64,000 bases of DNA from Bryoerythrophyllum caledonicum (taxonomy: Eukaryota > Streptophyta > Bryopsida > Pottiales > Pottiaceae). The position numbers were made by a program, and so were the translations under genes. Below are positions 1-64,000 of the stretch, in pieces (within the stretch, counting starts at the first letter, position 1; the number at the start of each line of letters is the position of its first letter). The notes under the pieces are model-generated. The model made no database searches and had not been told where the DNA came from. It saw nothing but the letters and a program-made list of their open reading frames with translations. The stretch is from NCBI GenBank assembly GCA_963971425.1, contig OZ020526.1:18815173-18879172 (forward strand). Reading direction: 5' to 3'.

Positions 1-354
1 GAAAAGAAATCGCGGAAGAAACCACGACGACTCCATCGATGATGCAAGAACGCATCCATCCAGCTCACGGCTCGTCGACATTGTTACCCGCCTTCGCTAC
101 CCGCCTCGACGCACCTGTGAAACCCGGTAGATAGTGGTCCGATACCGGTCCAATACCCGAGGTGATACTCAGCCTGATACACGCGGGGTATCAACTGAGA
201 GGGACACGAGTGGGCATGAAGACGAGGAGAGGAGAGAGCGAGCGAGAGCTGCTGGATCGATCGGAGACGGCGATGGTGGTGCGGGAGTGGCATTGCGAGA
301 GCGAGCGTTGGCCAGTGGAGCTCCGCGCGTGAGGAGGCACCAGCAGCAGGAGCC
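1..354 (+). other. Upstream region and 5' leader of COG6
   Basis: This stretch lies directly upstream of the COG6 start codon and probably holds the 5' leader and part of the promoter. It is purine-rich near 200-250 (GAGGAGAGGAGAGAGCGAGC), as plant leaders often are. No separate coding sequence is supported; open frames here on both strands show no recognisable protein and overlap exon 1. I cannot fix a transcription start. Confidence 0.5.
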
Positions 355-3300
355 ATGGGGACCATGACGGTGGCGCCGGGGCTGGCGCGCAAGCTGAAGA
401 AGGTGTTGGAGACGCGCACGGACTCGCCAGATCTGCTGGCGTCGTTGAGCGCGCTGTCGTCGTTCTACACGGACAACACGCAGCAGGCGCGCCGCAGCCT
501 GCGCACCACCATCGAGCGCCGCGGCTTGTCCATCAACGAGGAGTTTCTGCGCGCGTCGGAGTCCGCGCAGAAGGCGTTGGAGGCCGTGGAGCTCGAAGTC
601 GCGGGCCTGGCCGATTGCTGTGAGAGGTGCACGCAATGGCGTTCTCTTGCTCCCTTCTTTTGGTTCTGGTTTCCGCCTGCAGGTTGCGCGAATAGGAGCT
701 CCCCTGCACTTGTAGGCCGATTTTCGTGACTTAGGGTTAGCCATTCGAGGGTGTTTTTTGAATGATGGAGGTAGATCGGGTGGAATTTGTGGATTGGAGT
801 GTTAGCCTGACAGCCGACGTAGGGTTTGGCGCGAGAGATTGTTGAGAATCTAGTGGTAGGGAGAAGGAATTTCAGGTTCCGAAGATTTGGCTACGGACTT
901 GTATATAAGCTAGAATCTGCGTGTGTATTGTGAGTTCGACATTGGTCAACAGCGCCGTGGCGATCGAGGAAATTTGATTATTGTAGTGCGGAAGTACGAT
1001 CTTAGAATATTTGGATGCATTCCTAGGTGAATGGGGACAGGATAGACACACTTATCTGAGAGGCCTGCTTTAAGGAACTGTGGACGAGGATGAATTTTGG
1101 AAGCTGCGCTTTAGGGTGTACATCAAGGGTTTCGTTTGCTTGGTTTGATAAATTAGGTGATTTGTCGGTAGTTGTTATCATTGACCAGTACCCGTGCCGG
1201 TGTTCGAGTCGGAGGCATTGTGTTGTACTTACATGATTTTTTTCATTTGCCTCAGGATTGCGAAGTCGTTAAGCAGTTGCAGCAGCACAACCAGTGAGAT
1301 TGTGAGTGCCACCGAGCGGCTGAAGCAAGAGTTGGAGCAGACTACTGAACGGCAGGATCTTATTACGGCATTTTTGAACAACTACCAGCTTCGGCCAGAG
1401 GAGGTGACCGCCCTTCGGGAAGAAGATATTAGTGAGAACTTTTTCGAGGCATTGTTGCGGGTCCAAGAGATTCATGCAAACTGCAAAATTTTACTTCGGA
1501 CGCACCATCAGCGTGCAGGCTTGGAGTTGATGGACATGATGGCTGTTTACCAGGAAGCTGCATACGAACGGCTGTGTAGGTATGTTCGCTTTTATCTGTA
1601 TCTATTCAGCATAGAGGTCTCATTTGTCTCGTCTTGGTCTCTGTTCCCCGTTGCAGACCTTTCTGTGTCCACGTTTCTCACCTTGTTTCTTGATGCTTAC
1701 ACGAGCCTCTCAGTTCCTCTTTTGAGCTGCTGTTCTTTCTAGCTGATCAGTTTTTTGGACTATGCAGGTGGGTGCAAGCAGAATGCCGGAGCCTGGGTGA
1801 TAATGATACTCCCGAGGTGAGCGACCTTCTGAAAGCGGCAGCACAGTCTTTAAAAGACAGACCGGTACTCTTCAAGTATTGTGCTGAAGAGGTAGCTAAT
1901 ACACGTCATAATGCTTTGTTTCGACGGTTTATCACTGCGCTCACTCGAGGTGGTCCTGGAGGTATGCCAAGACCTATTGAAGTGCATGCACACGATCCTT
2001 TGCGTTATGTCGGTGACATGCTTGGCTGGATCCATCAGGCTTTAGCCTCAGAGCGGGAACTGGCCATGGCCTTGTTCAGTACGGAGCAAAATTCAGGGAC
2101 TACGTCTAGGAGATTTTCAAGTGACGCGTCAAATATGGGTTCGTCTGGGAGAGCCGCTTCGAAAGAATATAACAGGGAAGATTTGAAAGTGGAATCTGAC
2201 ATGGGGTATGTACTGGACCGAGTTTTCGAGGGTGTCTGCAGGCCATTTAAAGTGCGGGTGGATCAGGTCTTGCACTCCCAGCCTTCGCTTTTACTAGCGT
2301 ATAAGCTGAATAATCTTCTCGAATTCTACGGACACACTGTTTCGGATCTTCTAGGTCCAGGAGCCTCACTGTCGGTAACAATTCGTGAAGTCTGCGATGC
2401 TGCTCAACGCACGGTCTTGGACATTGTGAAGGCACGGGGTGACAAGCTGCTACGATACCCTTCTGCGGTGGCCGTTGATCTTTCTCCGCCTCCTGCCGTT
2501 GCTGAGACTATGTCAGTCCTTTTAGAGCTGATTGACAACTACGAGAGCATGATGGTTCCTGCTGGTGGACAGAAACCTGATTTTGAGCCAATCATTCAAG
2601 GGCTTTTGGATCCTCTCGTTCAAATGTGTGAACAATCTGCAGAAGCGTATGGATCCAAGCCTCAGCAAGGTATTGGAACACTTTTTTCTGAACCCTGTTG
2701 CTCTCAGATGTGTGATTGTGCTGCATTGTCGACCTATTGGAGAGTGCCTCAATTTCTGGGTTCATAGATATCAATGACAATATTTCACTTTACTGCAACT
2801 GATCATATCCTGTTGTAGCAACAGTTGGTATGGTTCGAGGTAGTGAGATGGAGAATGCCTTCATCCCAAAATTCCTAAAGTCTCCATCTCCAACCGCTTG
2901 ATACGCTGACTCTTTCTGTGTGTGCTGATTTTACCAGGCATGAGACGTAACAGTGGCGAAATTCCACCTTCGGGGCGCAGGCCTCCGCCCATGTCGTCCT
3001 CACAGCGGCGCCCCTCATCAGTAGAGACTCTTCTGAACGGTGCGCCCAATTCCCAGGCTCCCCAGAGCGTGCTTTCCCTCCGAAAGATGTTCCTCATCAA
3101 CTGTTTATCAGCGATGCAGGAGCCTCTGAAAACTCACGCGGTGGCCGATACGTCTGTGAGGTCTCTCTCTGTCCGCATAGAGGCCAACATTGCAGCGCTG
3201 GCAGAATCAGAGCTCACGGTGATACTGGAGCGCTGCGGGCTTCAGAAGAAAGTCACCTACATCAAGGACAGAATACGGAAGAGCAAGTTGGGAGAAATTG

Positions 3301-3626
3301 TGCCCAACGAAGAAGACTTCGATGATGGAAAGCCCATGGTGGAAGCGGACGGGATGTCTGTGTCGGCAGTGTCGGAGTCGCTGAAGCTGCTCTTTGGGCT
3401 GCTGTTGGGTGGAAACGACGGTGCTATTCCAGAGTTTGAGCAGATCAGGCTTCCACAGTTCAGAAGTGAATCATGTGGACGTGTAGCGAAAGCGGTAGCG
3501 GAGGCGTATGAAGTTGTGTACAATGCAGTCTCAGATCCCGCTAACGGTTACTCGGATGCAAAGTCAATGCTTCGACATTCTCCAGAGCAGATGAAAACGA
3601 TTCTTGGGTTAGGATTCTTAGGTTAG
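355..3626 (+). CDS. COG6: Conserved oligomeric Golgi complex subunit 6 (COG6)
   Basis: Subunit 6 of the COG tethering complex, a peripheral Golgi complex that captures recycling vesicles and keeps Golgi glycosylation enzymes in place. Four exons join in phase: 355-626, 1256-1579, 1768-2669, 2938-3626, giving 728 aa and a stop at 3624-3626. The start follows plant COG6 proteins, which open with a similar MGT..APGL.RKLKKVLE segment. Other family blocks are visible: RTHHQRAGLELMDMMAVYQE in exon 2, FKYCAEEVANTRHNALFRRF and GGPGGMPRPIEVHAHDPLRY in exon 3, and the C-terminal PEFEQIRLPQFRSE and AKAVAEAYEVVYNAV in exon 4. N-terminal and central parts should form helical rods and coiled coil. Length fits the family (about 680-730 aa). 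Exon 1 uses the donor GTGCAC, which departs from consensus but restores frame exactly. The gene looks intact. Confidence 0.96.
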
Positions 3627-4599
3627 TGCCACATCTCTCTCCTGATGGCGTTCCATACTGTAATTGTAAGACTTCTAATTCTATTGATGAGCTTGTCTCC
3701 GAATTCTTCGATTTTGCTGGAATCTAGAATCGGAGAAATTCATTATCTCAATCCTATAAATTTTTAATGTTCTGAAGAGGTTTTGCTCTTCTGGGACTAT
3801 TTTTTTATATTTGAAGCCCAGCTGATGGGTATGTGAAATTTCAATTGGCATGAAACGATTCTCAACTTTGAAGTTCATGATACTTCAAATCATGTTTTGG
3901 AGTCATGGTATTCTATAGATACCTAAAGATACATTGTGAAGTATATTAACCCCCCTTGGTCATGTTTCTCCAAAACCAAGATATGTGCTGATTTTTCTCT
4001 TTGAACTAACTTTGATGGAGATGCAATGCCTACTTTTAGTATCCAACCTTACGAAATTGAACTCGAACCATGACGTGAACTTTGGGGAGAATTTGCACAA
4101 CATCCAATGGTTGATGGAATATATTATAGAGTTTATAGTTACTCTATATTGGTGATGAAAATTGTGGACTTTGGAGGGTATACTACTTTATCCATCAATA
4201 GATTCTTGCAAGAATTTTTGTGTTTTGAGTAAAAGAGGTTCACATGTGTGTTGGGTGGATAACTTTGCATTGACATATCACATGCGAAGAAAACATTTAT
4301 ACATGATTATTGGTGATTTTTAAAACTTTTGTCTACTTGATTGCATACAAAAATGTTCCAAACTTTTTCAAGTTAAAACAAAAGTTTTGTAATGCCATGA
4401 GAGAGATCAACAAGCACAAAGCAATGAAGAATTTCTTAAAGACAAATTTCAATCAAAATTTAAGACCAAAATCATTTTGCATGTGTATGAAATGCAACAT
4501 AGTATGCGGCATGGTAACCATTGTATTTTAGTGTATTTGATGTATTTTGTGTTTCATTCCTAGCTTTTCCATGAGTTCTATAACTCCAAATCATGATAT
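3627..4599. other. COG6 3' flank, no gene seen
   Basis: AT-rich spacer that must include the COG6 3' UTR and then ends at the transposon insertion point. The longest open frame (4310-4531) shows no similarity to a known family. At 4584-4599 the sequence forms the left arm and centre of a palindrome interrupted by the transposon. Confidence 0.6.
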
Positions 4600-4606
4600 G
4601 ATTTGG
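4600..4606. repeat. Left target-site duplication (GATTTGG)
   Basis: The 7 bases GATTTGG directly precede the left terminal repeat and recur directly after the right one at 14858-14864. This is what target duplication on insertion leaves. Mutator-like elements usually make 8-11 bp duplications, so 7 bp is slightly short; the match cannot be extended on either side. Confidence 0.85.
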
Positions 4607-4920
4607 ACCCGCTCACTAGGTTCAATCCGTGTTCGGGCTGTCAGGCCCTGTTTTGGTCTTCTTTCCGTCTCCCGCGGCCGTCCCCCAAAAGCATCTTTCC
4701 GCCCCCTTGTCCGCGTCTTTTCCTTCCAGCGCCTCTCGCCCTTTCCGAGATCCCTGCCCGATCCATCCCGATAAGCGCCTGCCCGCCCCTGCTATCGGCG
4801 CAGACCCCGAGACCCGATAACACCATATCGGCTAACGGCCTAGGAACGGATCCACGCCCACGTGTACCGGTGGGACCCATCCACCCGCCCTCCGCCGCCG
4901 ATAAGCCAGTATCATCCGGG
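4607..4920 (+). repeat. Left terminal inverted repeat, 314 bp
   Basis: Starts ACCCGCTCACTAGGTTCAAT and ends at CATCCGGG (4920). Its reverse complement is at 14544-14857. I see one mismatch (CTCCGCC here against CTCTGCC in the other arm, near 4890). The arm is GC-rich and has five CGATA/TATCG motifs clustered in its inner half (about 4770-4900). An 80-codon open frame on the minus strand (4641-4880) is copied exactly in the other repeat, but that follows from the repeat and is not evidence for a gene. Confidence 0.95.
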
Positions 4921-5690
4921 GATGGTCACAATCATCCATCGCAGGAGGGTTGCAATCAGCCGGAATCCAAATCGATTGAATCTGAAAGCAATCATTTTTT
5001 GCATAGGGTTTCGATGGAGCTATCGCGGATTGAATGACAGGGCGGTCTCTTGATTTGGTCTAGGCGATGTGCTTTCATGGTAAAGCGTGAGATGGTTTTG
5101 ATAGCTATAGTTCTGTGGTTGGCGGCTGGTAGTCTCGACAGGAGAATTAGAGTCTCATCATTGTCGCCATCAATTTCAAATGTTCCGGCGGCGTTGTTCA
5201 AATGGCGAAGGCTGCTGTTGGCTCGTTTTCTCTCTCATTTGCAAACCCGTTTGTTTGTACTCGCTATTATCGTTTGCGCTGTTCTTTTGCGAGCTCGATC
5301 TCAGAGAATTCCTTGACATCTTCCATCTCCGACGACGCCTTCTGGTAAGCATGCAAACCCTCCCGCTCTCATTCAGTTTGTAAACCTATAGCCTCATATC
5401 GAGTTGTGAAGTGGACGCAGGAAGTTGATAGTTAGGGTTTCTGGAACTCGATATTCTCAGTACTATTTTTTCTGGAATCATACTGAAGTTTATCTTCGAT
5501 TGGAGTACGAAAGGAGATAACGATTGGAATTCCAAGTGCCGCGCTGATAGGAGTACCAAGGGAGATACCGTTTGGAATACTAAAAGGCTTTAACTTCTCG
5601 GTTTTAGTTTAGGGTTTAGGGTTTCTCATGTACCACGTTTCATAATGAGTTTCATGACTGATTTGCGCTGTATGCTGTAGGTCTGCAAAA
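4921..5690 (+). other. Leader region of the transposon's protease gene
   Basis: Internal element DNA between the left terminal repeat and the first ATG of the long plus-strand gene. It probably holds the promoter and 5' UTR. A likely 5' UTR intron ends with the acceptor CTGTAG at about 5680, ten bases before the ATG. Two short near-copies of GGAGTAC-AAGGAGATAACG/CCG lie at about 5503-5570. No additional coding exon is supported. Confidence 0.5.
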
Positions 5691-8600
5691 ATGCCGAGAT
5701 GCAACTGCGTCAGTGAGTTACCGAGAGGGGTGGAGGCTGTTCCCACCCACCCGAAGTACAACGATAGGCTGAAGAGGATAGAGCAAGTTTTCAAGGTGGA
5801 GGGGCATTACTGGCAAGACAGCTGGTCTCCTCTCACGGCCAGGAGAATGATTCTGGCGATGCACGGGCCAGACTCGCAGATTTACAAGACCAGTGAACTG
5901 TCTCCGGAGAAGAAAGCTTTTCACTGTCCGTATTGCAAGGAGGTCGGGCAGAAACATAGGATCAATCTGCACCTGAATCACGCGAAGTGCCCTGGGCGAC
6001 CTAACAGGAAAATGCCTGCTTATCCGAACCTCGACATCAAGAATCAACCTCAATTCATACAGAAGATGGTGGATTCTACAACAGTGGACGAAATCATTGC
6101 TGCTTTCCAACATATCGTCCCACTCGATAGGGCTAGCAGGAAGCCGAGAGGCGGCGGGAAGAGAGCGGCCGGGACTGGATCTCGGGACACGCGCGCAAGA
6201 AAGCGAGGAGCGTCGTCCTCTCGGGCATCGAGAGAAGTCCGATTGGAAGCCGATGACGAGGAGTCGTCATCGGATGACGACGATCAGTACGAGGCGGGCG
6301 AGGATGGCGATAGGTCTGAGGACCGCGAAGATGTCGATGCTAGGCCCATGGACATCGTCGCCTACAGCGTTCCAGCGACATCGGAAAGTGGGCACTTCGT
6401 TTCCGGGAATGTCGCTTCCAGAGCCCCGATAAGCCAGGCGATTGTTACATCAAGTGCTCGTGGTCGGGACATGCACTCGATAAAGCGAGGTGCATCGTCC
6501 TCTCGGGCATCGAGAGTAGTGCATGCACAGGCCCCGTCCGATACGACCACATCGGATGAGGAGGACCAGGACGGGTCGCGAGAGGATAGCGAATCCTCTG
6601 AGGCGCGCGAAGATACCGATGCGCGTCCCAATGAAGTGATCCCGGTCAGGCATCCAGCGACGGCGAAGGGTGGGCAATGCAGCTCCGGGAACGTCGAGAA
6701 GAGGCCTACGATAGGCCAGGATGTTGCAACATCCTCTCGGCGTGCGAGGAGCCCCAAACCGAACTTTACTGCGCGTGCGATGTGTCCCTTTGACAGCATC
6801 ACTGCCCCGAATTTCCATGGAGAAGACGATCCATATTCCGTAGGGAATGCACCGGAAGTGCGCGAACAGTACAAGGTGGTGCGGAGGGACGATGGACCTA
6901 GCGCGACTCTCGCCGATATCTCCGACGAGAGGTTAAGTATCAAACAATACCTCGCGGGGGGCGCTAGGCCGAGGTACAGTAACCCGGACAGAGAAGCCAG
7001 GGCGCGGGAATTGGAGGAAATGCGCATTCGCGAAATAGAGCGCATTCGTCTCGACGTGGACGAAAAGTACGCGGCGTCCATCCAAACCGACATACCTCCA
7101 GTGAGGCGAACGCGAACCCCTTTGTGGATTCTCATGAAGAATGGTTTGCTGTCTGAAGAGGAGCGTCGCAGCATATCGTCGGAGGATCATCTACTTCAGA
7201 TGATGCAGGACGTTGTGGCGCAAGGGCAGTGGCGTTTTACGTCTGCTATCGGGCAAGCGTTCTGCACGCAAGCCATCTCCACCGACGAGCTAAATGAGTG
7301 CAAGCCTATCGTGGAGCTGGCGCAGTTTCCGTGGAGCGAGAAGCTGAGAATTCGGTGGGTTGCTACTGTGAGGGAGACGTGGCTATTTCTTCAACGAGAG
7401 AAGGAGGCGCAAGAATGGGAGGTCTCGGGAAGAGCTAGGGCCGCCAGGATCCAACAAGACCGCGAGGCGGAACTGGTCTCCCGAATTGCCTCCTACGACA
7501 AGGAGCGGTCTGTGGAATGGGAGGCCTTGGTGTGGGACTACAATCTCCTGTTCCACTTCTGCGCCGATAACCCCTTCATTCGCGAGCTCTTGCCGCCCAT
7601 GCCATGGAAACACAACTCCGAAGAGGCGAGAGTGGTGTTATCGATCTTGAAGGCAGCAAGTATCGATCCCATGCGTCCTCCCCGAGAAGCGAGGCTCCTG
7701 AAGTGCTGGTTTATCGCCAACGGTTTCAGTAACCGGTTTGTCCCCCCTCTATTATCGTCATCTATTTTACCAGCTATTTTAGGGATTCAATGCTATCGGA
7801 TTCTCGTTCCAGTTCAGAGTTTTTTGTCGTTTTAACAACTACTGGATTGGAGGTATCGCTTATGAGTTATCGGCTGACTGTTGTTTGAATTGCAGTGGAA
7901 CAAATATGTGCCATCCCCACGCGCGAATGACGCCGCTGATGGTTGATAGGAACTCCGATAACGCACATTCGCCTTGGGATGGCGCATTATTTCTGTACGA
8001 GAAGCTAGGGAGGTTTCTCTTCGGGCATGTGGAGTACGCGGATGAAGATCCGGAGGTGGTAGAACTCCATCAGATGCTCGTTAACGAAGCGCGTGAATGC
8101 GGCAGAGCTGTAATACAGTTCACCCATCACGTAAGAGCGCGGACAGTCATCGACATGGCCTGTAGACACGAGGTGCAGTTTGAGCTGAGGTGGTGTCAAA
8201 CCGATCTGGCGTCGTACATGCCATGGGAGCTTCTCGAAGAGCAATGCCTGTTTCGGGAAGACATCGACTTACTATATGTCGGCAGTGGATCGAGTAAGCC
8301 GTCCGCCACATCGTTTACGATCTTCACTTACAATTTTATGCATATCGTGTGTGAGTACTTATGTTTATCCACTGTCACGTGTGTACAGATATGGTAGGTG
8401 GTCACCTTATCGGAGTCCATGACGGGCCCGAGATGCAGGCTTGTCTCACGGCGATAACAAGTTTCTGCCGGAAGCAATGCGCAGCATCGGTGTCACGTAT
8501 TCGATCCGAAGACGTCACGGAGGATTCTTCTCGGAATACTCGAGACATCGAGGGTGCCCAGGCTCTTATCGCCGTCCACGACGGAACTCCGATTGGGCTC

Positions 8601-10894
8601 GGAGAGCGACAAGAACCTGCTCAAAGAAGGGAGCACGTAGAGAAGGTCTCTCTCCCGCCGCATATCGTGGTGGAGGACGTCGGCGATAAGAAAGATGAGA
8701 GTCCTTCAGAACCTGCATCTCGGGAGGGGGAGGAGACGATGGACGTCGACTCCGAGAGGGAGGAGATCTCGGGTAACGAAGGAGATGCCAGTATCCCCGA
8801 CCCCGGGTTCGATGACGTCCCGAATTTAAGCCGTGGGAGCGAGGAGCGAGAAGCCGATGTCACACCTGACAACGCCGAGGTCAGCCAGGAAGCTGAGAAC
8901 CTAGCGGACCGGCGCACTACATCTGCAGGCGGTGCTACTGCCGAAGGCGATATGTCAGGCGTCGCTTCTTACATGGTCCCGGTTCCTATCGAAGCCGAGA
9001 AGGAATGTCGGGCTAAAGAAAACAACGATCCGCCTATCGTTGAGAGGGATTCGCAGCCATCGGAGCCTAGGCTGTCTGAAGAAGAAGCGGCAATGCCTTC
9101 GGAGCCTACCGTACCTGAAGAAGGAGCGGCAACGCCATCGGAGCCTGTTGTGGCGGACGACGGGGACGAAACGCCTCTCGGATGGACCCAGGTAATGGCT
9201 GACCTCACGCTTGGAGATGGGTTGCTAAACCTACACGGGAACCGAACCCCCGAGGACTTACGATTATTACACGGGGTAAGAACACAACGTAGTCGTGAAG
9301 GTTGCCGAGGGAATTAATAGACAAAACCATCCTTTTAACCTATCGCGATATCCGCCTATGTATGCTATGTTGTTTGCTTCCCCTCGAATCCGTGTCATAG
9401 AGACTACGCCCCTAACGACTATAGATTCTTGGTTTTTGTAGGACGGGTTATCGGAACAATGGAGAGAGCGAACTCTAGCGCAAGTCATCGAGGGCGTGAT
9501 GGAGAAGAGGGAGTCCATTGTGTATCATCCAGGACTTCTGGAATCGCTCGCGAAACGCGTCCCTGATAACCCACCCCCGTATGAGTGTATGTTGCCCGAG
9601 AACCGCCACATCTGCACGTCTCGGATGCCCGACTGGAATAGAGAGCCCACTCTATGCTTCGAGGCTGCAAGTCACTCTCCGGAGCTGGTCGAGCAAAGTT
9701 TGGGTCTTATCGTCGAGCTTCTGAAGCACAGGTTTAGTTTTTTTACTCTTATCGTCCGATACTTTCCGATTTGCTTCCTCAAGTATAGTTCATGTTCGAT
9801 ATCTTGTGAACGATAACCCCTTAATACGATATGACTTGTACTGTACAAATGCACGTATCGTTTGCTAACTCACAGTGTCATTTCTGTCCCGCAGACCCCC
9901 TGGCAAGAAACTCGATGACATTGTAGACGATATGCTCGTCTTCGGCCCGGACAAGAGGAAAGCTGTGACCATATCGCTCAATCGTGCCGACTGGGGCTGC
10001 ATTCTCCAGGACCGGCGAGAGCTCGACGGCTCTCTTATGGACTTCCTACTCCGGCATATCGTATACCGCGCTGACCCGGAGGTACGACGGCACTACGCGT
10101 TGACTCACAACTGGATGTCCAATTGCATGCAGTCGAAAATCGATGACGCAAGCACATGGGACGAAGTCGTGTATTACATCTATCGTACCGTGCGTACCGT
10201 ATCTCGACTCGAGGACACACTAGTGGTGCCCTACCAGAACATGGGTCACTGGAGTATATTTGTCGTGGAGGACTCCCAGACGATACAATTCGACACGTTG
10301 AATATGCACCGGGACGAGCGAGCGGGCAACTTCGCGTTTGTGTTGCACATGGCGTGGGCGATGGCGAGGGGTGTTTCGCCAAAGTTGGCCATGTGGAGGA
10401 AGTGGCAAGGACGGAAGGTGAAGAGGTTGCCGATTCCAAAGCAAGCGTTGTCGTGGGAGTGCGGTTACGTGTCGTGCTTAGCATTCTGGCAGTACCTCGT
10501 CATACGTGGGAGTAGTCCAGTGTCCAATCCGGATTTGCTGAAGAACCACAAATGGCAGGACTGGGCGGGGTCAAAAGCGCGACTGTGGTTAGTTCAGGCG
10601 TTCTATCTCGAGCTTATTTCCCCGCCCAATGGGTTTTCTAAGCCTACAGTTGATGTCTGGAGTCCTGTACAGGCATATGTTCTCGCCAGCGAGAACATGG
10701 AGGGCGATGATGAAACCATGGAGATGAGCCCGGAAACAGGAAGGAGGAATACGACGAGGACTGCTATCGACTTGGGTATCGAGAAGACGATAGCATTGCA
10801 GCTCAAGGGATGTCGTGTGAGGCAGCCTCTCGGCGAAGCACCTAGGGAAGGGGTGAAGAAGCCGGGCACGAAGAGAAAGCCGAAGAAGAAGTAG
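5691..10894 (+). CDS. Transposon-encoded zinc-finger and Ulp1-like (C48) protease protein
   Basis: Five exons join in phase: 5691-7735, 7896-8293, 8389-9275, 9442-9731, 9895-10894, giving 1539 aa. Residues 79-100 form a CxxC...HxxH..C cluster (HCPYCKEVGQK...LNHAKC) that looks like a single C2H2/CCHC zinc finger. Residues about 170-360 are acidic and Ser-rich and include a 94-codon tandem duplication. A second acidic, proline-rich stretch follows, with three PSEP repeats near 9050-9150. The C-terminus is a Ulp1/SENP-type cysteine protease fold: His1325 in MGHWSIFVV, Asp1340 in FDTLN, Gln1390 in PKQ and Cys1396 in SWECGYVSC, with the family Q-x5-C spacing. The last residues are Lys-rich (KRKPKKK), a possible nuclear signal. 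Such proteases cleave SUMO or similar modifiers in their family; the substrate here is unknown. It faces the transposase gene and is probably nuclear. The middle region matches nothing I know. Confidence 0.85.
6198..6763 (+). repeat. 94-codon tandem duplication inside the protease gene
   Basis: Two units about 282 bp apart, the first beginning at 6201 and the second at 6483. Both start KRGASSSRASR, continue through an acidic Asp/Glu/Ser stretch to DARP, and end with PAT...G...SSGNV and a TSS.R segment. The period is an exact multiple of three, so frame is kept. The core start is nearly identical at the DNA level and the rest has diverged. Confidence 0.85.
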
Positions 10895-11303
10895 GCTCAG
10901 AGCTTCTTCTTCTTGTATTTTATATGTACGATAGGTTAGGATCAGACATATCGTCCGACGATAGGTGTGTATACATTCATTTTCCGATCAAATACCGGAC
11001 GAGTCTGTACTGTATATTCCATAATGTACAAGAATGTGTTGGTAATGAAATGATCGCGAAGATGTCTTTCTATCCTGGCTATCGTTTATCTATGCATTAT
11101 AATGTGTATTTGTCCTACCAATCCCGTTTGTATCCTGTCGAGGACTATACCTCCCGCGATAAGAACTATAGGAGCGAGAGCAGTATACCTCTTCCGATAA
11201 GATGAACATATGTAGGAGAGGACGATGGACCGCAATATGGCAACCCGATAACGCGGTGGCGTTATCGGATCTCTAAATTTAGAATATAGACTACTGGCTA
11301 TGC
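10895..11303. other. Spacer between the two convergent transposon genes
   Basis: About 410 bp between the stop codons of the protease gene and the transposase gene. It must hold both 3' ends. It contains about nine CGATA/TATCG motifs, including close pairs at about 10926-10970. No coding sequence is supported. Confidence 0.65.
11245..11268. promoter_or_regulatory. Perfect palindrome with a CGATA motif in each arm
   Basis: Arms CCGATAACGC and GCGTTATCGG match over 10 bp around a GGTG loop. It lies 36 bp beyond the transposase stop codon, between the convergent genes. It could be a protein-binding dyad or a 3'-end hairpin. The sequence shows the symmetry; any function is inference. Confidence 0.6.
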
Positions 11304-14300
11304 TTACTGCGTAAGGTTCTCGGGAGCACGAGCCGAGGAATGTCGGTAACCTTGCGAATCTAAGAAATCGCGCAGTCTTTGAAGCCTCATTCCGAGCCCG
11401 TCTCGGTTACAAGGGAGGGAATGAGCAATCTGCTGCAGTGGATGAAGCATGCCGGCATCAATATCTGCCTCGATTCTGGACAATGTCGCATCCATACTTC
11501 GTAACCCGGCGTCCAAGTGCCGCGCCAGTATCGGTTGCCGATACGCCTTATCGAGGAGCTTCAAAATGAGTTGGTGCATGCGGTCGAAGTCATCTGACCA
11601 CACACTTCCCAGTTCTCGTGTTGGCGATGTGTCGAAACATACATCTCGGTCACATGATCTTGAAGGCAAGATATCGTTGGCGTCGATATCGAGAACAGGC
11701 CGTAGGATTTCCGATCTCTGGTCGTTGGAGAGCAGGAGATTTGTCATACCTCCTTGGGCCGTGCCGCGTAGAGAACCGAGGTATCGGGCAATCTTGCCCG
11801 AGGCGAGGTCGGGTCTCGTTAACTCGAGTACTTTAACTTGATGCTTCCAGATGTTCCCTTTCTGGGAATACACACACTCGCAGACGGCCCACTCTGTGCA
11901 GGGATTGTATACAGCGTACGCAATGTGACCTCGTTTCGAAGACCTAACCAAAGCCGGTCCTCCAATATACATTGGCAATACGACGTTTTCGTTTGGGATC
12001 GAATTGGCTTGAATAATGGAGTTTACCATAATCTGCCTCAACTTCTTGTTCTTCACGAACCCGTTCTGTTTACTCCAGTCGGTGTAGTCATATTTCTCAA
12101 TGACATTCCCAGTGAGCTCATAGATAAGCCAGTCCATCCGTCGGCCGATAAGCTTCCTTTTCGACTGTCGCAAGACGGATTTCATGTTCGAATGGAATGA
12201 CTCTATCGCAGCTGTGGTATCCTGGCCCGCATGAGGGATCTTTCTATCTCCCACTACCCACATATGGATTTTCGGCATCCATTCCTTGTCAAAATACTTC
12301 CAGTACTCCTTTGCATCTGGAATGCGTGCCTTTGCCTCCATATAGACGTGTTGAACCCACTCTAACAACGTCCAGATCCTCGTAGGAGGTCCTCTCGTAG
12401 CAGGGTCATCGCAATCACTTGGTGTCTCAGACATGTACATAAGATCCCCTACAGTACGCAATGCAGCAGCTCTCGTCTCCATGTCTTTCAACTTCGCACA
12501 AGCGTTCTTTTGCCAGGCTCGACGCACGTGCCACAAGCATAGGAACAGAAACGACCGAGGCCAAACTTCCCTGCGATAAGTAAAAACACGATAACCCATC
12601 AGATAACCCGGCACGATACGAGAAAGCCGGAACGCCGATATGTCGTATCATCCCGACCTGAACCTGACGTACAAAAGGCAAGATATGAAACCAGAGGGGG
12701 TATTCTGTGAGTCTCTATAGTTTCTTACCGGAGTGAGTTGATCTCGTTATCGGCGTCGTCGAGTACGAATGCTGTAGGTCTCCATCTTGGGTTGATTTGC
12801 TCTAGCTTCTCTTTTAGAGCGTGCATCCAAGGCACTAGATCACTTTGTTTTGATCTCGCGGTGATTATAAAGGCGACGGGCACGCCATTCCTCCAGTCGT
12901 CGAACACCATCATCGTGAATAGAGGGTACTGTAAACAATAGGAAATATTAGTACTAGAAGATACGAATCGATGTAGCAGAAGTTCGTAGATAGGATGAGT
13001 AGACACATTCAGAGCGAATCGTAAAGGCGCATACCTTCTTGTTGTTTGTAGCGAAGGTCCCGTCTATCGCAATAATGCTATCGTGCCCATAGTTGAGCAT
13101 CATCCGCAGCTGAAAGGGGGTCTGAATCCCTATCACGAAGGGCACGTTGTCAGAGTTCAAGACCCCTTCTATCTTAGTCCCCGGATCCTGGTAGTAGAAT
13201 ACCATCTCTCGATTCTCTCGTACCCACATTCTAACACTCTCGGCATCATTATGGTGCTTCTGGTAGAGTTCTTGCGCACGGACGCCACAAATGTTCCGAA
13301 TATCCTCCATGCTCAGGAAACAATCCCGAGAAGGTGTGAGCGTGCCCTCATCGCGTCCTTTGAGTATCAACCTCTGATGCTTTAGTTTAATCGATTCCAT
13401 AGGAACGAGCTCGTCGTACTGCCGTAGAACCCAATCTCTAACCTCCTCCGATATGCACTTTCGGAATCTGAGTCTCCCCCTTGTGATGTTTACCTTATCG
13501 TGAACGATAATGCCCTCTCTATCAACGTGATCTTTGCAGAAGTACCCTATCTCGGCGATAGATGGTAGAAAGTAGTACCTCTTTACATAGAATCTACATT
13601 GGCAGCCCACCTTCATAGACCCTCCCTCCTTCGCGTCAGTAGCACGAGGGCCTTTCTGACCACGTCCTGAGTATATCTGTTTTCCTTTCCGATTGTATCG
13701 TCGTGCTGTGGGTGCCATATCGGGAGTGATATCGTCGATCTTGTCTCTATTGTCTTGGGGACCGTATTGACAACGCCATCTGCAACGACAGCCGAGAACT
13801 TTTAGTGATGGATACAGTGCGCAGTAGACGATATGACAGTAACCCTCGTAACAGCAATGACCATCTTACCGTTGAAGCTCGATGGGGCAGTTCCAGCGAT
13901 AGTGGGTCTTATCTCCCACGTTCGTGTGGTCGAATTTATCCCGCACGAATGTGGTCTCGACGTCCTTTCGGCCTGATTGCTCACCGTTCACGAAATCCAT
14001 TACTCTATCCCATGGAATGTAGGCGATAAGCTTCGATTGCTTTCCCTCACCGGGGTCATGATCAGGAAGACCATGGAGGTCATCAACAGCGGACTTCGTC
14101 TCCCTCTCGGCCTCAATATTCCACCTCAGATCTTTCCAAGTTAGCAAACCAGGTGGAGGCTTATGTAATGCATCACGCATCCTAAGAACCTTGTGACCAT
14201 GCTTCATGAGGTACCGAGCGTGCGGGCCTTCTCGGATAGCTGTATCTAGATCTTGCACACCCTCCTCACGCACACCAGCAGGCTTCTTTCGACCCTGCCG

Positions 14301-14411
14301 CCTCCATCCTCTCGCTGCCACCCCGTTATCGGCTCCACTCCGAACTGGTACCTCACTTGCATCCACACCTGGGAAGACCGGCGGCAGGAGATTCAGATCC
14401 AGGAACTCCAT
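11304..14411 (-). CDS. Mutator-like (MULE) DDE transposase with N-terminal EAR motif
   Basis: Four exons on the minus strand join in phase: 14411-13870, 13779-13035, 12928-12729, 12570-11304, giving 917 aa. Residues 5-10 read DLNLLP, a match to the plant EAR motif DLNxxP. Residues about 184-270 carry Cys and His spaced like the FAR1/GCM-type zinc finger of MULE transposases (GCQCRFYVKRY...YFCKDH). The RNase-H-like catalytic core follows: Asp420 in AIDGTFATN, Asp486/487 in FVLDDADNE, the family CLWHVRRAWQK block at 507-517, and Glu619 in AIESFHSNMK. A SWIM-like segment follows (CEC at 726-728, KHQ at 738-740) in which the usual Cys before KH is Trp737. The protein should bind the terminal repeats and cut and join DNA in the nucleus. 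Transcription probably starts in or near the right terminal repeat. The frame is intact. Confidence 0.9.
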
Positions 14412-14543
14412 TCCCGCTGCCTATCGGTGACACTCTACTCTCCCGCGAGCACAACAAATGGCGCCGCAATGAACACGGGCTGGGGAGACGTTGCAAGCCG
14501 AGTCCAACATAAATCATCTACATCATATCTGCTCCTCGGATTG

Positions 14544-14857
14544 CCCGGATGATACTGGCTTATCGGCGGCAGAGGGCGGGTGGATGGGTCCCACCGGTAC
14601 ACGTGGGCGTGGATCCGTTCCTAGGCCGTTAGCCGATATGGTGTTATCGGGTCTCGGGGTCTGCGCCGATAGCAGGGGCGGGCAGGCGCTTATCGGGATG
14701 GATCGGGCAGGGATCTCGGAAAGGGCGAGAGGCGCTGGAAGGAAAAGACGCGGACAAGGGGGCGGAAAGATGCTTTTGGGGGACGGCCGCGGGAGACGGA
14801 AAGAAGACCAAAACAGGGCCTGACAGCCCGAACACGGATTGAACCTAGTGAGCGGGT
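14544..14857 (-). repeat. Right terminal inverted repeat, 314 bp
   Basis: Mirror of 4607-4920, ending GAACCTAGTGAGCGGGT at 14857 and followed by the second GATTTGG. The near identity of the two arms implies a recent insertion. Five CGATA/TATCG motifs lie in the inner half (about 14560-14700). The arm ends about 130 bp upstream of the transposase start codon, so it probably carries the transposase promoter. Confidence 0.95.
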
Positions 14858-14864
14858 GATTTGG
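14858..14864. repeat. Right target-site duplication (GATTTGG)
   Basis: Exact copy of 4600-4606. Removing the element and one copy restores an uninterrupted palindrome at the insertion site (arms 4584-4594 and 4598-4606 plus 14865-14866). Confidence 0.85.
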
Positions 14865-15712
14865 AGAGTGTTCCTGTAATGTATGCGCAAATCTGAATTT
14901 CAAATTTCACAACCTAATTCCTCATGGATTTCATGCAAATTGAGTCTTAAACACCTTCATAGTCGCATTTTGGGTTTCGTGGGCACTAAAGGGTTGAATT
15001 CGTTCAACTACAATGCATACATACAAATATAATGCCACATATTAGACTTTTCTTGAAATTCTTTTTTGAATAGGAAAGATCATAGGAAATATCCCATGAA
15101 GATGCCCCCTTGCAAAAGTCAACCACAAATATGGTGAAAATATTGCATGGACCCGCATTGAATCTTCTTTCCTACAAATTTGTTGGATTGCGGCTCATTG
15201 CATTCGTCGGAAGCATGCAGATCCAAACAATTTTCTGCAGTTCACAGCTCACGTAGAATTGAACTATTGGTAGAGCTATTTGCAGATTACTTTAAAAGTG
15301 ACCACCTATGGACTTGTTGTCATTAAAGGGTTAAATATGAAGAAATAACAATGAACTATTGGTAGAGCTATTCACAAATTACTTTAAAAGTGACCACCTA
15401 TGGGGCTCGTCATCCTTAATCTATTAACACCTAAGTGGACCATGAGAGCCTAGGAGAATCTACGAGCATAGTAGATTAAACAGAACACAATGGATACATT
15501 TCAGCACAGAATGGGTACATTTCAGTGCAACCCACTTCACGGAAATCACTACACTTTGTTAATGCCTTCATAGATTGGAGATTGGAGAGATCCGTTGAAA
15601 AGCTAACAAGGAGCTCCAAATCCATTCAGAGTACGCAAGAGACAATGGCCAATTGTGGAAAGAATTACAAGAGCAAAAGTACCAGAATCAACCGTGCCAA
15701 GCCCTCGTAGGC
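14865..15712. other. AT-rich spacer with a short tandem duplication
   Basis: No gene is seen. It includes two copies of a segment beginning GAACTATTGGTAGAGCTATT at 15261 and 15353 (period 92 bp), both running to GTGACCACCTATGG. A related sequence recurs near 31990-32035, so this is a dispersed repeat that has duplicated locally. Confidence 0.6.
15261..15402. repeat. Tandem duplication, 92-bp period, two copies
   Basis: About 50 bp in each copy is strongly conserved (GAACTATTGG to CACCTATGG). The spacer between copies contains ATTAAAGGGTTAAA, a sequence typical of the ends of the TTAA-flanked elements elsewhere in this window. Confidence 0.7.
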
Positions 15713-16132
15713 ATTAAAGGGTTAAAGGGTTTAATCCTTAAAGGTCTTAGAGGCCACATTTAGGTTGCAACATGATATTTTTGTGTATTTGACATACAAG
15801 GTGTAAGAATTGATGTATATGATAGTTGGAAAAGTTTATTTTTGTGTTGAGCCCGGTCTAGAGACACATGACAATTTTAATTTAGATAACTATTGCACCT
15901 ACTACAAGCTCTAGAAGTTGCAAGATGTCATGTATTTTACATGTATGGTGTTGTATTTGTATTTGAGCATGATAAGGTTCTGATATTGAAATGACCTCTG
16001 AATGAAACATATTAGTTGAAGAATTTTCAATCAAAAGGTGTATGTCTTGCTAAAATATAGTTTATTTTTTGTATGTTAAGAGTAAAATACGTGACACTAT
16101 ATATTTTCTTCCACTGACCTTGAAGGGTTAAT
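15713..16132. mobile_element. TTAA-type non-autonomous element, extended copy
   Basis: Bounded on the left by ATTAAAGGGTTAAAGGGTTT and on the right by TGACCTTGAAGGGTTAAT. The right 230 bp match the elements at 29399-29632 and 33685-33905 (shared blocks such as TGATAAGG, GAAGAATTTTCAATC and TGTCTTGCTAAAAT). No coding potential. Confidence 0.6.
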
Positions 16133-16148
16133 ATAGAGAGAAAGTGAG

Positions 16149-17286
16149 TACAGTACCTTCACATAAGTATACGTATGCTTATGCTATAGTATAGTACTTT
16201 TTGCTTATGTACATTTCTACACTACAGTGCTGCCAACTTTGACACCCTCCTGAGTGCCGAAAAGTTGTCAATGTAAAATGAAATTTTTGGCACAAGATCA
16301 TTTCTTTGTTGTAAACATGTGTGCCAAATTTCAAGTCCAGAAGATGAATACCAAAAAAGATATTCAAAATTTGCCAACATATGTAGCTATGAGAAAAGTT
16401 TTATAGCTGCCAACTTTGACACACTCCCAAGGATTGAATTTTTTGTTTTTGCCCATGAAATTTTTGACATGAGACTATCTTTGTCATGAACACATGTGTG
16501 CTAAATTTGAAGGCCATAATATCTACATATCAAAAGATTATTGAGATCTACCAACATTTATAATTGTGAGAAACATTTCATTGCTGCCAACCTTGACACC
16601 CTCCCAAGGATTGAATTTTTTATTTTTTCCCTAAGATTTTAGACATGAGACCACCTCTATGTTGATTATAGGTGTGCTTAATTTCAAGTCCAATAGATCC
16701 ACAAAAGAAAAGAAACAAATCTAAATCTACCAACATGTGTAGTTGTGAAAAACAATCAAGAAAACCATTTCACTATTGCCAACTTTGGCATCCTCCCTAG
16801 GTCTAAAAAGTTCTTAATTGACATATGAAATTTTTGATACAAGATCACTTTATGTTGATAACATGTGTGCCAAAATTCAAGGCAAAAAGATGAATACAAA
16901 TAACCATCTTCAAAATCTATCAACATATGTAGCTATGAGAAACAATTTTGAATATCCTTTTTTTAATTCATCATGTGGCCTTGGAATTTGGCACACTTGC
17001 TATAAACATAGAGATGATCTTGTGCCAAAAATTTCACAATAGACTAAAAAAAAAAAATCAACCCTAGGAAGGGTGTCACGGTTACCAACTTTGAATGGCT
17101 CGCAACTACAAATCTTAGTAGACTTGAGATTTAGCACACATGTTGACAACATAGAAACGATCTTGTGACAAAATTTTATGGCAAATTGACAATTTTTCAG
17201 CCCTCAGAAGGGTGTCAAAGTTGGCAGCAGTGTAGTGTGGAAACGTACACAAGGAAAAAGTCTGTAAACTTATGTGAGGGTACTGT
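16149..17286. mobile_element. Foldback-like element with 177-bp internal subrepeats
   Basis: Terminal inverted repeats ACAGTACCTTCACATAAGTA (16150) and ACTTATGTGAGGGTACTGT (ending 17286), with a second inner inverted pair CACTACAGTGCTGCCAACTT (16222) and AAGTTGGCAGCAGTGTAGTG (about 17218-17237). Between them, direct subrepeats start at 16229, 16406, 16583 and 16775 with GCTGCCAACTTTGACAC or a variant, spaced 177, 177 and 192 bp. The same subrepeat is inverted at about 17080-17215. Architecture fits a foldback-type non-autonomous element. No clear target duplication was found. A 27-bp stretch starting GTGGAAACGTACAC is duplicated at 17237 and 17284 at the right edge. Confidence 0.7.
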
Positions 17287-18192
17287 GGAAACGTACACAA
17301 GGAAAAAGTCCTCTACAATGAATTTCATGCTCCACTTTGTTGCACCTGTGAAATGCATGGCAATCAATGTTCTTGTCCCTACCCATTACAAGCTAAAGCT
17401 CCTTCATAGTATCCCAAGTTCTTGAAGAGTTGACTGGTATACTATTCACTATATCTACAGTGTAGATTCATTCAATTGATGTGTATCACCTACACTAATA
17501 TACAACAATGCATGTGAAATTGACTGATTCGGTATTTGTTTTTCAAGCAAGTTTGTGCTAGTCGACAATTGCATGTAAACTTTCCAATTAGTGTAGAAAA
17601 TTGAACTATGCTAGTCCACATTACATTCAGTAAAAGGTGTAGTTCCCCCAAACCTTTTCCAAGCTAAGTCACCCTCTCCATGTGGTCCCGGTTACTAGAA
17701 GAATCATCGTAGCTAAAGTGTTGTGTGATCTTACCACACGAGTACCATCAAGTATCAATGATGCAGAACATGTTTGCAGCCAAAACCCTTTGGATAATTT
17801 CCAATTAACTCTATGGTGCGCACAATATGCAACATCAAGGTTCCAGTAAAGAATTGTAAAACGAGTAGATAACCATGGCAGTCGCAAATTTCCGCAAATT
17901 ATTTATACAGTGTACCTCTCAGCCTGGTTGTGGACTGGTGCTGCTTGTGGACTGGTGCTGCTTGGCTGGTGGCCGTCAGGTAATCCTCCGACCCACAGAA
18001 CGTCACTTGGCATATACATACCTCCGTAACAAATCCTTCCTACCTGATTCCTATACAAGCTTAAGTGCACAATTATGAACTCCCATTCAACTCAAAGAAT
18101 GATGTGGTGCATACGGGCCATGAAGCCTGGGAAAAATATAAGAACCTGGTCTCCAACCCGAACCGCTCACAACTCACCGTTGTGCCTCTAAC
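17287..18192. other. Spacer downstream of the ORP gene
   Basis: Includes the probable 3' UTR of the ORP gene at its right end. A 17-bp unit TTGTGGACTGGTGCTGC occurs twice in tandem at 17928-17961. No gene is seen. Confidence 0.55.
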
Positions 18193-21100
18193 CTACATGA
18201 TATCAGGACAATTCTCCCAATCTTGCTTCTCCCGAGCTTCCCAGTACGTGCCCTTGTAAACCCATGATGGCTCTGTGTTACCATCTTCAATTGTCTTCAC
18301 CTCCGACACTCCAGGCTCCCGCTGTTACACAGAACATCCCATCAGTTTTAGTGGGGTTCTAAATTCCAGAAATGCAGATCATTATCTACTTCTCGTCATT
18401 TCAGCATACTTGCTGGATTTACGGGTTGACGGTGATACAATTCGAGCTTAAAAACTGATTAGAGAGATACGGATCCCATTCCTTCTACCACTACGAGGGT
18501 AGGCAACCTTGAAAGAAAGTTTGAAGTGCACCTCGGTAAACCACATGTTCTGCCATTCTATCCCCTGCTCTTTTCGCACACGCCGTGCAATCCTCTGTTT
18601 CTCTTCCAGGCGCAGCTTTTCTGGAGTTGCTTTCTCAAGGTCCCCGTCCTCCTGAAAGACAGAATGTCAGAATAGCCTTCTCAATAGCCATAAAAAACAA
18701 GAACGAATTAAAGAAGAAAATAGGAAAATATGATATACTTGGCGCAAATCGACTCAAAATCGTACTAACCAGTGCACGCTGATCAGGTCGAAACCTTGAA
18801 TCAGTGGGAGGAAGGAAATCAGACAGCTTAGGTGTCAACTCTGCAAGTAAAAAAAATATCAAATACCCGCACTGTAGTTAGATGAATGTGGTACTAAACG
18901 GATAAAGAGCCGATTCGTCAAGCTGCAAGACAATGGTATTTCACCTATCATTCAGTGAAGCATCATAGACACTCCGCATCGAAGAACAAACCTCGATGCA
19001 CGTAAAAATGGACTCACCATTAAGGCCTAGCGTATATCGTGTGAAGCAATATTGCTGACGATAGTCTTCAATTAGCTCCGGTGCTTTCCAAAGGAGTCTC
19101 ACATCGGGACCATTGACATCAAAGTTGGTGCATTTCTCTGGACACGAATATATCGCTTCCATATAATTGCCAAAAATAGTGTAGTGAGCAACCCCTTCAG
19201 CATCATAAATCTGCCAATGACAAACTAGCGGAATTAGAATCTTCATCAATCTCAAAACTCTGGATCGAGAACCTATGAAACAACAACAAAACTGAAATCT
19301 AAAGAAGACATTAAAGTCGACAGCGAGCAAAGCACGAAAGGTGAAACGAAATTAACCGTAGAGTATACGAAACAAGCCAAGTTACACCTTAAGGGTACAC
19401 ATAACAAACCTTCCCAGTGATGCGGCATTGCTCCCTGCTAGTTGCTTTGTGAAAACGAACACGAGCTACATCCCCTGTGCTGTGGTTTACCACAGAAACC
19501 TCTCCGTAATTATCAATCCATGCTTTACCAACGACAACATTGTGAATACAAAGAGTTGCACGGTTAAATGTGAAATGATCTCCGAACTTTGGGATTTTCA
19601 GATGGACCGCTCCATTGCATAGCACCTGACAAGAAACAATTTCACATCAGTGCTGCGATGAGATTGAATACTTTCACTCTGTTCAATTGTAAAAAAGGGA
19701 ACCAAGCATTTCTGAAATAATAACACGCTGACTGACCTCGATACTTCTTCCCCAGAATTTGTTCTTGATCTCGATCTCGCCGTATACTTGATACGATCCA
19801 GCCGTGTTTTCACTTTGAAAAGCTAATATTGGTGGGTGATGACTGACCTGCAAATGTAAGGTGACCTCAGCGATCAATCCCATACGACTAAGTGTAAAAT
19901 CGGTGTCACCTTCGTATGCAGGACGATTTTCTAATAGAAAATTTTCCAAATGCCTATTCATAAATGGAAATACTACCAAACAAAATTCTGTCCTAAGACA
20001 TGCAATTTCGGTGATCAACCAACCCCAAGATTCTTCATCAAAGGAATGCAACATGTATACTGCGTATAAAAAAAATATAACAGAATCGCACCTGCTCAGC
20101 CAGAAACCAGTATTGATTATCTTGGTACTCGTACGTTTCTCCCAACAAAGGATTAAAAGGTTTAGCGTCACGATGAATACTTCCATAATAGCTTGAACAA
20201 GTAAAGGCAGTGGCCAAAAGCAAGCGTTCCAAAGAGCTTTTCTTCTGAACCGCTTGCTCCAATAAATGCCTGCAAAAAAGGTATCAACTCGAGGTTATCC
20301 AACTGAAAGCTCAAGACAAATCTAAGAATTCTTGTAGTATACAATTGCTTTGAAAATTGCATCTAGACGAACCACCAGAAAAGAAATTCGACGCATGATG
20401 ATATTTACCGATTCTGGAGTTCTTCTGCACACTTCTGGAGTACTGAAAGAGGTTCGTTGATGGTGGCAGGCATTGTGATATGGTTCAGATCTCTGCCCAC
20501 TGCGTTCTTTAATACTGTCCAAACAGTAAAACCTCGAGAAAGTGGTCTAGGAGCTGGTAATCTGTAAGCAGATAGCAATGGTTACAGAAGGAATGGTTAT
20601 AAAAGGATCCGTGCAATGGGAGAATTCCCAACTTACCAAGTGATGGTGTCAGGAACATCAAACCGATCCTTGAAAAGTAGGCATGTCGACAAGCAACTCA
20701 CCTCGTCCTTGGCTGATCAATCTCTTCACCTTCAGCTTCAGACAAAAAATCAGGATCACCAGTATCAGCTTCTTCAGGAGGCTCCTGATTGCCGTCGGCA
20801 GCCAAAATTCCTTGTTCGTCTGGCGACGTAGATCGGGCCGCAAACTCATGATGATTCAAGACCTCTAAGGCCTCAAAGTACTCCTGCCACAGAAACAAAA
20901 CGCAACTGCAGATGTAGACCATGTCTTTAACAGATCCGGATCATATGGAAATTGAGACCCTATCGAAAAGACCTTTCCACAAATTAACACAAGTCATACT
21001 CTTCCAGAAAATTATTTCCTCACGAACACTATCACTCAATCAAACAACCAATCCAGACACTAAACTTATACCAAAGACCATATCTGCAGATACTATTAAA

Positions 21101-24100
21101 GAAACCAGGCAGTGGCTTTCCCATCTGAAATTCCTTCTCCTCATACCTCATTTCCCACATCAGGATGTACTATGGCAATGTCCTCTTCAGTATCCTCACC
21201 ATCCTCTTCAACTTCCTCTTCGGATGTAAATTTGCGACCACAATCACACTGCTTCTGCAATGCAACCAAAAAAAGTAGTGCCGAGAGTGAAAGAATGCAC
21301 ATTACAAGAGAATCTTCCGACGCCACCCATAATCCAGCATCACTAAGAACACGTATCAACCATATTTCCGAAAGTGACTGTCTGCTTGGAAATGCATCTC
21401 GAACTTGCCAAACAAACTAACTTATAAGTAAAAGCTGACAATATTCACACGTTTTGTCCGTTGAAAATGACTTCATAAGAAAATTACCATGAACACATGG
21501 TTTTTTAAATGAAACAAGGGCCTCAGATCCAAGAAATGAAAAACACTGCAGTAGTTAGGAGCTTGATAAAAAAACATGCTCATACTAACCTTCTGTCTTT
21601 CCCTCATGCTCAATAGAGCTGCTCGGTCGTGATGCAGTTGGGGCAAGGACCTCATTGCTTGTTGTAAAACAGCATTTTCTGCTTCAAGCTCAAGGACTCT
21701 GTATATCTCTTCTTTCAAGGCCTAAACCAACAGAAAGTCCCAATTCTAATGAGATACTACAGACTCATTAACGAATATGTTATCTCAAGAAATAACCTAG
21801 AATTCTAGTAATTCCACATCAAAGAAGTCATAGCAGAACGTAAAACAAAGAGAGGTGCATTCAAATTCTTATAAGGATGAATGATATTCAACTTGAAGAC
21901 ATGTATCACACGTACACACATTAAGTATGTGATCGATATCAAATGAAACAGAAGAGAGATGCAGGAATTAACCTCAGTGTACGTATCCTGCATAGCGTTC
22001 CAAGCAGCATGAAGAGGTCCCTGACTGAATAGCCCATTCCTCCCAGGACCCGTAGATCCTTCCTTATCGATTGCTTTGAATTGTCCTGTCCCGATTCTCA
22101 CTTCCTTGCTGCCATGACTTGAGCCTCCCCCTGTTCTAGAGGCCGATCCATGAGATGAACTCTCCGATTCTTTATGATGTATAAAGAGATCCCTCTCTAA
22201 CTTCTTCATTAAGGTTGGATCAAGTTCCTGGCTATGTGTCGGGGTAAAATTGTAAACAGAATCCCCATTTCTTTTCCGTTGATGCAAAGGACCACTGAAC
22301 TTGAGTGGCTGTTTCTTGGATCCAATTTCAGTATCTGATGTATTCCCATGAACACTTCGTTTTCTTCCAGGGAAACACTCAGCGCCGATGCAGCTCATGT
22401 CCTGGGGGAAGGAGTCCGGATCGTCTTCGAACCGTTCATCAAGCGACATAGATTGACTTCTACGCCTTCTAAATTTCTTATCGGTTAGTAGGTGGGAGGT
22501 GGGCACAGACTTTTGAGACCTAGAGAACACATCAGAACTTGTTAGCAGATTGAATGAGTACGCGAGCTTTCAGACAGTACTGATAGAGCTAGTCCAGCAA
22601 CGAAGTAGCATACAAGTGGTACAACTCGTTTACTCTGACGGACTATACCTACATGCTGCAAGGATATACCTACATGCGTTCTTCAAGCTTGAAAATTGCA
22701 AATTACTACAACAATAATTTTCGTGAAACTACTCACAGAACAAATGTGACTTGAACATTTTTTAATAGGTCGCACAAATCCGGAACAACCATGAGGAAGA
22801 GAGAGATAATAACCTGATATTTGTTAAATCTTTAGATGGTTCCTTCGAAAAGGCCTCTGAATCACTTTTCCACTTGAAGAGAGAACGGGAACCACTTCTG
22901 CTATGAGGATCGTTTTCCTGTATATGAGACGTTCGAGGTGACGTTGGTCCAGAGTGATTATGAGAATTATTCGGTACCCCCATTTCTGGGGAGGATATTT
23001 TGTCATCTCCTGTTGCTGCGGTAATACTCAGCTGTTGACCAGCATCTGAATCAAGTACTTCATCTTCCGTCATAAACAACCCATTTGCCCTCCAATTCGT
23101 CTCTGACAAACTGGGCAAGGCAGGGCTTCCATTTGCCAAAGGTTTTGGGGGCACCTCTGGGTGATCAGCAAAACCAAGCACACCAGAGATTGTCGATAGT
23201 GATTGTTGCAGAGTCTGCAACTGATCCAGAAAAGCTGCATAACAGAACCATGAAGGATCAATACTTCGTAAAACCAGGTAATCACAGATGCAGGTCCACC
23301 CATAATAACGTACAGCATACATAAACAAGCCCCTCTGTTACTGGACGACCAAACATAACTAATTCTTCAATCATATGAGGCCATATAATTCAATCGAAAA
23401 ATCTAAATATGGTCAGAAAGATTTAAGACATTGGAAAAAGTCAGACGGAACTAACAAATAACAAAACAGAGGAGGAATATTAGACAGCAGACAGTACCCT
23501 TTCGAGTGGGCTCCAGGTCCCTTAAACGTTCTCGAACTCTTCTTTTGAGCTCTCTTTCCTGGGCCTCCCAATCCTCCCTCTCATGCTGCAAAGAAAGAAA
23601 CAGGAGTCGAAATTCCAGTCGAAAACAGACCAACAGCAAATAACTGACCGGACAGCCCATCATGTCAAACACCAAGTAATGCAGATATTCCCATCCTCAC
23701 ATAACTAGGAATTTGACGAATCGCTCCTACAATACGTAATATTCTCACAAGCTATAAAGTGACATGATTATGATCGACTGAGAACATACACTAAAGACCA
23801 TGAAAAAATGAAAGTACGCTGCCAACATCATGCACATCTATACCGCAAACTGAATGACAGTTTAGTCATTGACCCTACCGAAGGTACGGACGTCTGAGGC
23901 AGTAGCGCAGATCCATAATCAGCTCCGCCTTGTGCCATCTCGACAGAATTCTGATACACCCGAATCGATTCATGAATGGCATCCAACCAAGGCTGCCGAT
24001 ACTCCCGATTGATTGTACGTAAATAGTATACCATAGAGCCCTTCATAATCTTGAATTGCCGCTCTTTTCCTGGGGCAGGAGCCACTGTGGCCCCCTGCTC

Positions 24101-25179
24101 ATGTTAAAGAAAAACAAATGGATTCATCAGTAAATAAAAGTGCAAATGACAATGACTAAATTGATACCAGAAGCAAAAGATCTAATCTCTCTAACTATTG
24201 TTCCCTTATAATCCAACAAGTCCCAGGGACAAGGAACCGCACGTACAAGGAGACTGATACATCCGTGACGACCAATTTGATCTGAATTCTTGTAGTGCAG
24301 CAACAGCCCGGGAGGATTTGCGACAAACCAGCGCCGTCTCCAACGCTTGAACCTTCCGGCCCAAATAAGAACCCATCCTGCAGGTGGCTGCCCACCTATA
24401 TCCGAACCAACACTGTTTGCCCGCTTGTGCCACCTTCGTGGATCGTATATTTTCCTGATTACAAGCACAGCACAAATCAATGCATTTCGTAAAATTACTC
24501 GAGAACAAGAGGAATACCTTCGAATGAGACATCGACGATTCAAATACCCCTGACCACCCTGAGAAGCAAATATAATGAAACCATAGAGGATCAGCGAACA
24601 AGAATGATACAGGGTGAAAAGCTCAATTACAAACAACAATAACAGGCTGCTAAGGAAAATAATTGAAAAAAATAGGGTTCTATAACATACACAATTCTAC
24701 CGATCACCAGGAAAAGACCTCACTTCAGAACACAACCCATGAGACACTTTACAGAAACGAACACAGAAGCGACTATTTAAAATTCCTTTCACGATAACGA
24801 AATCGCAAGCCAATCTACAACCTAAACTCTCATCTCAGAACAACCTACTTCGCAATTCCGAATCTCTTCATCAATGCAAGAATGTCTGCGACAAAGGGCT
24901 CTCCAAAGCACAGATGTAATGCGAATTACCCTTAGTCTACAATCTGAACAGAGATCACGTGAATAAACCAGACCATTGGCAGAGGAACCGGGTAACCACT
25001 CTTGCTTGGACAAACATGTATCCACAGCTTCGACGTGTCGATTACAAAGACCCCGCACTAACGCCAGCTGAAAGAGAAGAAATAATCCAAACCTACCTGT
25101 TACTGTGCGCCAACTCCTTCGAGACTGACGAGCGGCGACGCCGGCGCTGTTGATGCGGAGCCATCGCCATCGCGTCCAT
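18193..25179 (-). CDS. Oxysterol-binding protein-related protein (PH + FFAT-like + OSBP domain)
   Basis: A lipid-transfer protein of the ORP family, expected to exchange sterols or phosphoinositides at membrane contact sites. Seventeen minus-strand exons close in frame to 1068 aa: 25179-25097, 24454-24196, 24094-23879, 23585-23498, 23234-22814, 22519-21973, 21721-21590, 21254-21147, 20883-20702, 20561-20409, 20269-20092, 19847-19737, 19625-19410, 19210-19018, 18840-18770, 18651-18532, 18321-18193. Domains: PH about residues 53-158 (GWVLIWAGRFKRWRRRWFV to QPWLDAI), coiled coil 187-215 and about 539-575, an acidic stretch followed by the FFAT-like EYFEALE at 619-625, and the OSBP domain from about 680. 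The diagnostic EQVSHHPP is at 788-795, split by an intron after Gln789. The C-terminus has EEKQRIARRVRK and YKGTYWEAREKQDWENCPDI. It is longer than the 700-830 aa common in flowering-plant PH-ORPs because of the central linker. Exons 1 and 2 join directly in phase, so I left out an intermediate candidate exon. Confidence 0.93.
20637..20668 (-). other. Possible poison cassette exon in the ORP gene
   Basis: A 32-nt segment bounded by an acceptor-like TTTTCAAG and a consensus donor GTAAGT inside the intron between exons 9 and 10. Skipping it gives a perfect in-frame join of exons 9 and 10. Including it shifts frame and meets a stop in exon 10, ahead of the lipid-binding domain. It may be chance splice-like sequence or a regulated nonsense exon. 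Confidence 0.3.
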
Positions 25180-25557
25180 CGGAACTTTGAACTGTCACCT
25201 AAGTCGAAAGGAGAACGAGCACCGGCAACAAACCAACAGACGCTCCAGAATCACGAAAACCGACACTCAGTCGAAGAACACGACCAACACGCGGTTCAGA
25301 AGCCACAAAGCTCGCCCTCAAATGCCAGTCTCCGCTTCCCGAATTCAGCAACGCCTAACGACAGTACGTCTCAATGCCAGGGTTTCACCACCTCGCTTAT
25401 CCAAATTCGCCGAAGCGCCACACGATCAGAGACGGAAACCCGTGCGGTTCGCCAAAATGAAGCCGTGGCCGAGCATTACAACGCCAGCAGGCGCACAATC
25501 CGTGCAATTAATTACTCCACCATCCGATCTCTCGCTTGATCATTGATTACTTGTCTC

Positions 25558-25588
<31 letters not shown>

Positions 25589-26688
25589 CCCCCGCTAATC
25601 AGCTCCGATAACGCCCGACACTGCACTAAACTCTTCCCGCTCCAATCAACAATCACTTCCGTACTTCAAATTCCACCGCACGATAACCTGCTCAAATTCT
25701 CGCAGAGCGCGTCGCGCCAAACAACTAACACCGTCCGAAGCTGCCTCGAAAAACTACAACCAACCAGCTCTCCCCGTTTTCTCGGGAATTCCAACGCCGC
25801 CTACAAAAGAATCAAAAAGAATTCTCGAATTCGCTGCAACTTCCGCCAGAAGATCTCAACAAACACCACCTGTACAAATGATCAAACACGCGACTGCATG
25901 CCAAGCTCCTCCTCCTCCTCCTCAACGATTTATCTCCATCCACAACGCGCTCCAACGCATCCAAAAAATCGAATCGGAAACCAAAGGCATTCGCAGCTAG
26001 AGACGCCGACCACGACAACGGACGCCAGAGCGAGAATCCACTACCCTAAGCGAGGTCACCCGGGCGAGCAATCGCTACCAGTCCGCATGCCGCCGGCAGA
26101 ACTCCTAATCGCGGCCGCAATTGCCGTGCTCCGAGAGAATTCTCCACCGTCGACACATGGAATGCGTTTTTGCAAAATCCTAACTCCCCATCTAGTGCAC
26201 CAAAACGCGCGGCGAGCGGCTCAAAACGGAGCCACAGCAGCGTAGATCTGGATTCTACTGAAGCGCCGCGGGCGCACTGCGCACCTCCATCGCCACGGCG
26301 CGTGGAGCGAATGGCAACGCCCCTCCCTTTCCTTGCGATGGCGATGGCGATCCTCGCCACTCTCGTCTGTCGTCGTCCTCTTCGTCTTCTTCGTCCCCGT
26401 CTCCGTCGTTCGTCTCCCCACCTTTTCTTTCCACACCAGACCTAAACCCGTCACCACCACGTGTACATCTACTCTCTCCAATCTACCGTAACGGTTCACC
26501 GCCTCGTACATCCGCTTTAGGAGGTCTCCGTCTTTCGTCTTTCCGAGATTGATCTTTCGAGATCGACGGCGGGGATGCGAGGGGGACAGGATCGGACGGT
26601 AGCAAGTGAGAGAACGTGGCGAGAGACGGGATCTTTACCGCTGCGCATGGAGAAGAGGGAAATCTGCCCCCCACGTACATCTGAGGTA
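25180..26688 (-). other. ORP promoter and 5' leader region
   Basis: Upstream of the ORP start on the minus strand. The region is more GC-rich than the intergenic DNA to the right. It has a long pyrimidine tract on the plus strand (GA-rich in the ORP transcript) at about 25551-25591. Several open frames exist, but all have low-complexity or Arg/Ser-biased content and I support none as genes. Confidence 0.5.
25551..25591. repeat. (CT)n microsatellite in the ORP leader
   Basis: Nearly uninterrupted CT dinucleotides with two short breaks. On the ORP transcript strand it reads as a GA tract about 370 bases upstream of the start codon. GA/CT tracts in leaders are common in plants and can bind GAGA-type factors; no effect can be shown from sequence. 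Confidence 0.85.
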
Positions 26689-26786
26689 GGATACCCCAAA
26701 ACCGACCGGCTCCCAATACCGCCATGGAGCCTTAGAAGCGAATAGAAGGGAGCGGTATTGGGTCCCCGGTCGGTTTTGGGTAGATC
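26689..26786. repeat. Long hairpin, arms about 35 bp
   Basis: The left arm (from about 26689, with ACCCCAAAACCGACCGG and CCCAATACCG) pairs with the right arm (CGGTATTGGG and CCGGTCGGTTTTGGGTAG, ending about 26786) with a few mismatches and a loop of about 25 bases. It is about 1.5 kb upstream of the ORP start codon. It could be a very short inverted-repeat element or a small-RNA precursor-like fold. Confidence 0.6.
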
Positions 26787-28640
26787 CAAAATTCAAGGAC
26801 CACATTGTTGAGTACCCAGATTGTTTTTTTTAGGGGTACCTTTGAAAGAATCAGGCATCTTGGGGGCAAAATATAATTCAAAATCAAGGCATTATATGTG
26901 AGGGCTGTATTTATTGGTGGTGGATGTGCTTTTGATGCAATGTGTTGGGTTGGTGATTTGTGAGGTTTGGTGGATGCACATCAGTTATTCTCGGCATACA
27001 CGCAACTAGTACCGGTAACTTATTGCATTTTTCAATTTCCATAGCTGCCTACTTCAGACATTTGAACAGAATTGAATTTGTGGACATGGTTGCAAGCGCC
27101 AACTGTTTGCAGCATTCAAATGCTCGGAGATATTAACCCTGTAAGACTGATGAGTTTTGTTTTCTTTTTTCTTTTTTCTTTTTTTTTCTTTTCTTTTTTT
27201 TTTTCTTTTTTTTTTTTTCTTTTTTCGTTTTTTCTTTTTCTTTTTTTTTTCTTTTTCTTTTTTTTTTCTTTTTCTTTTTTTTTTATAGCATGTGAGAATT
27301 TACAAGTGTTTTAGTTCATGCACAACAACATATATGCGTAGGGTACATTTCATCGCGACCCTACTTCACTATAGCTCTTGATGCTTTTGCACCGGTTTTT
27401 GTGGCGTTGGTCTCAATAGATACCCATCTTTCTCCACCTTTATGCCATAGTATCATTTTTCATGGAGGTGGCTTGTAGAGTTTGCTATCGAGATTGTCGT
27501 GCCGAAACGAACTGGAAATGGACATTGGACCCTTCAAGGGTTCACATGTGGAGGACCAAGGCATTTTAGAGAATTACTACGCCATTGATTTAAAATTCGT
27601 TGAGATGAATTGTTTGTAACTGTAGGCTCTACTTTTGTACTCATAGGAGATGATGTGGTAAAATTTTGTACTCATGAATTTTTACTGTAGAGATGGAAAG
27701 ATAATTGTTTCCAAGTGAAATAGGTGTTCCTAAAGAAGGGACATTTGGTCCTTTACGGGTTAAATTTGAAATGGTAAGGTTGCTTGCTTTTTACCCCTCA
27801 AGGACCATGACTACCTAATGGGTAGGTCAATTTTGTACATAATTAATTCACAATGGAGAATGTCCAAAAGTTTTGGAAAATTCAAGAGAATTCTCTTGGT
27901 GATATCTATGAAATGTCAAGGTGATACACATGCAATGCCAAGGTGAAATTCTTGTAATGTCTTGGTGATATCCACGTAATTCATAGTTGATATCCGTTGT
28001 GTCCAAGCCACTACAATTTGGAAAAATAATTACTTCGGCAAGTAGGTGTCAAAAGTGACCATTGCCTATGGTATGTTTCACCAAACCCACTCCAAAATAG
28101 CCTCTTTTGGATGAGGTATTGGAGACTAATTTAAACAACTATCAACCATTTCAACCTTGGGATCTTGAAGTTTACTAAAAAGGTCCTCCAATGACTCAAG
28201 GTATAATACCTGGCCATTTCCCTTGCATGACAATTTCGCTTTTTAAATGAACAAATGATAGTTGGAAATGGATTCATCACGCCTTCTTCTATTAGGACAA
28301 ATTTTTGAAAAAAATGAAATTCTTAGTTTTAATGCATTTTATATTAGAATTAATGAGGGTTGCCAAGAACTTTCCTCTAGTGTTGCAGGCATAAAAAAAT
28401 CTTCTATTCAACTCTAGAGTACTACTATTCAGCTCTACAATACCATGCCTAGTTGCCCAAAATCTCTACACCAATTTACCATCTCCCCCTATATAGATTT
28501 GGAGCATCCTTGAAATATCAAAGCATGGTACCATGCACCAATGACATAAACTATTCAGGGTTGGGGAAGAAGATAAAGGTAAATAGGAAGAATATATGTA
28601 TATTAAAAATCCATTGTTGAAATGCATACCACAAGACTTA
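26787..28640. other. AT-rich intergenic DNA
   Basis: No gene is seen. It contains a long polypyrimidine tract (27155-27285) and scattered repeat-end sequences such as GGTCCTTTACGGGTTAA near 27750, which suggests decayed TTAA-flanked elements. At about 27900-28000 short phrases of the form GGTGATA(T/C)-CATG(T/A)AAT recur imperfectly. Confidence 0.5.
27155..27285. repeat. Poly-T/C low-complexity tract
   Basis: About 130 bases of T runs broken by single C and one G. An open frame across it gives only Phe/Ser/Leu and is not a gene. Confidence 0.9.
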
Positions 28641-29140
28641 GGACCGCTTCACACCAGGCCGAGTCGAGAGTTCGTCCGTCAAAATTTATGTCCAAACTAT
28701 GGCGAGAGTCCAAACTTTTGGATTTTAAAAAACATTAAAATATATATATTGAAGCCTTTGGGCGGTTGTGGTGTGAAGCTCCAAAGCCGAAGTCCAAAGT
28801 CCAAACCCCATATCATTACGCTAGAAAAAATCAGGCAATAAAAATCAGGCAAAAAAAACCAGCCATAAAACTCGGCCTCTTTCATCTAACGGTCCAGATC
28901 TTAATAGATTTTGATTATTTTATTGAGAGAATCGATAGACTCTCAAATGAAGTTTGGATCGACTAAAAACAGCAACCCAAGATTTGCTCGAGAGTCCATC
29001 GCCTTGGCGCCAAAATTCTCCGAGAGTACTGTCATGAAGGCACATTGGAAGATGACGGGCTTTGGACTTTGGCCATTCAAGCAATCTCATTGGTGGAAAT
29101 CAACAGACTCTTGACTCTGGCGTTAGGTGTGAAGCAGCCC
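28641..29140. mobile_element. Tourist-like (PIF/Harbinger type) non-autonomous element
   Basis: Left end GGACCGCTTCACACC and right end GGTGTGAAGCAGCCC are imperfect inverted repeats. The flanking bases are TTA on both sides (28638-28640 and 29141-29143), the usual PIF/Harbinger target duplication. The inside has no coding sequence; an internal GGTGTGAAGC near 28769 hints at nesting or a rearranged copy. Confidence 0.6.
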
Positions 29141-29398
29141 TTAGGTTGACATGCCATGTAACCACCCATGTTGCCTTATTGCCTTACCTCTACCCATTGC
29201 TATCGAATTTACCTTTAACGTTTTGTGCCACATATCTTCTGCTTTGGCCACCAAATCGGATTTAACCCCTCCCCTTGCAAACATGGGGAATGTCTTCACC
29301 TTTTGTTCAAACATAAAAAATATCCAGCCATTTTTTACTCCGTAGGAACCTATTGTAATTTAAATTGTACATTCATAGAACAATTCACCCTTTAGGCA

Positions 29399-29632
29399 TT
29401 AACCCTTAAATATTATAAAGTACCATTGATGGCCGCAATATTCTACATGTATAATGTTGTATTTGAAATGATAAGGCTCAAATATTGAAATAACCTTCAA
29501 ACAAAAGATCTTTGTTGAAAAAATCTTCAATCCAAAGGTGTAAATCTTGCTAAAATTTAATGCATTTTTTGTATCCTACAGAGCAAAATAGGAGCATGTA
29601 CATATGATTCCCGGCTGACATTTAAGGGTTAA
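29399..29632. mobile_element. TTAA-flanked miniature element, copy 1 (234 bp)
   Basis: Begins TTAACCCTTAAA and ends TTTAAGGGTTAA, so the ends are perfect 12-bp inverted repeats with TTAA at both borders. Internal blocks match 33685-33905 and the right part of 15713-16132, for example TTCTACATG...GTTGTAT, TCTTCAATCCAAAGGTGTAA and TCTTGCTAAA. Non-coding. Confidence 0.8.
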
Positions 29633-30683
29633 TATGCATGAACATAAAAGTAAGCACTACCTTTAATGCTATGATCATTACATCGGTAAAAAGGATCAAC
29701 TTTTTTGGGGATATCCTTTCAAGGTAAATAGTAAAAAAAGAAGATGTAATAGCTTTTTTGAAAGGCAATACTTATATTCTCAAAAAATAATAGATTGCTT
29801 GTGAACAGATGGTGTGGACAAATCTATAGCATCTCCACACTAATGAAGTATTTTGTATTATTAAACGAACAAACACTTTATTCACGCCGGCGTTCTACTT
29901 GCTTCTTGCTAATTTCATATTCTTTCTAATATTCAAATTGTAAAGTTTGAGAAACCCTCAACCGTAGTACAAGTTGTTTTTCAATGAAGGTGGTGGGTAG
30001 GGCAATCAATTTGATAATAGACACTTCTCTTGACTCAACAACTTATGAGAGTGAAAGATATTTCTCAAGGATGTTGGTCCCAAGTTTCATGCCCATCTAA
30101 AGCTCACAAGTACGCGTCCGGCTACAGCTTATGTGTCAGCATATGCAACTCCCAAAGAAGTCAGGCCAACAAGGTAATAAAAAAAAGACCTTGTATTTCA
30201 GGCTGCTGTGGTCAGGTTGGAATGGATCTTGTGCAATGAAAACAATAAAAAAAATCGAGACGACGGGCTACTTTCATCACGTGGAATTTGTGCCACAATT
30301 TCAAGCACCCGACAATCATGGAAGCAAATTTGTGACTTCATCCGAAAGCGGGAAACGAATCTCCGTACGGAAGTCCTGATTGATGTGTAGGCCATTTGCA
30401 GACAAGACATGACTCACTCACGAAGGAATGAGTGGTGACTTTAATGTGAATGTAGTTGTTCTTTAACGCGGCATAATCACCTACCACTAACTTACAGAAG
30501 AATTTTGGAGACACCTTCTTGTTCAACTGCACCGTCTCGACTCTAGAGAATGTGCACTCAGTGTCCGCAATGAATTCAGCCTACCACTACCTCCAAGTTG
30601 TGTGGGCACAAAATTGCCGTATAGTCATGGCAACGCAATGATTCCATCGCTCGACAAATACGTTCCCAAGGGATTACACCCTT
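29633..30683. other. AT-rich intergenic DNA
   Basis: No gene is recognised. Two overlapping frames at 30030-30390 show no family resemblance and no plausible splice context. Confidence 0.45.
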
Positions 30684-31600
30684 TTAACCCTTAAACCCGT
30701 GGAGGACCATTTTCCCTCGGAAGGACGATTTTGATTTTGGGCAGGTTCCTAATATTTGAGAAAAAAAATCTTTTCCTTTTTAACTTTCATGCTAGATTGT
30801 CCTTGATGAGAGCTTCGTGGAGGTATTTTTTGTTTTATTTTTTGGATTCATGGTTTGAAAGTTAGTACCGCTCAACGTTAGAGATAGGGACTCCGGGCAG
30901 CTCCAAAAATTTTGCTAGAAGTTTTACATTGTCATCGAGATTTTTTATACATATATTACCTTCTTTGAAAGTGTCAAAAAAAATAATTCTTGTCTTCAGT
31001 GTCAAACAAAAAACATTTTAACCCAAGTCAAACATTTTCACACATTGTCAAGCAAGGTACCAAAAAAACTTCTTTGTTTCCACATAAAACTTAGAGATCT
31101 TCATGTTTTTCACTTTTTATGTTTTTGACAACAATTTGTGGAGAAAACCTTCTTATGACCGTTTGGATTATCATTTTTGAACAAACTAAGTTCCAAAAAA
31201 AAAACGTAAATTGACAATTTTTGAACCTCTACTCCTTGCACATTTATTTTGAGTATGTTACACCCTTTCTCCACCTCTAAAAATTGGTGAATAAGGAGCT
31301 AATATCATGTTTGACACAATGTTAAAGGATTTAGACTTTGTGTAGTGCAAAAAATTGACACCAAGTGAAGCCTAAGTGTGTTGATTCACTCATCGCAGGG
31401 AAGAAAATGAACGAGTTTCTTGACTTCAAATGCTATAAACCTCATATCCGTGTTGTGAATTGTAGCCAAAAAAATGTGGTAATTTTTATAGAAGTATATT
31501 TTAAGATTTGATGGTTAAAAGTCCAAAATTTTACTTCAAATTTTGATTTTCTTGCTACTTTTTGATAGTGGTAGTTTTGGAGTGTTTCTTGAGGAAATAT
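30684..31600. mobile_element. TTAA-type non-autonomous element, about 0.9-1.1 kb, inverted copy
   Basis: Starts TTAACCCTTAAACCCGTGGAGGACC. It matches the element at 35963-36896 in the opposite orientation over most of its length: the reverse complement of that element shows the same order of blocks, such as GGTTTGAAAGTTAGTACC, AACATTTTCACACATTG and AATTGACAATTTTTGAACC. The right end is worn; TTAACCCTTTAAGGACA at about 31755 may belong to this copy or a neighbour. Non-coding. Confidence 0.65.
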
Positions 31601-32721
31601 GTCTTGGGCCGTCGGAGGTTGAGGTCAAGCAACCTGATTCTGGTCGTCTCTGAAAATTTTGGAAGATAGCCAACATAAAGAATCCGGGGTCAAAATATTT
31701 TTGTTGGCTACATTCCAAAATTTCTAAGGACAACCAGAATCGGGTCGCTCAGCCTTAACCCTTTAAGGACAACACCTACGATCGGGCTTGGGAGATGCCA
31801 CGGGTGGGTAAATTTCAGTGCCGCTCATCTCTACATCATCTACACTGTAGGTATATTTCATGGCAGCTCGTCAATACAAGCATCACTATAGTTTGTCCAT
31901 TAGACTCCGGTGCACATTCTCACTGCATTTGTTGAAAGCGCATGGATTCAAGGAACTTAAATTAGGCCGTGGTCCAAACAAAGATGAAGCACCAATCCAC
32001 CAATTTGCAAATTACTCCAAAAGTGACCACCTATGGGCCTCTCAACATTACAAGGTTAAAGGGCTAAGGCCTAATGATCATTTATGGTTGTTAGGAATCG
32101 TTAACCCTTGTCATAGGCGCTAAAAGCAACTTCCTTGGAATTTTGAACTCCAACTCAATGGCAAAGTAGGATGAGCATCTACCAAGACTAATGCCACCGA
32201 AATCGATGAAGGCACAACAAACAACAATGATTTCCATGAAGTGGGGTTGCAATAAAATGTATCCAATATGTAAATGAGTTATGCATAATCTATTACGCTC
32301 GTAGATTCTTCTAAGCCTTGTGAACTCGTTAGGCCTTAAAGGATTAAGCTTTTCTCTTCCTCCCAAGTGATACTAAAGTCTCACCTCTTCTGCCCAATTT
32401 TTAAATTTATAAAGTACCATTTTTCCAATTCAAAGATTGCATCACAATTTCTTAACCTTTATGCATTTCAAAGTGGTTGCACATCCTGCTTTTAGAATGG
32501 TGGATTGTCACTTCTTTACCAATATACAAAACTGGTGGAAGAGTGAAACATTTCCCTTTTATTTAATAAATCTGAAAGATTGTAATTTTCACTTCAATGA
32601 TGTACCTCTGTTAACTCTTTAGCACCGAGCTATTCAAAATAGGGCGGATTCAAGTGTATATCCAGGTATAGCTTGTTGTGTGTCAGTTAGATGCACTTTT
32701 TTCTTTGTCGCATTATGATGG
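31601..32721. other. Intergenic DNA with repeat fragments
   Basis: Contains the dispersed segment TTACTCCAAAAGTGACCACCTATGG (about 32010) that is duplicated at 15261-15402, and scattered TTAAAGG/CCTTTAA ends. No gene is seen. Confidence 0.45.
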
Positions 32722-32947
32722 CACTACGCTAAAATTGAGAATTAGCGTAACCACACTAATTAATTTGTAAATGCTATAAGTTTTTACTTTAGATGAAGGT
32801 TTTTATTATGAGCACAACTATTGATACTATTCAACGAGGGGAATCATTGTAAACATCGTTGGTAAAAACATTGATCACAAATATAAACTTATTAACATCT
32901 TAGATCATTTACTGTGCTTAACACTAATTCTCAATTTTAGTGTAGTA
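32722..32947. mobile_element. Small CACTA-like inverted-repeat element
   Basis: Left end CACTACGCTAAAATTGAGAA and right end TTCTCAATTTTAGTGTAGTA pair over about 23 bp with one mismatch. The terminal CACTA fits CACTA-type ends, but a target duplication is not clear and the interior is non-coding. Confidence 0.6.
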
Positions 32948-33684
32948 AATACTCTTTAAATGGCACAAATGAATCTTCAGTCCATAAAGGCATTAGCAAA
33001 CTACAATGATCTTCATGAAGTAGGGTTGTCCTGAAATGTATGCACTGCGTAGATGACGTTCTACCTAATCTATTATACTTGTAGATTCTCCGAGGCTCTC
33101 ATGGTCCACGTCGTCATTAAAGGATTAAGCAATCCATTTGTGAAGGATTTTGCAACTACACTCACAAATCATACCAAACTAATTGAATTACATATACATA
33201 AATTTACTTACATTAAATATCACCAATTAGCTCTAATTTAATTTGATAACATGCTAAATAATATTAAAATTGACACCTATCAAATCAAATTAGTTAAATC
33301 TAATTCTAGAAAAAATTAATGCAAACGAGAAAAATATAAAACGGCTATAAGGTGGAGGATTTATTTTTTTGTGTAAAACTTGTTGTAATCTCCTATAAAT
33401 GATCATATATCCCATTTCTTAGTACCTATTCCAATTTTCCTCTACTTGACTATAGATTGATTCATTATCAAAATGGTGGCAAATGATTGGTAGATAATAT
33501 GAGTACAAGAATGATGTGATGTACTAACAACTACACAATGTCATGTCTACGAGCCTGGGTCACTTCAATAATTCACCCAAAAAATCTAAATATGTTATTT
33601 TCCAAATGAAAAAAAATAAGAACTGAGCTTCTCACTGTGGGTGTTTTTGTTTGATGGAGATTGCTATAGAGTAAATTACGTGGC

Positions 33685-33905
33685 TTAACCCTTAAACATC
33701 AAAAGGTCACAATATTCTACATGAATGGTGTTGTATCTGAACATGATAAGATTTGAATATTGAAATGACTTCCAAATGGAAGATGTTAGTTGAAGAATCT
33801 TCAATCCAAAGGTGTAAGTCTTGCTAAACTTCAATACATTTTTGTATTCTATAGAGTAAATTACGTGATTGTATACACAGTTCCCGACTGACGTGTGAGG
33901 CTTAA
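33685..33905. mobile_element. TTAA-flanked miniature element, copy 2
   Basis: Begins TTAACCCTTAAACATC and ends near TGAGGCTTAA. It matches copy 1 (29399-29632) along its length; the right inverted repeat has decayed. Non-coding. Confidence 0.7.
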
Positions 33906-33924
33906 ACTAAACTTATTTAACCCT

Positions 33925-34661
33925 TTAACCCTTAGAGGACAAAGCTGCAATGACCGTGGCATCAATCCCAATTTTCATTCTACAATGTGCTCTAATTCTT
34001 CATCAAACACAAGCGGAAGTATTTTTATTTCATTTTTTAGAGATGACACCATATGTTTTGTTCATGTCACAAACAACACAAGATTTTTTTTATGAAAATT
34101 CAATTTATTGTGATTTTCTAAAGAAAAATCAAAGAATATTCATAACATATACAAATTTTGCGTAAAAAAGATGATAATTTCACCGAAGGTGTACATTATT
34201 GTGCTGCAACTTGTAGTGTAGATGAAACTTCGGTGTTCAGCTAGGTTTAGAAAATTGGTCATCCACGGTAATAGGCCCAAAGTTCAAATTGCAATAACTT
34301 ACTCAATTTTATGTATTTTTGAAAAAAATTAATTGGATTGGAAACTAGATTTCATAAAATTCAATTCATTAGTTGGACTCAATTTCAAAAAAATAATCAT
34401 TTTAATGACTGAAATTCATATTTAAAGCTACAGCTAGAAGTTTCTAAAATACACTACATTGAGTTCCATGTCACAAACATTTTCTTGTTTAGAGAAAAAG
34501 TTACACACTCTATGAAGGGTATCTATAGTGCATGTGGTACATGCAATCATTGACAACACCTTCACAAAAACTTGGATGAAAGTAATGCTCTATCATCAAG
34601 CGGGAACATTTTACATTCTTCCATCGACCAAATTTTGGTCGCCCCGACATTTAAGGGTTAA
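33925..34661. mobile_element. TTAA-flanked element, about 0.74 kb
   Basis: Left end TTAACCCTTAGAGGACA, right end GACATTTAAGGGTTAA, so TTAA borders and CCC/GGG ends as in the other copies. The interior differs from the 0.23-kb and 0.93-kb types and shows no protein. Confidence 0.55.
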
Positions 34662-35962
34662 ACTATCGGAAGCTATGTCCCCTTTAAGACCGGACCTACT
34701 CCAAATACACCCAGGATCGACCCTATTTGGGCTCTCCTGACCTCGGAGGGTTCACTTATTTACCATTTCCGGGTGTGAGGAGGAGCATGGTTGCCAAGGA
34801 TCTCGGAACTTGATTGGGCCAGGTCTTTGGTGGTGATTGGATTCCTCGAGCAGTGGACACGATCTGAAAGTTCAAATTGCAGCAGTGAGCACTGCGGCAG
34901 CCAAGCCAATGACAAAAAGTCAAGCAATGGAAGGGTGGCAAATTGGCAATGGCAGAGGAACAGGGATCCCCACACTTTGTTGCCATCCAATTCCCATGAT
35001 GCCTGACATGGAACATGACTTCCGCTCGTTGGCCAGTCAACAACCATACGGTAACCACAAGCCTGAATGTGCCCGCCTGTTCACACTCTCATGTCCCACC
35101 ACGACCTTCACAAACTCATGGACCTCCATGAATGAAGCGCCCCCATAACCAACAAAAACCCATAGCCAACGCCTATAAAATTGGGGTATGTCCAACCCTC
35201 TTCCGTCCCATTACCACCAACTCAGTTCCAAATGGAGGTTTGCTATTAGTCAAGACCCTTAGTTTTGGTTGTTGGTTATGGGGGGTACCTACTGCTGGTC
35301 ACCCACTACACATGGCTGCACACTTTGAAAATTCATAACTAATTCAGTTCTGATCGAAAAAATATGAAATCACTTGGGTTGGAATTGTAATTCTACTCGC
35401 TATTGCTGAAAAATCATAGTATAGTTATCTCCTCTCTCCATATATAAACATTCCTTAAGTTGTTGGTTTCAGGGGGCTTACCTTAAAGGGGTTTTCACAC
35501 TCTAACCAAGCATTGAGGGGCCGTCAAATTCCACCAATAAAATTGTGAGAATGGTCAAAGTTTGGCCTCACACTACATTAAACATGATATATAGTACAAC
35601 ATATACAAAATATGAACCTGTGGGCTAATTGTGAACTAGGCAATTAGTGTAGTGAGAAGAACTCTGCACTAAATGCCAACTACTACACTATTTGTCAATT
35701 CTAATAAAGATTGCAAAATGAGCTATTTTACCTGTGGACGTGTAGTGTATCAAAAGTAGAAGAAGATTTGGTGGACATTTTGAGTGTCATAAGCCAAGAA
35801 GGAATGGGAATGAGGATAGGAAGTCAACGGGGGAGAATGAAGGCTTGGCGGTTGGTAGGCGGCTGATTGGAAGTAACATTAATGACATAGGCGGTTAACA
35901 CTAAACGTCAACTTATTCACAAATAGTGTACTAGGGTGAATACATTATTGGTGCCACTGCAC
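34662..35962. other. Intergenic DNA with a GC-richer island
   Basis: The part at about 34740-35330 is richer in GC than its surroundings and holds overlapping open frames on both strands (70-103 codons), but none is recognisable and they shadow one another. Short inverted CACTACA/TGTAGTG ends occur at about 35570-35660. No gene is called. Confidence 0.4.
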
Positions 35963-36896
35963 TTAACCCCTAAAGGACCACGACCACTTTCGCTCTAAAA
36001 CTAGTCCAAAACTGCCACTGCCAAAAAGAGACATGAAAATCACATCTTAAAGTGAATTTTGGATTTTCAACCATAAGATCTTAAAATAGACATCTATATA
36101 AACATTCCACAAAATTTTGGTTGCAATCCACCGCACGGATTGATAGATTTTAGTGTTTGAAGTCAAAACAATGGTTCAAGTTCTTCCCTACGTTGAGTAG
36201 ATCAACAGACTTTGACTTCACTTTGTATCAAATTTTTGCATTGTACAAGGTCTAAAGCCTATACCATTGTCTTAAGCATGATGTTATTTCCCAGCACACC
36301 AATTTTTAGAGGTCAAAAAGGGGTGTAGCATATTCAAAACAAGTGTGCAAGGAGTCGAGGTTCAAAAATTGTCATTTCACGTTTTATTTTTTTGTGAACT
36401 ACGTATGTATTCAAATGATAATCCAAACGGTCAATAAGAAGGTTTGCACCATATATTGTTTTTGAAAAAATAAAAAGTGAAAAATATGAAGATCTCTAGG
36501 TTTTATGTAGAAAAGATGAAGTTTTTTTCCCCCGTTGCCCGACAATGTGTGAAAATGTTTGACTTGGAATATAATGCCTTTTTACACTAAAGACAAATTT
36601 TTTTTTTGATAATTTTCAAAAAAGGAAATATTCTTTATATGTGTGAAAAATCTCAATGTCAATAGAAAATTTTGTCAAAATTTTTGGAGGTGCCCGGTCT
36701 CCCCACTTTTGGCTTTAAGTGGTACTAACTTTCAAATCACAAATCCAAAAAATAAAATAAAAATATGTCCACGAAGCTCTTATCAGAGGCTATCTAGAAT
36801 AAAAATTTCAGAGAAAAAGGTTTTTTTTTCGAATTTTAGGAACGTGCCCAAAATCATAAATCCCCCCGAAGGAGACTCTGGTCCTTTAGGGGTTAA
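35963..36896. mobile_element. TTAA-flanked non-autonomous element, 934 bp, intact ends
   Basis: Left end TTAACCCCTAAAGGACC and right end GGTCCTTTAGGGGTTAA are perfect 17-bp inverted repeats including TTAA at both borders. Reading TTAA as the target duplication, the element proper starts CCCC and ends GGGG. It is related, in inverted orientation, to 30684-31600. No coding sequence. Confidence 0.8.
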
Positions 36897-37195
36897 TGTC
36901 ATATTTAGTGTAGTGGATGATCAGCGGATAATTAGTGCCACGGTAATTTTACAGGAGGTATGGTAGTATTATTGAACTTGGTAGAAGCAAATGAAAGCTA
37001 TTGGATGAAGATTGTTGTTGAATGAAGACCATTGTTGGATGAAACTAGATAGTGAATGAAACAATTATAGATTAAAATTAGGGATGGAATGGATGAAAAC
37101 TAATGGATGGATGAAAACCCAACCATGCCAATTTTGATCCACTTTACCATATGAGAAGATTAGGTTATGGAGGGGGAAAAGGCGGAAGCCCTCAT

Positions 37196-37231
<36 letters not shown>

Positions 37232-38908
37232 TATTGTTGGATCCATGGTGCGTGAGAAGGAAGTAGGGTGGCTAGAGAGGAGATAGTGGTGATTAGCTTG
37301 ATGCTAGGGTTAGGAGGTGGAGGCCGAGTGATTTGTGAAGGTTTGGTGAAGCAATGCAATTCGTTTGTTAAACCTTAGTGTGTTTTGTGCCATGACCAAA
37401 TATCGAGAAGTTACATCTCATGGTTAGGGTGTTGTTTTTGAAGGGATGATGCTTGGATCGTGTAAATTGGGTCATGTTCTACTAGATTTGATCTAAATAT
37501 AGGCAAATCTTTGTAAGTCTAATCCGGTTGAGGGCATTTAGAATTAGTAGAGTTTTAGAATGCAGTTTTGTGTTGCCCAAACGGTCGGAAATTGGTCTAA
37601 CAATACAAAACCTCATAAATGTAGCTTAAACTAAACACATAAACAAAACCCTAACAAGGTTTAGGTCCGGGTCCAAGTCGAGTTACTACTCCAGGAGCTA
37701 ACTTCACCCCTCAACCTTCCGGACATCTGAATCCGGACAATATCATTTGGTGTATGTTCCAAAGATAAGTAAAATCTTCTTTTTAACATGGCCAAAATCC
37801 AAAAGTCGTCGCCCGTTGGCATAGTAGCACATTTAGAGAGTTCTGGTGCCAAGGCGACAACCTCTCAAGCAGAACTTACGTCGACATTTTTAGTCGACCC
37901 AAACTTTTTCAAAGAGGTCGTATTTTTTATTTAAAACATGATCACAGTCCTTTAGAGATTAATTCCTTCTATCAAAGTTGAATCCAATTACCACATAGCC
38001 CAATACTACTAAATACCTTGAGAAGAATGGACATGCTTCTACTAAGGCATTTTTGTGGGTATCAAGAGCATGCCCAATCAAGGAATGTAGTACAGTCATG
38101 GCAAATGAATTATGTTGAAGGCTTCATGTGTCATCCAACTTCATCGATTGCCAGTTGGACAATACATTCTGGATTAGGCCATGGCAAATAGTCTCCCCCT
38201 TCCATGTCCTCTTGTCTCCTTTATTTTTTATTTTGTTGTTTATATTGTTGTGTTGCCCTAAGATAGGATATGTTTCCAACTAATCCTGCTCATAGTCAAT
38301 GTTTGACAATAGAGTATACATGCACCAACTAATTTGTGACACCAAATTTAGATGGAATGTGGTAAATACAAATTCATTGAAAAATGGCATGAGAAGCGGT
38401 CTCGGTGACGTGGAGCAAAAAATGACAAGATTGTTGCAATCTACGTTGGACCGGTCACCACCGGAATTTTGTTGGGGTGCACTAGTCATTTCCTATTGCA
38501 AGGAGCATATATTGCACTTCTTCGAATTGCAAGAAGCATAAACTGCTCTTTTACAAATATCTCTTGAGATCTCCTACTACGGTTGGATGGACCATGGTAG
38601 TAGCACTGGTCAGTAAAATTATAATACCTTTTGTACACATTGAGTTATATGTAATGCCACTCGAAGTTTCAATAAGCTTTTGGTCTTTGTTGTTGTTGTG
38701 CTTGTGCCGATTGACGTGCCGGTGTCCAAGATAATAATTGTCATATTCCAAATCTCTTAGTGGCGTGTTGTGTGGTTAATGGTGTCGCTGATAGCATTTG
38801 CCATGTACTTCAAAGAATAAACATCTAATGTGGCGCTTGTTGCACATTGCATTGATTGGACGAGCGCATTGACGGAAGACGTTTAACAAAAGCCAATTAA
38901 TTTTCACT
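36897..38908. other. Intergenic DNA left of the Helitron relic
   Basis: Holds a (CT)n microsatellite at 37199-37228 and no recognisable gene. The part from about 38280 may be worn Helitron sequence upstream of the first recognisable coding block; an open frame at 38299-38541 is not identifiable. Confidence 0.45.
37199..37228. repeat. (CT)n microsatellite
   Basis: About 14 uninterrupted CT units in intergenic DNA. Confidence 0.9.
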
Positions 38909-41900
38909 ATGTGTTGTGATCACAGAAAAATTAAGCTTCTACCACTTATGGCCCTTCCTGAGTCATTGCGGCAATTGCTGCAAGGAGACACACGAGAACC
39001 AAAAACTCATTCAAGTGTACAACAATGCTTTGGCATTTACATCTCTGGGAGCACATATCGATCAACGCTTTGCTCAAGGCGGAAACTACACCCTTAGTTT
39101 TCAATGTTTGTTGTGACACTTTTTTTGACAACAAAAGGGAAGAATTGCAAGTTTACACAACTATATATTGCAAATAACCATGCTGCTCTAAATGGTCGTA
39201 TCATGGCTTTCGATATTTTGGATCGCAATAGAATGGAGCCGTTCCAAAACATGTGACATGGGCACAATCCTTATGCACAAGGTTTTAAACTATTTGCCAA
39301 CAATTGATAGAGAACCCAACAATGGACTTAGATCTTTGTCTATTGGCCTTACAATCAAGTAAGATTGACTAAGGTACAATACGCGTCCATGATGGTCTTT
39401 GAACCTTTCATTAAGAGGTTTTAAATTCAAAGGCTGAAAGTTTGCGGAAGAAAACTCAATTGTTGTCAGAGACAAAGGCAAATCAAAGAGAGTGACACAA
39501 ATGTTGTTTTATGCGTACATGCTTTACCAACGTAATCACCAAACCACATATTTCATGCAGGCTGCTACATTACTACATGGAAGACGCATGGGCATGTGTT
39601 AAACAAAACTGCTTGAATTTCAATAGCGACAATCATAAGGACCTACATAACAAACTTTATAGTGGAGGGGTAGATGCCCTCAATACTGGCAACCATGGTT
39701 TGAGGCAATCGTCCAAATGATAATCCTACCCTTATTATTTTTCAAAAGGCTTAAGTGAAATGAATTAGTATTGTCAGGATGCCATGGCCATTGTCCGTAC
39801 GTTTAAATGGCTATACATTTTTGTGATGTCCATGTGCAGCTCAAAATGCCCTTAGATCACAACAAAATTGGAATCCAAGCAGACATCAAAAGATTGGCCG
39901 GAATTAGTTGCGCGTGTATTCAATCTAAAATTCCAATTCGTCATGAAAAATTTCAAGGACCGCAGATTGTTTAGCAAGGTGCTAAGATACACTTGGGTGA
40001 TTGAATTTTAGAAGCGAGGTCAATTGCATGAGCATATCTTGTTGATTCTTGACAAACTATCAAAATTGAAGACCACAGACGAGATCAACTCAATAATGAC
40101 TGCCAAACTTCTAAATCTCTCACTCACTCCAATGCGTACAAGACAATGACACACTACTTTGTGCAAGGGCCTTGCCACACACAAAGTCAATGCCTCCCTT
40201 GTACTCAGGACAAAAAATGCACTATACGACACCCTTGCAACTTTGCCGATGTCAGGTGGAGAAGCAAAGACTGCTATTCCGTGTATCAGAGGAGAGATGA
40301 CAATTGTTCCTTTGTTGACTACAAAGGTCATCAAGTTGACCAACATTGGATCCTACAACACAATCCATATTTATTGTTAAAGTACAATCTTCACACTAAC
40401 ATTTGAGTTGGAATTTTTTACCACCCTTCTATTGCTATTTGAAGGACAACGTAACAATTTTTTGTTCATTTTGTCAACTTAACAAATAAGTTCCTTTACT
40501 ACCGCTATGAAGTACCTTTTCAAATGCATGTTTAAAGGTCACGATTGTGCAACCGTGGTCTTGAAAAGCACCCGACAAGATTCAAAAAATTACATCAATG
40601 CACGCTACGCTTCTACATTTAACGCAACATGAACGCTATTTGGAACTCCAATACACAAAGGATCTCTAGAAATCCAGTGTCTGCATGTTCATGTACCTAA
40701 TCAACAACTTGTGAGGTTTAATGCAAAGGAACATCTAGCCGACATTCTTACTACAAATTGAGCTAGAAAGACAACTTTGACCAGATTCCATTTGCGTACT
40801 TTAGAAAGCGTTGTCTTTGGCAGATTCAAGGCTACATGTATTGCGTATGGGTTCTTAGAGAACAATGACGAGAGGATGAAATTTCTCTATGAAGCCTTAG
40901 TGATACCATCTTGCACTCAAATTTTTTGCCTTTTGTAACCATCTTGATGCATGGACCACCAGTAGACCTACGGCAATTATGAAAGCAATTTCATGAAATT
41001 ATATAATTTGATTGGGAACGTTGGTTACAACATAATGGGATGGAGCAACCATCAGAGGAGTAAATTTACAGTATTGCTCCAAATGTGATTGTTCAAATCC
41101 TAGCAAGAGCTGACAAGTTGCTCGACGATTTTAATCAGCCACAACCTACAATTTCTATGGAGGAATTGCAAGCAAATCAGCTTATTTTGGAACAGTTGAT
41201 GAGCAATGCCGCACAATTGGGACAAGAGGTTCAAATTTTTATTAAAACATTTGATAACGAGCAACCATATGTGTATGAAAGAGTCATGCAATCAAGCGCT
41301 CTTGGTATTTCCGACGAGATTTACTTTGTAAAAGGACGAAATGATACCTTGAAGACATACTTTGGAGAATCTCATCATGAAGTTTGTGCGTCCGCAAAAT
41401 CAAATTGAGTTGGGAATTACTTCATTTGGAATTGTTACTTATTGCTACGGTACACAAAGGTTGGACTACTCATTTAAAAATCTCTATGATTTCAATTTAG
41501 TTGAATCTGACTTTTGTATGCAGCCTCCAAAGACAAAGTGATTTGGTGGAACTGATACAACGTTCAAAGAGCATTGGCGCCAATGGTCAACAAACTTGCT
41601 TATAAAGTTGTTGGCCAAGGGATCCGCAACATAACCTTGCAAAATGTGCCCTTTGCAGGAATCATTTTCGTGATGTGTGGTGATTTATTACAAGTTTTGC
41701 TTGTTGTTTCAAAGACCTTGCGGCTGGTCATTGTTGCAACATCAATCAAGGAGTCTTACATATAGAGCCACATTGAAGTATGCACGTTGTGTTGAAATAT
41801 GCTTGCTATTGCAATTTCTATGACACTTGGTGGCTTGGAGATCCAGACGTTTGCGTATTGGCTTTTGACGCTTGGAAAAGGGAAGATGGATATTATTGAG

Positions 41901-42573
41901 GAAGATTATGTTTGGTGTCCACCTAATATGGTAGTGCCTCCAGAAACAATGAAAGGCCTAGTTGATGCTATCTACTCCAAAATTGCAAATCAACGTTTTT
42001 GTGCTTGACATGGTGCTTGGGGCAAGTCAAATTCTCTTAAGCGCAAGCAATGTAGATGGCAATAATGTTGCCAATGTGATCTCATCATGGTTTTGAATAC
42101 GCTGGAAGGGAACAAGTAGCCACTGTATAAGGGTGTGTTTAAAGTTGGTACACCAATGATGCTTCTACGTAACCTCAATCACCCTTACCAAGCACCACAA
42201 TCATTGTCCGACTATGGTTGGCCCAAGTAATTGAAGTTGAACTCTTTAAGTGTAATTGAGCAGGATTACTTTGCATTCACAATATGGATTTTGTTGGTAA
42301 CTAAGAGTGCTCGACTTTTTTTCCCAAAAAAGACAAGTAGTTTCCAATCCGCGTTGTGTATGCCATGACTATCAACAAGTGACGAGGATATTTTTCCACA
42401 TGCTTTCTAGGGTTAATATCTACCTAACCAAGGATGTTTTTCCACATGGACAATTAAATGTTGCATTTTTGTGTGCAACGGCTCCCAAAAACATTTTGAT
42501 GCTTTTGGAAGGAGAAACACATACAAATGAAAAAATAATGTGTAGTGCAGTTTATAACAAAATACTTTGGTGA
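38909..42573 (+). pseudogene. Decayed Helitron Rep/helicase gene
   Basis: Fragments in shifting frames follow the order of plant Helitron proteins. N-terminal region: MCCDHRKIKLLPLM (38909), VYNNALAFTSLGAHID (about 39020) and YYMEDAWACVKQNCLNF (about 39560). Rep region: WPELVARVFNLK (about 39890), a stop, then LHEHILLIL with the HUH histidines at 40027-40029 and 40033-40035. Next come VQGPCHTQSQC...YQRRDD...NPYLLLKYN (40146-40406) and MKYLFKCMFKGHD (about 40500). Helicase region: FDNEQPYVYERVM (about 41250), a broken Walker A (YFVKGRNDTLKT), PFAGIIFVMCGDLLQVL (about 41650), WLLTLGKGKMDI (about 41860), MMLLRNLN (about 42150) and VFPHGQLNVAFL (about 42440). Many stops and frameshifts make it non-functional. 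Helitron 5' and 3' ends were not located. Confidence 0.85.
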
Positions 42574-43091
42574 TTGCATTATTTTGTCCATTTGATTATC
42601 CAACAACAAGTTTTTCATCACTGAAAACTGCTATTGCCCAATCAGAGACGACCGGTACCTATACTTGTTTTTTTAACAATGCAGTTTTAGAGACCCTTGG
42701 ACTTCTCATTATTGTGTACTTGGACAAAGAGAAGTGACTATGAACTAAAAATAGATGGGTAGCTTTTCAGTTACTAGATTCAAACCAAAACTAAAAGAAA
42801 AGCAATGATTTGGAATAGTAGACACTTAGTTTTGCTTACCCACATTTTCAAATGCAATTTTGAATAGATTTGAGTTCTAAATAATCACATTCTTGACGCC
42901 TAAATGACCAAAATCCTGAGGTAGGCTACTTGTGAATTTGGGTAGTTACACCGATGTCAATTTAGATCATGAAAATTTGAAATTTTGATTACAGAAGTAG
43001 ATAAATAGTAGCTCTATGCAAAAAAAATTCTAAAAACAAACACATGTATCCATGTAATATATGGTATATACGAAACTACAATCTAACCTCT
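42574..43091. other. Spacer right of the Helitron relic
   Basis: AT-rich and non-coding. The Helitron 3' end (a hairpin followed by CTRR) should lie here or slightly right, but I could not point to it. Confidence 0.4.
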
Positions 43092-43914
43092 TTAACACCT
43101 AAAGGACCGTGACAAATTAGCATCAAAACTTACTAAAAGGTGCTAGTTTGAATGCATTCAGTCTAAAATGCAAATAAACATAATTTATACATACCTAACC
43201 ATAGGATCTTGTACCGGGGTTGTACAAGTGTGTGTGGTAAAAAAATTGTTCAGTTTGACCGCACATATTGAAAAATATTGGCGTTTGAAGTGAGACATAA
43301 ACACGTCATGAGGTCATATTGAACACCTCCAACAAACTTTGACCACCTTCTATGGCAAGTTTTGCACTACGGGCCGTGAATTTCTAATTTAACTCAAAAA
43401 AAATCATGTTAGGTACATGTATACCAAATTTTAGAAGTAGAAGAGGGAAAGAAAATGTCCTTAAAAATCTTGCAATGCAAGTATGTGCTGAAAATTATAA
43501 GTACACTTACAAGTCTTGCATGTATCATATCCTTCTCATATTTCTAAAAGTAAAACATCTATACGGTAGATGCAAAGATTTTCATTCCCTTTCCAAGAGG
43601 AATTTTTCTTTTCATGAATGGACAAAAAATCAAGTTTCTATTGAATTTATAATTTATTAAAGTTTTGCTACACTATTTGTTATATGTCACACTAAACTGT
43701 TGCACTATTTGTATATATTATTGAAAAAATGTTTGAATCTTTTGAACCATAGGCCGAATTTCTACAAAAATATTGTCGACAAAAAGCTATTGAAAAGTTG
43801 CCCATTGAATAAATCTCAACAAATCTCAAAAAATCATGCCAAAATTTGAGATTGAGGAATTCAAGTGAAATTCAAAGTGTTTCTTGAGGGGACTCTCGTC
43901 CTTTAAGGGGTTAT
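43092..43914. mobile_element. TTAA-type non-autonomous element, worn copy
   Basis: Left end TTAACACCTAAAGGACC and right end GTCCTTTAAGGGGTTAT. It resembles the ends of 35963-36896 with one or two changes, and the interior is mostly different. No coding sequence. Confidence 0.6.
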
Positions 43915-46202
43915 CATGACACTCTATTATACGGCAATCACAATCATATGACACATTTTTGAGAAACCAATCTTTTGTACTTTTGTAGTTTAAAACTCCT
44001 TCTATAATACGAGTATGACACTTGATATTGCAACACTTTGAGACCCCTCCCAGGGCTTTTTTTTTGGCGAAATTTCGTCAGATTGTCAGAAATCTGACCT
44101 CTCTGACTTCGTCCCTCCAAAAACTGGCCTCTGCAATGCAGCCAATAGGAGGGACACGGGTCCAAAAAAAAAGGACTGACCCCCCCACTTTGTCATATTA
44201 TAGAGGAATTAAATGCATTAAGAACATGTTATTATGTTGTGAACGAGCCGGGATTGTTGGGGAATAAGGTGTGAACATTTGAGAACATAGACTAAGGTTC
44301 TAAATGACTTGCTTTAGGTGAGTCTCGCATGTCTCTACTCCAAGTTGTTTGTCGACTCTCCACAGTCCCTCCACTCTCCAGTCGCCACCTTCTCTTCCTT
44401 CTTTGTCCACGGTATGGAGATCTTACATTGTCTATGTCGGTGCTAGTGCGATTCATTGCGTTTTCATGAGCATTTAGTATATCCAAGCGTTTCTACAGTG
44501 ACCTGCCACCAGCAACGTGCAACATCAACATCAGCCGCATGCGCACCAACAACTGTCCTATCAAGGACCTTGAAAGTTTTAAATGCCGTTGCCCGACATG
44601 TGGTGGGAAGTGTTTGATGCCAAATGGCATGAAATTGAGATACTTTGGAATAAAGTTGTAGATACTTTTTGGCAACCTTTAGGCATTTATTATTGTGCAG
44701 TATTATAAAACCTTGATAATGCAACATTTAGGTTCAAAATGTCATTTGAACAACTATATGACAACTCACTATTAGGACACTTTTCTTGTTTCCCAAACCT
44801 ATCCTATTAAAGAGGTTAGATTGTAACATCATGTGCATCATATTGATATCAAATTTAAAACTCTTAAATACAATAAATTAACACCACATGAAGTCAAAGT
44901 TTGTTGATGCTTTAATTGCAAGAAGAGGGGAAAACATATAAACCCTACAATTTTTCAATCCATTAAGTTAGTCAAAGTTTCTTGAAGTTTTGTGTTTAGA
45001 TAAGCATCAAACTAAACTTAGTTTTTAGTAGTATAGTTTAGGATCTTATGATTGGAGATAGAAAGTAAGACTTTGATTTGTTTTCACTCTTTGCATTAAA
45101 ATGAGTAGTTTTAAGTGTTTTTGGTGGGAAATAGTCAAAAGAATATGAGGAATTAATGTATGTTTCCTTATGAACCTATTTCGTATTTGTGAAGTCTATT
45201 TATGTAGTGCAATTACTACATTTGAGATTCATTATACAAACAAAAAACAAAAATTTCTTTTATATTTGCCAAAGAATCTTGTCTAATTGTTAAAGTACCA
45301 TTTTAAGGCATGTCAAGCATTTTTATATATTAATGGTAGGGACCAAATAACCTTCTTCTTTTCCATGTAAGTTTTCACTCCTTGCACAATAGCTTTGAAT
45401 TACGCTACATCTCTTTTCAAAAAAATAAATTGGTGCAGAAGTGACTAATACCATACAATGATGTATACTACACTTAGGGCTTGCATATTCATCGATGTCT
45501 AAAAATAGACAAATGGCAAAACAAATTATCTCAAAAATTAGAATTTCTCCTAAATTATTGAGGCTTCTTGAAAAATAATCTTCAAATGTTTTGGAAACTA
45601 TATTTAGATGTTTTTTTTCCAAATCCAACCCTTGGATATGGTAATATACTCCAAGATTAGGGTTGCCACTTTAGAAGCCCATAGTCAATCAAATCCAAGC
45701 ATAAATTATAAGTTACAGTAATTTCAATTTATTTAGATTTATTTGGCACACACAGGTTGCTTTATTGGCAACTTATAGCAAGTGTTTCCATCCAGCAAAG
45801 AGAAGATTACAGCCACGTATCAAACCCACAACCACTTCATTCACCTTGGTATCTCTCCACCATCACCCAATAGTTTAGAGTCAGTCATCTTGGACCGCTG
45901 AACACAAATTCTTCCCATGATTATTTTTCTCACCTAGTAAAAAAAGTTAAAAAAGTAAATAGTAGGAAATTTGTTTTAAAAATTTGTTTTTTACTAATTA
46001 AAAAAAAATAATTCCAATGATTTAGTGATGAGGAAACAAGTAGGAAAGGAAGGAAGAAAAAATATTCCCCAAGAACAACTGTCCAGTACTGTGTGACGTC
46101 AGCAAACGCCTAAGTAGATACCCGGCGCGCATTCAATTATTAGAGACACCCTCGACGGACCGGGTGTCACCGGGCCTCACCCCAGTCAGGTCCTCACCCG
46201 AG
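43915..46202. other. Intergenic DNA upstream of the EDR1-like kinase
   Basis: Mostly AT-rich, with a GC-richer patch at about 44040-44720 that has overlapping frames on both strands but no recognisable protein. The last 100 bases are likely promoter of the kinase gene; CGACGGACCGGGTGTCACCG at 46152 marks the switch to GC-rich leader sequence. Confidence 0.45.
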
Positions 46203-46270
46203 AGAAAGAGCATGAACAGAGAGAAGAGAGAGAGATAGAGAGAGAGAGAGCAAAGAGAGCGAAGAGAGCG
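46203..46270 (+). repeat. GA-rich tract in the kinase gene leader
   Basis: A run of GAGA with few breaks (AGAGAGAGATAGAGAGAGAG core) about 310 bases upstream of the kinase start codon. The ORP transcript has a comparable GA tract in its leader. Confidence 0.8.
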
Positions 46271-46579
46271 TGCAAGGTCAGTTGGCGATGGTGGCGACGC
46301 AACTTGCAACGCAACAGCAGCACGCCCTCGCCGATGCAGCACCGCCGCGCCACTCGCCCTCGCCTCCGCCACTAGCACGCAAGCCCCGCGCCTCCACGCG
46401 CTCTGCCTAACGAGCCCCGCGGGAGCTCTTATGGACCAGGATTGGCGCTGATCGAGGTATGGAGGGACTTCCGCGAGGAGGCTTGTCGTTAGCTTTCTCA
46501 GCATAGCCTTTACCGTTGGAGAGAGCGGGAGAGAAAGTGGAATGAGAAGAGGCGTCTCAAGGAATTACGAGTTCTATTC

Positions 46580-49500
46580 ATGTCCGAGTTTCTTTCTAGG
46601 ATCAAGGCTCGCCTTGAGACAGGCCAGCATTTCAGCAGCTGTTCGGAGGAGACAGGTATCGTCGTGAGTATATGCACTTTCAATTTTTTTTATTACTTAG
46701 GTCGTCCGCATTTGTGTGCTAGGGTTACTTCACTGTGTGGAACGCAATCACTTTCGTTGTGGTGCTGATTTTTTTCTCGTAATTTCAGTGTGAAGTAGGT
46801 TTAGGTCATCCTTGGTCAGTTGTCGCAGTTTTTGTTAGGTATTGGTGGCGTTTGGAGTTTGGATTGTTATTCAATAGCCGACATGGAGCTTGTGATGTGC
46901 ACGGTCTGGTTCTACATGATTTTTCTCTTCTTCATGTGATATACTACTGTTTGGTTCGTCAATTTAGACACGAGAAGCTAGCAGGTAGCCTGATGGTGGT
47001 GTCGGATCAATGCAGGATGGGTACGGGCTGCTTTGGCGAACATGGACAAAGTGAGGAGCCCTATATAATATCATTTTTGTGTGTGTCTTACTTCGAACGA
47101 CTGCAAATGACCTTGATTCTTTGCATTTCGTTTCAAACTATGTGATATTTCAGCCACATTGCAGGGCTCTTTCTTCATTGGCTTTTGTCTGGCCAGGATA
47201 GTGTAGAGTTTGGGAATATGTGAATTTTCATTGCTAGACGTTTAATGTTTTGTTTGGGAACAGCAGGAAGAACCGACAGATTCTTCCGAAGAAGGGAACG
47301 ATGGAGGGGAGGTGTATTCCGAGTGGCAGGCGGAGTTGGTGAAAAAGATGAAAGGAGTGGGACTTGGATTTGCAGAGAGGTCTCCTACCTTGACGAAGTC
47401 GAGGAGCAGTCCTGCTCTTGGGAGCATTTCGTCTAGAGGCGCATCGCAAACTTTGTGGGATTCTAAAGTTCTGGACTGTAGGCTGCCCAATGGGTTCTAT
47501 TCTGTAATACCTGTACGTCAGGCTTTCTTTCAAACTATAATTCATTTCTTTCAATTCTTCAATTCGTGCTTTATGGCATTCTGCTCGGTGGTGTATGACT
47601 TACATATAAATTTGATAATTATGAATTTTGTACTGTATTATGCCGGTGTAGTTGATAGGAAATCGTAGGGTTAAGGTTATGATCCAACATTTTCACTATG
47701 CTCACTCTTGCGTTTTTAAAATTGCGATGTTCTTTTGGCAGAGTCGAAGTATGAAGGCCCGCTTTCGAACCATACCAACTCTGAATGACCTACAGCAACT
47801 GGGGCCGTTATCTCTTGGACTGGATGTGTTGCTTGTTGACACGAACAAGGACAAGAGGCTGGTAAAGCTGCAGCATTTGGCCCGTGTGCTAGTTAAAGGC
47901 ATAGGGATTAATATTCCTCTCATGATCAAGAAACTGGCGGAGTTGGTAAGGTTCTTGGCATTCATACTTTGAAATCGCCTTGACTACATAGTATTTGAAG
48001 TGCTCAGTACTTGCACTCTGCATCTGAATGTGATGGGCTTGCTCTGTGTATGTATTGCGGCCATGACAATCAAAGATTGCATTCTAGAGCTGGCAAACTC
48101 GTGAATTGTCCTGCCGAATAGAATATTGTTCCTAGTACTGCTTTTCATGAGTGGATTGTCATTAAGGATATGGTATTCGACAGTGAGAGTTCGTGGGCAT
48201 GCTCTCAGGTAGCTGACTTCTACGGTGGTCCGCTTTTCGAAGCGGGTTCCACGAAGTCTTTGGAAATTGATGATGACGGTACTAGTGAAGGCGGTATTGT
48301 ACGGCTGCTAGGAGAAGTGAGACAAGGCTTGTGCCGACCGCGAGCTATTCTCTTCAAATTTCTTGGAGACTCCGTTGGGCTCCAAAGCCGTCTGCTGATG
48401 GTATTATTTTGAACCATTCTTATGTCCTTGCTGATATATTACTAGTTCATTAAGCGCTGCTTTAATGGTCTTTATTAGTTGGCAGTTCTGGATATTGACC
48501 TGCCCTAGCCTTTCTTGGATGGTTGAATCAACAGGGTTTACAACTGGATGCTGTACCAAGTAGCTCTTTGATCTGCGCAAACCCAAACAAGCATCTGTCC
48601 AATCTGGTTACAGTGAATGGAATCGAAGTTTTGGTTGATGTGATGCGACATCCGGGTTATCTACGTCCATTCTCACGGAAAGTGTTAGTTATGTATCACA
48701 TAGCAGGGGCGGGAGACAGCGATTCCGCGGACTATGATTCATGCGACTCTCCTCTAGAACCGAATAGCCCACTTTATGGTGTTCCTGACAAGTTGGAGCC
48801 TGGAATGTTAGTGTCTTTTGTATTCAAACTCAAATGTTTTCTTATAAGTTTGGTTGGTGCTTTGATTTTTTAGACTTTTCCTACTTTGTCTTGAACAACA
48901 CAGAACGTAAAATACTTGTTTTTTTATCCAGTGAAAGTCCTAACTGTTCGTGTCATTCAGTCTGGAGCAGGATATGGAGTTCGCTCGTCCACCATACCCA
49001 AGAAGGGGACTGACTGCTGCCTCGGCATCGAGTTTTAATTCATCTCTTGGAGTTTCTGGAAAATTAAGGTGTGTCTTGGTTAAGTGACTGAAACTATTGT
49101 CACGTGCACGTGATCTGGTCTTCTTTGCTACTACAATTGGTAGTTCAGATGTATTGCCATACCGCATTATTGGTCTTTATTGCAAGAATAATGAACCATG
49201 TCGTTGATTCTTGCGTGTTGCTTTAGTCGGAGAGTGTAGTTCATACGACAAAGCTATAGAGTTTTGATTAACCAAGTGTCGCTGAGTCATCCTACAGTTT
49301 TCTTACGCACTAAAATATCGAGACTTCTGTACAGTTAAGCGCATTTCACCGTTATTTGATGAGTAGGTATTATGCTTGTGCAGCTCATTATCTCAAGACG
49401 GCTTGGTCAATCAGTAGCACTTCAGTCATCTATTTTTTTGGACTTACACAGATTTGAAAGTGCTATTGCAGTCCATCTCAGAGTGAGCCAGATCTTGCCA

Positions 49501-52500
49501 ATCCTCGTCGACGGAGTCGCAGGCGAGCCCTTGAGGAGCAACATGCAGGCACTAGGTGACTTTCTTGACTTCTTTAAGAGCCACATAAGGTCTAGGGGCG
49601 TGCCATTATGAGCAACTTGATTTGTTGGGTCTGTTGTTTTGTCGAATGTGGTCACTAGCATCATTTGAATCAGTTGACCTGTTTGTCGTCTTAGAGATAG
49701 TAAGCACTAAAGTCATTATCGTCATCCCTACCTAAGCACAGTTGAGAAACAATGCGTTAGAACAAATTGCTCGTTATTTTCGTCTTATTAGTATCAAATA
49801 TGAAATAGTTTATGATTGCAGAGAGTATTTCTGTAACTGTGTCATAGACATGCATTTGGAATTGAGATAGGAGAGAAGTGGAAGGAAGCTCCATGTGGTG
49901 ATTCATGCTCCTGTTTATTGGAGATGTAGCAATATCTGTTGGTAATTTTGCCTCCTGTACTCCGATTTCACAAGCCCTGAACATGGTGCGGAAGATAAGG
50001 CGGAGCAAGGAAAGTCAGGCATCGACGCCTTTCGAAGTTTTCCTTCTAGGTGAGTTGCCTAATTATCGCTCTCAAAGTCTGCCTAATTATCGATCTCAAA
50101 GTTTGCCTCTATGTATGTTTTTCTTAATAGGGTTTTTACATGCACTCCTTGTGTGCTGTTGTTACAAAACATTAAGTACTATCCTACATGGCTTTTGCGT
50201 TTTTTATGATGCAGTCCAGAGCATGTCCAAACCCGCTTGCGGCCAACACAGCGAATGGGATCAGAAGATGGAAGTCTTCCCAGGCCAGAAATGCAGTCAT
50301 TGAGTACGCCCAGGTGAGGACTCTGTTCCATCTGCTACGTTTTTGAGCAAGATGAGCAGCGTGTTGTGCAACAACATTAGTTAGCTGATTATTATCAAGT
50401 GGATGACTTTTTATGATCAATCCTCGTTGTGAACCAAACTGATAGAAGGAGTTTGTTTTTAAGAGAATTGTTGGACTTCCATCAGTTACATTATTGCAAT
50501 TCTGACATTGTATTTGTTATATCTTTGGTTCTTTCAGCAGTCCTGAATATCCGGTATTCAGGCCGCGTGCACATTCGATGCTTAGCGGGAGTCGGCTGCA
50601 TGCAGGAGAGAACACATCAAGGTAGATACTTCTGTTTGCTAGTTTTTTCCGATCAAACATTTCTGTTCACTTGATCAGAAATATCATATATCAATGTATT
50701 ACAGACAAGTCGGTTCTTTTTAGTGTATTCTTTGTGCTTTGTTTAGTGCCTTTTTGGCGTTATTAGGGAGCCGGATGTGAACTTGGTTTCAATGTAAGAT
50801 ATTTGATGTGCAGCCCAGATGGGTCGCCACAGCATCCCAGCATGGCCGATAACACCACTCCTATGATCAGGAGGAGGTCAGGCTATTCTTTGAGTACCAG
50901 AGCAGGAGAGAATGAAAGAGATTTGGTGTACAAACAATTCATGTAGGACGTCCCTCGGCTGCAGGGTTTGCATTGTGTGGTGGTCGGAATGACTCCCATT
51001 AATGGGCTCGTGCTTGCACTTTCCTAGTATAGATTTTCGCATAGAATGCCAAATGGTTGGATATAAAAAACTTTGTGTTTTCCTGATCGAATCATATATT
51101 TCTTGCAGGCGGGAGAGGGCGCTGTCAGTTGATATAAGGCATGAGGCAAGGGGGATGGACTTCCTCCAATATATGGGAGATTCCGCACTGTCAAAGTTAG
51201 TATCCTGAACACTTTTTTGAATCTTCATTTTGTGGTTTAAGGTCTTATTGAACCTTGCCTAGCATAGAGGTAGGCTATCTGCCTAGGGGCTAGCAGAAAG
51301 TCGCCTCCTTGCTGACCTCGCCAGTCCAGATTCAAGGGTTTGAATAGTTTTGAGATAGTGCTCTTTAGATTATTAGCTTTCCAGAGCTTCTACATCAACC
51401 AAACTCTTGCGATTGCAGAGTTTACATGGTCTTGTGATCATACTTAGTGAGGTTCAGTTCATTTATAGTCATTCTCATATTTTAACAGATTGAATCGCAA
51501 CCCACATGCGGAAATGCGAAGGGCCAGGAAACGGACCGTGACTCCTGAGATCAGCGACGATGTTGTCAGGTGGCATCTTTATTTTGACTCCAGACTTAAG
51601 ATTAGGATCTGATAGACTTGGAGCAGTTATCATTCGCAAATATATGCAAGAAGCTGAACAGTTGAGCTGGTTTCTTCTTTATTAATCTGCCGTGCCATTA
51701 TACTTTTTGGCACAAATTCGTATTGCAACTGATTTATTGCACTTCCTTCGCATTTCAGGGTAGTAAGAGCGATGAATGAAGCTTTGAAGCAAGAACGATT
51801 TCGTTCCAAAGAACGCGAGCCTGATGCGTCTACGTGTGATGGTCACATGCCGAATTCCAGTCAAGGAAGCAAACTGGTGTGTACCTCTTGCTCAAATTTC
51901 AAAATATCTCTGGCATAATCAAGTGGTTGATACATACTTTCCTACAGGTTTCGTTACTTGCTTGATTTTTGAAAGCATCTAGTAGTTCAGAGTAATTAAT
52001 GGAACAAGTGAAGTCTGTAATCACAAGATTGATTGCCAAGTCAACTGTCAAGTACCCAATTTTCACTTGATTCAACGAAGATTAAGGGTTCTTGTTTCAC
52101 TTCATTATTGTTGTTTTGGTGGTTCGTTATGCCAGTTGCGTACACGAGGGTTTGTGACTTGTTCTTTCACAATTCAGTCTTCTGAGATTTCAGCGTTTAT
52201 CTTTATGTATTAAGACCCTCGTTGCAACGTCGTATGAACTTACGTACATTTTTGTGTTCCTTGTACGTGTCATGGGCTGACTTGCTCTTTCCTATCAGCA
52301 GGTTTCTGGGAGATCTCAGGATTCCAACAACACTGATGCCGATTGCAGTCAGGGACATGGGGGAGGAGCTTCTGATGCGAATAATCACGACTTCGATGTG
52401 GCTGGCAATCATGGATCTGACGCCCATTCATCTAGATTAGCCACCAAAACCAGTGACGAATTCACCTCAAAAGGATCCTCTGGTGTTGGATCAGAGACTA

Positions 52501-54531
52501 ACTTTGCAACAGCTTCTTGGGCTTTGTCAATGCAGTCACCTTCTTTGCCTAGCCAGCCTCTGATGCCTTTCGAAGAATGGAACATTGAGTTTTCAGAGCT
52601 TCGAATTGGTGTTCGTGTAGGAATCGGTATGTATTCTGACATTTAACTCCATTATGTTGCAATTTTTTGTTCTTAGTAAGATATTCAGACTAATCGGGTT
52701 GACCTGTCCCTTGTTCGAATGTTTAGGTTCATGCTTAACCGACCATCCACTGTTTTGAGTGTGCAAAAGTGGACAGTCGATATGCGTCTTCTGGTAGTCT
52801 TTCTGAGGTGACTGTTGTCAATCATGTAGGATCCTTCGGAGAAGTATTTCGTGGCATCTGGAGAGGCACAGAGGTAGCTATTAAGGTGATGCTTGAACAA
52901 GATCTTAATGTGGAGAACATGCAAGACTTTTGCAACGAGATTTCGTTGTTAAGGTTGGCTCTGCAACTCCTAAGAACGATGAGTCTTTCATCCTTATTGA
53001 TATTGTTTTGCATTCATATTGTTTAGTGTCACGGATCATCCTGATCACACAGACTAAAGAATGTTTCTTTGTCTCTTGGTGTGTTTCGCTTGCAGCCGGT
53101 TGAGACACCCGAATGGTATGGCCCATCTCTTGTGATTTGACGTTTAACTTGACATACTTCTGATAGTCGTATTCTAGAATCTGAGCTTCTTTTTTTCAGA
53201 TGTATCACCCTAGCTCACAGTGACATATGTTTCGCAGTAATATTGTTTCTCGGAGCCTGCACAAAGCCGCCACATCTATCCATGGTGACAGAGTACATGC
53301 ATACCGGCTCGCTTTATCGCTTGATTAACTCAAGTGATCAAGGGAGAAAATTAAGCTGGCGTCGCCGTTTGAAGATGCTTCGTGATATCTGCAGGTATCG
53401 CCTTCTCGTTGCGTTGCTTTTATTTAGTTGGTTCCCTTTTTCACAGTGTTCTTCAAGCTACTTGGAACTCGGCAGAAGCTTTAGTTGTGCTTCGAACTGA
53501 GAGTGTTCAAAGCTTGTACTTCTTGGATTTTCCTGAGATCTGGGCTGGAACGTGCCTTGGTGATTGCCAGAGGAATGATGTGTGTGCAACGGATGAAAAT
53601 CGTCCACCGGGATTTGAAGAGTGCCAATTGTTTGGTTGACAAACATTTTAGTGTCAAGATTTGCGACTTTGGCTTGTCTCGAATCCTCTCTGGCTCTACC
53701 TACTGTGATGATACTGCGGTGGGGACCCCCGAGTGGACTGCACCAGAGCTGTTGCGGAATGAGCCAGTCACAGATAAGTGTGACGTCTTCAGTTTGGGAG
53801 TCATAATGTGGGAACTCTCCACATTGAGACGGCCGTGGGAAGGGGTTAAGCCCATGGAAGTAAGTCTCTTCACTCAAGTTGAGCATTTTGTTCCCTGCTG
53901 TGTATGCCAATGCTCACAACCGATTGTTTTGAATTACCGAGTGTGAAACTCGTCTTGGAATTTGCATCCTGGGTAAATTGGTCTGGGCCAACTTGACCAA
54001 TTCTGAAATTGTTTTTGTTGTGGAGAGTTTGTAATAGCGAGTTTCCGAAGTTTGTTAAAATTGAAGGTTAAATTGTTCCAGAGCATTCTAATCTTGCACA
54101 CTAGTTTCAAAGTGGACACTACAAATACGATTGCAATCAATCTACAACATTCTGTGTAATTTGTGTCTTTTAGTTATCTCCCGTGGCTAACAACTTGTTT
54201 CTGACAATTTTCTCACTACCTGTAGTTTCTGTTCTGACTCAGGTGGTGAATGCGGTTGCTCATAACCAAGCTCGTTTGGAGATACCAGATGGTCTACTCG
54301 GCAAATTAATTGCTGGTATGTTGAATGTCCGCTTTATTTGTCGAGTTGAAGTGATTTAGCGTATATCTGAAGTTGTCTCGCGTCTTGTGAGCCTACATGC
54401 GGTGTTGACTCGTTTCTGTTGTATATCTTTTTGTCATGTTCCTAGATTGCTGGGAGGAAGTTCCTGAAGCTCGTCCCAGCTATGAAGAGATTCTCACACG
54501 GCTCCATGAATGTGAGTTTCTTCAAGGCTGA
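46580..54531 (+). CDS. EDR1/CTR1-type Raf-like protein kinase (MAPKKK group B)
   Basis: Serine/threonine kinase of the plant EDR1/CTR1 family, which acts in stress, defence and ethylene/ABA signalling. Twenty-two exons close in frame (965 aa): 46580-46663, 47267-47512, 47742-47945, 48209-48400, 48535-48806, 48961-49068, 49384-49413, 49472-49555, 49975-50049, 50215-50313, 50541-50621, 50814-50876, 51109-51195, 51489-51569, 51759-51876, 52302-52626, 52830-52953, 53096-53115, 53238-53394, 53571-53859, 54243-54315, 54446-54531. Residues about 85-370 are the EDR1 regulatory domain (RLVKLQHLARVLV, CRPRAILFKFLGD, LVTVNGIEVLVD). A charged linker from eight small phase-2 exons follows. The kinase domain starts near 700: GIGSFGEV loop, Lys735 in VAIK, HRDLKSAN with Asp831, DFG at 849-851, GTPEWTAPE. 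All key residues are present, so it should be active. The C-terminus is ECEFLQG. Oddities: a 20-nt exon and three NAGNAG acceptors. Confidence 0.95.
49384..51569 (+). other. Run of eight symmetric phase-2 mini-exons in the kinase linker
   Basis: Exons 7-14 of the kinase gene measure 30, 84, 75, 99, 81, 63, 87 and 81 nt. All are multiples of three with phase-2 introns on both sides, so any subset can be skipped in frame. Four in a row (49975, 50215, 50541, 50814) begin with the split Ser codon followed by P-E or P-D (SPEH, SPEH, SPEY, SPDG). This suggests duplication of an ancestral exon. Confidence 0.8.
50057..50104. repeat. Tandem 24-bp duplication in a kinase intron
   Basis: GCCTAATTATCGCTCTCAAA and GCCTAATTATCGATCTCAAA begin two adjacent 24-bp units, differing at two positions, seven bases after the donor of exon 9. 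Intronic. Confidence 0.85.
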
Positions 54532-55989
54532 TGAATGAGAGAAGTCACGCTTGTATTTCTAGCTGGAGGCTGCTACAGGATCGTGAAGATGCTTCCTCTG
54601 CAACAGTTTTGCATCCGGGAGTTCTTACCTTGTATCATAGATCGAGCGAGTCCATCATTCTTATATTCTAGTTCATGTCGTGGTTGGGAGAGTAAAAATA
54701 CTACCATGTCTCCCTCCACATGATGGCATTGTTTGAGAGGACTGTTCATGTTAATTTGCAATGCTCACATCCGTAGTGTACACTATACCGGTCTGTCTGT
54801 CGCTATCAGAGCTAATAGAGTTTTCTACGAGCTTGTTGAGATGTTCAAGCCCGTGTTCTAAGATGAAAGGAATCAGACATTTGTGTCTTTGCACTTCAGC
54901 GCCAGTATCGGTTTTGTCACTCAGTTATTGAAATCCTGCAAAGATCATCGTATGGATTGATTCTTTTACAAATTCTTCGGAGGATCCAAGTACGTATCTC
55001 TCCGCATATCAGGTGTGCTCTTGTGATAGCTGTTTGTGGAATTTTCTCAGCACTGGAGGCAGTCATTGAATCTTTTATTTTGTTATGACAGATATGTTTC
55101 TTCTTCTTCTGTCTCTCGCCTTGTTGAATTTTTACTCGCTAATTATTGTCGACTCATTTGTCCGCTCTTAAAACCAGCGTTCCGGGTTTGGATAACGAGA
55201 GGACAACTGTGTCACGAGCCTCGTCCTGATCGAACTTCTCTGGGAGCTCATTATTCGAAAGCTTTAGGTTGTCAAAGTTAACCAATTACCTCAGTGAAAC
55301 AACAATCTAACTTAGTGTTTTTGCAACAACCTTTGGTTTGTGGTGAACCGTGTGCACCTGATCACTTTTTTGATGTCGAAATGGTGATCTTTTGACAGTA
55401 TTAGAGTCGTGTTTGGAGCGAACTCCGGAGTGTTGCAATATGTTATGCACCCAACTACCTAGTATCATGGAGTCGTGCTCCTTCTTAGTTCTTTTGGTAG
55501 ACGTCACGATGGTTGTATGAGTCCACTAACATGGTGTTTCCAAAGCCGAACTGTAGGGCGACAACAGCGGACCCAACTGTTGGAAAGCGAACGAAGACAG
55601 GTCTCAAGATGGGAGGTTTGCAATTCATATCTTTAGTAGAGCTCAGTGCGAGGTTGCCAGGCATTACATGTAGCATGTAATGGAAAAGAGGCTAATACAA
55701 ACTCTCTTCAGCAGACTCGGAGCGGTAGCCGAAACATCATCGTACTTTAATCTGTAAGTGATTCACAAATGGCATTGTTTTTAAGACAGTCCTTCAGGGC
55801 ACACGTCTTTTTTCTCTAAGAATGCTCGCAGGAAACTCCAAGTTGAGAGTGTACTAGAGACACCGACTAACAACATGTATGTCTCATGTAATTTTGTTCG
55901 CATGAATGGCCTGCAGCCATTGTCTGAGACGCATCTCATATTTTCCAGCCATGGAGCAAATTCGGAGGACGAACCAAAGGCACTGGAGG
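54532..55989. other. Spacer between the kinase and GDSL genes
   Basis: Holds the kinase 3' UTR on the left and the promoter/leader of the GDSL gene on the right. Open frames of 60-93 codons occur on both strands, none recognisable. No repeat element is evident. Confidence 0.5.
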
Positions 55990-57573
55990 ATGCAATCTGC
56001 GCCCGAATGCATTGCAGCATTACTACTGGTGCTGGTGCTGTGTCCAGGTTTGTCTCTTTCATCCTAATAAAATAAACAAAGAGGAGCTAGCGTTTATAAG
56101 TTGAACATGATAACTTTAGATTGGTCTCATGTCCCTCGCATCACCGCAAGTTCATTCAGTTCGCCAACCTGGTTGGGCTGCAACAGCTGCCACCAGCTCC
56201 CCATTGAACTGCAGGTTCGACAAGATATTTGTGTTTGGAGACTCGTATGTGGACACTGGCAACCGCGACCCCTGGAACGCCACGTACATTGCCACAGGCC
56301 GAGTGAACCAAAACTGGGCACCGCCGTATGGCCGCACCCACCCTGGCATCCCGGCAGGCCGCTTCTCAGACGGCAAAGTCCTCACTGATCATTTCGGTCA
56401 GTACATTCTCACAACTCATCATTCAGTTACCCCTCCAACACACAACCTCTGTCCTCATGTCCTTCTCCTAGTATGTTCTCCTAGTATGTTTTCCTAGTAT
56501 GTTCTCCTAGTAGTTTTCCTAGTATGTTCTCCTAGTATGTTTTCCTGAGTAAGTTCTCCTAGTATGTTTTCCTGAGTAAGTTCTCCTAGTATGTTTACCT
56601 GAGTGAAAAGGGCCCCTGGTTACCTGTGTGCAGGTGACTACATGGGCTTGAGACCGCGCCCTTATCGTTTCCTCCACGCGTTTTCAACACGTACAAGTAC
56701 CCGAGACGGTATCAACTTCGCAGTGTCAGGCTCGGGCGTGTTTGGAAATCTGGGGTTCACCAAAACCGGAGACCAGATAACCCAGCTGAAGAGGCTCCTC
56801 AAGACGAACCTCTACTCCGAACTCGTGTACTCCCGAGCGGTGATTCTGTATTCAATCTCCGGCAACGACTACTCTGCGTACGAGAGGGTGAACGGGTCCT
56901 CAGACATCGGTGGCATCACGGCGGTGGTGTTGGCTGTGGTGACGCAAGTGAGCCAGGACTTGAGGGAGCTCTATGACATGGGATTCCGCAGCTTCGCGGT
57001 CGGGAAGCTGCCTCCGGTGGGGTGCATGCCGTTCATCACCGTGACCACCAACTTCACCGCGTGCCGGGAAGACTACAACAATATCACCTACCTGCATAAC
57101 TCCCGCCTCGCTGGAATGGTAGCAGACGCCTTGCCGGATGCAAATGTCATATTCCTCAACCATCAGCAGGCGTTTAACGAAGTCGCTTACAATCTGTCTA
57201 ATCCTGGTAAGACGCACTCAACGTAGAGACATGAAATAGTCATGACTTGGTTGTGTTTTGTCCACTTGACGTGAATGATTCGTTGATGAATGTGCTGAGT
57301 GAATGTTAGTTATTCTCAGATCGTTTGAAGGCATGTTGCAGTGGAGTGCAGTTGGGAGCCTTGTGTGGGGACATAGTTGGCCACGATGCGCGGTTCACGT
57401 TGTGCAGATCCAATTCCACTAGAAAATACTTCTGGTGGGACGAATATCATCCTACAGAAGCTGGGTGGGACTATATCTTTCGCCTCTTTTTGCAAGGTTC
57501 TCCCTTTCCATATACTGATGGCAAGAGCCTCCCCCAGTTCTTAGGTGTGGAGGAATCCATATGTGCACAATGA
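55990..57573 (+). CDS. GDSL esterase/lipase, secreted
   Basis: SGNH/GDSL hydrolase, expected to cleave acyl or acetyl esters of wall or cuticle polymers or lipids outside the cell. Four exons: 55990-56047, 56151 or 56187 to 56396, 56634-57206, 57320-57573 (376 or 364 aa). Exon 1 encodes a Leu-rich signal peptide (PECIAALLLVLVLCPG). Two acceptors for exon 2 (56151 and 56187) keep the same phase; I cannot choose between them. Block I is FVFGDSYVDTGN with the nucleophile Ser. Block II Gly is in INFAVSGSGVFG, block III Asn in SISGNDY, and block V Asp/His in WWDEYHPTEAGW. Also typical are GRFSDGKV and the Cys-rich KACCSG...LCG end. Length is normal for the family (about 350-390 aa). Intron 2 holds a minisatellite. 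The gene converges on acetyl-CoA synthetase. Confidence 0.92.
56467..56603. repeat. Minisatellite in GDSL intron 2
   Basis: About ten variant copies of a 13-bp unit, AGTATGTTCTCCT, some as AGTATGTTTTCCT and some with a GAGTAAG insertion giving a longer period near the right end. It ends about 30 bp before the exon 3 acceptor. Confidence 0.9.
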
Positions 57574-57967
57574 AACTACCAATTGATTGACATGTCGAGT
57601 TCTTAGAGCAAGGTTAGAATTTGTAAATTCTTTTTTGTTGGAATTGTCACTTTAAACAAACTTGCAAATAAGAATTTAAAACAGAGTGAGAATTTAATGT
57701 GCACAGCAGCAGCAGATTGTAGTCCTTGTGCTTTTCTTTTATTTCCAGACTCAACGAAGGAGATGGCACCACCAACAAACGCAGCAGCTCTCGTCACATT
57801 CTACAAAAACCTAGTCAACGCTCAACCAACATTCTTGGACAGAGAAAATAATTACACCACAAAGCACACAGACCATCATCGCTTGAGCCGCCACACGAAA
57901 AAACTCAGGCTAAAGAGCCTGGGCAGAAAAAAAGCACTGAGAAGACTCACAGCTTCATAATCCCTAC
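57574..57967. other. Short spacer between convergent GDSL and acetyl-CoA synthetase genes
   Basis: 394 bp holding both 3' UTRs. An 87-codon plus-strand frame (57697-57960) has no family resemblance and would run through the synthetase 3' UTR; it is not called. Confidence 0.6.
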
Positions 57968-60900
57968 CTACTTGCCGCGGAGACTGATGAGCTGCTCCAC
58001 CACGCTCGAGTCTGCCAAAGTGCTGATATCGCCCACTTGGTCCAGTTCATTACTAGCAATCTTGCGCAATACTCTGCGCATGATCTTGCCACTCCTGGTC
58101 TTGGGAAGCCCAGGTGCCCAGTGAATCACATCTGGTGCGGCAAACGCTCCAATCTGGACAGTAAACAGACCGGAATTTAGCACCCAAGTGCTGTTCACTT
58201 CTATCCACTACTTTTGTCTCACTGTTTACTCGTCAACACTGTTTACCAAGTGCAAAGGCGTTAATGTAGGAGGTCCTTTACTAACACACTTGGTAAAAGC
58301 TTTACCCAAATCAGAATGAAATGAAACTCCCACCAAGTGCTACCAACTTCTACCCAGAATTTTTGTTTATTGATGACTGTAAGAAGATGTTATTACGAAG
58401 AGCATTTAACCTGTTGTGAGATTAATTTTCATCGATTAGTGTGGTTACCTGGGACCGGACAGCGTTGATGAGGGCTTTGCGAAGCTCGTCGCTGTACTCC
58501 ACGTCTTCTAGAAGTGTTACGAAAGCGTAGATACCTTGTCCTTTCACCTGACGACACCCGAACGAAGGTTTGACAATAGAAAAACAGTCATGGTTTCATC
58601 ACCCAGCAAACCTTGCGGAATGAAGACAATGAAATCAACACAAACCTCGTGATCAAATCCCACGACTGCAGCTTCAGCGCAATCGGGATGAGAGACTAGG
58701 GCCGATTCGACTTCTGCAGTACCAATGCGGTGCCCACTGCCACATTCACATGTGGAGTGAGTATCAGAATGTTGATCAGAACTGACTCAACGTTTTTAAA
58801 GGCAAAAAGGCTATTGAAAAAAAACCTGATGTGAGCTCAGACTGTTTCTTACCTAACATTGATGACATCGTCAACTCGACCTGTCAACCAGTAGTATCCG
58901 TCCTTATCCCTGCACAAATAAGTCCTGATGTTAGATCTCAACGAATACTTGATGTTAGATCACCACTGAATTATAAGAAGTGAAGAGGAAATAACTAGTT
59001 TAAACTTTTGTTTTGACCTGTGACACTTCTGAAGCTAATAGATAGAAGGAGCTGACCTGCGGCATCCGTCACCACTGAAGTAGAATCCCTTGAAGGGAGC
59101 AAAATAGGTGGTTTCGTATCGATCATGGTCGCCCTGAAGAGTCCTCATCATGCCCGGCCATGCGGCCTTGATGCACAGGTATCCGCTGCACTCTCCATGC
59201 TGCTCTTGCGCATTCTCATCCACAATGGCAGGCTGCAAAACAAACATGCCAGATCAGAAAACGGGTACTACGAAGTCACCCAAGGTACTTCCTCCTCTGG
59301 TTTATAATACTACTCTTTCCTCACTCCATAATAGCTATTAGATCTATGGAAGAGTCTCTCAACTAGAATCCTTCTATTGAAATATAGAAGAGCTTGGTCA
59401 TGTCACGTACCCTTATTCTGATCTAGGTCTAACTCTTCCATTTGTCTAATAGGTATATAGAGTGAGGAAAGAGGATTATTAAAAACCAAAAGAGGGGGTA
59501 TCTTATTGACTTCACAAATAGCTCAATGATCTCGGTATCATGAACTGTTTAAAAAGATATCAGAGTTAGAATGTCAGATGGCATCGTACCTGGACACCAA
59601 AGAAAGGCAAGGTTGCGGATCCAGGTTTAAGGCCCCAAGCGCCCGGAAGTGGAGTAATCTGCAACATTCACAATTTCCCAAGGATTGCCATCAATTAAGG
59701 CTCAAAAACTGGTGAAAAAACATCTGTGCACGTAAGGGATTGATTCCCCAAACAAGCTCAGCCATTCAGAAAGTCAATGGTCATGAGAAGGGTGGAGACA
59801 TAACCCCAAAAGTGTCCATTGCTACAGCTCTTAAAATTCCAGAGCAACGGAAAGAAGAAGTTTACCCTACAACATGAGGTGATTTGAATAAACATAGGAA
59901 GTTACCATTTTATGAAATACCACGTCTATATCTAGAACTTAAAGAGTTGAAAAGTGCAAGATGAGTACCATGAAGCCCCCTGTCTCTGTTTGCCACCATG
60001 TGTCGGAAATAGGGCAGCGCTTGTCGCCCACTACTTCATGGTACCACTCCCATGCGCTTGGGTTGATGGGCTCTCCCACACTCCCCAGCACTCGCAGTGA
60101 CTTCCGGGAGTAACGCTTCACAGGCTGCCACAAAGCAAATGTGGATCACAACATGAAAACACAGCGCATACATGTGGAGACTACTTTGCATGAACATGTA
60201 CATAACTATATATCAACCTCTACAAGAACTTGTAGACCTAGACGTAAACTCTTAAACTCATACATAAGTTTATGAACCTACACATACCTTAGTCAAAGTA
60301 TACATGACTCTGAATCTTTAAATAACTTTATAAACCTATACACCACCACCTCATGGACTTATATATAACTTTATGGCTTTACATTCGCATTGCTATGTTG
60401 CTTATTGAAAGGGAATAAGAAAAGTACCTCGTCTCCAGAACGCATCAAGGAGCGAATGGCAGTTGGAGCAGTATAGAATATGGTCACATTGTACTTGTCC
60501 ACTATTTCCCAGCAGCGTCCTGCATCAGGGTAGTTGGGAACCTGCCCACACAGTAATGAGAATTAGTGAACATTCTTCTAAAAATAATCAAAAGAAAAAT
60601 TGAAAAGTTAAGCACTCAAAAGATGATAAAGAAACAACCTGTATTTCTAACCCCTAAGTGCACATTATCTTAACTTAATCGAGTCACTAGGAAAGGAACC
60701 AAAAAGAAAAAAAAAGTTCGCTCTACAGGATGCACTAATTTGGATATACATATGAACTGTATAACTTTCTCTTTAGAAGACTGATATACGATTATATTTT
60801 TTGGTTTCGACACTTGGGGGTTGAGTGTCCACGCACTCAATAAAGATGTCGATACCTCCATTAAAATGATTACGTACCCCTTCGAAAACAACCATGGAAG

Positions 60901-63900
60901 CACCGTTGAGCAGAGGGCCATAGGTCAGGTAGCTGTGACCAGTAATCCATCCACAATCGGCTGTACACCTGCACAAGTAATCGTTGTTCGTCACTTCCTA
61001 GTTTTGTAGCAAACACTTGGAAGAGAATGGAGTTATTTGCAAACTGAGGCAAAGATACCAAGAGTTTTGACCTCTATCTCATTAAATCCAGCCCAAAATA
61101 GCTCTAATCAGCTCAAAGAAAAGAGAATAATCTAAAATTCATGGTACAACGTGACCTCTCCTTCTTCATTCTCAAAGCCGGCTAAAAGACCACCAAACTC
61201 TGAGACCTCTCCTTCATTCTTAAAGCCGGCAAAAAGGATCACCAAACTCTGAGAGACCAATTGATCTAATAGCTACTAAGACTGAGGAAAGAGTAGTATT
61301 AAATCAAAAGAGGGGGTATCTTATTCAAACATCGGTTGACTTTACAGAGAACTCAAATGTCTTGTGAAAGTTCGCTTCCAAATTAACCAAAGCAATATGT
61401 CCCAAAAGAAGACTTACCAATAGACGTCGTCATCGTGGTAATTGAATGCATGCTTGAAAGTGGTAGCAGCATAAACCATATAACCTCCTGTTGTGTGCAG
61501 CACTCCCTGCCAATCAAGTTGTCTGCTTAATATCACATCAACAGTTCAAAGACCAGGTCACATTATGAAACATACTTTACCTTGGGCTTTCCAGTGCTTC
61601 CACTTGTATATAACAGAAACAGAGTGTCCTCTGCATCCACCCACTCTACTTCACATGTCTTTTCCTGTGATGGCACCACATCCTGCAACAAAAGCTCTTC
61701 TGGTATTTAAAAGCCTGCTTAAATAACACACTAAATATGGTTTGTTCATTTAAAAAGTTTTTTAAAAAAAAAAAACATAGTTCAATATGGTAGCTCACTA
61801 CAGCGAGGAAATTGGTTGGATTTATAAGAGATTAAGAGTAAAAAAAGTAATCAGCAAGCAAGCAAAATTCAACCTGCCACCATATGTCACGGCCTTCTGT
61901 CCATGCAGTGTCGTCTCTCGTTATCGCCAAAGCATTATCATAAGTCAAACATTTCCCTGCAGATGATTACACCACCCATTTGAGTAATTTGTGTAGTCAC
62001 CTAAAAGTTTCAATAAGATACCCCCTCTTCTGATTTTAGTATTCCTTTTTCCTCACTCTTAATAGCTAGTAGAACAATGGAAAGATAGAATCCTTCAATG
62101 AAGTATGGAAGAGCGTAGTGGTCTGTAAACTCAAGTTAGAACTAGTCTTATCCGTCTTTGAGAAGGAAGAAGGAGAGGTCCTGTTAGCCGCCATTTAGAG
62201 CTACTTAAGGCTGTTTTTAATAAAATTTAAAAAAGGTCAAAACTCTTGGTACCTTTGCTTCACTTTGACATTGAGTAAGAAATGTTAACTAGACTACAAA
62301 ACCAAGTATTCTAACCAGACGTTAGTTACAATGTCCCATATGCTAGCGACACCAAGTGTGATGGTCTTACCTACAGTGTGGCCACCGTCTGATGCACGAG
62401 CCAATGCATCATCCACAATGTCCTTGAGATTGATAATCTTGGCGGCTCGCTTCACCGCACTGCTGGTCAAGATAATGTTGGGCTTGCAGTCCAGAATGCG
62501 TTGGTACAATGATTCCGCTGAGAAACCAGCAAACACAACCTGCATAGGAAACCATCTTCAAAACTCTGATAACAAAAGTAATAAATACCTTTATTAAAGG
62601 TAGCAGCAAGGTAACTCATGCAAATACAAATTACTTACAGAATGAATAGCTCCAATTCGAGCACAAGCAAGCATGGCAATTGGCAACTCCGCCACCATTG
62701 GCATGTAAATTGCCACTGCATCGCCTTTCTTCACACCTTGACTTCGCAAGTAGTTCGCAAGCTGTACAACGAAATACAAAAACTTCATTAAAAGGGGGAA
62801 AAATAGAGAGTGAGGAAAATTTCTCGAATAGCTCTAAATTTCTATATTCACCTCCAAGAAGAAAAAGGTGGCTAAGATTCATTCTCAAAGGCGGCTAGAA
62901 GTAATTCTAACTCGAGGTTACAAATAACCAAGTTCTTTCATATTAATTTAGCTTTTCAAAGTGAGGAAAGAGTAGTATAATAAACAAAAGATTCTAGACC
63001 TGGCAAACACGCTCCAGGACTTGGTTGTAGGTCAGTTTGGCATCGACACCGATGTCGTTTCCTTCCCAGAAGAAGGCAATCTTGTCGCCATGGCCGGCTT
63101 CCACATGCCTGTCCAATGCGTTGTAACAGATGTTGGTTTCGCCACCCTTGAACCACTGCAACAGATCAAAGGGAGAAGAAACAATTAGTGAATGAAACAA
63201 TCTGTATTGACAGTAATATGTAGCATAATGTAGTACCTCGACGGCGACGCGTCCCGTGCGGACGTCGATGTTCTCAGAGTGCAGTTTCCCCTCCACAACT
63301 GGAAACTGCTTCTTCCAGAAGAAGCTGGAAGCGATATCACCCCAGAAGCCGTCCGGATCCACCACGGATCGCTTGTACATCTCCTCATACTGCACAGAAA
63401 GGAAAAAAACCTTACATCTCCTCATACTGCACAAAAAGGCCTTAAATAAGTTACGAATTTGCTTCTAATTCCTGAAACGCAAAAAGTCCAGATCGCTACA
63501 CAATTCAAAGAGCCTAAGGCACCTCGATCGTCACTCTCAAAATACAGTAAAGTGTAGAATTGAGAAAACTCTCCAGCAAGATAAAAACAATGGCCTCTCA
63601 ACCGAACAAGGAAAGCACACATTCCTGAAACGCAAAGGACTGGATCTCCACTACAAAGCACACACCTACTCCAAAAGCACCTCAAACCTGTAAAGAATCT
63701 GTCAGCACACAGAGAACTCTCGAGTTCACAAAACTCTACAAACCTCTCCACTGAGATCAAATGAATGCCTCCAGACGCCGCGCGCTAGTAATCAAACACG
63801 CAAATCACACTCGCCTAAAGATTAAACCGAGCTCCAAAAGCCAATGCCGCAATCGAAAAACTCCACCTTCAATCAGCGCCTAAAACCCTGAATGCGATCG

Positions 63901-63993
63901 GATCCGCACCTGAGCGCGCGACTCGACGAGCGCGCTTCGCCGAAACTCGTCGCCGGCGTCCACGACCACCTCGCGGCGCTCCACGTCGTCCAT
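57968..63993 (-). CDS. ACS: Acetyl-CoA synthetase (acetate:CoA ligase, AMP-forming)
   Basis: Converts acetate, CoA and ATP to acetyl-CoA, AMP and diphosphate through acetyl-AMP. Seventeen minus-strand exons: 63993-63910, 63389-63237, 63155-63000, 62761-62639, 62539-62371, 61956-61874, 61682-61581, 61506-61418, 60968-60878, 60541-60428, 60124-59969, 59658-59590, 59232-59057, 58909-58853, 58736-58646, 58547-58449, 58153-57968. All joins keep phase, giving 665 aa. The start at 63993 is seven bases from the window edge; length matches the family (about 650 aa) but an upstream start or plastid transit peptide cannot be excluded. Motifs: [28 protein letters not shown] nucleotide loop at about 281-291; TWWQTETGG at 430-438; GDG and [20 protein letters not shown] hinge; and [11 protein letters not shown] with catalytic Lys627, the site acetylated in homologues. 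In plants this enzyme is usually plastidial and feeds acetate or ethanol-derived carbon to lipid synthesis. Several introns carry short inverted-repeat elements. Confidence 0.95.
59282..59504. mobile_element. Short inverted-repeat element in an acetyl-CoA synthetase intron, copy 1
   Basis: The left end AAGGTAC and right end GGTATCTT are imperfect inverted repeats. Sub-terminal blocks CTCTTTCCTCACTC and GAGTGAGGAAAGAG are also inverted, as are TAATAGCTATTAGA and TCTAATAGGTATATAG. Non-coding. Confidence 0.6.
61052..61322. mobile_element. Short inverted-repeat element in an acetyl-CoA synthetase intron, copy 2
   Basis: Runs from AAGATACCAAGAGTTTTGAC to AGAGGGGGTATCTT. It contains a local duplication of a segment with CTCTCCTTCATTCT and AAAGCCGGC at about 61155-61255. 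It is related in the opposite orientation to the copy at 62015. Confidence 0.65.
62015..62259. mobile_element. Short inverted-repeat element in an acetyl-CoA synthetase intron, copy 3
   Basis: Runs from AAGATACCCCCTCTTCTGAT to GTCAAAACTCTTGGTACCTT, which is the reverse complement of the ends of 61052-61322. The shared core is TTCCTCACTCTTAATAGCTAGTAGA. Copies 2 and 3 therefore form an inverted pair about 0.7 kb apart within one primary transcript. Confidence 0.65.
62795..62999. mobile_element. Short inverted-repeat element in an acetyl-CoA synthetase intron, worn copy 4
   Basis: Contains the family blocks GAGTGAGGAAAATTTCTCGAATAGCTCTAA and GTGAGGAAAGAGTAGTATAATAAA, but its outer ends are not intact. 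It ends right at the donor of exon 3 (63000). Confidence 0.45.
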
Positions 63994-64000
63994 GGCCTTG

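Follow-up and report, generated by a model that had tools for sequence, protein, structure and literature searches.

Why is one transposon of Bryoerythrophyllum caledonicum crowded with a single five-letter word, and what would read it? The initial annotation of this 64,000-nucleotide stretch of DNA (the window) had noticed about 97 CGATA/TATCG sites in a MULE, about one per 105 bp, and had proposed a system similar to that of the VANDAL elements of Arabidopsis and their VANC proteins. The count was reproduced: the element contains 98 sites (93 after one terminal repeat is dropped) at a mean spacing of 105 bp. This saturation suggests a self-identification tag, possibly for evading host silencing.

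The window element is a recently active plant MULE. MULE target duplications are 8-11 bp long, mostly 9 bp; that of the window copy has 9 bp (Table 1), an exact 9-bp duplication was also present in 6 of 11 other copies of its family, and the copies sit in differing target duplications. The transposase domain PF10551 was matched at 51.7 bits (cut-off 27.6). The terminal repeats differ from each other by one mismatch in 313 positions (BLAST), and their matches in the genome were all at 99-100% (40 scored of 144 candidates). The borders, first placed further inward, are refined to 4608-14856; the first site lies at 4769 and the last at 14691, inside the right terminal repeat. The genome contains the window family and a second, diverged one; by our own tally, one of the two has at least 71 places and the other at least 54. 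Separately, 82 transposase places were listed in the genome, some of which may be without an adjoining accessory gene. A search for relatives in viral_contigs and genome_contigs confirmed none; the terminal end had a single match in viral_contigs (L001), and the similarity extended no further.

Table 1. Features of the element and its borders, in window coordinates
Feature	Position	Strand	Basis and remarks
MULE transposon, 10,249 bp	4608..14856	.	Terminal repeats and target duplication; 98 CGATA/TATCG sites
Left 9-bp target-site duplication TGATTTGGA	4599..4607	+	Direct sequence reading; equals 14857-14865
Right 9-bp target-site duplication copy	14857..14865	+	Direct sequence reading; equals 4599-4607
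Left terminal inverted repeat, 313 bp	4608..4920	+	BLAST against right repeat; 5 CGATA/TATCG sites
Right terminal inverted repeat, 313 bp	14544..14856	-	Comparison with left repeat; 5 CGATA/TATCG sites
Accessory gene, 1539 aa	5691..10894	+	Predicted from open spliced frame; exons 5691-7735, 7896-8293, 8389-9275, 9442-9731, 9895-10894
Cys/His finger (CPYC ... H ... HAKC)	5919..5988	+	Translation and alignment with diverged family, where the pattern is kept
282-bp duplication within accessory gene	6173..6745	+	Alignment
Accessory gene intron 1	7736..7895	+	Spliced frame; 4 CGATA sites; diverged-family counterpart contains a 10-bp tandem motif array
Exon 5 with Ulp1-like domain	9895..10894	+	Pfam C48 below cut-off; alignment with relatives (P0002, P0003)
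Spacer between accessory and MURA genes	10895..11303	.	Site count; 8 CGATA sites
MURA transposase gene, 917 aa	11304..14411	-	PF10551 and relative P0001; exons 14411-13870, 13779-13035, 12928-12729, 12570-11304

The excess of sites is strong: dinucleotide shuffles give an expectation of 24.1 for the 93 sites, and a background in which the sites were masked gives 15.2. Among all 5-mers of the element CGATA comes first (z about 14), and it ranked first in six of seven element segments and second in the remaining one. The sites lie in every compartment, as the initial annotation had described, and in each they exceed expectation: the terminal repeats (10 observed, 1.2 expected), the introns of the accessory gene (13 and 1.6) and of the MURA gene (5 and 1.4), intergenic and untranslated DNA (13 and 4.0), and the coding DNA of the accessory gene (35 and 8.8) and of the MURA gene (22 and 6.2). 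The accessory-gene introns are the densest compartment, with 22 sites per kb. Outside the element the word is scarce, with 3 sites in the 4607 bp of the left flank and none in 3 kb on the right, which bears out the flank counts reported at first; over its full 49.1 kb, the right part has 36 sites (46.4 expected). The outer flanks of 30 terminal repeats, 44.4 kb together, held 25 sites against 36.9 expected. Thus a short motif is dense in the element and scarce elsewhere, as in the VANDAL/VANC systems.

A compositional, mutational or repeat artefact with no binding role is very improbable. It would draw on the CpG richness of the element (an observed/expected ratio of 1.08, where the right part has 0.67) and on the moderate rise of other words, namely CGAGA about twofold and CGATG, CTATA and AGATA 1.4- to 1.8-fold. 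However, dinucleotide, masked-background and codon shuffles all fell short of the observed counts, and in six other segments of the window the top-scoring 5-mers reached z values of 3.2-7.7 only, the highest being poly-A. Codon-preserving shuffles reached the coding counts in 0 of 5000 trials for each gene, which rules out codon usage or a protein repeat as the source of the sites, as had been argued from their distribution. A tandem array of CGATA was sought in the window element and not found, and tandem expansion in this family is thereby ruled out. Within the 282-bp duplication of the accessory gene, one site is common to both copies (6427/6709), one occurs in copy 1 only (6308) and two in copy 2 only (6478 and 6539). 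The one-mismatch neighbours of CGATA showed no overall depletion (229 against 226.4 expected).

Both strands are used, in a 43/50 split of the 93 sites; counted by the direction of each gene, the splits are 21/27 and 14/13. This lack of strand bias rules out an RNA signal. The motif extends beyond the core word to CGATA-N-[G/C] (CGATANS) at 77 of the 93 sites, and at 32 of 36 in non-coding DNA.

The same core recurs in the diverged family, of which one copy was examined whole. The transposases of the two families are 68-72% identical and the Ulp1-like proteins 30-44%, in pieces. CGATA is again the top 5-mer there, with 66 sites against 15.4 expected, and the sharpened form CGATAA occurs 52 times against 4.1. 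The extension differs between the families (CGATANS against CGATAAS; Fisher P 7e-6). The accessory-gene half without its array holds 35 sites (8.5 expected), and the pooled coding pieces hold 28 against 11.7 expected (maximum 22 in 2000 shuffles), although three of the six pieces are individually non-significant. Nine sites form a 10-bp tandem array in the counterpart of intron 1, seen in two copies. Enrichment recurs in DNA that is not alignable between the two families, which also speaks against an artefact. The diverged family likewise has a 9-bp target duplication; the right flank of the whole copy has 3 sites in 857 bp. Its terminal repeats, about 610 bp long, contain only 1 and 2 sites, and the motif is therefore ruled out as a signal for recognition of the ends.

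The retained CpG of the element had been taken as a sign that it is young or escapes methylation. Youth suffices to explain it, and escape does not stand. For the window family, 17 other copies were fetched and 12 copies aligned; left out were C6a, C878, C10b, C4b, C7a and C7b, with one exact terminal string missing (97, 100, 98, 103, 100 and 44 sites, respectively, in stretches that include flanks). Among the 12 copies, 286 of 481 distinct differences were C-to-T or G-to-A, 117 of these being CpG transitions. With such decay, a lasting hypomethylation of every copy is not supported. CGATA sites were mutated no less than other CG words, with 30 variants against 26.3 expected from other CGNNN words or 20.7 from CG followed by three A/T. 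In a random-placement test, 30 losses compared with 19.6 expected and 2 gains with 5.7. Selective retention of the sites among these young copies was therefore not seen.

The accessory protein has a predicted layout of an N-terminal Cys/His finger, an acidic middle and an Ulp1-like C-terminus. Exon 5 scored 13.1-13.2 bits against Ulp1/C48 PF02902, below the gathering score of 20.7, and two of three relatives also matched this family weakly. The candidate catalytic residues H118, D133, Q183 and C189 of exon 5 stand in a fitting order and are invariant in three relatives, and we take them to have the catalytic roles of C48 proteases. These four residues and the finger pattern are kept in the diverged family too. 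For the whole protein, a Pfam search allowing E values as high as 1 gave no match, and Pfam finger families gave nothing at cut-off for the finger, a BED finger included. A protein search with the C-terminal region in its full-length form found no relative, and PDB sequence searches gave no informative match and no Ulp1 match.

On balance, and by a slight preference, we consider the CGATA sites to be bound by a protein that the element itself encodes, most likely the zinc-finger/Ulp1-like protein, in anti-silencing of the VANDAL/VANC kind. This MULE lineage would have gathered double-stranded DNA binding sites along its whole length, probably for its own protein, with the 1539-aa accessory protein as the likeliest reader. 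Dense binding across the element would mark its own copies; by analogy with VANC, silencing marks might be locally removed or blocked, and the protease-like domain might target SUMO-modified silencing proteins. The binding, the identity of the reader and the anti-silencing outcome are all inferred.

It is also conceivable, but rather unlikely, that the reader is the MURA transposase, which the sites would recruit or hold for transposition, for avoidance of self-insertion or for anti-silencing of its own. MURA is better conserved between the families than the accessory protein, in agreement with the conserved CGATA core, and the terminal repeats of the window family carry sites. However, the site-poor terminal repeats of the diverged family and the peak of density in the accessory-gene introns speak against this. 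TnpA sites in Spm are subterminal, and whole-element dispersal is, to our knowledge, not known for Spm TnpA or MuDR MURA. A review names both of these maize proteins in its list of transposon proteins that have demethylation activity (PMC10706983), which would favor MURA as the reader.

Less probable still is a host factor that reads CGATAA-like words, the element gathering sites as enhancers or for open chromatin. The working analogue is Drosophila BEAF-32/DREF, with the identical core word in clusters lacking a clear spacing or orientation rule. According to two reports, BEAF-32 limits H3K9me3, which rose about 3.8-fold when two sites of a dual-core were mutated, and BEAF-32 and DREF contact DNA via a single Cys/His BED finger (PMC5021357, PMC2605929). 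The sites cluster here as well: the element has 56 site triplets within 200 bp, and the 49-kb right part has 1. On the other hand, BEAF-32 is an insect host protein with no plant counterpart named, the accessory protein has no Pfam BED finger, and window DNA outside the element is not enriched. The change of extension between two families of one genome would also fit family-specific readers better.

The preferred reading, an accessory protein acting on its own element, has its closest precedents in VANDAL21 and VANDAL6, MULEs with the anti-silencing proteins VANC21 and VANC6. In the accounts consulted, this sequence-specific anti-silencing by the element's own protein works through YAGTATTAY or AGTTGTMC motifs that all point the same way in tandem arrays outside coding DNA (PMC5735166, PMC10398659). 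By comparison with those accounts, the likeness proposed at the outset stands in part. Shared are an extra gene beside the transposase, the element-specific excess of a short motif, related families with differing motif forms and, in the diverged family only and besides dispersed sites, a non-coding tandem array. In contrast, the motif itself is different (CGATANS/CGATAAS), and the sites of the window family are dispersed in both orientations, coding DNA included, with no array. The terminal repeats of 313 bp and about 610 bp also differ from those of VANDALs, which are absent or short and degenerate, although some members of the group do carry TIRs according to one report (PMC6446971). Anti-silencing would be a further, putative likeness.

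The claim of novelty has to be narrowed. A 2026 review describes the KIU genes of Kaonashi MULEs as VANC genes with an Ulp1 domain that recognise motifs in related elements (PMC13317346), so that a MULE accessory gene with an Ulp1-like domain is not new in itself. Unlike the present element, Kaonashi are described there as non-TIR MULEs, and the Ulp1-like domain of this element scores under the Pfam threshold; a motif running through coding DNA is no part of that description as far as it goes. Such dispersal, and flanks that change around a constant core, are apparently new. A more far-reaching idea, which we regard as possible but hold tentatively, is an identity code through the entire transposon, coding DNA included, made of a fixed CGATA core and a family-specific extension, by which sister MULE families of one genome would recognise only their own copies through site density via a silencing-stripping zinc-finger/Ulp1-like protein. 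If true, it would put selection on codon choice across the whole element. With one core word dispersed through coding DNA in one family and additionally arrayed in an intron in the other, the two families of this genome form a natural series for studying the origin of arrays, the co-evolution of reader and target, and the part of the Ulp1-like domain in the mechanism; their many copies make the idea directly testable.

Among the lesser words of the element, CGAGA occurs 67 times against 35 expected, mainly in coding DNA (58 of the 67 sites), and is possibly a weak variant of CGATA. TACAGTAC/AGTAC is weakly raised.

The CGATA pattern of the Mutator-like element (MULE) is real and specific. The element holds 98 CGATA/TATCG sites, and the 93 that remain after one terminal repeat is dropped compare with 24.1 expected from dinucleotide shuffles and 15.2 expected from masked background. 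CGATA is the first-ranked 5-mer in the element overall and in 6 of 7 segments, while the best 5-mers of six other segments of the window reach z values of at most 7.7. Sites are fewer than expected in the remaining window and in the 44.4 kb that flank 30 terminal repeats on the outside. Every compartment exceeds its first-order expectation (observed/expected): terminal repeats 10/1.2, introns 13/1.6 and 5/1.4, intergenic plus untranslated DNA 13/4.0, and coding DNA 35/8.8 and 22/6.2. Synonymous-codon shuffles of the two genes gave means of 10.6 and 8.4, and the observed 35 or 22 was reached in none of 5000 per gene. The enrichment reported in the initial annotation, and its spread over terminal repeats, introns, spacer and coding DNA, thus hold under dinucleotide and codon control.

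Both strands are used equally, also when the sites are oriented to each gene. Two bases past the core, G or C is found at 77 of 93 sites and at 32 of the 36 non-coding sites, none of which has A there. Pairs 9-15 bp apart, one among six distance bins tried, number 15 against 6.4 expected, an excess matched by about 5 of 2000 jittered sets. Another word is also enriched between window positions 4608 and 14543: CGAGA, above all in the form CCGAGA[AG]G, is about twice as frequent as expected, with 58 of its 67 sites in coding DNA and a preference for G/C two bases downstream. TACAGTAC is weakly raised in that stretch.

Features of the window element
Feature	Window position	Strand	Size	Remarks
Mutator-like transposon	4608-14856		10,249 bp	flanked on both sides by TGATTTGGA
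Terminal inverted repeats			313 bp each	single-base difference between the two
MURA transposase gene		minus	917 aa, four exons	PF10551
Accessory gene		plus	1539 aa, five exons	
Three 39-bp repeats	9056-9172			exon 3 of accessory gene

The two genes of the element are transcribed convergently. The alignment with a MURA relative (P0001) is continuous across MURA intron places 1 and 2 and stops at intron place 3. The accessory protein has a CxxC...H...H..C finger at the N-terminus, an acidic region containing a 282-bp duplication and the 39-bp triple repeat, and a C-terminal Ulp1-like domain whose Pfam score lies under the cut-off; His, Asp, Gln and Cys stand in the right order for this domain and are invariant in three relatives. 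One site lies at an equal position in both copies of the 282-bp duplication, one in the first copy only and two in the second only. Sites have turned over in this small sample, which would be expected if their density, and not their position, mattered; drift is also compatible with it. Variable regions with tandem repeats are likewise reported for VANC proteins, the anti-silencing proteins of Arabidopsis VANDAL MULEs, in the available text of PMC5735166.

A second, diverged MULE family of the same genome was analysed from one whole copy (stretch L064 with neighbours L066 and L067). This copy measures 9,937 bp, with terminal repeats of about 610 bp (89.5% identity), a 9-bp duplication GTAAGATCA and the same two-gene layout; its accessory protein conserves the Cys/His finger and the candidate catalytic residues. 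Compared in pieces, the families are 68-72% identical in MURA and 30-44% in the accessory protein, and at the DNA level they align in exons of the transposase gene, in a short terminal stretch and in a 28-bp word, with no alignment found elsewhere. CGATA ranks first among 5-mers here too, with 66 sites against 15.4 expected (CGATAA, 52 against 4.1), so that the enrichment recurs in a related element. The accessory-gene half without its array has 35 against 8.5 expected, and the six coding pieces pooled have 28 against 11.7 (maximum 22 in 2000 shuffles); singly, three of the six are non-significant and one lacks any site. The flanks hold no site in 1407 bp and three in 857 bp.

The details differ between the families. 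The base directly after the core is A at 40 of 54 diverged-copy sites (array excluded) and, in the window family, at 33 of 93; the difference has a Fisher P of 7e-6. The alignable DNA comprises 2,226 columns, most of them from the transposase gene; 18 sites of the window element and 10 of its relative fall there, and 7 are at matching positions. The diverged terminal repeats carry just 1 and 2 sites, and the counterpart of accessory intron 1 contains a 10-bp tandem array of about 11 units GTCCCTTATC with nine TATCG, kept with small differences in a second copy (L068, 1.75 kb, 95.8% identical). The core is common to both families examined, and the extension and layout are family-specific, as for a co-evolving binding code. 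A 27-bp repeat array also lies upstream of the Ulp1-like exon of the diverged copy (L064 4411-4671).

Copies were sought in 437 Mb (894 contigs). The best 40 of 144 terminal-repeat candidates were scored, and all are 99-100% identical across the whole repeat. Among the best 125 of 350 candidates scored with P0003, a relative of accessory-gene exon 5, the window family occupies at least 71 places and the diverged family at least 54, assigned by score; one weaker place that was checked (L065) belongs to the window family. At least 20 window-family places share a score of 331.2 bits, possibly a very recent subfamily burst. Eleven further copies aligned with the window copy span 7.0-11.0 kb, differ by 0.3-1.1% from the majority and have between 66 and 101 sites each. 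Exact 9-bp duplications of their own flank six of these copies; in three the duplication is offset by one base, in one the two sides do not match, and the left flank of the last lies outside the sequence analysed. A subfamily with both intact and internally deleted copies (L060-L061, L062-L063, L041, L042-L043, L050-L051, L054-L057) carries about 134 bp of extra sequence inserted at position 888 of the element (window 5495). Contigs C5 and C13 have none among the matches listed (40, 125 and 82 places), and most other low-numbered contigs are represented. At C12:13147927-13168791, opposite-orientation terminal repeats 20.9 kb apart enclose two opposite-orientation accessory-gene places; the arrangement probably reflects a nested or head-to-head pair of copies.

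The 12 copies show 481 distinct differences, 286 of them C-to-T or G-to-A, including 117 CpG transitions. CpG decay is a usual sign of methylation, and its presence here speaks against the escape from methylation that had been suggested initially. CGATA sites show 30 variants; the rate at other 5-mers that begin with CG predicts 26.3, and the rate at words of CG followed by three A/T predicts 20.7. Sites were gained twice and lost 30 times, where random placement would give 5.7 gains and 19.6 losses. Therefore, decay of the motif in recent copies keeps pace with that elsewhere or slightly exceeds it. This counts against selection being visible inside the young window family and has no bearing on how the active lineage gained its sites.

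From the sequence comparisons, we predict that the CGATA sites are very probably selected DNA binding sites. The full mechanism, in which the accessory Ulp1-like protein would read them and counteract silencing, has roughly an even chance of being correct. In the available text of the sources, VANC21 binds YAGTATTAY in VANDAL21, chiefly in non-coding DNA and in dense single-orientation arrays, and related families have different motifs (PMC5735166); loss of methylation extends outward from motif regions (PMC10398659); and some VANC genes, the KIU genes, bear an Ulp1 domain (2026 review, PMC13317346). MURA is a serious rival as the reader of the sites, because a review names maize MURA, together with VANC6, VANC21 and Spm TnpA, among element proteins with demethylation activity (available text of PMC10706983). 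The fly protein BEAF-32 binds CGATA clusters that follow no clear rule of spacing or orientation, and H3K9me3 rose when two of its sites were mutated (PMC5021357, PMC2605929, available text); it is a working analogue of the MULE system and no relative. The literature listed on dispersed transposon motifs, CGATA in plant elements and such systems in mosses included nothing that matched this pattern.

The window element sits about 1 kb beyond the final reading frame of a COG6 gene, and the window also contains GDSL lipase, oxysterol-binding, kinase and acetyl-CoA synthetase genes and TTTAGGG telomere-like words, a combination that suggests a land plant. A satellite-like block at window 16196-17261 is AT-rich and CpG-poor; its units measure about 177 bp, some direct and some inverted. 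Long imperfect inverted repeats at 30827-36763, with fragmented arms 77-83% complementary and about 5 kb apart, are perhaps an old transposon or a hairpin source.
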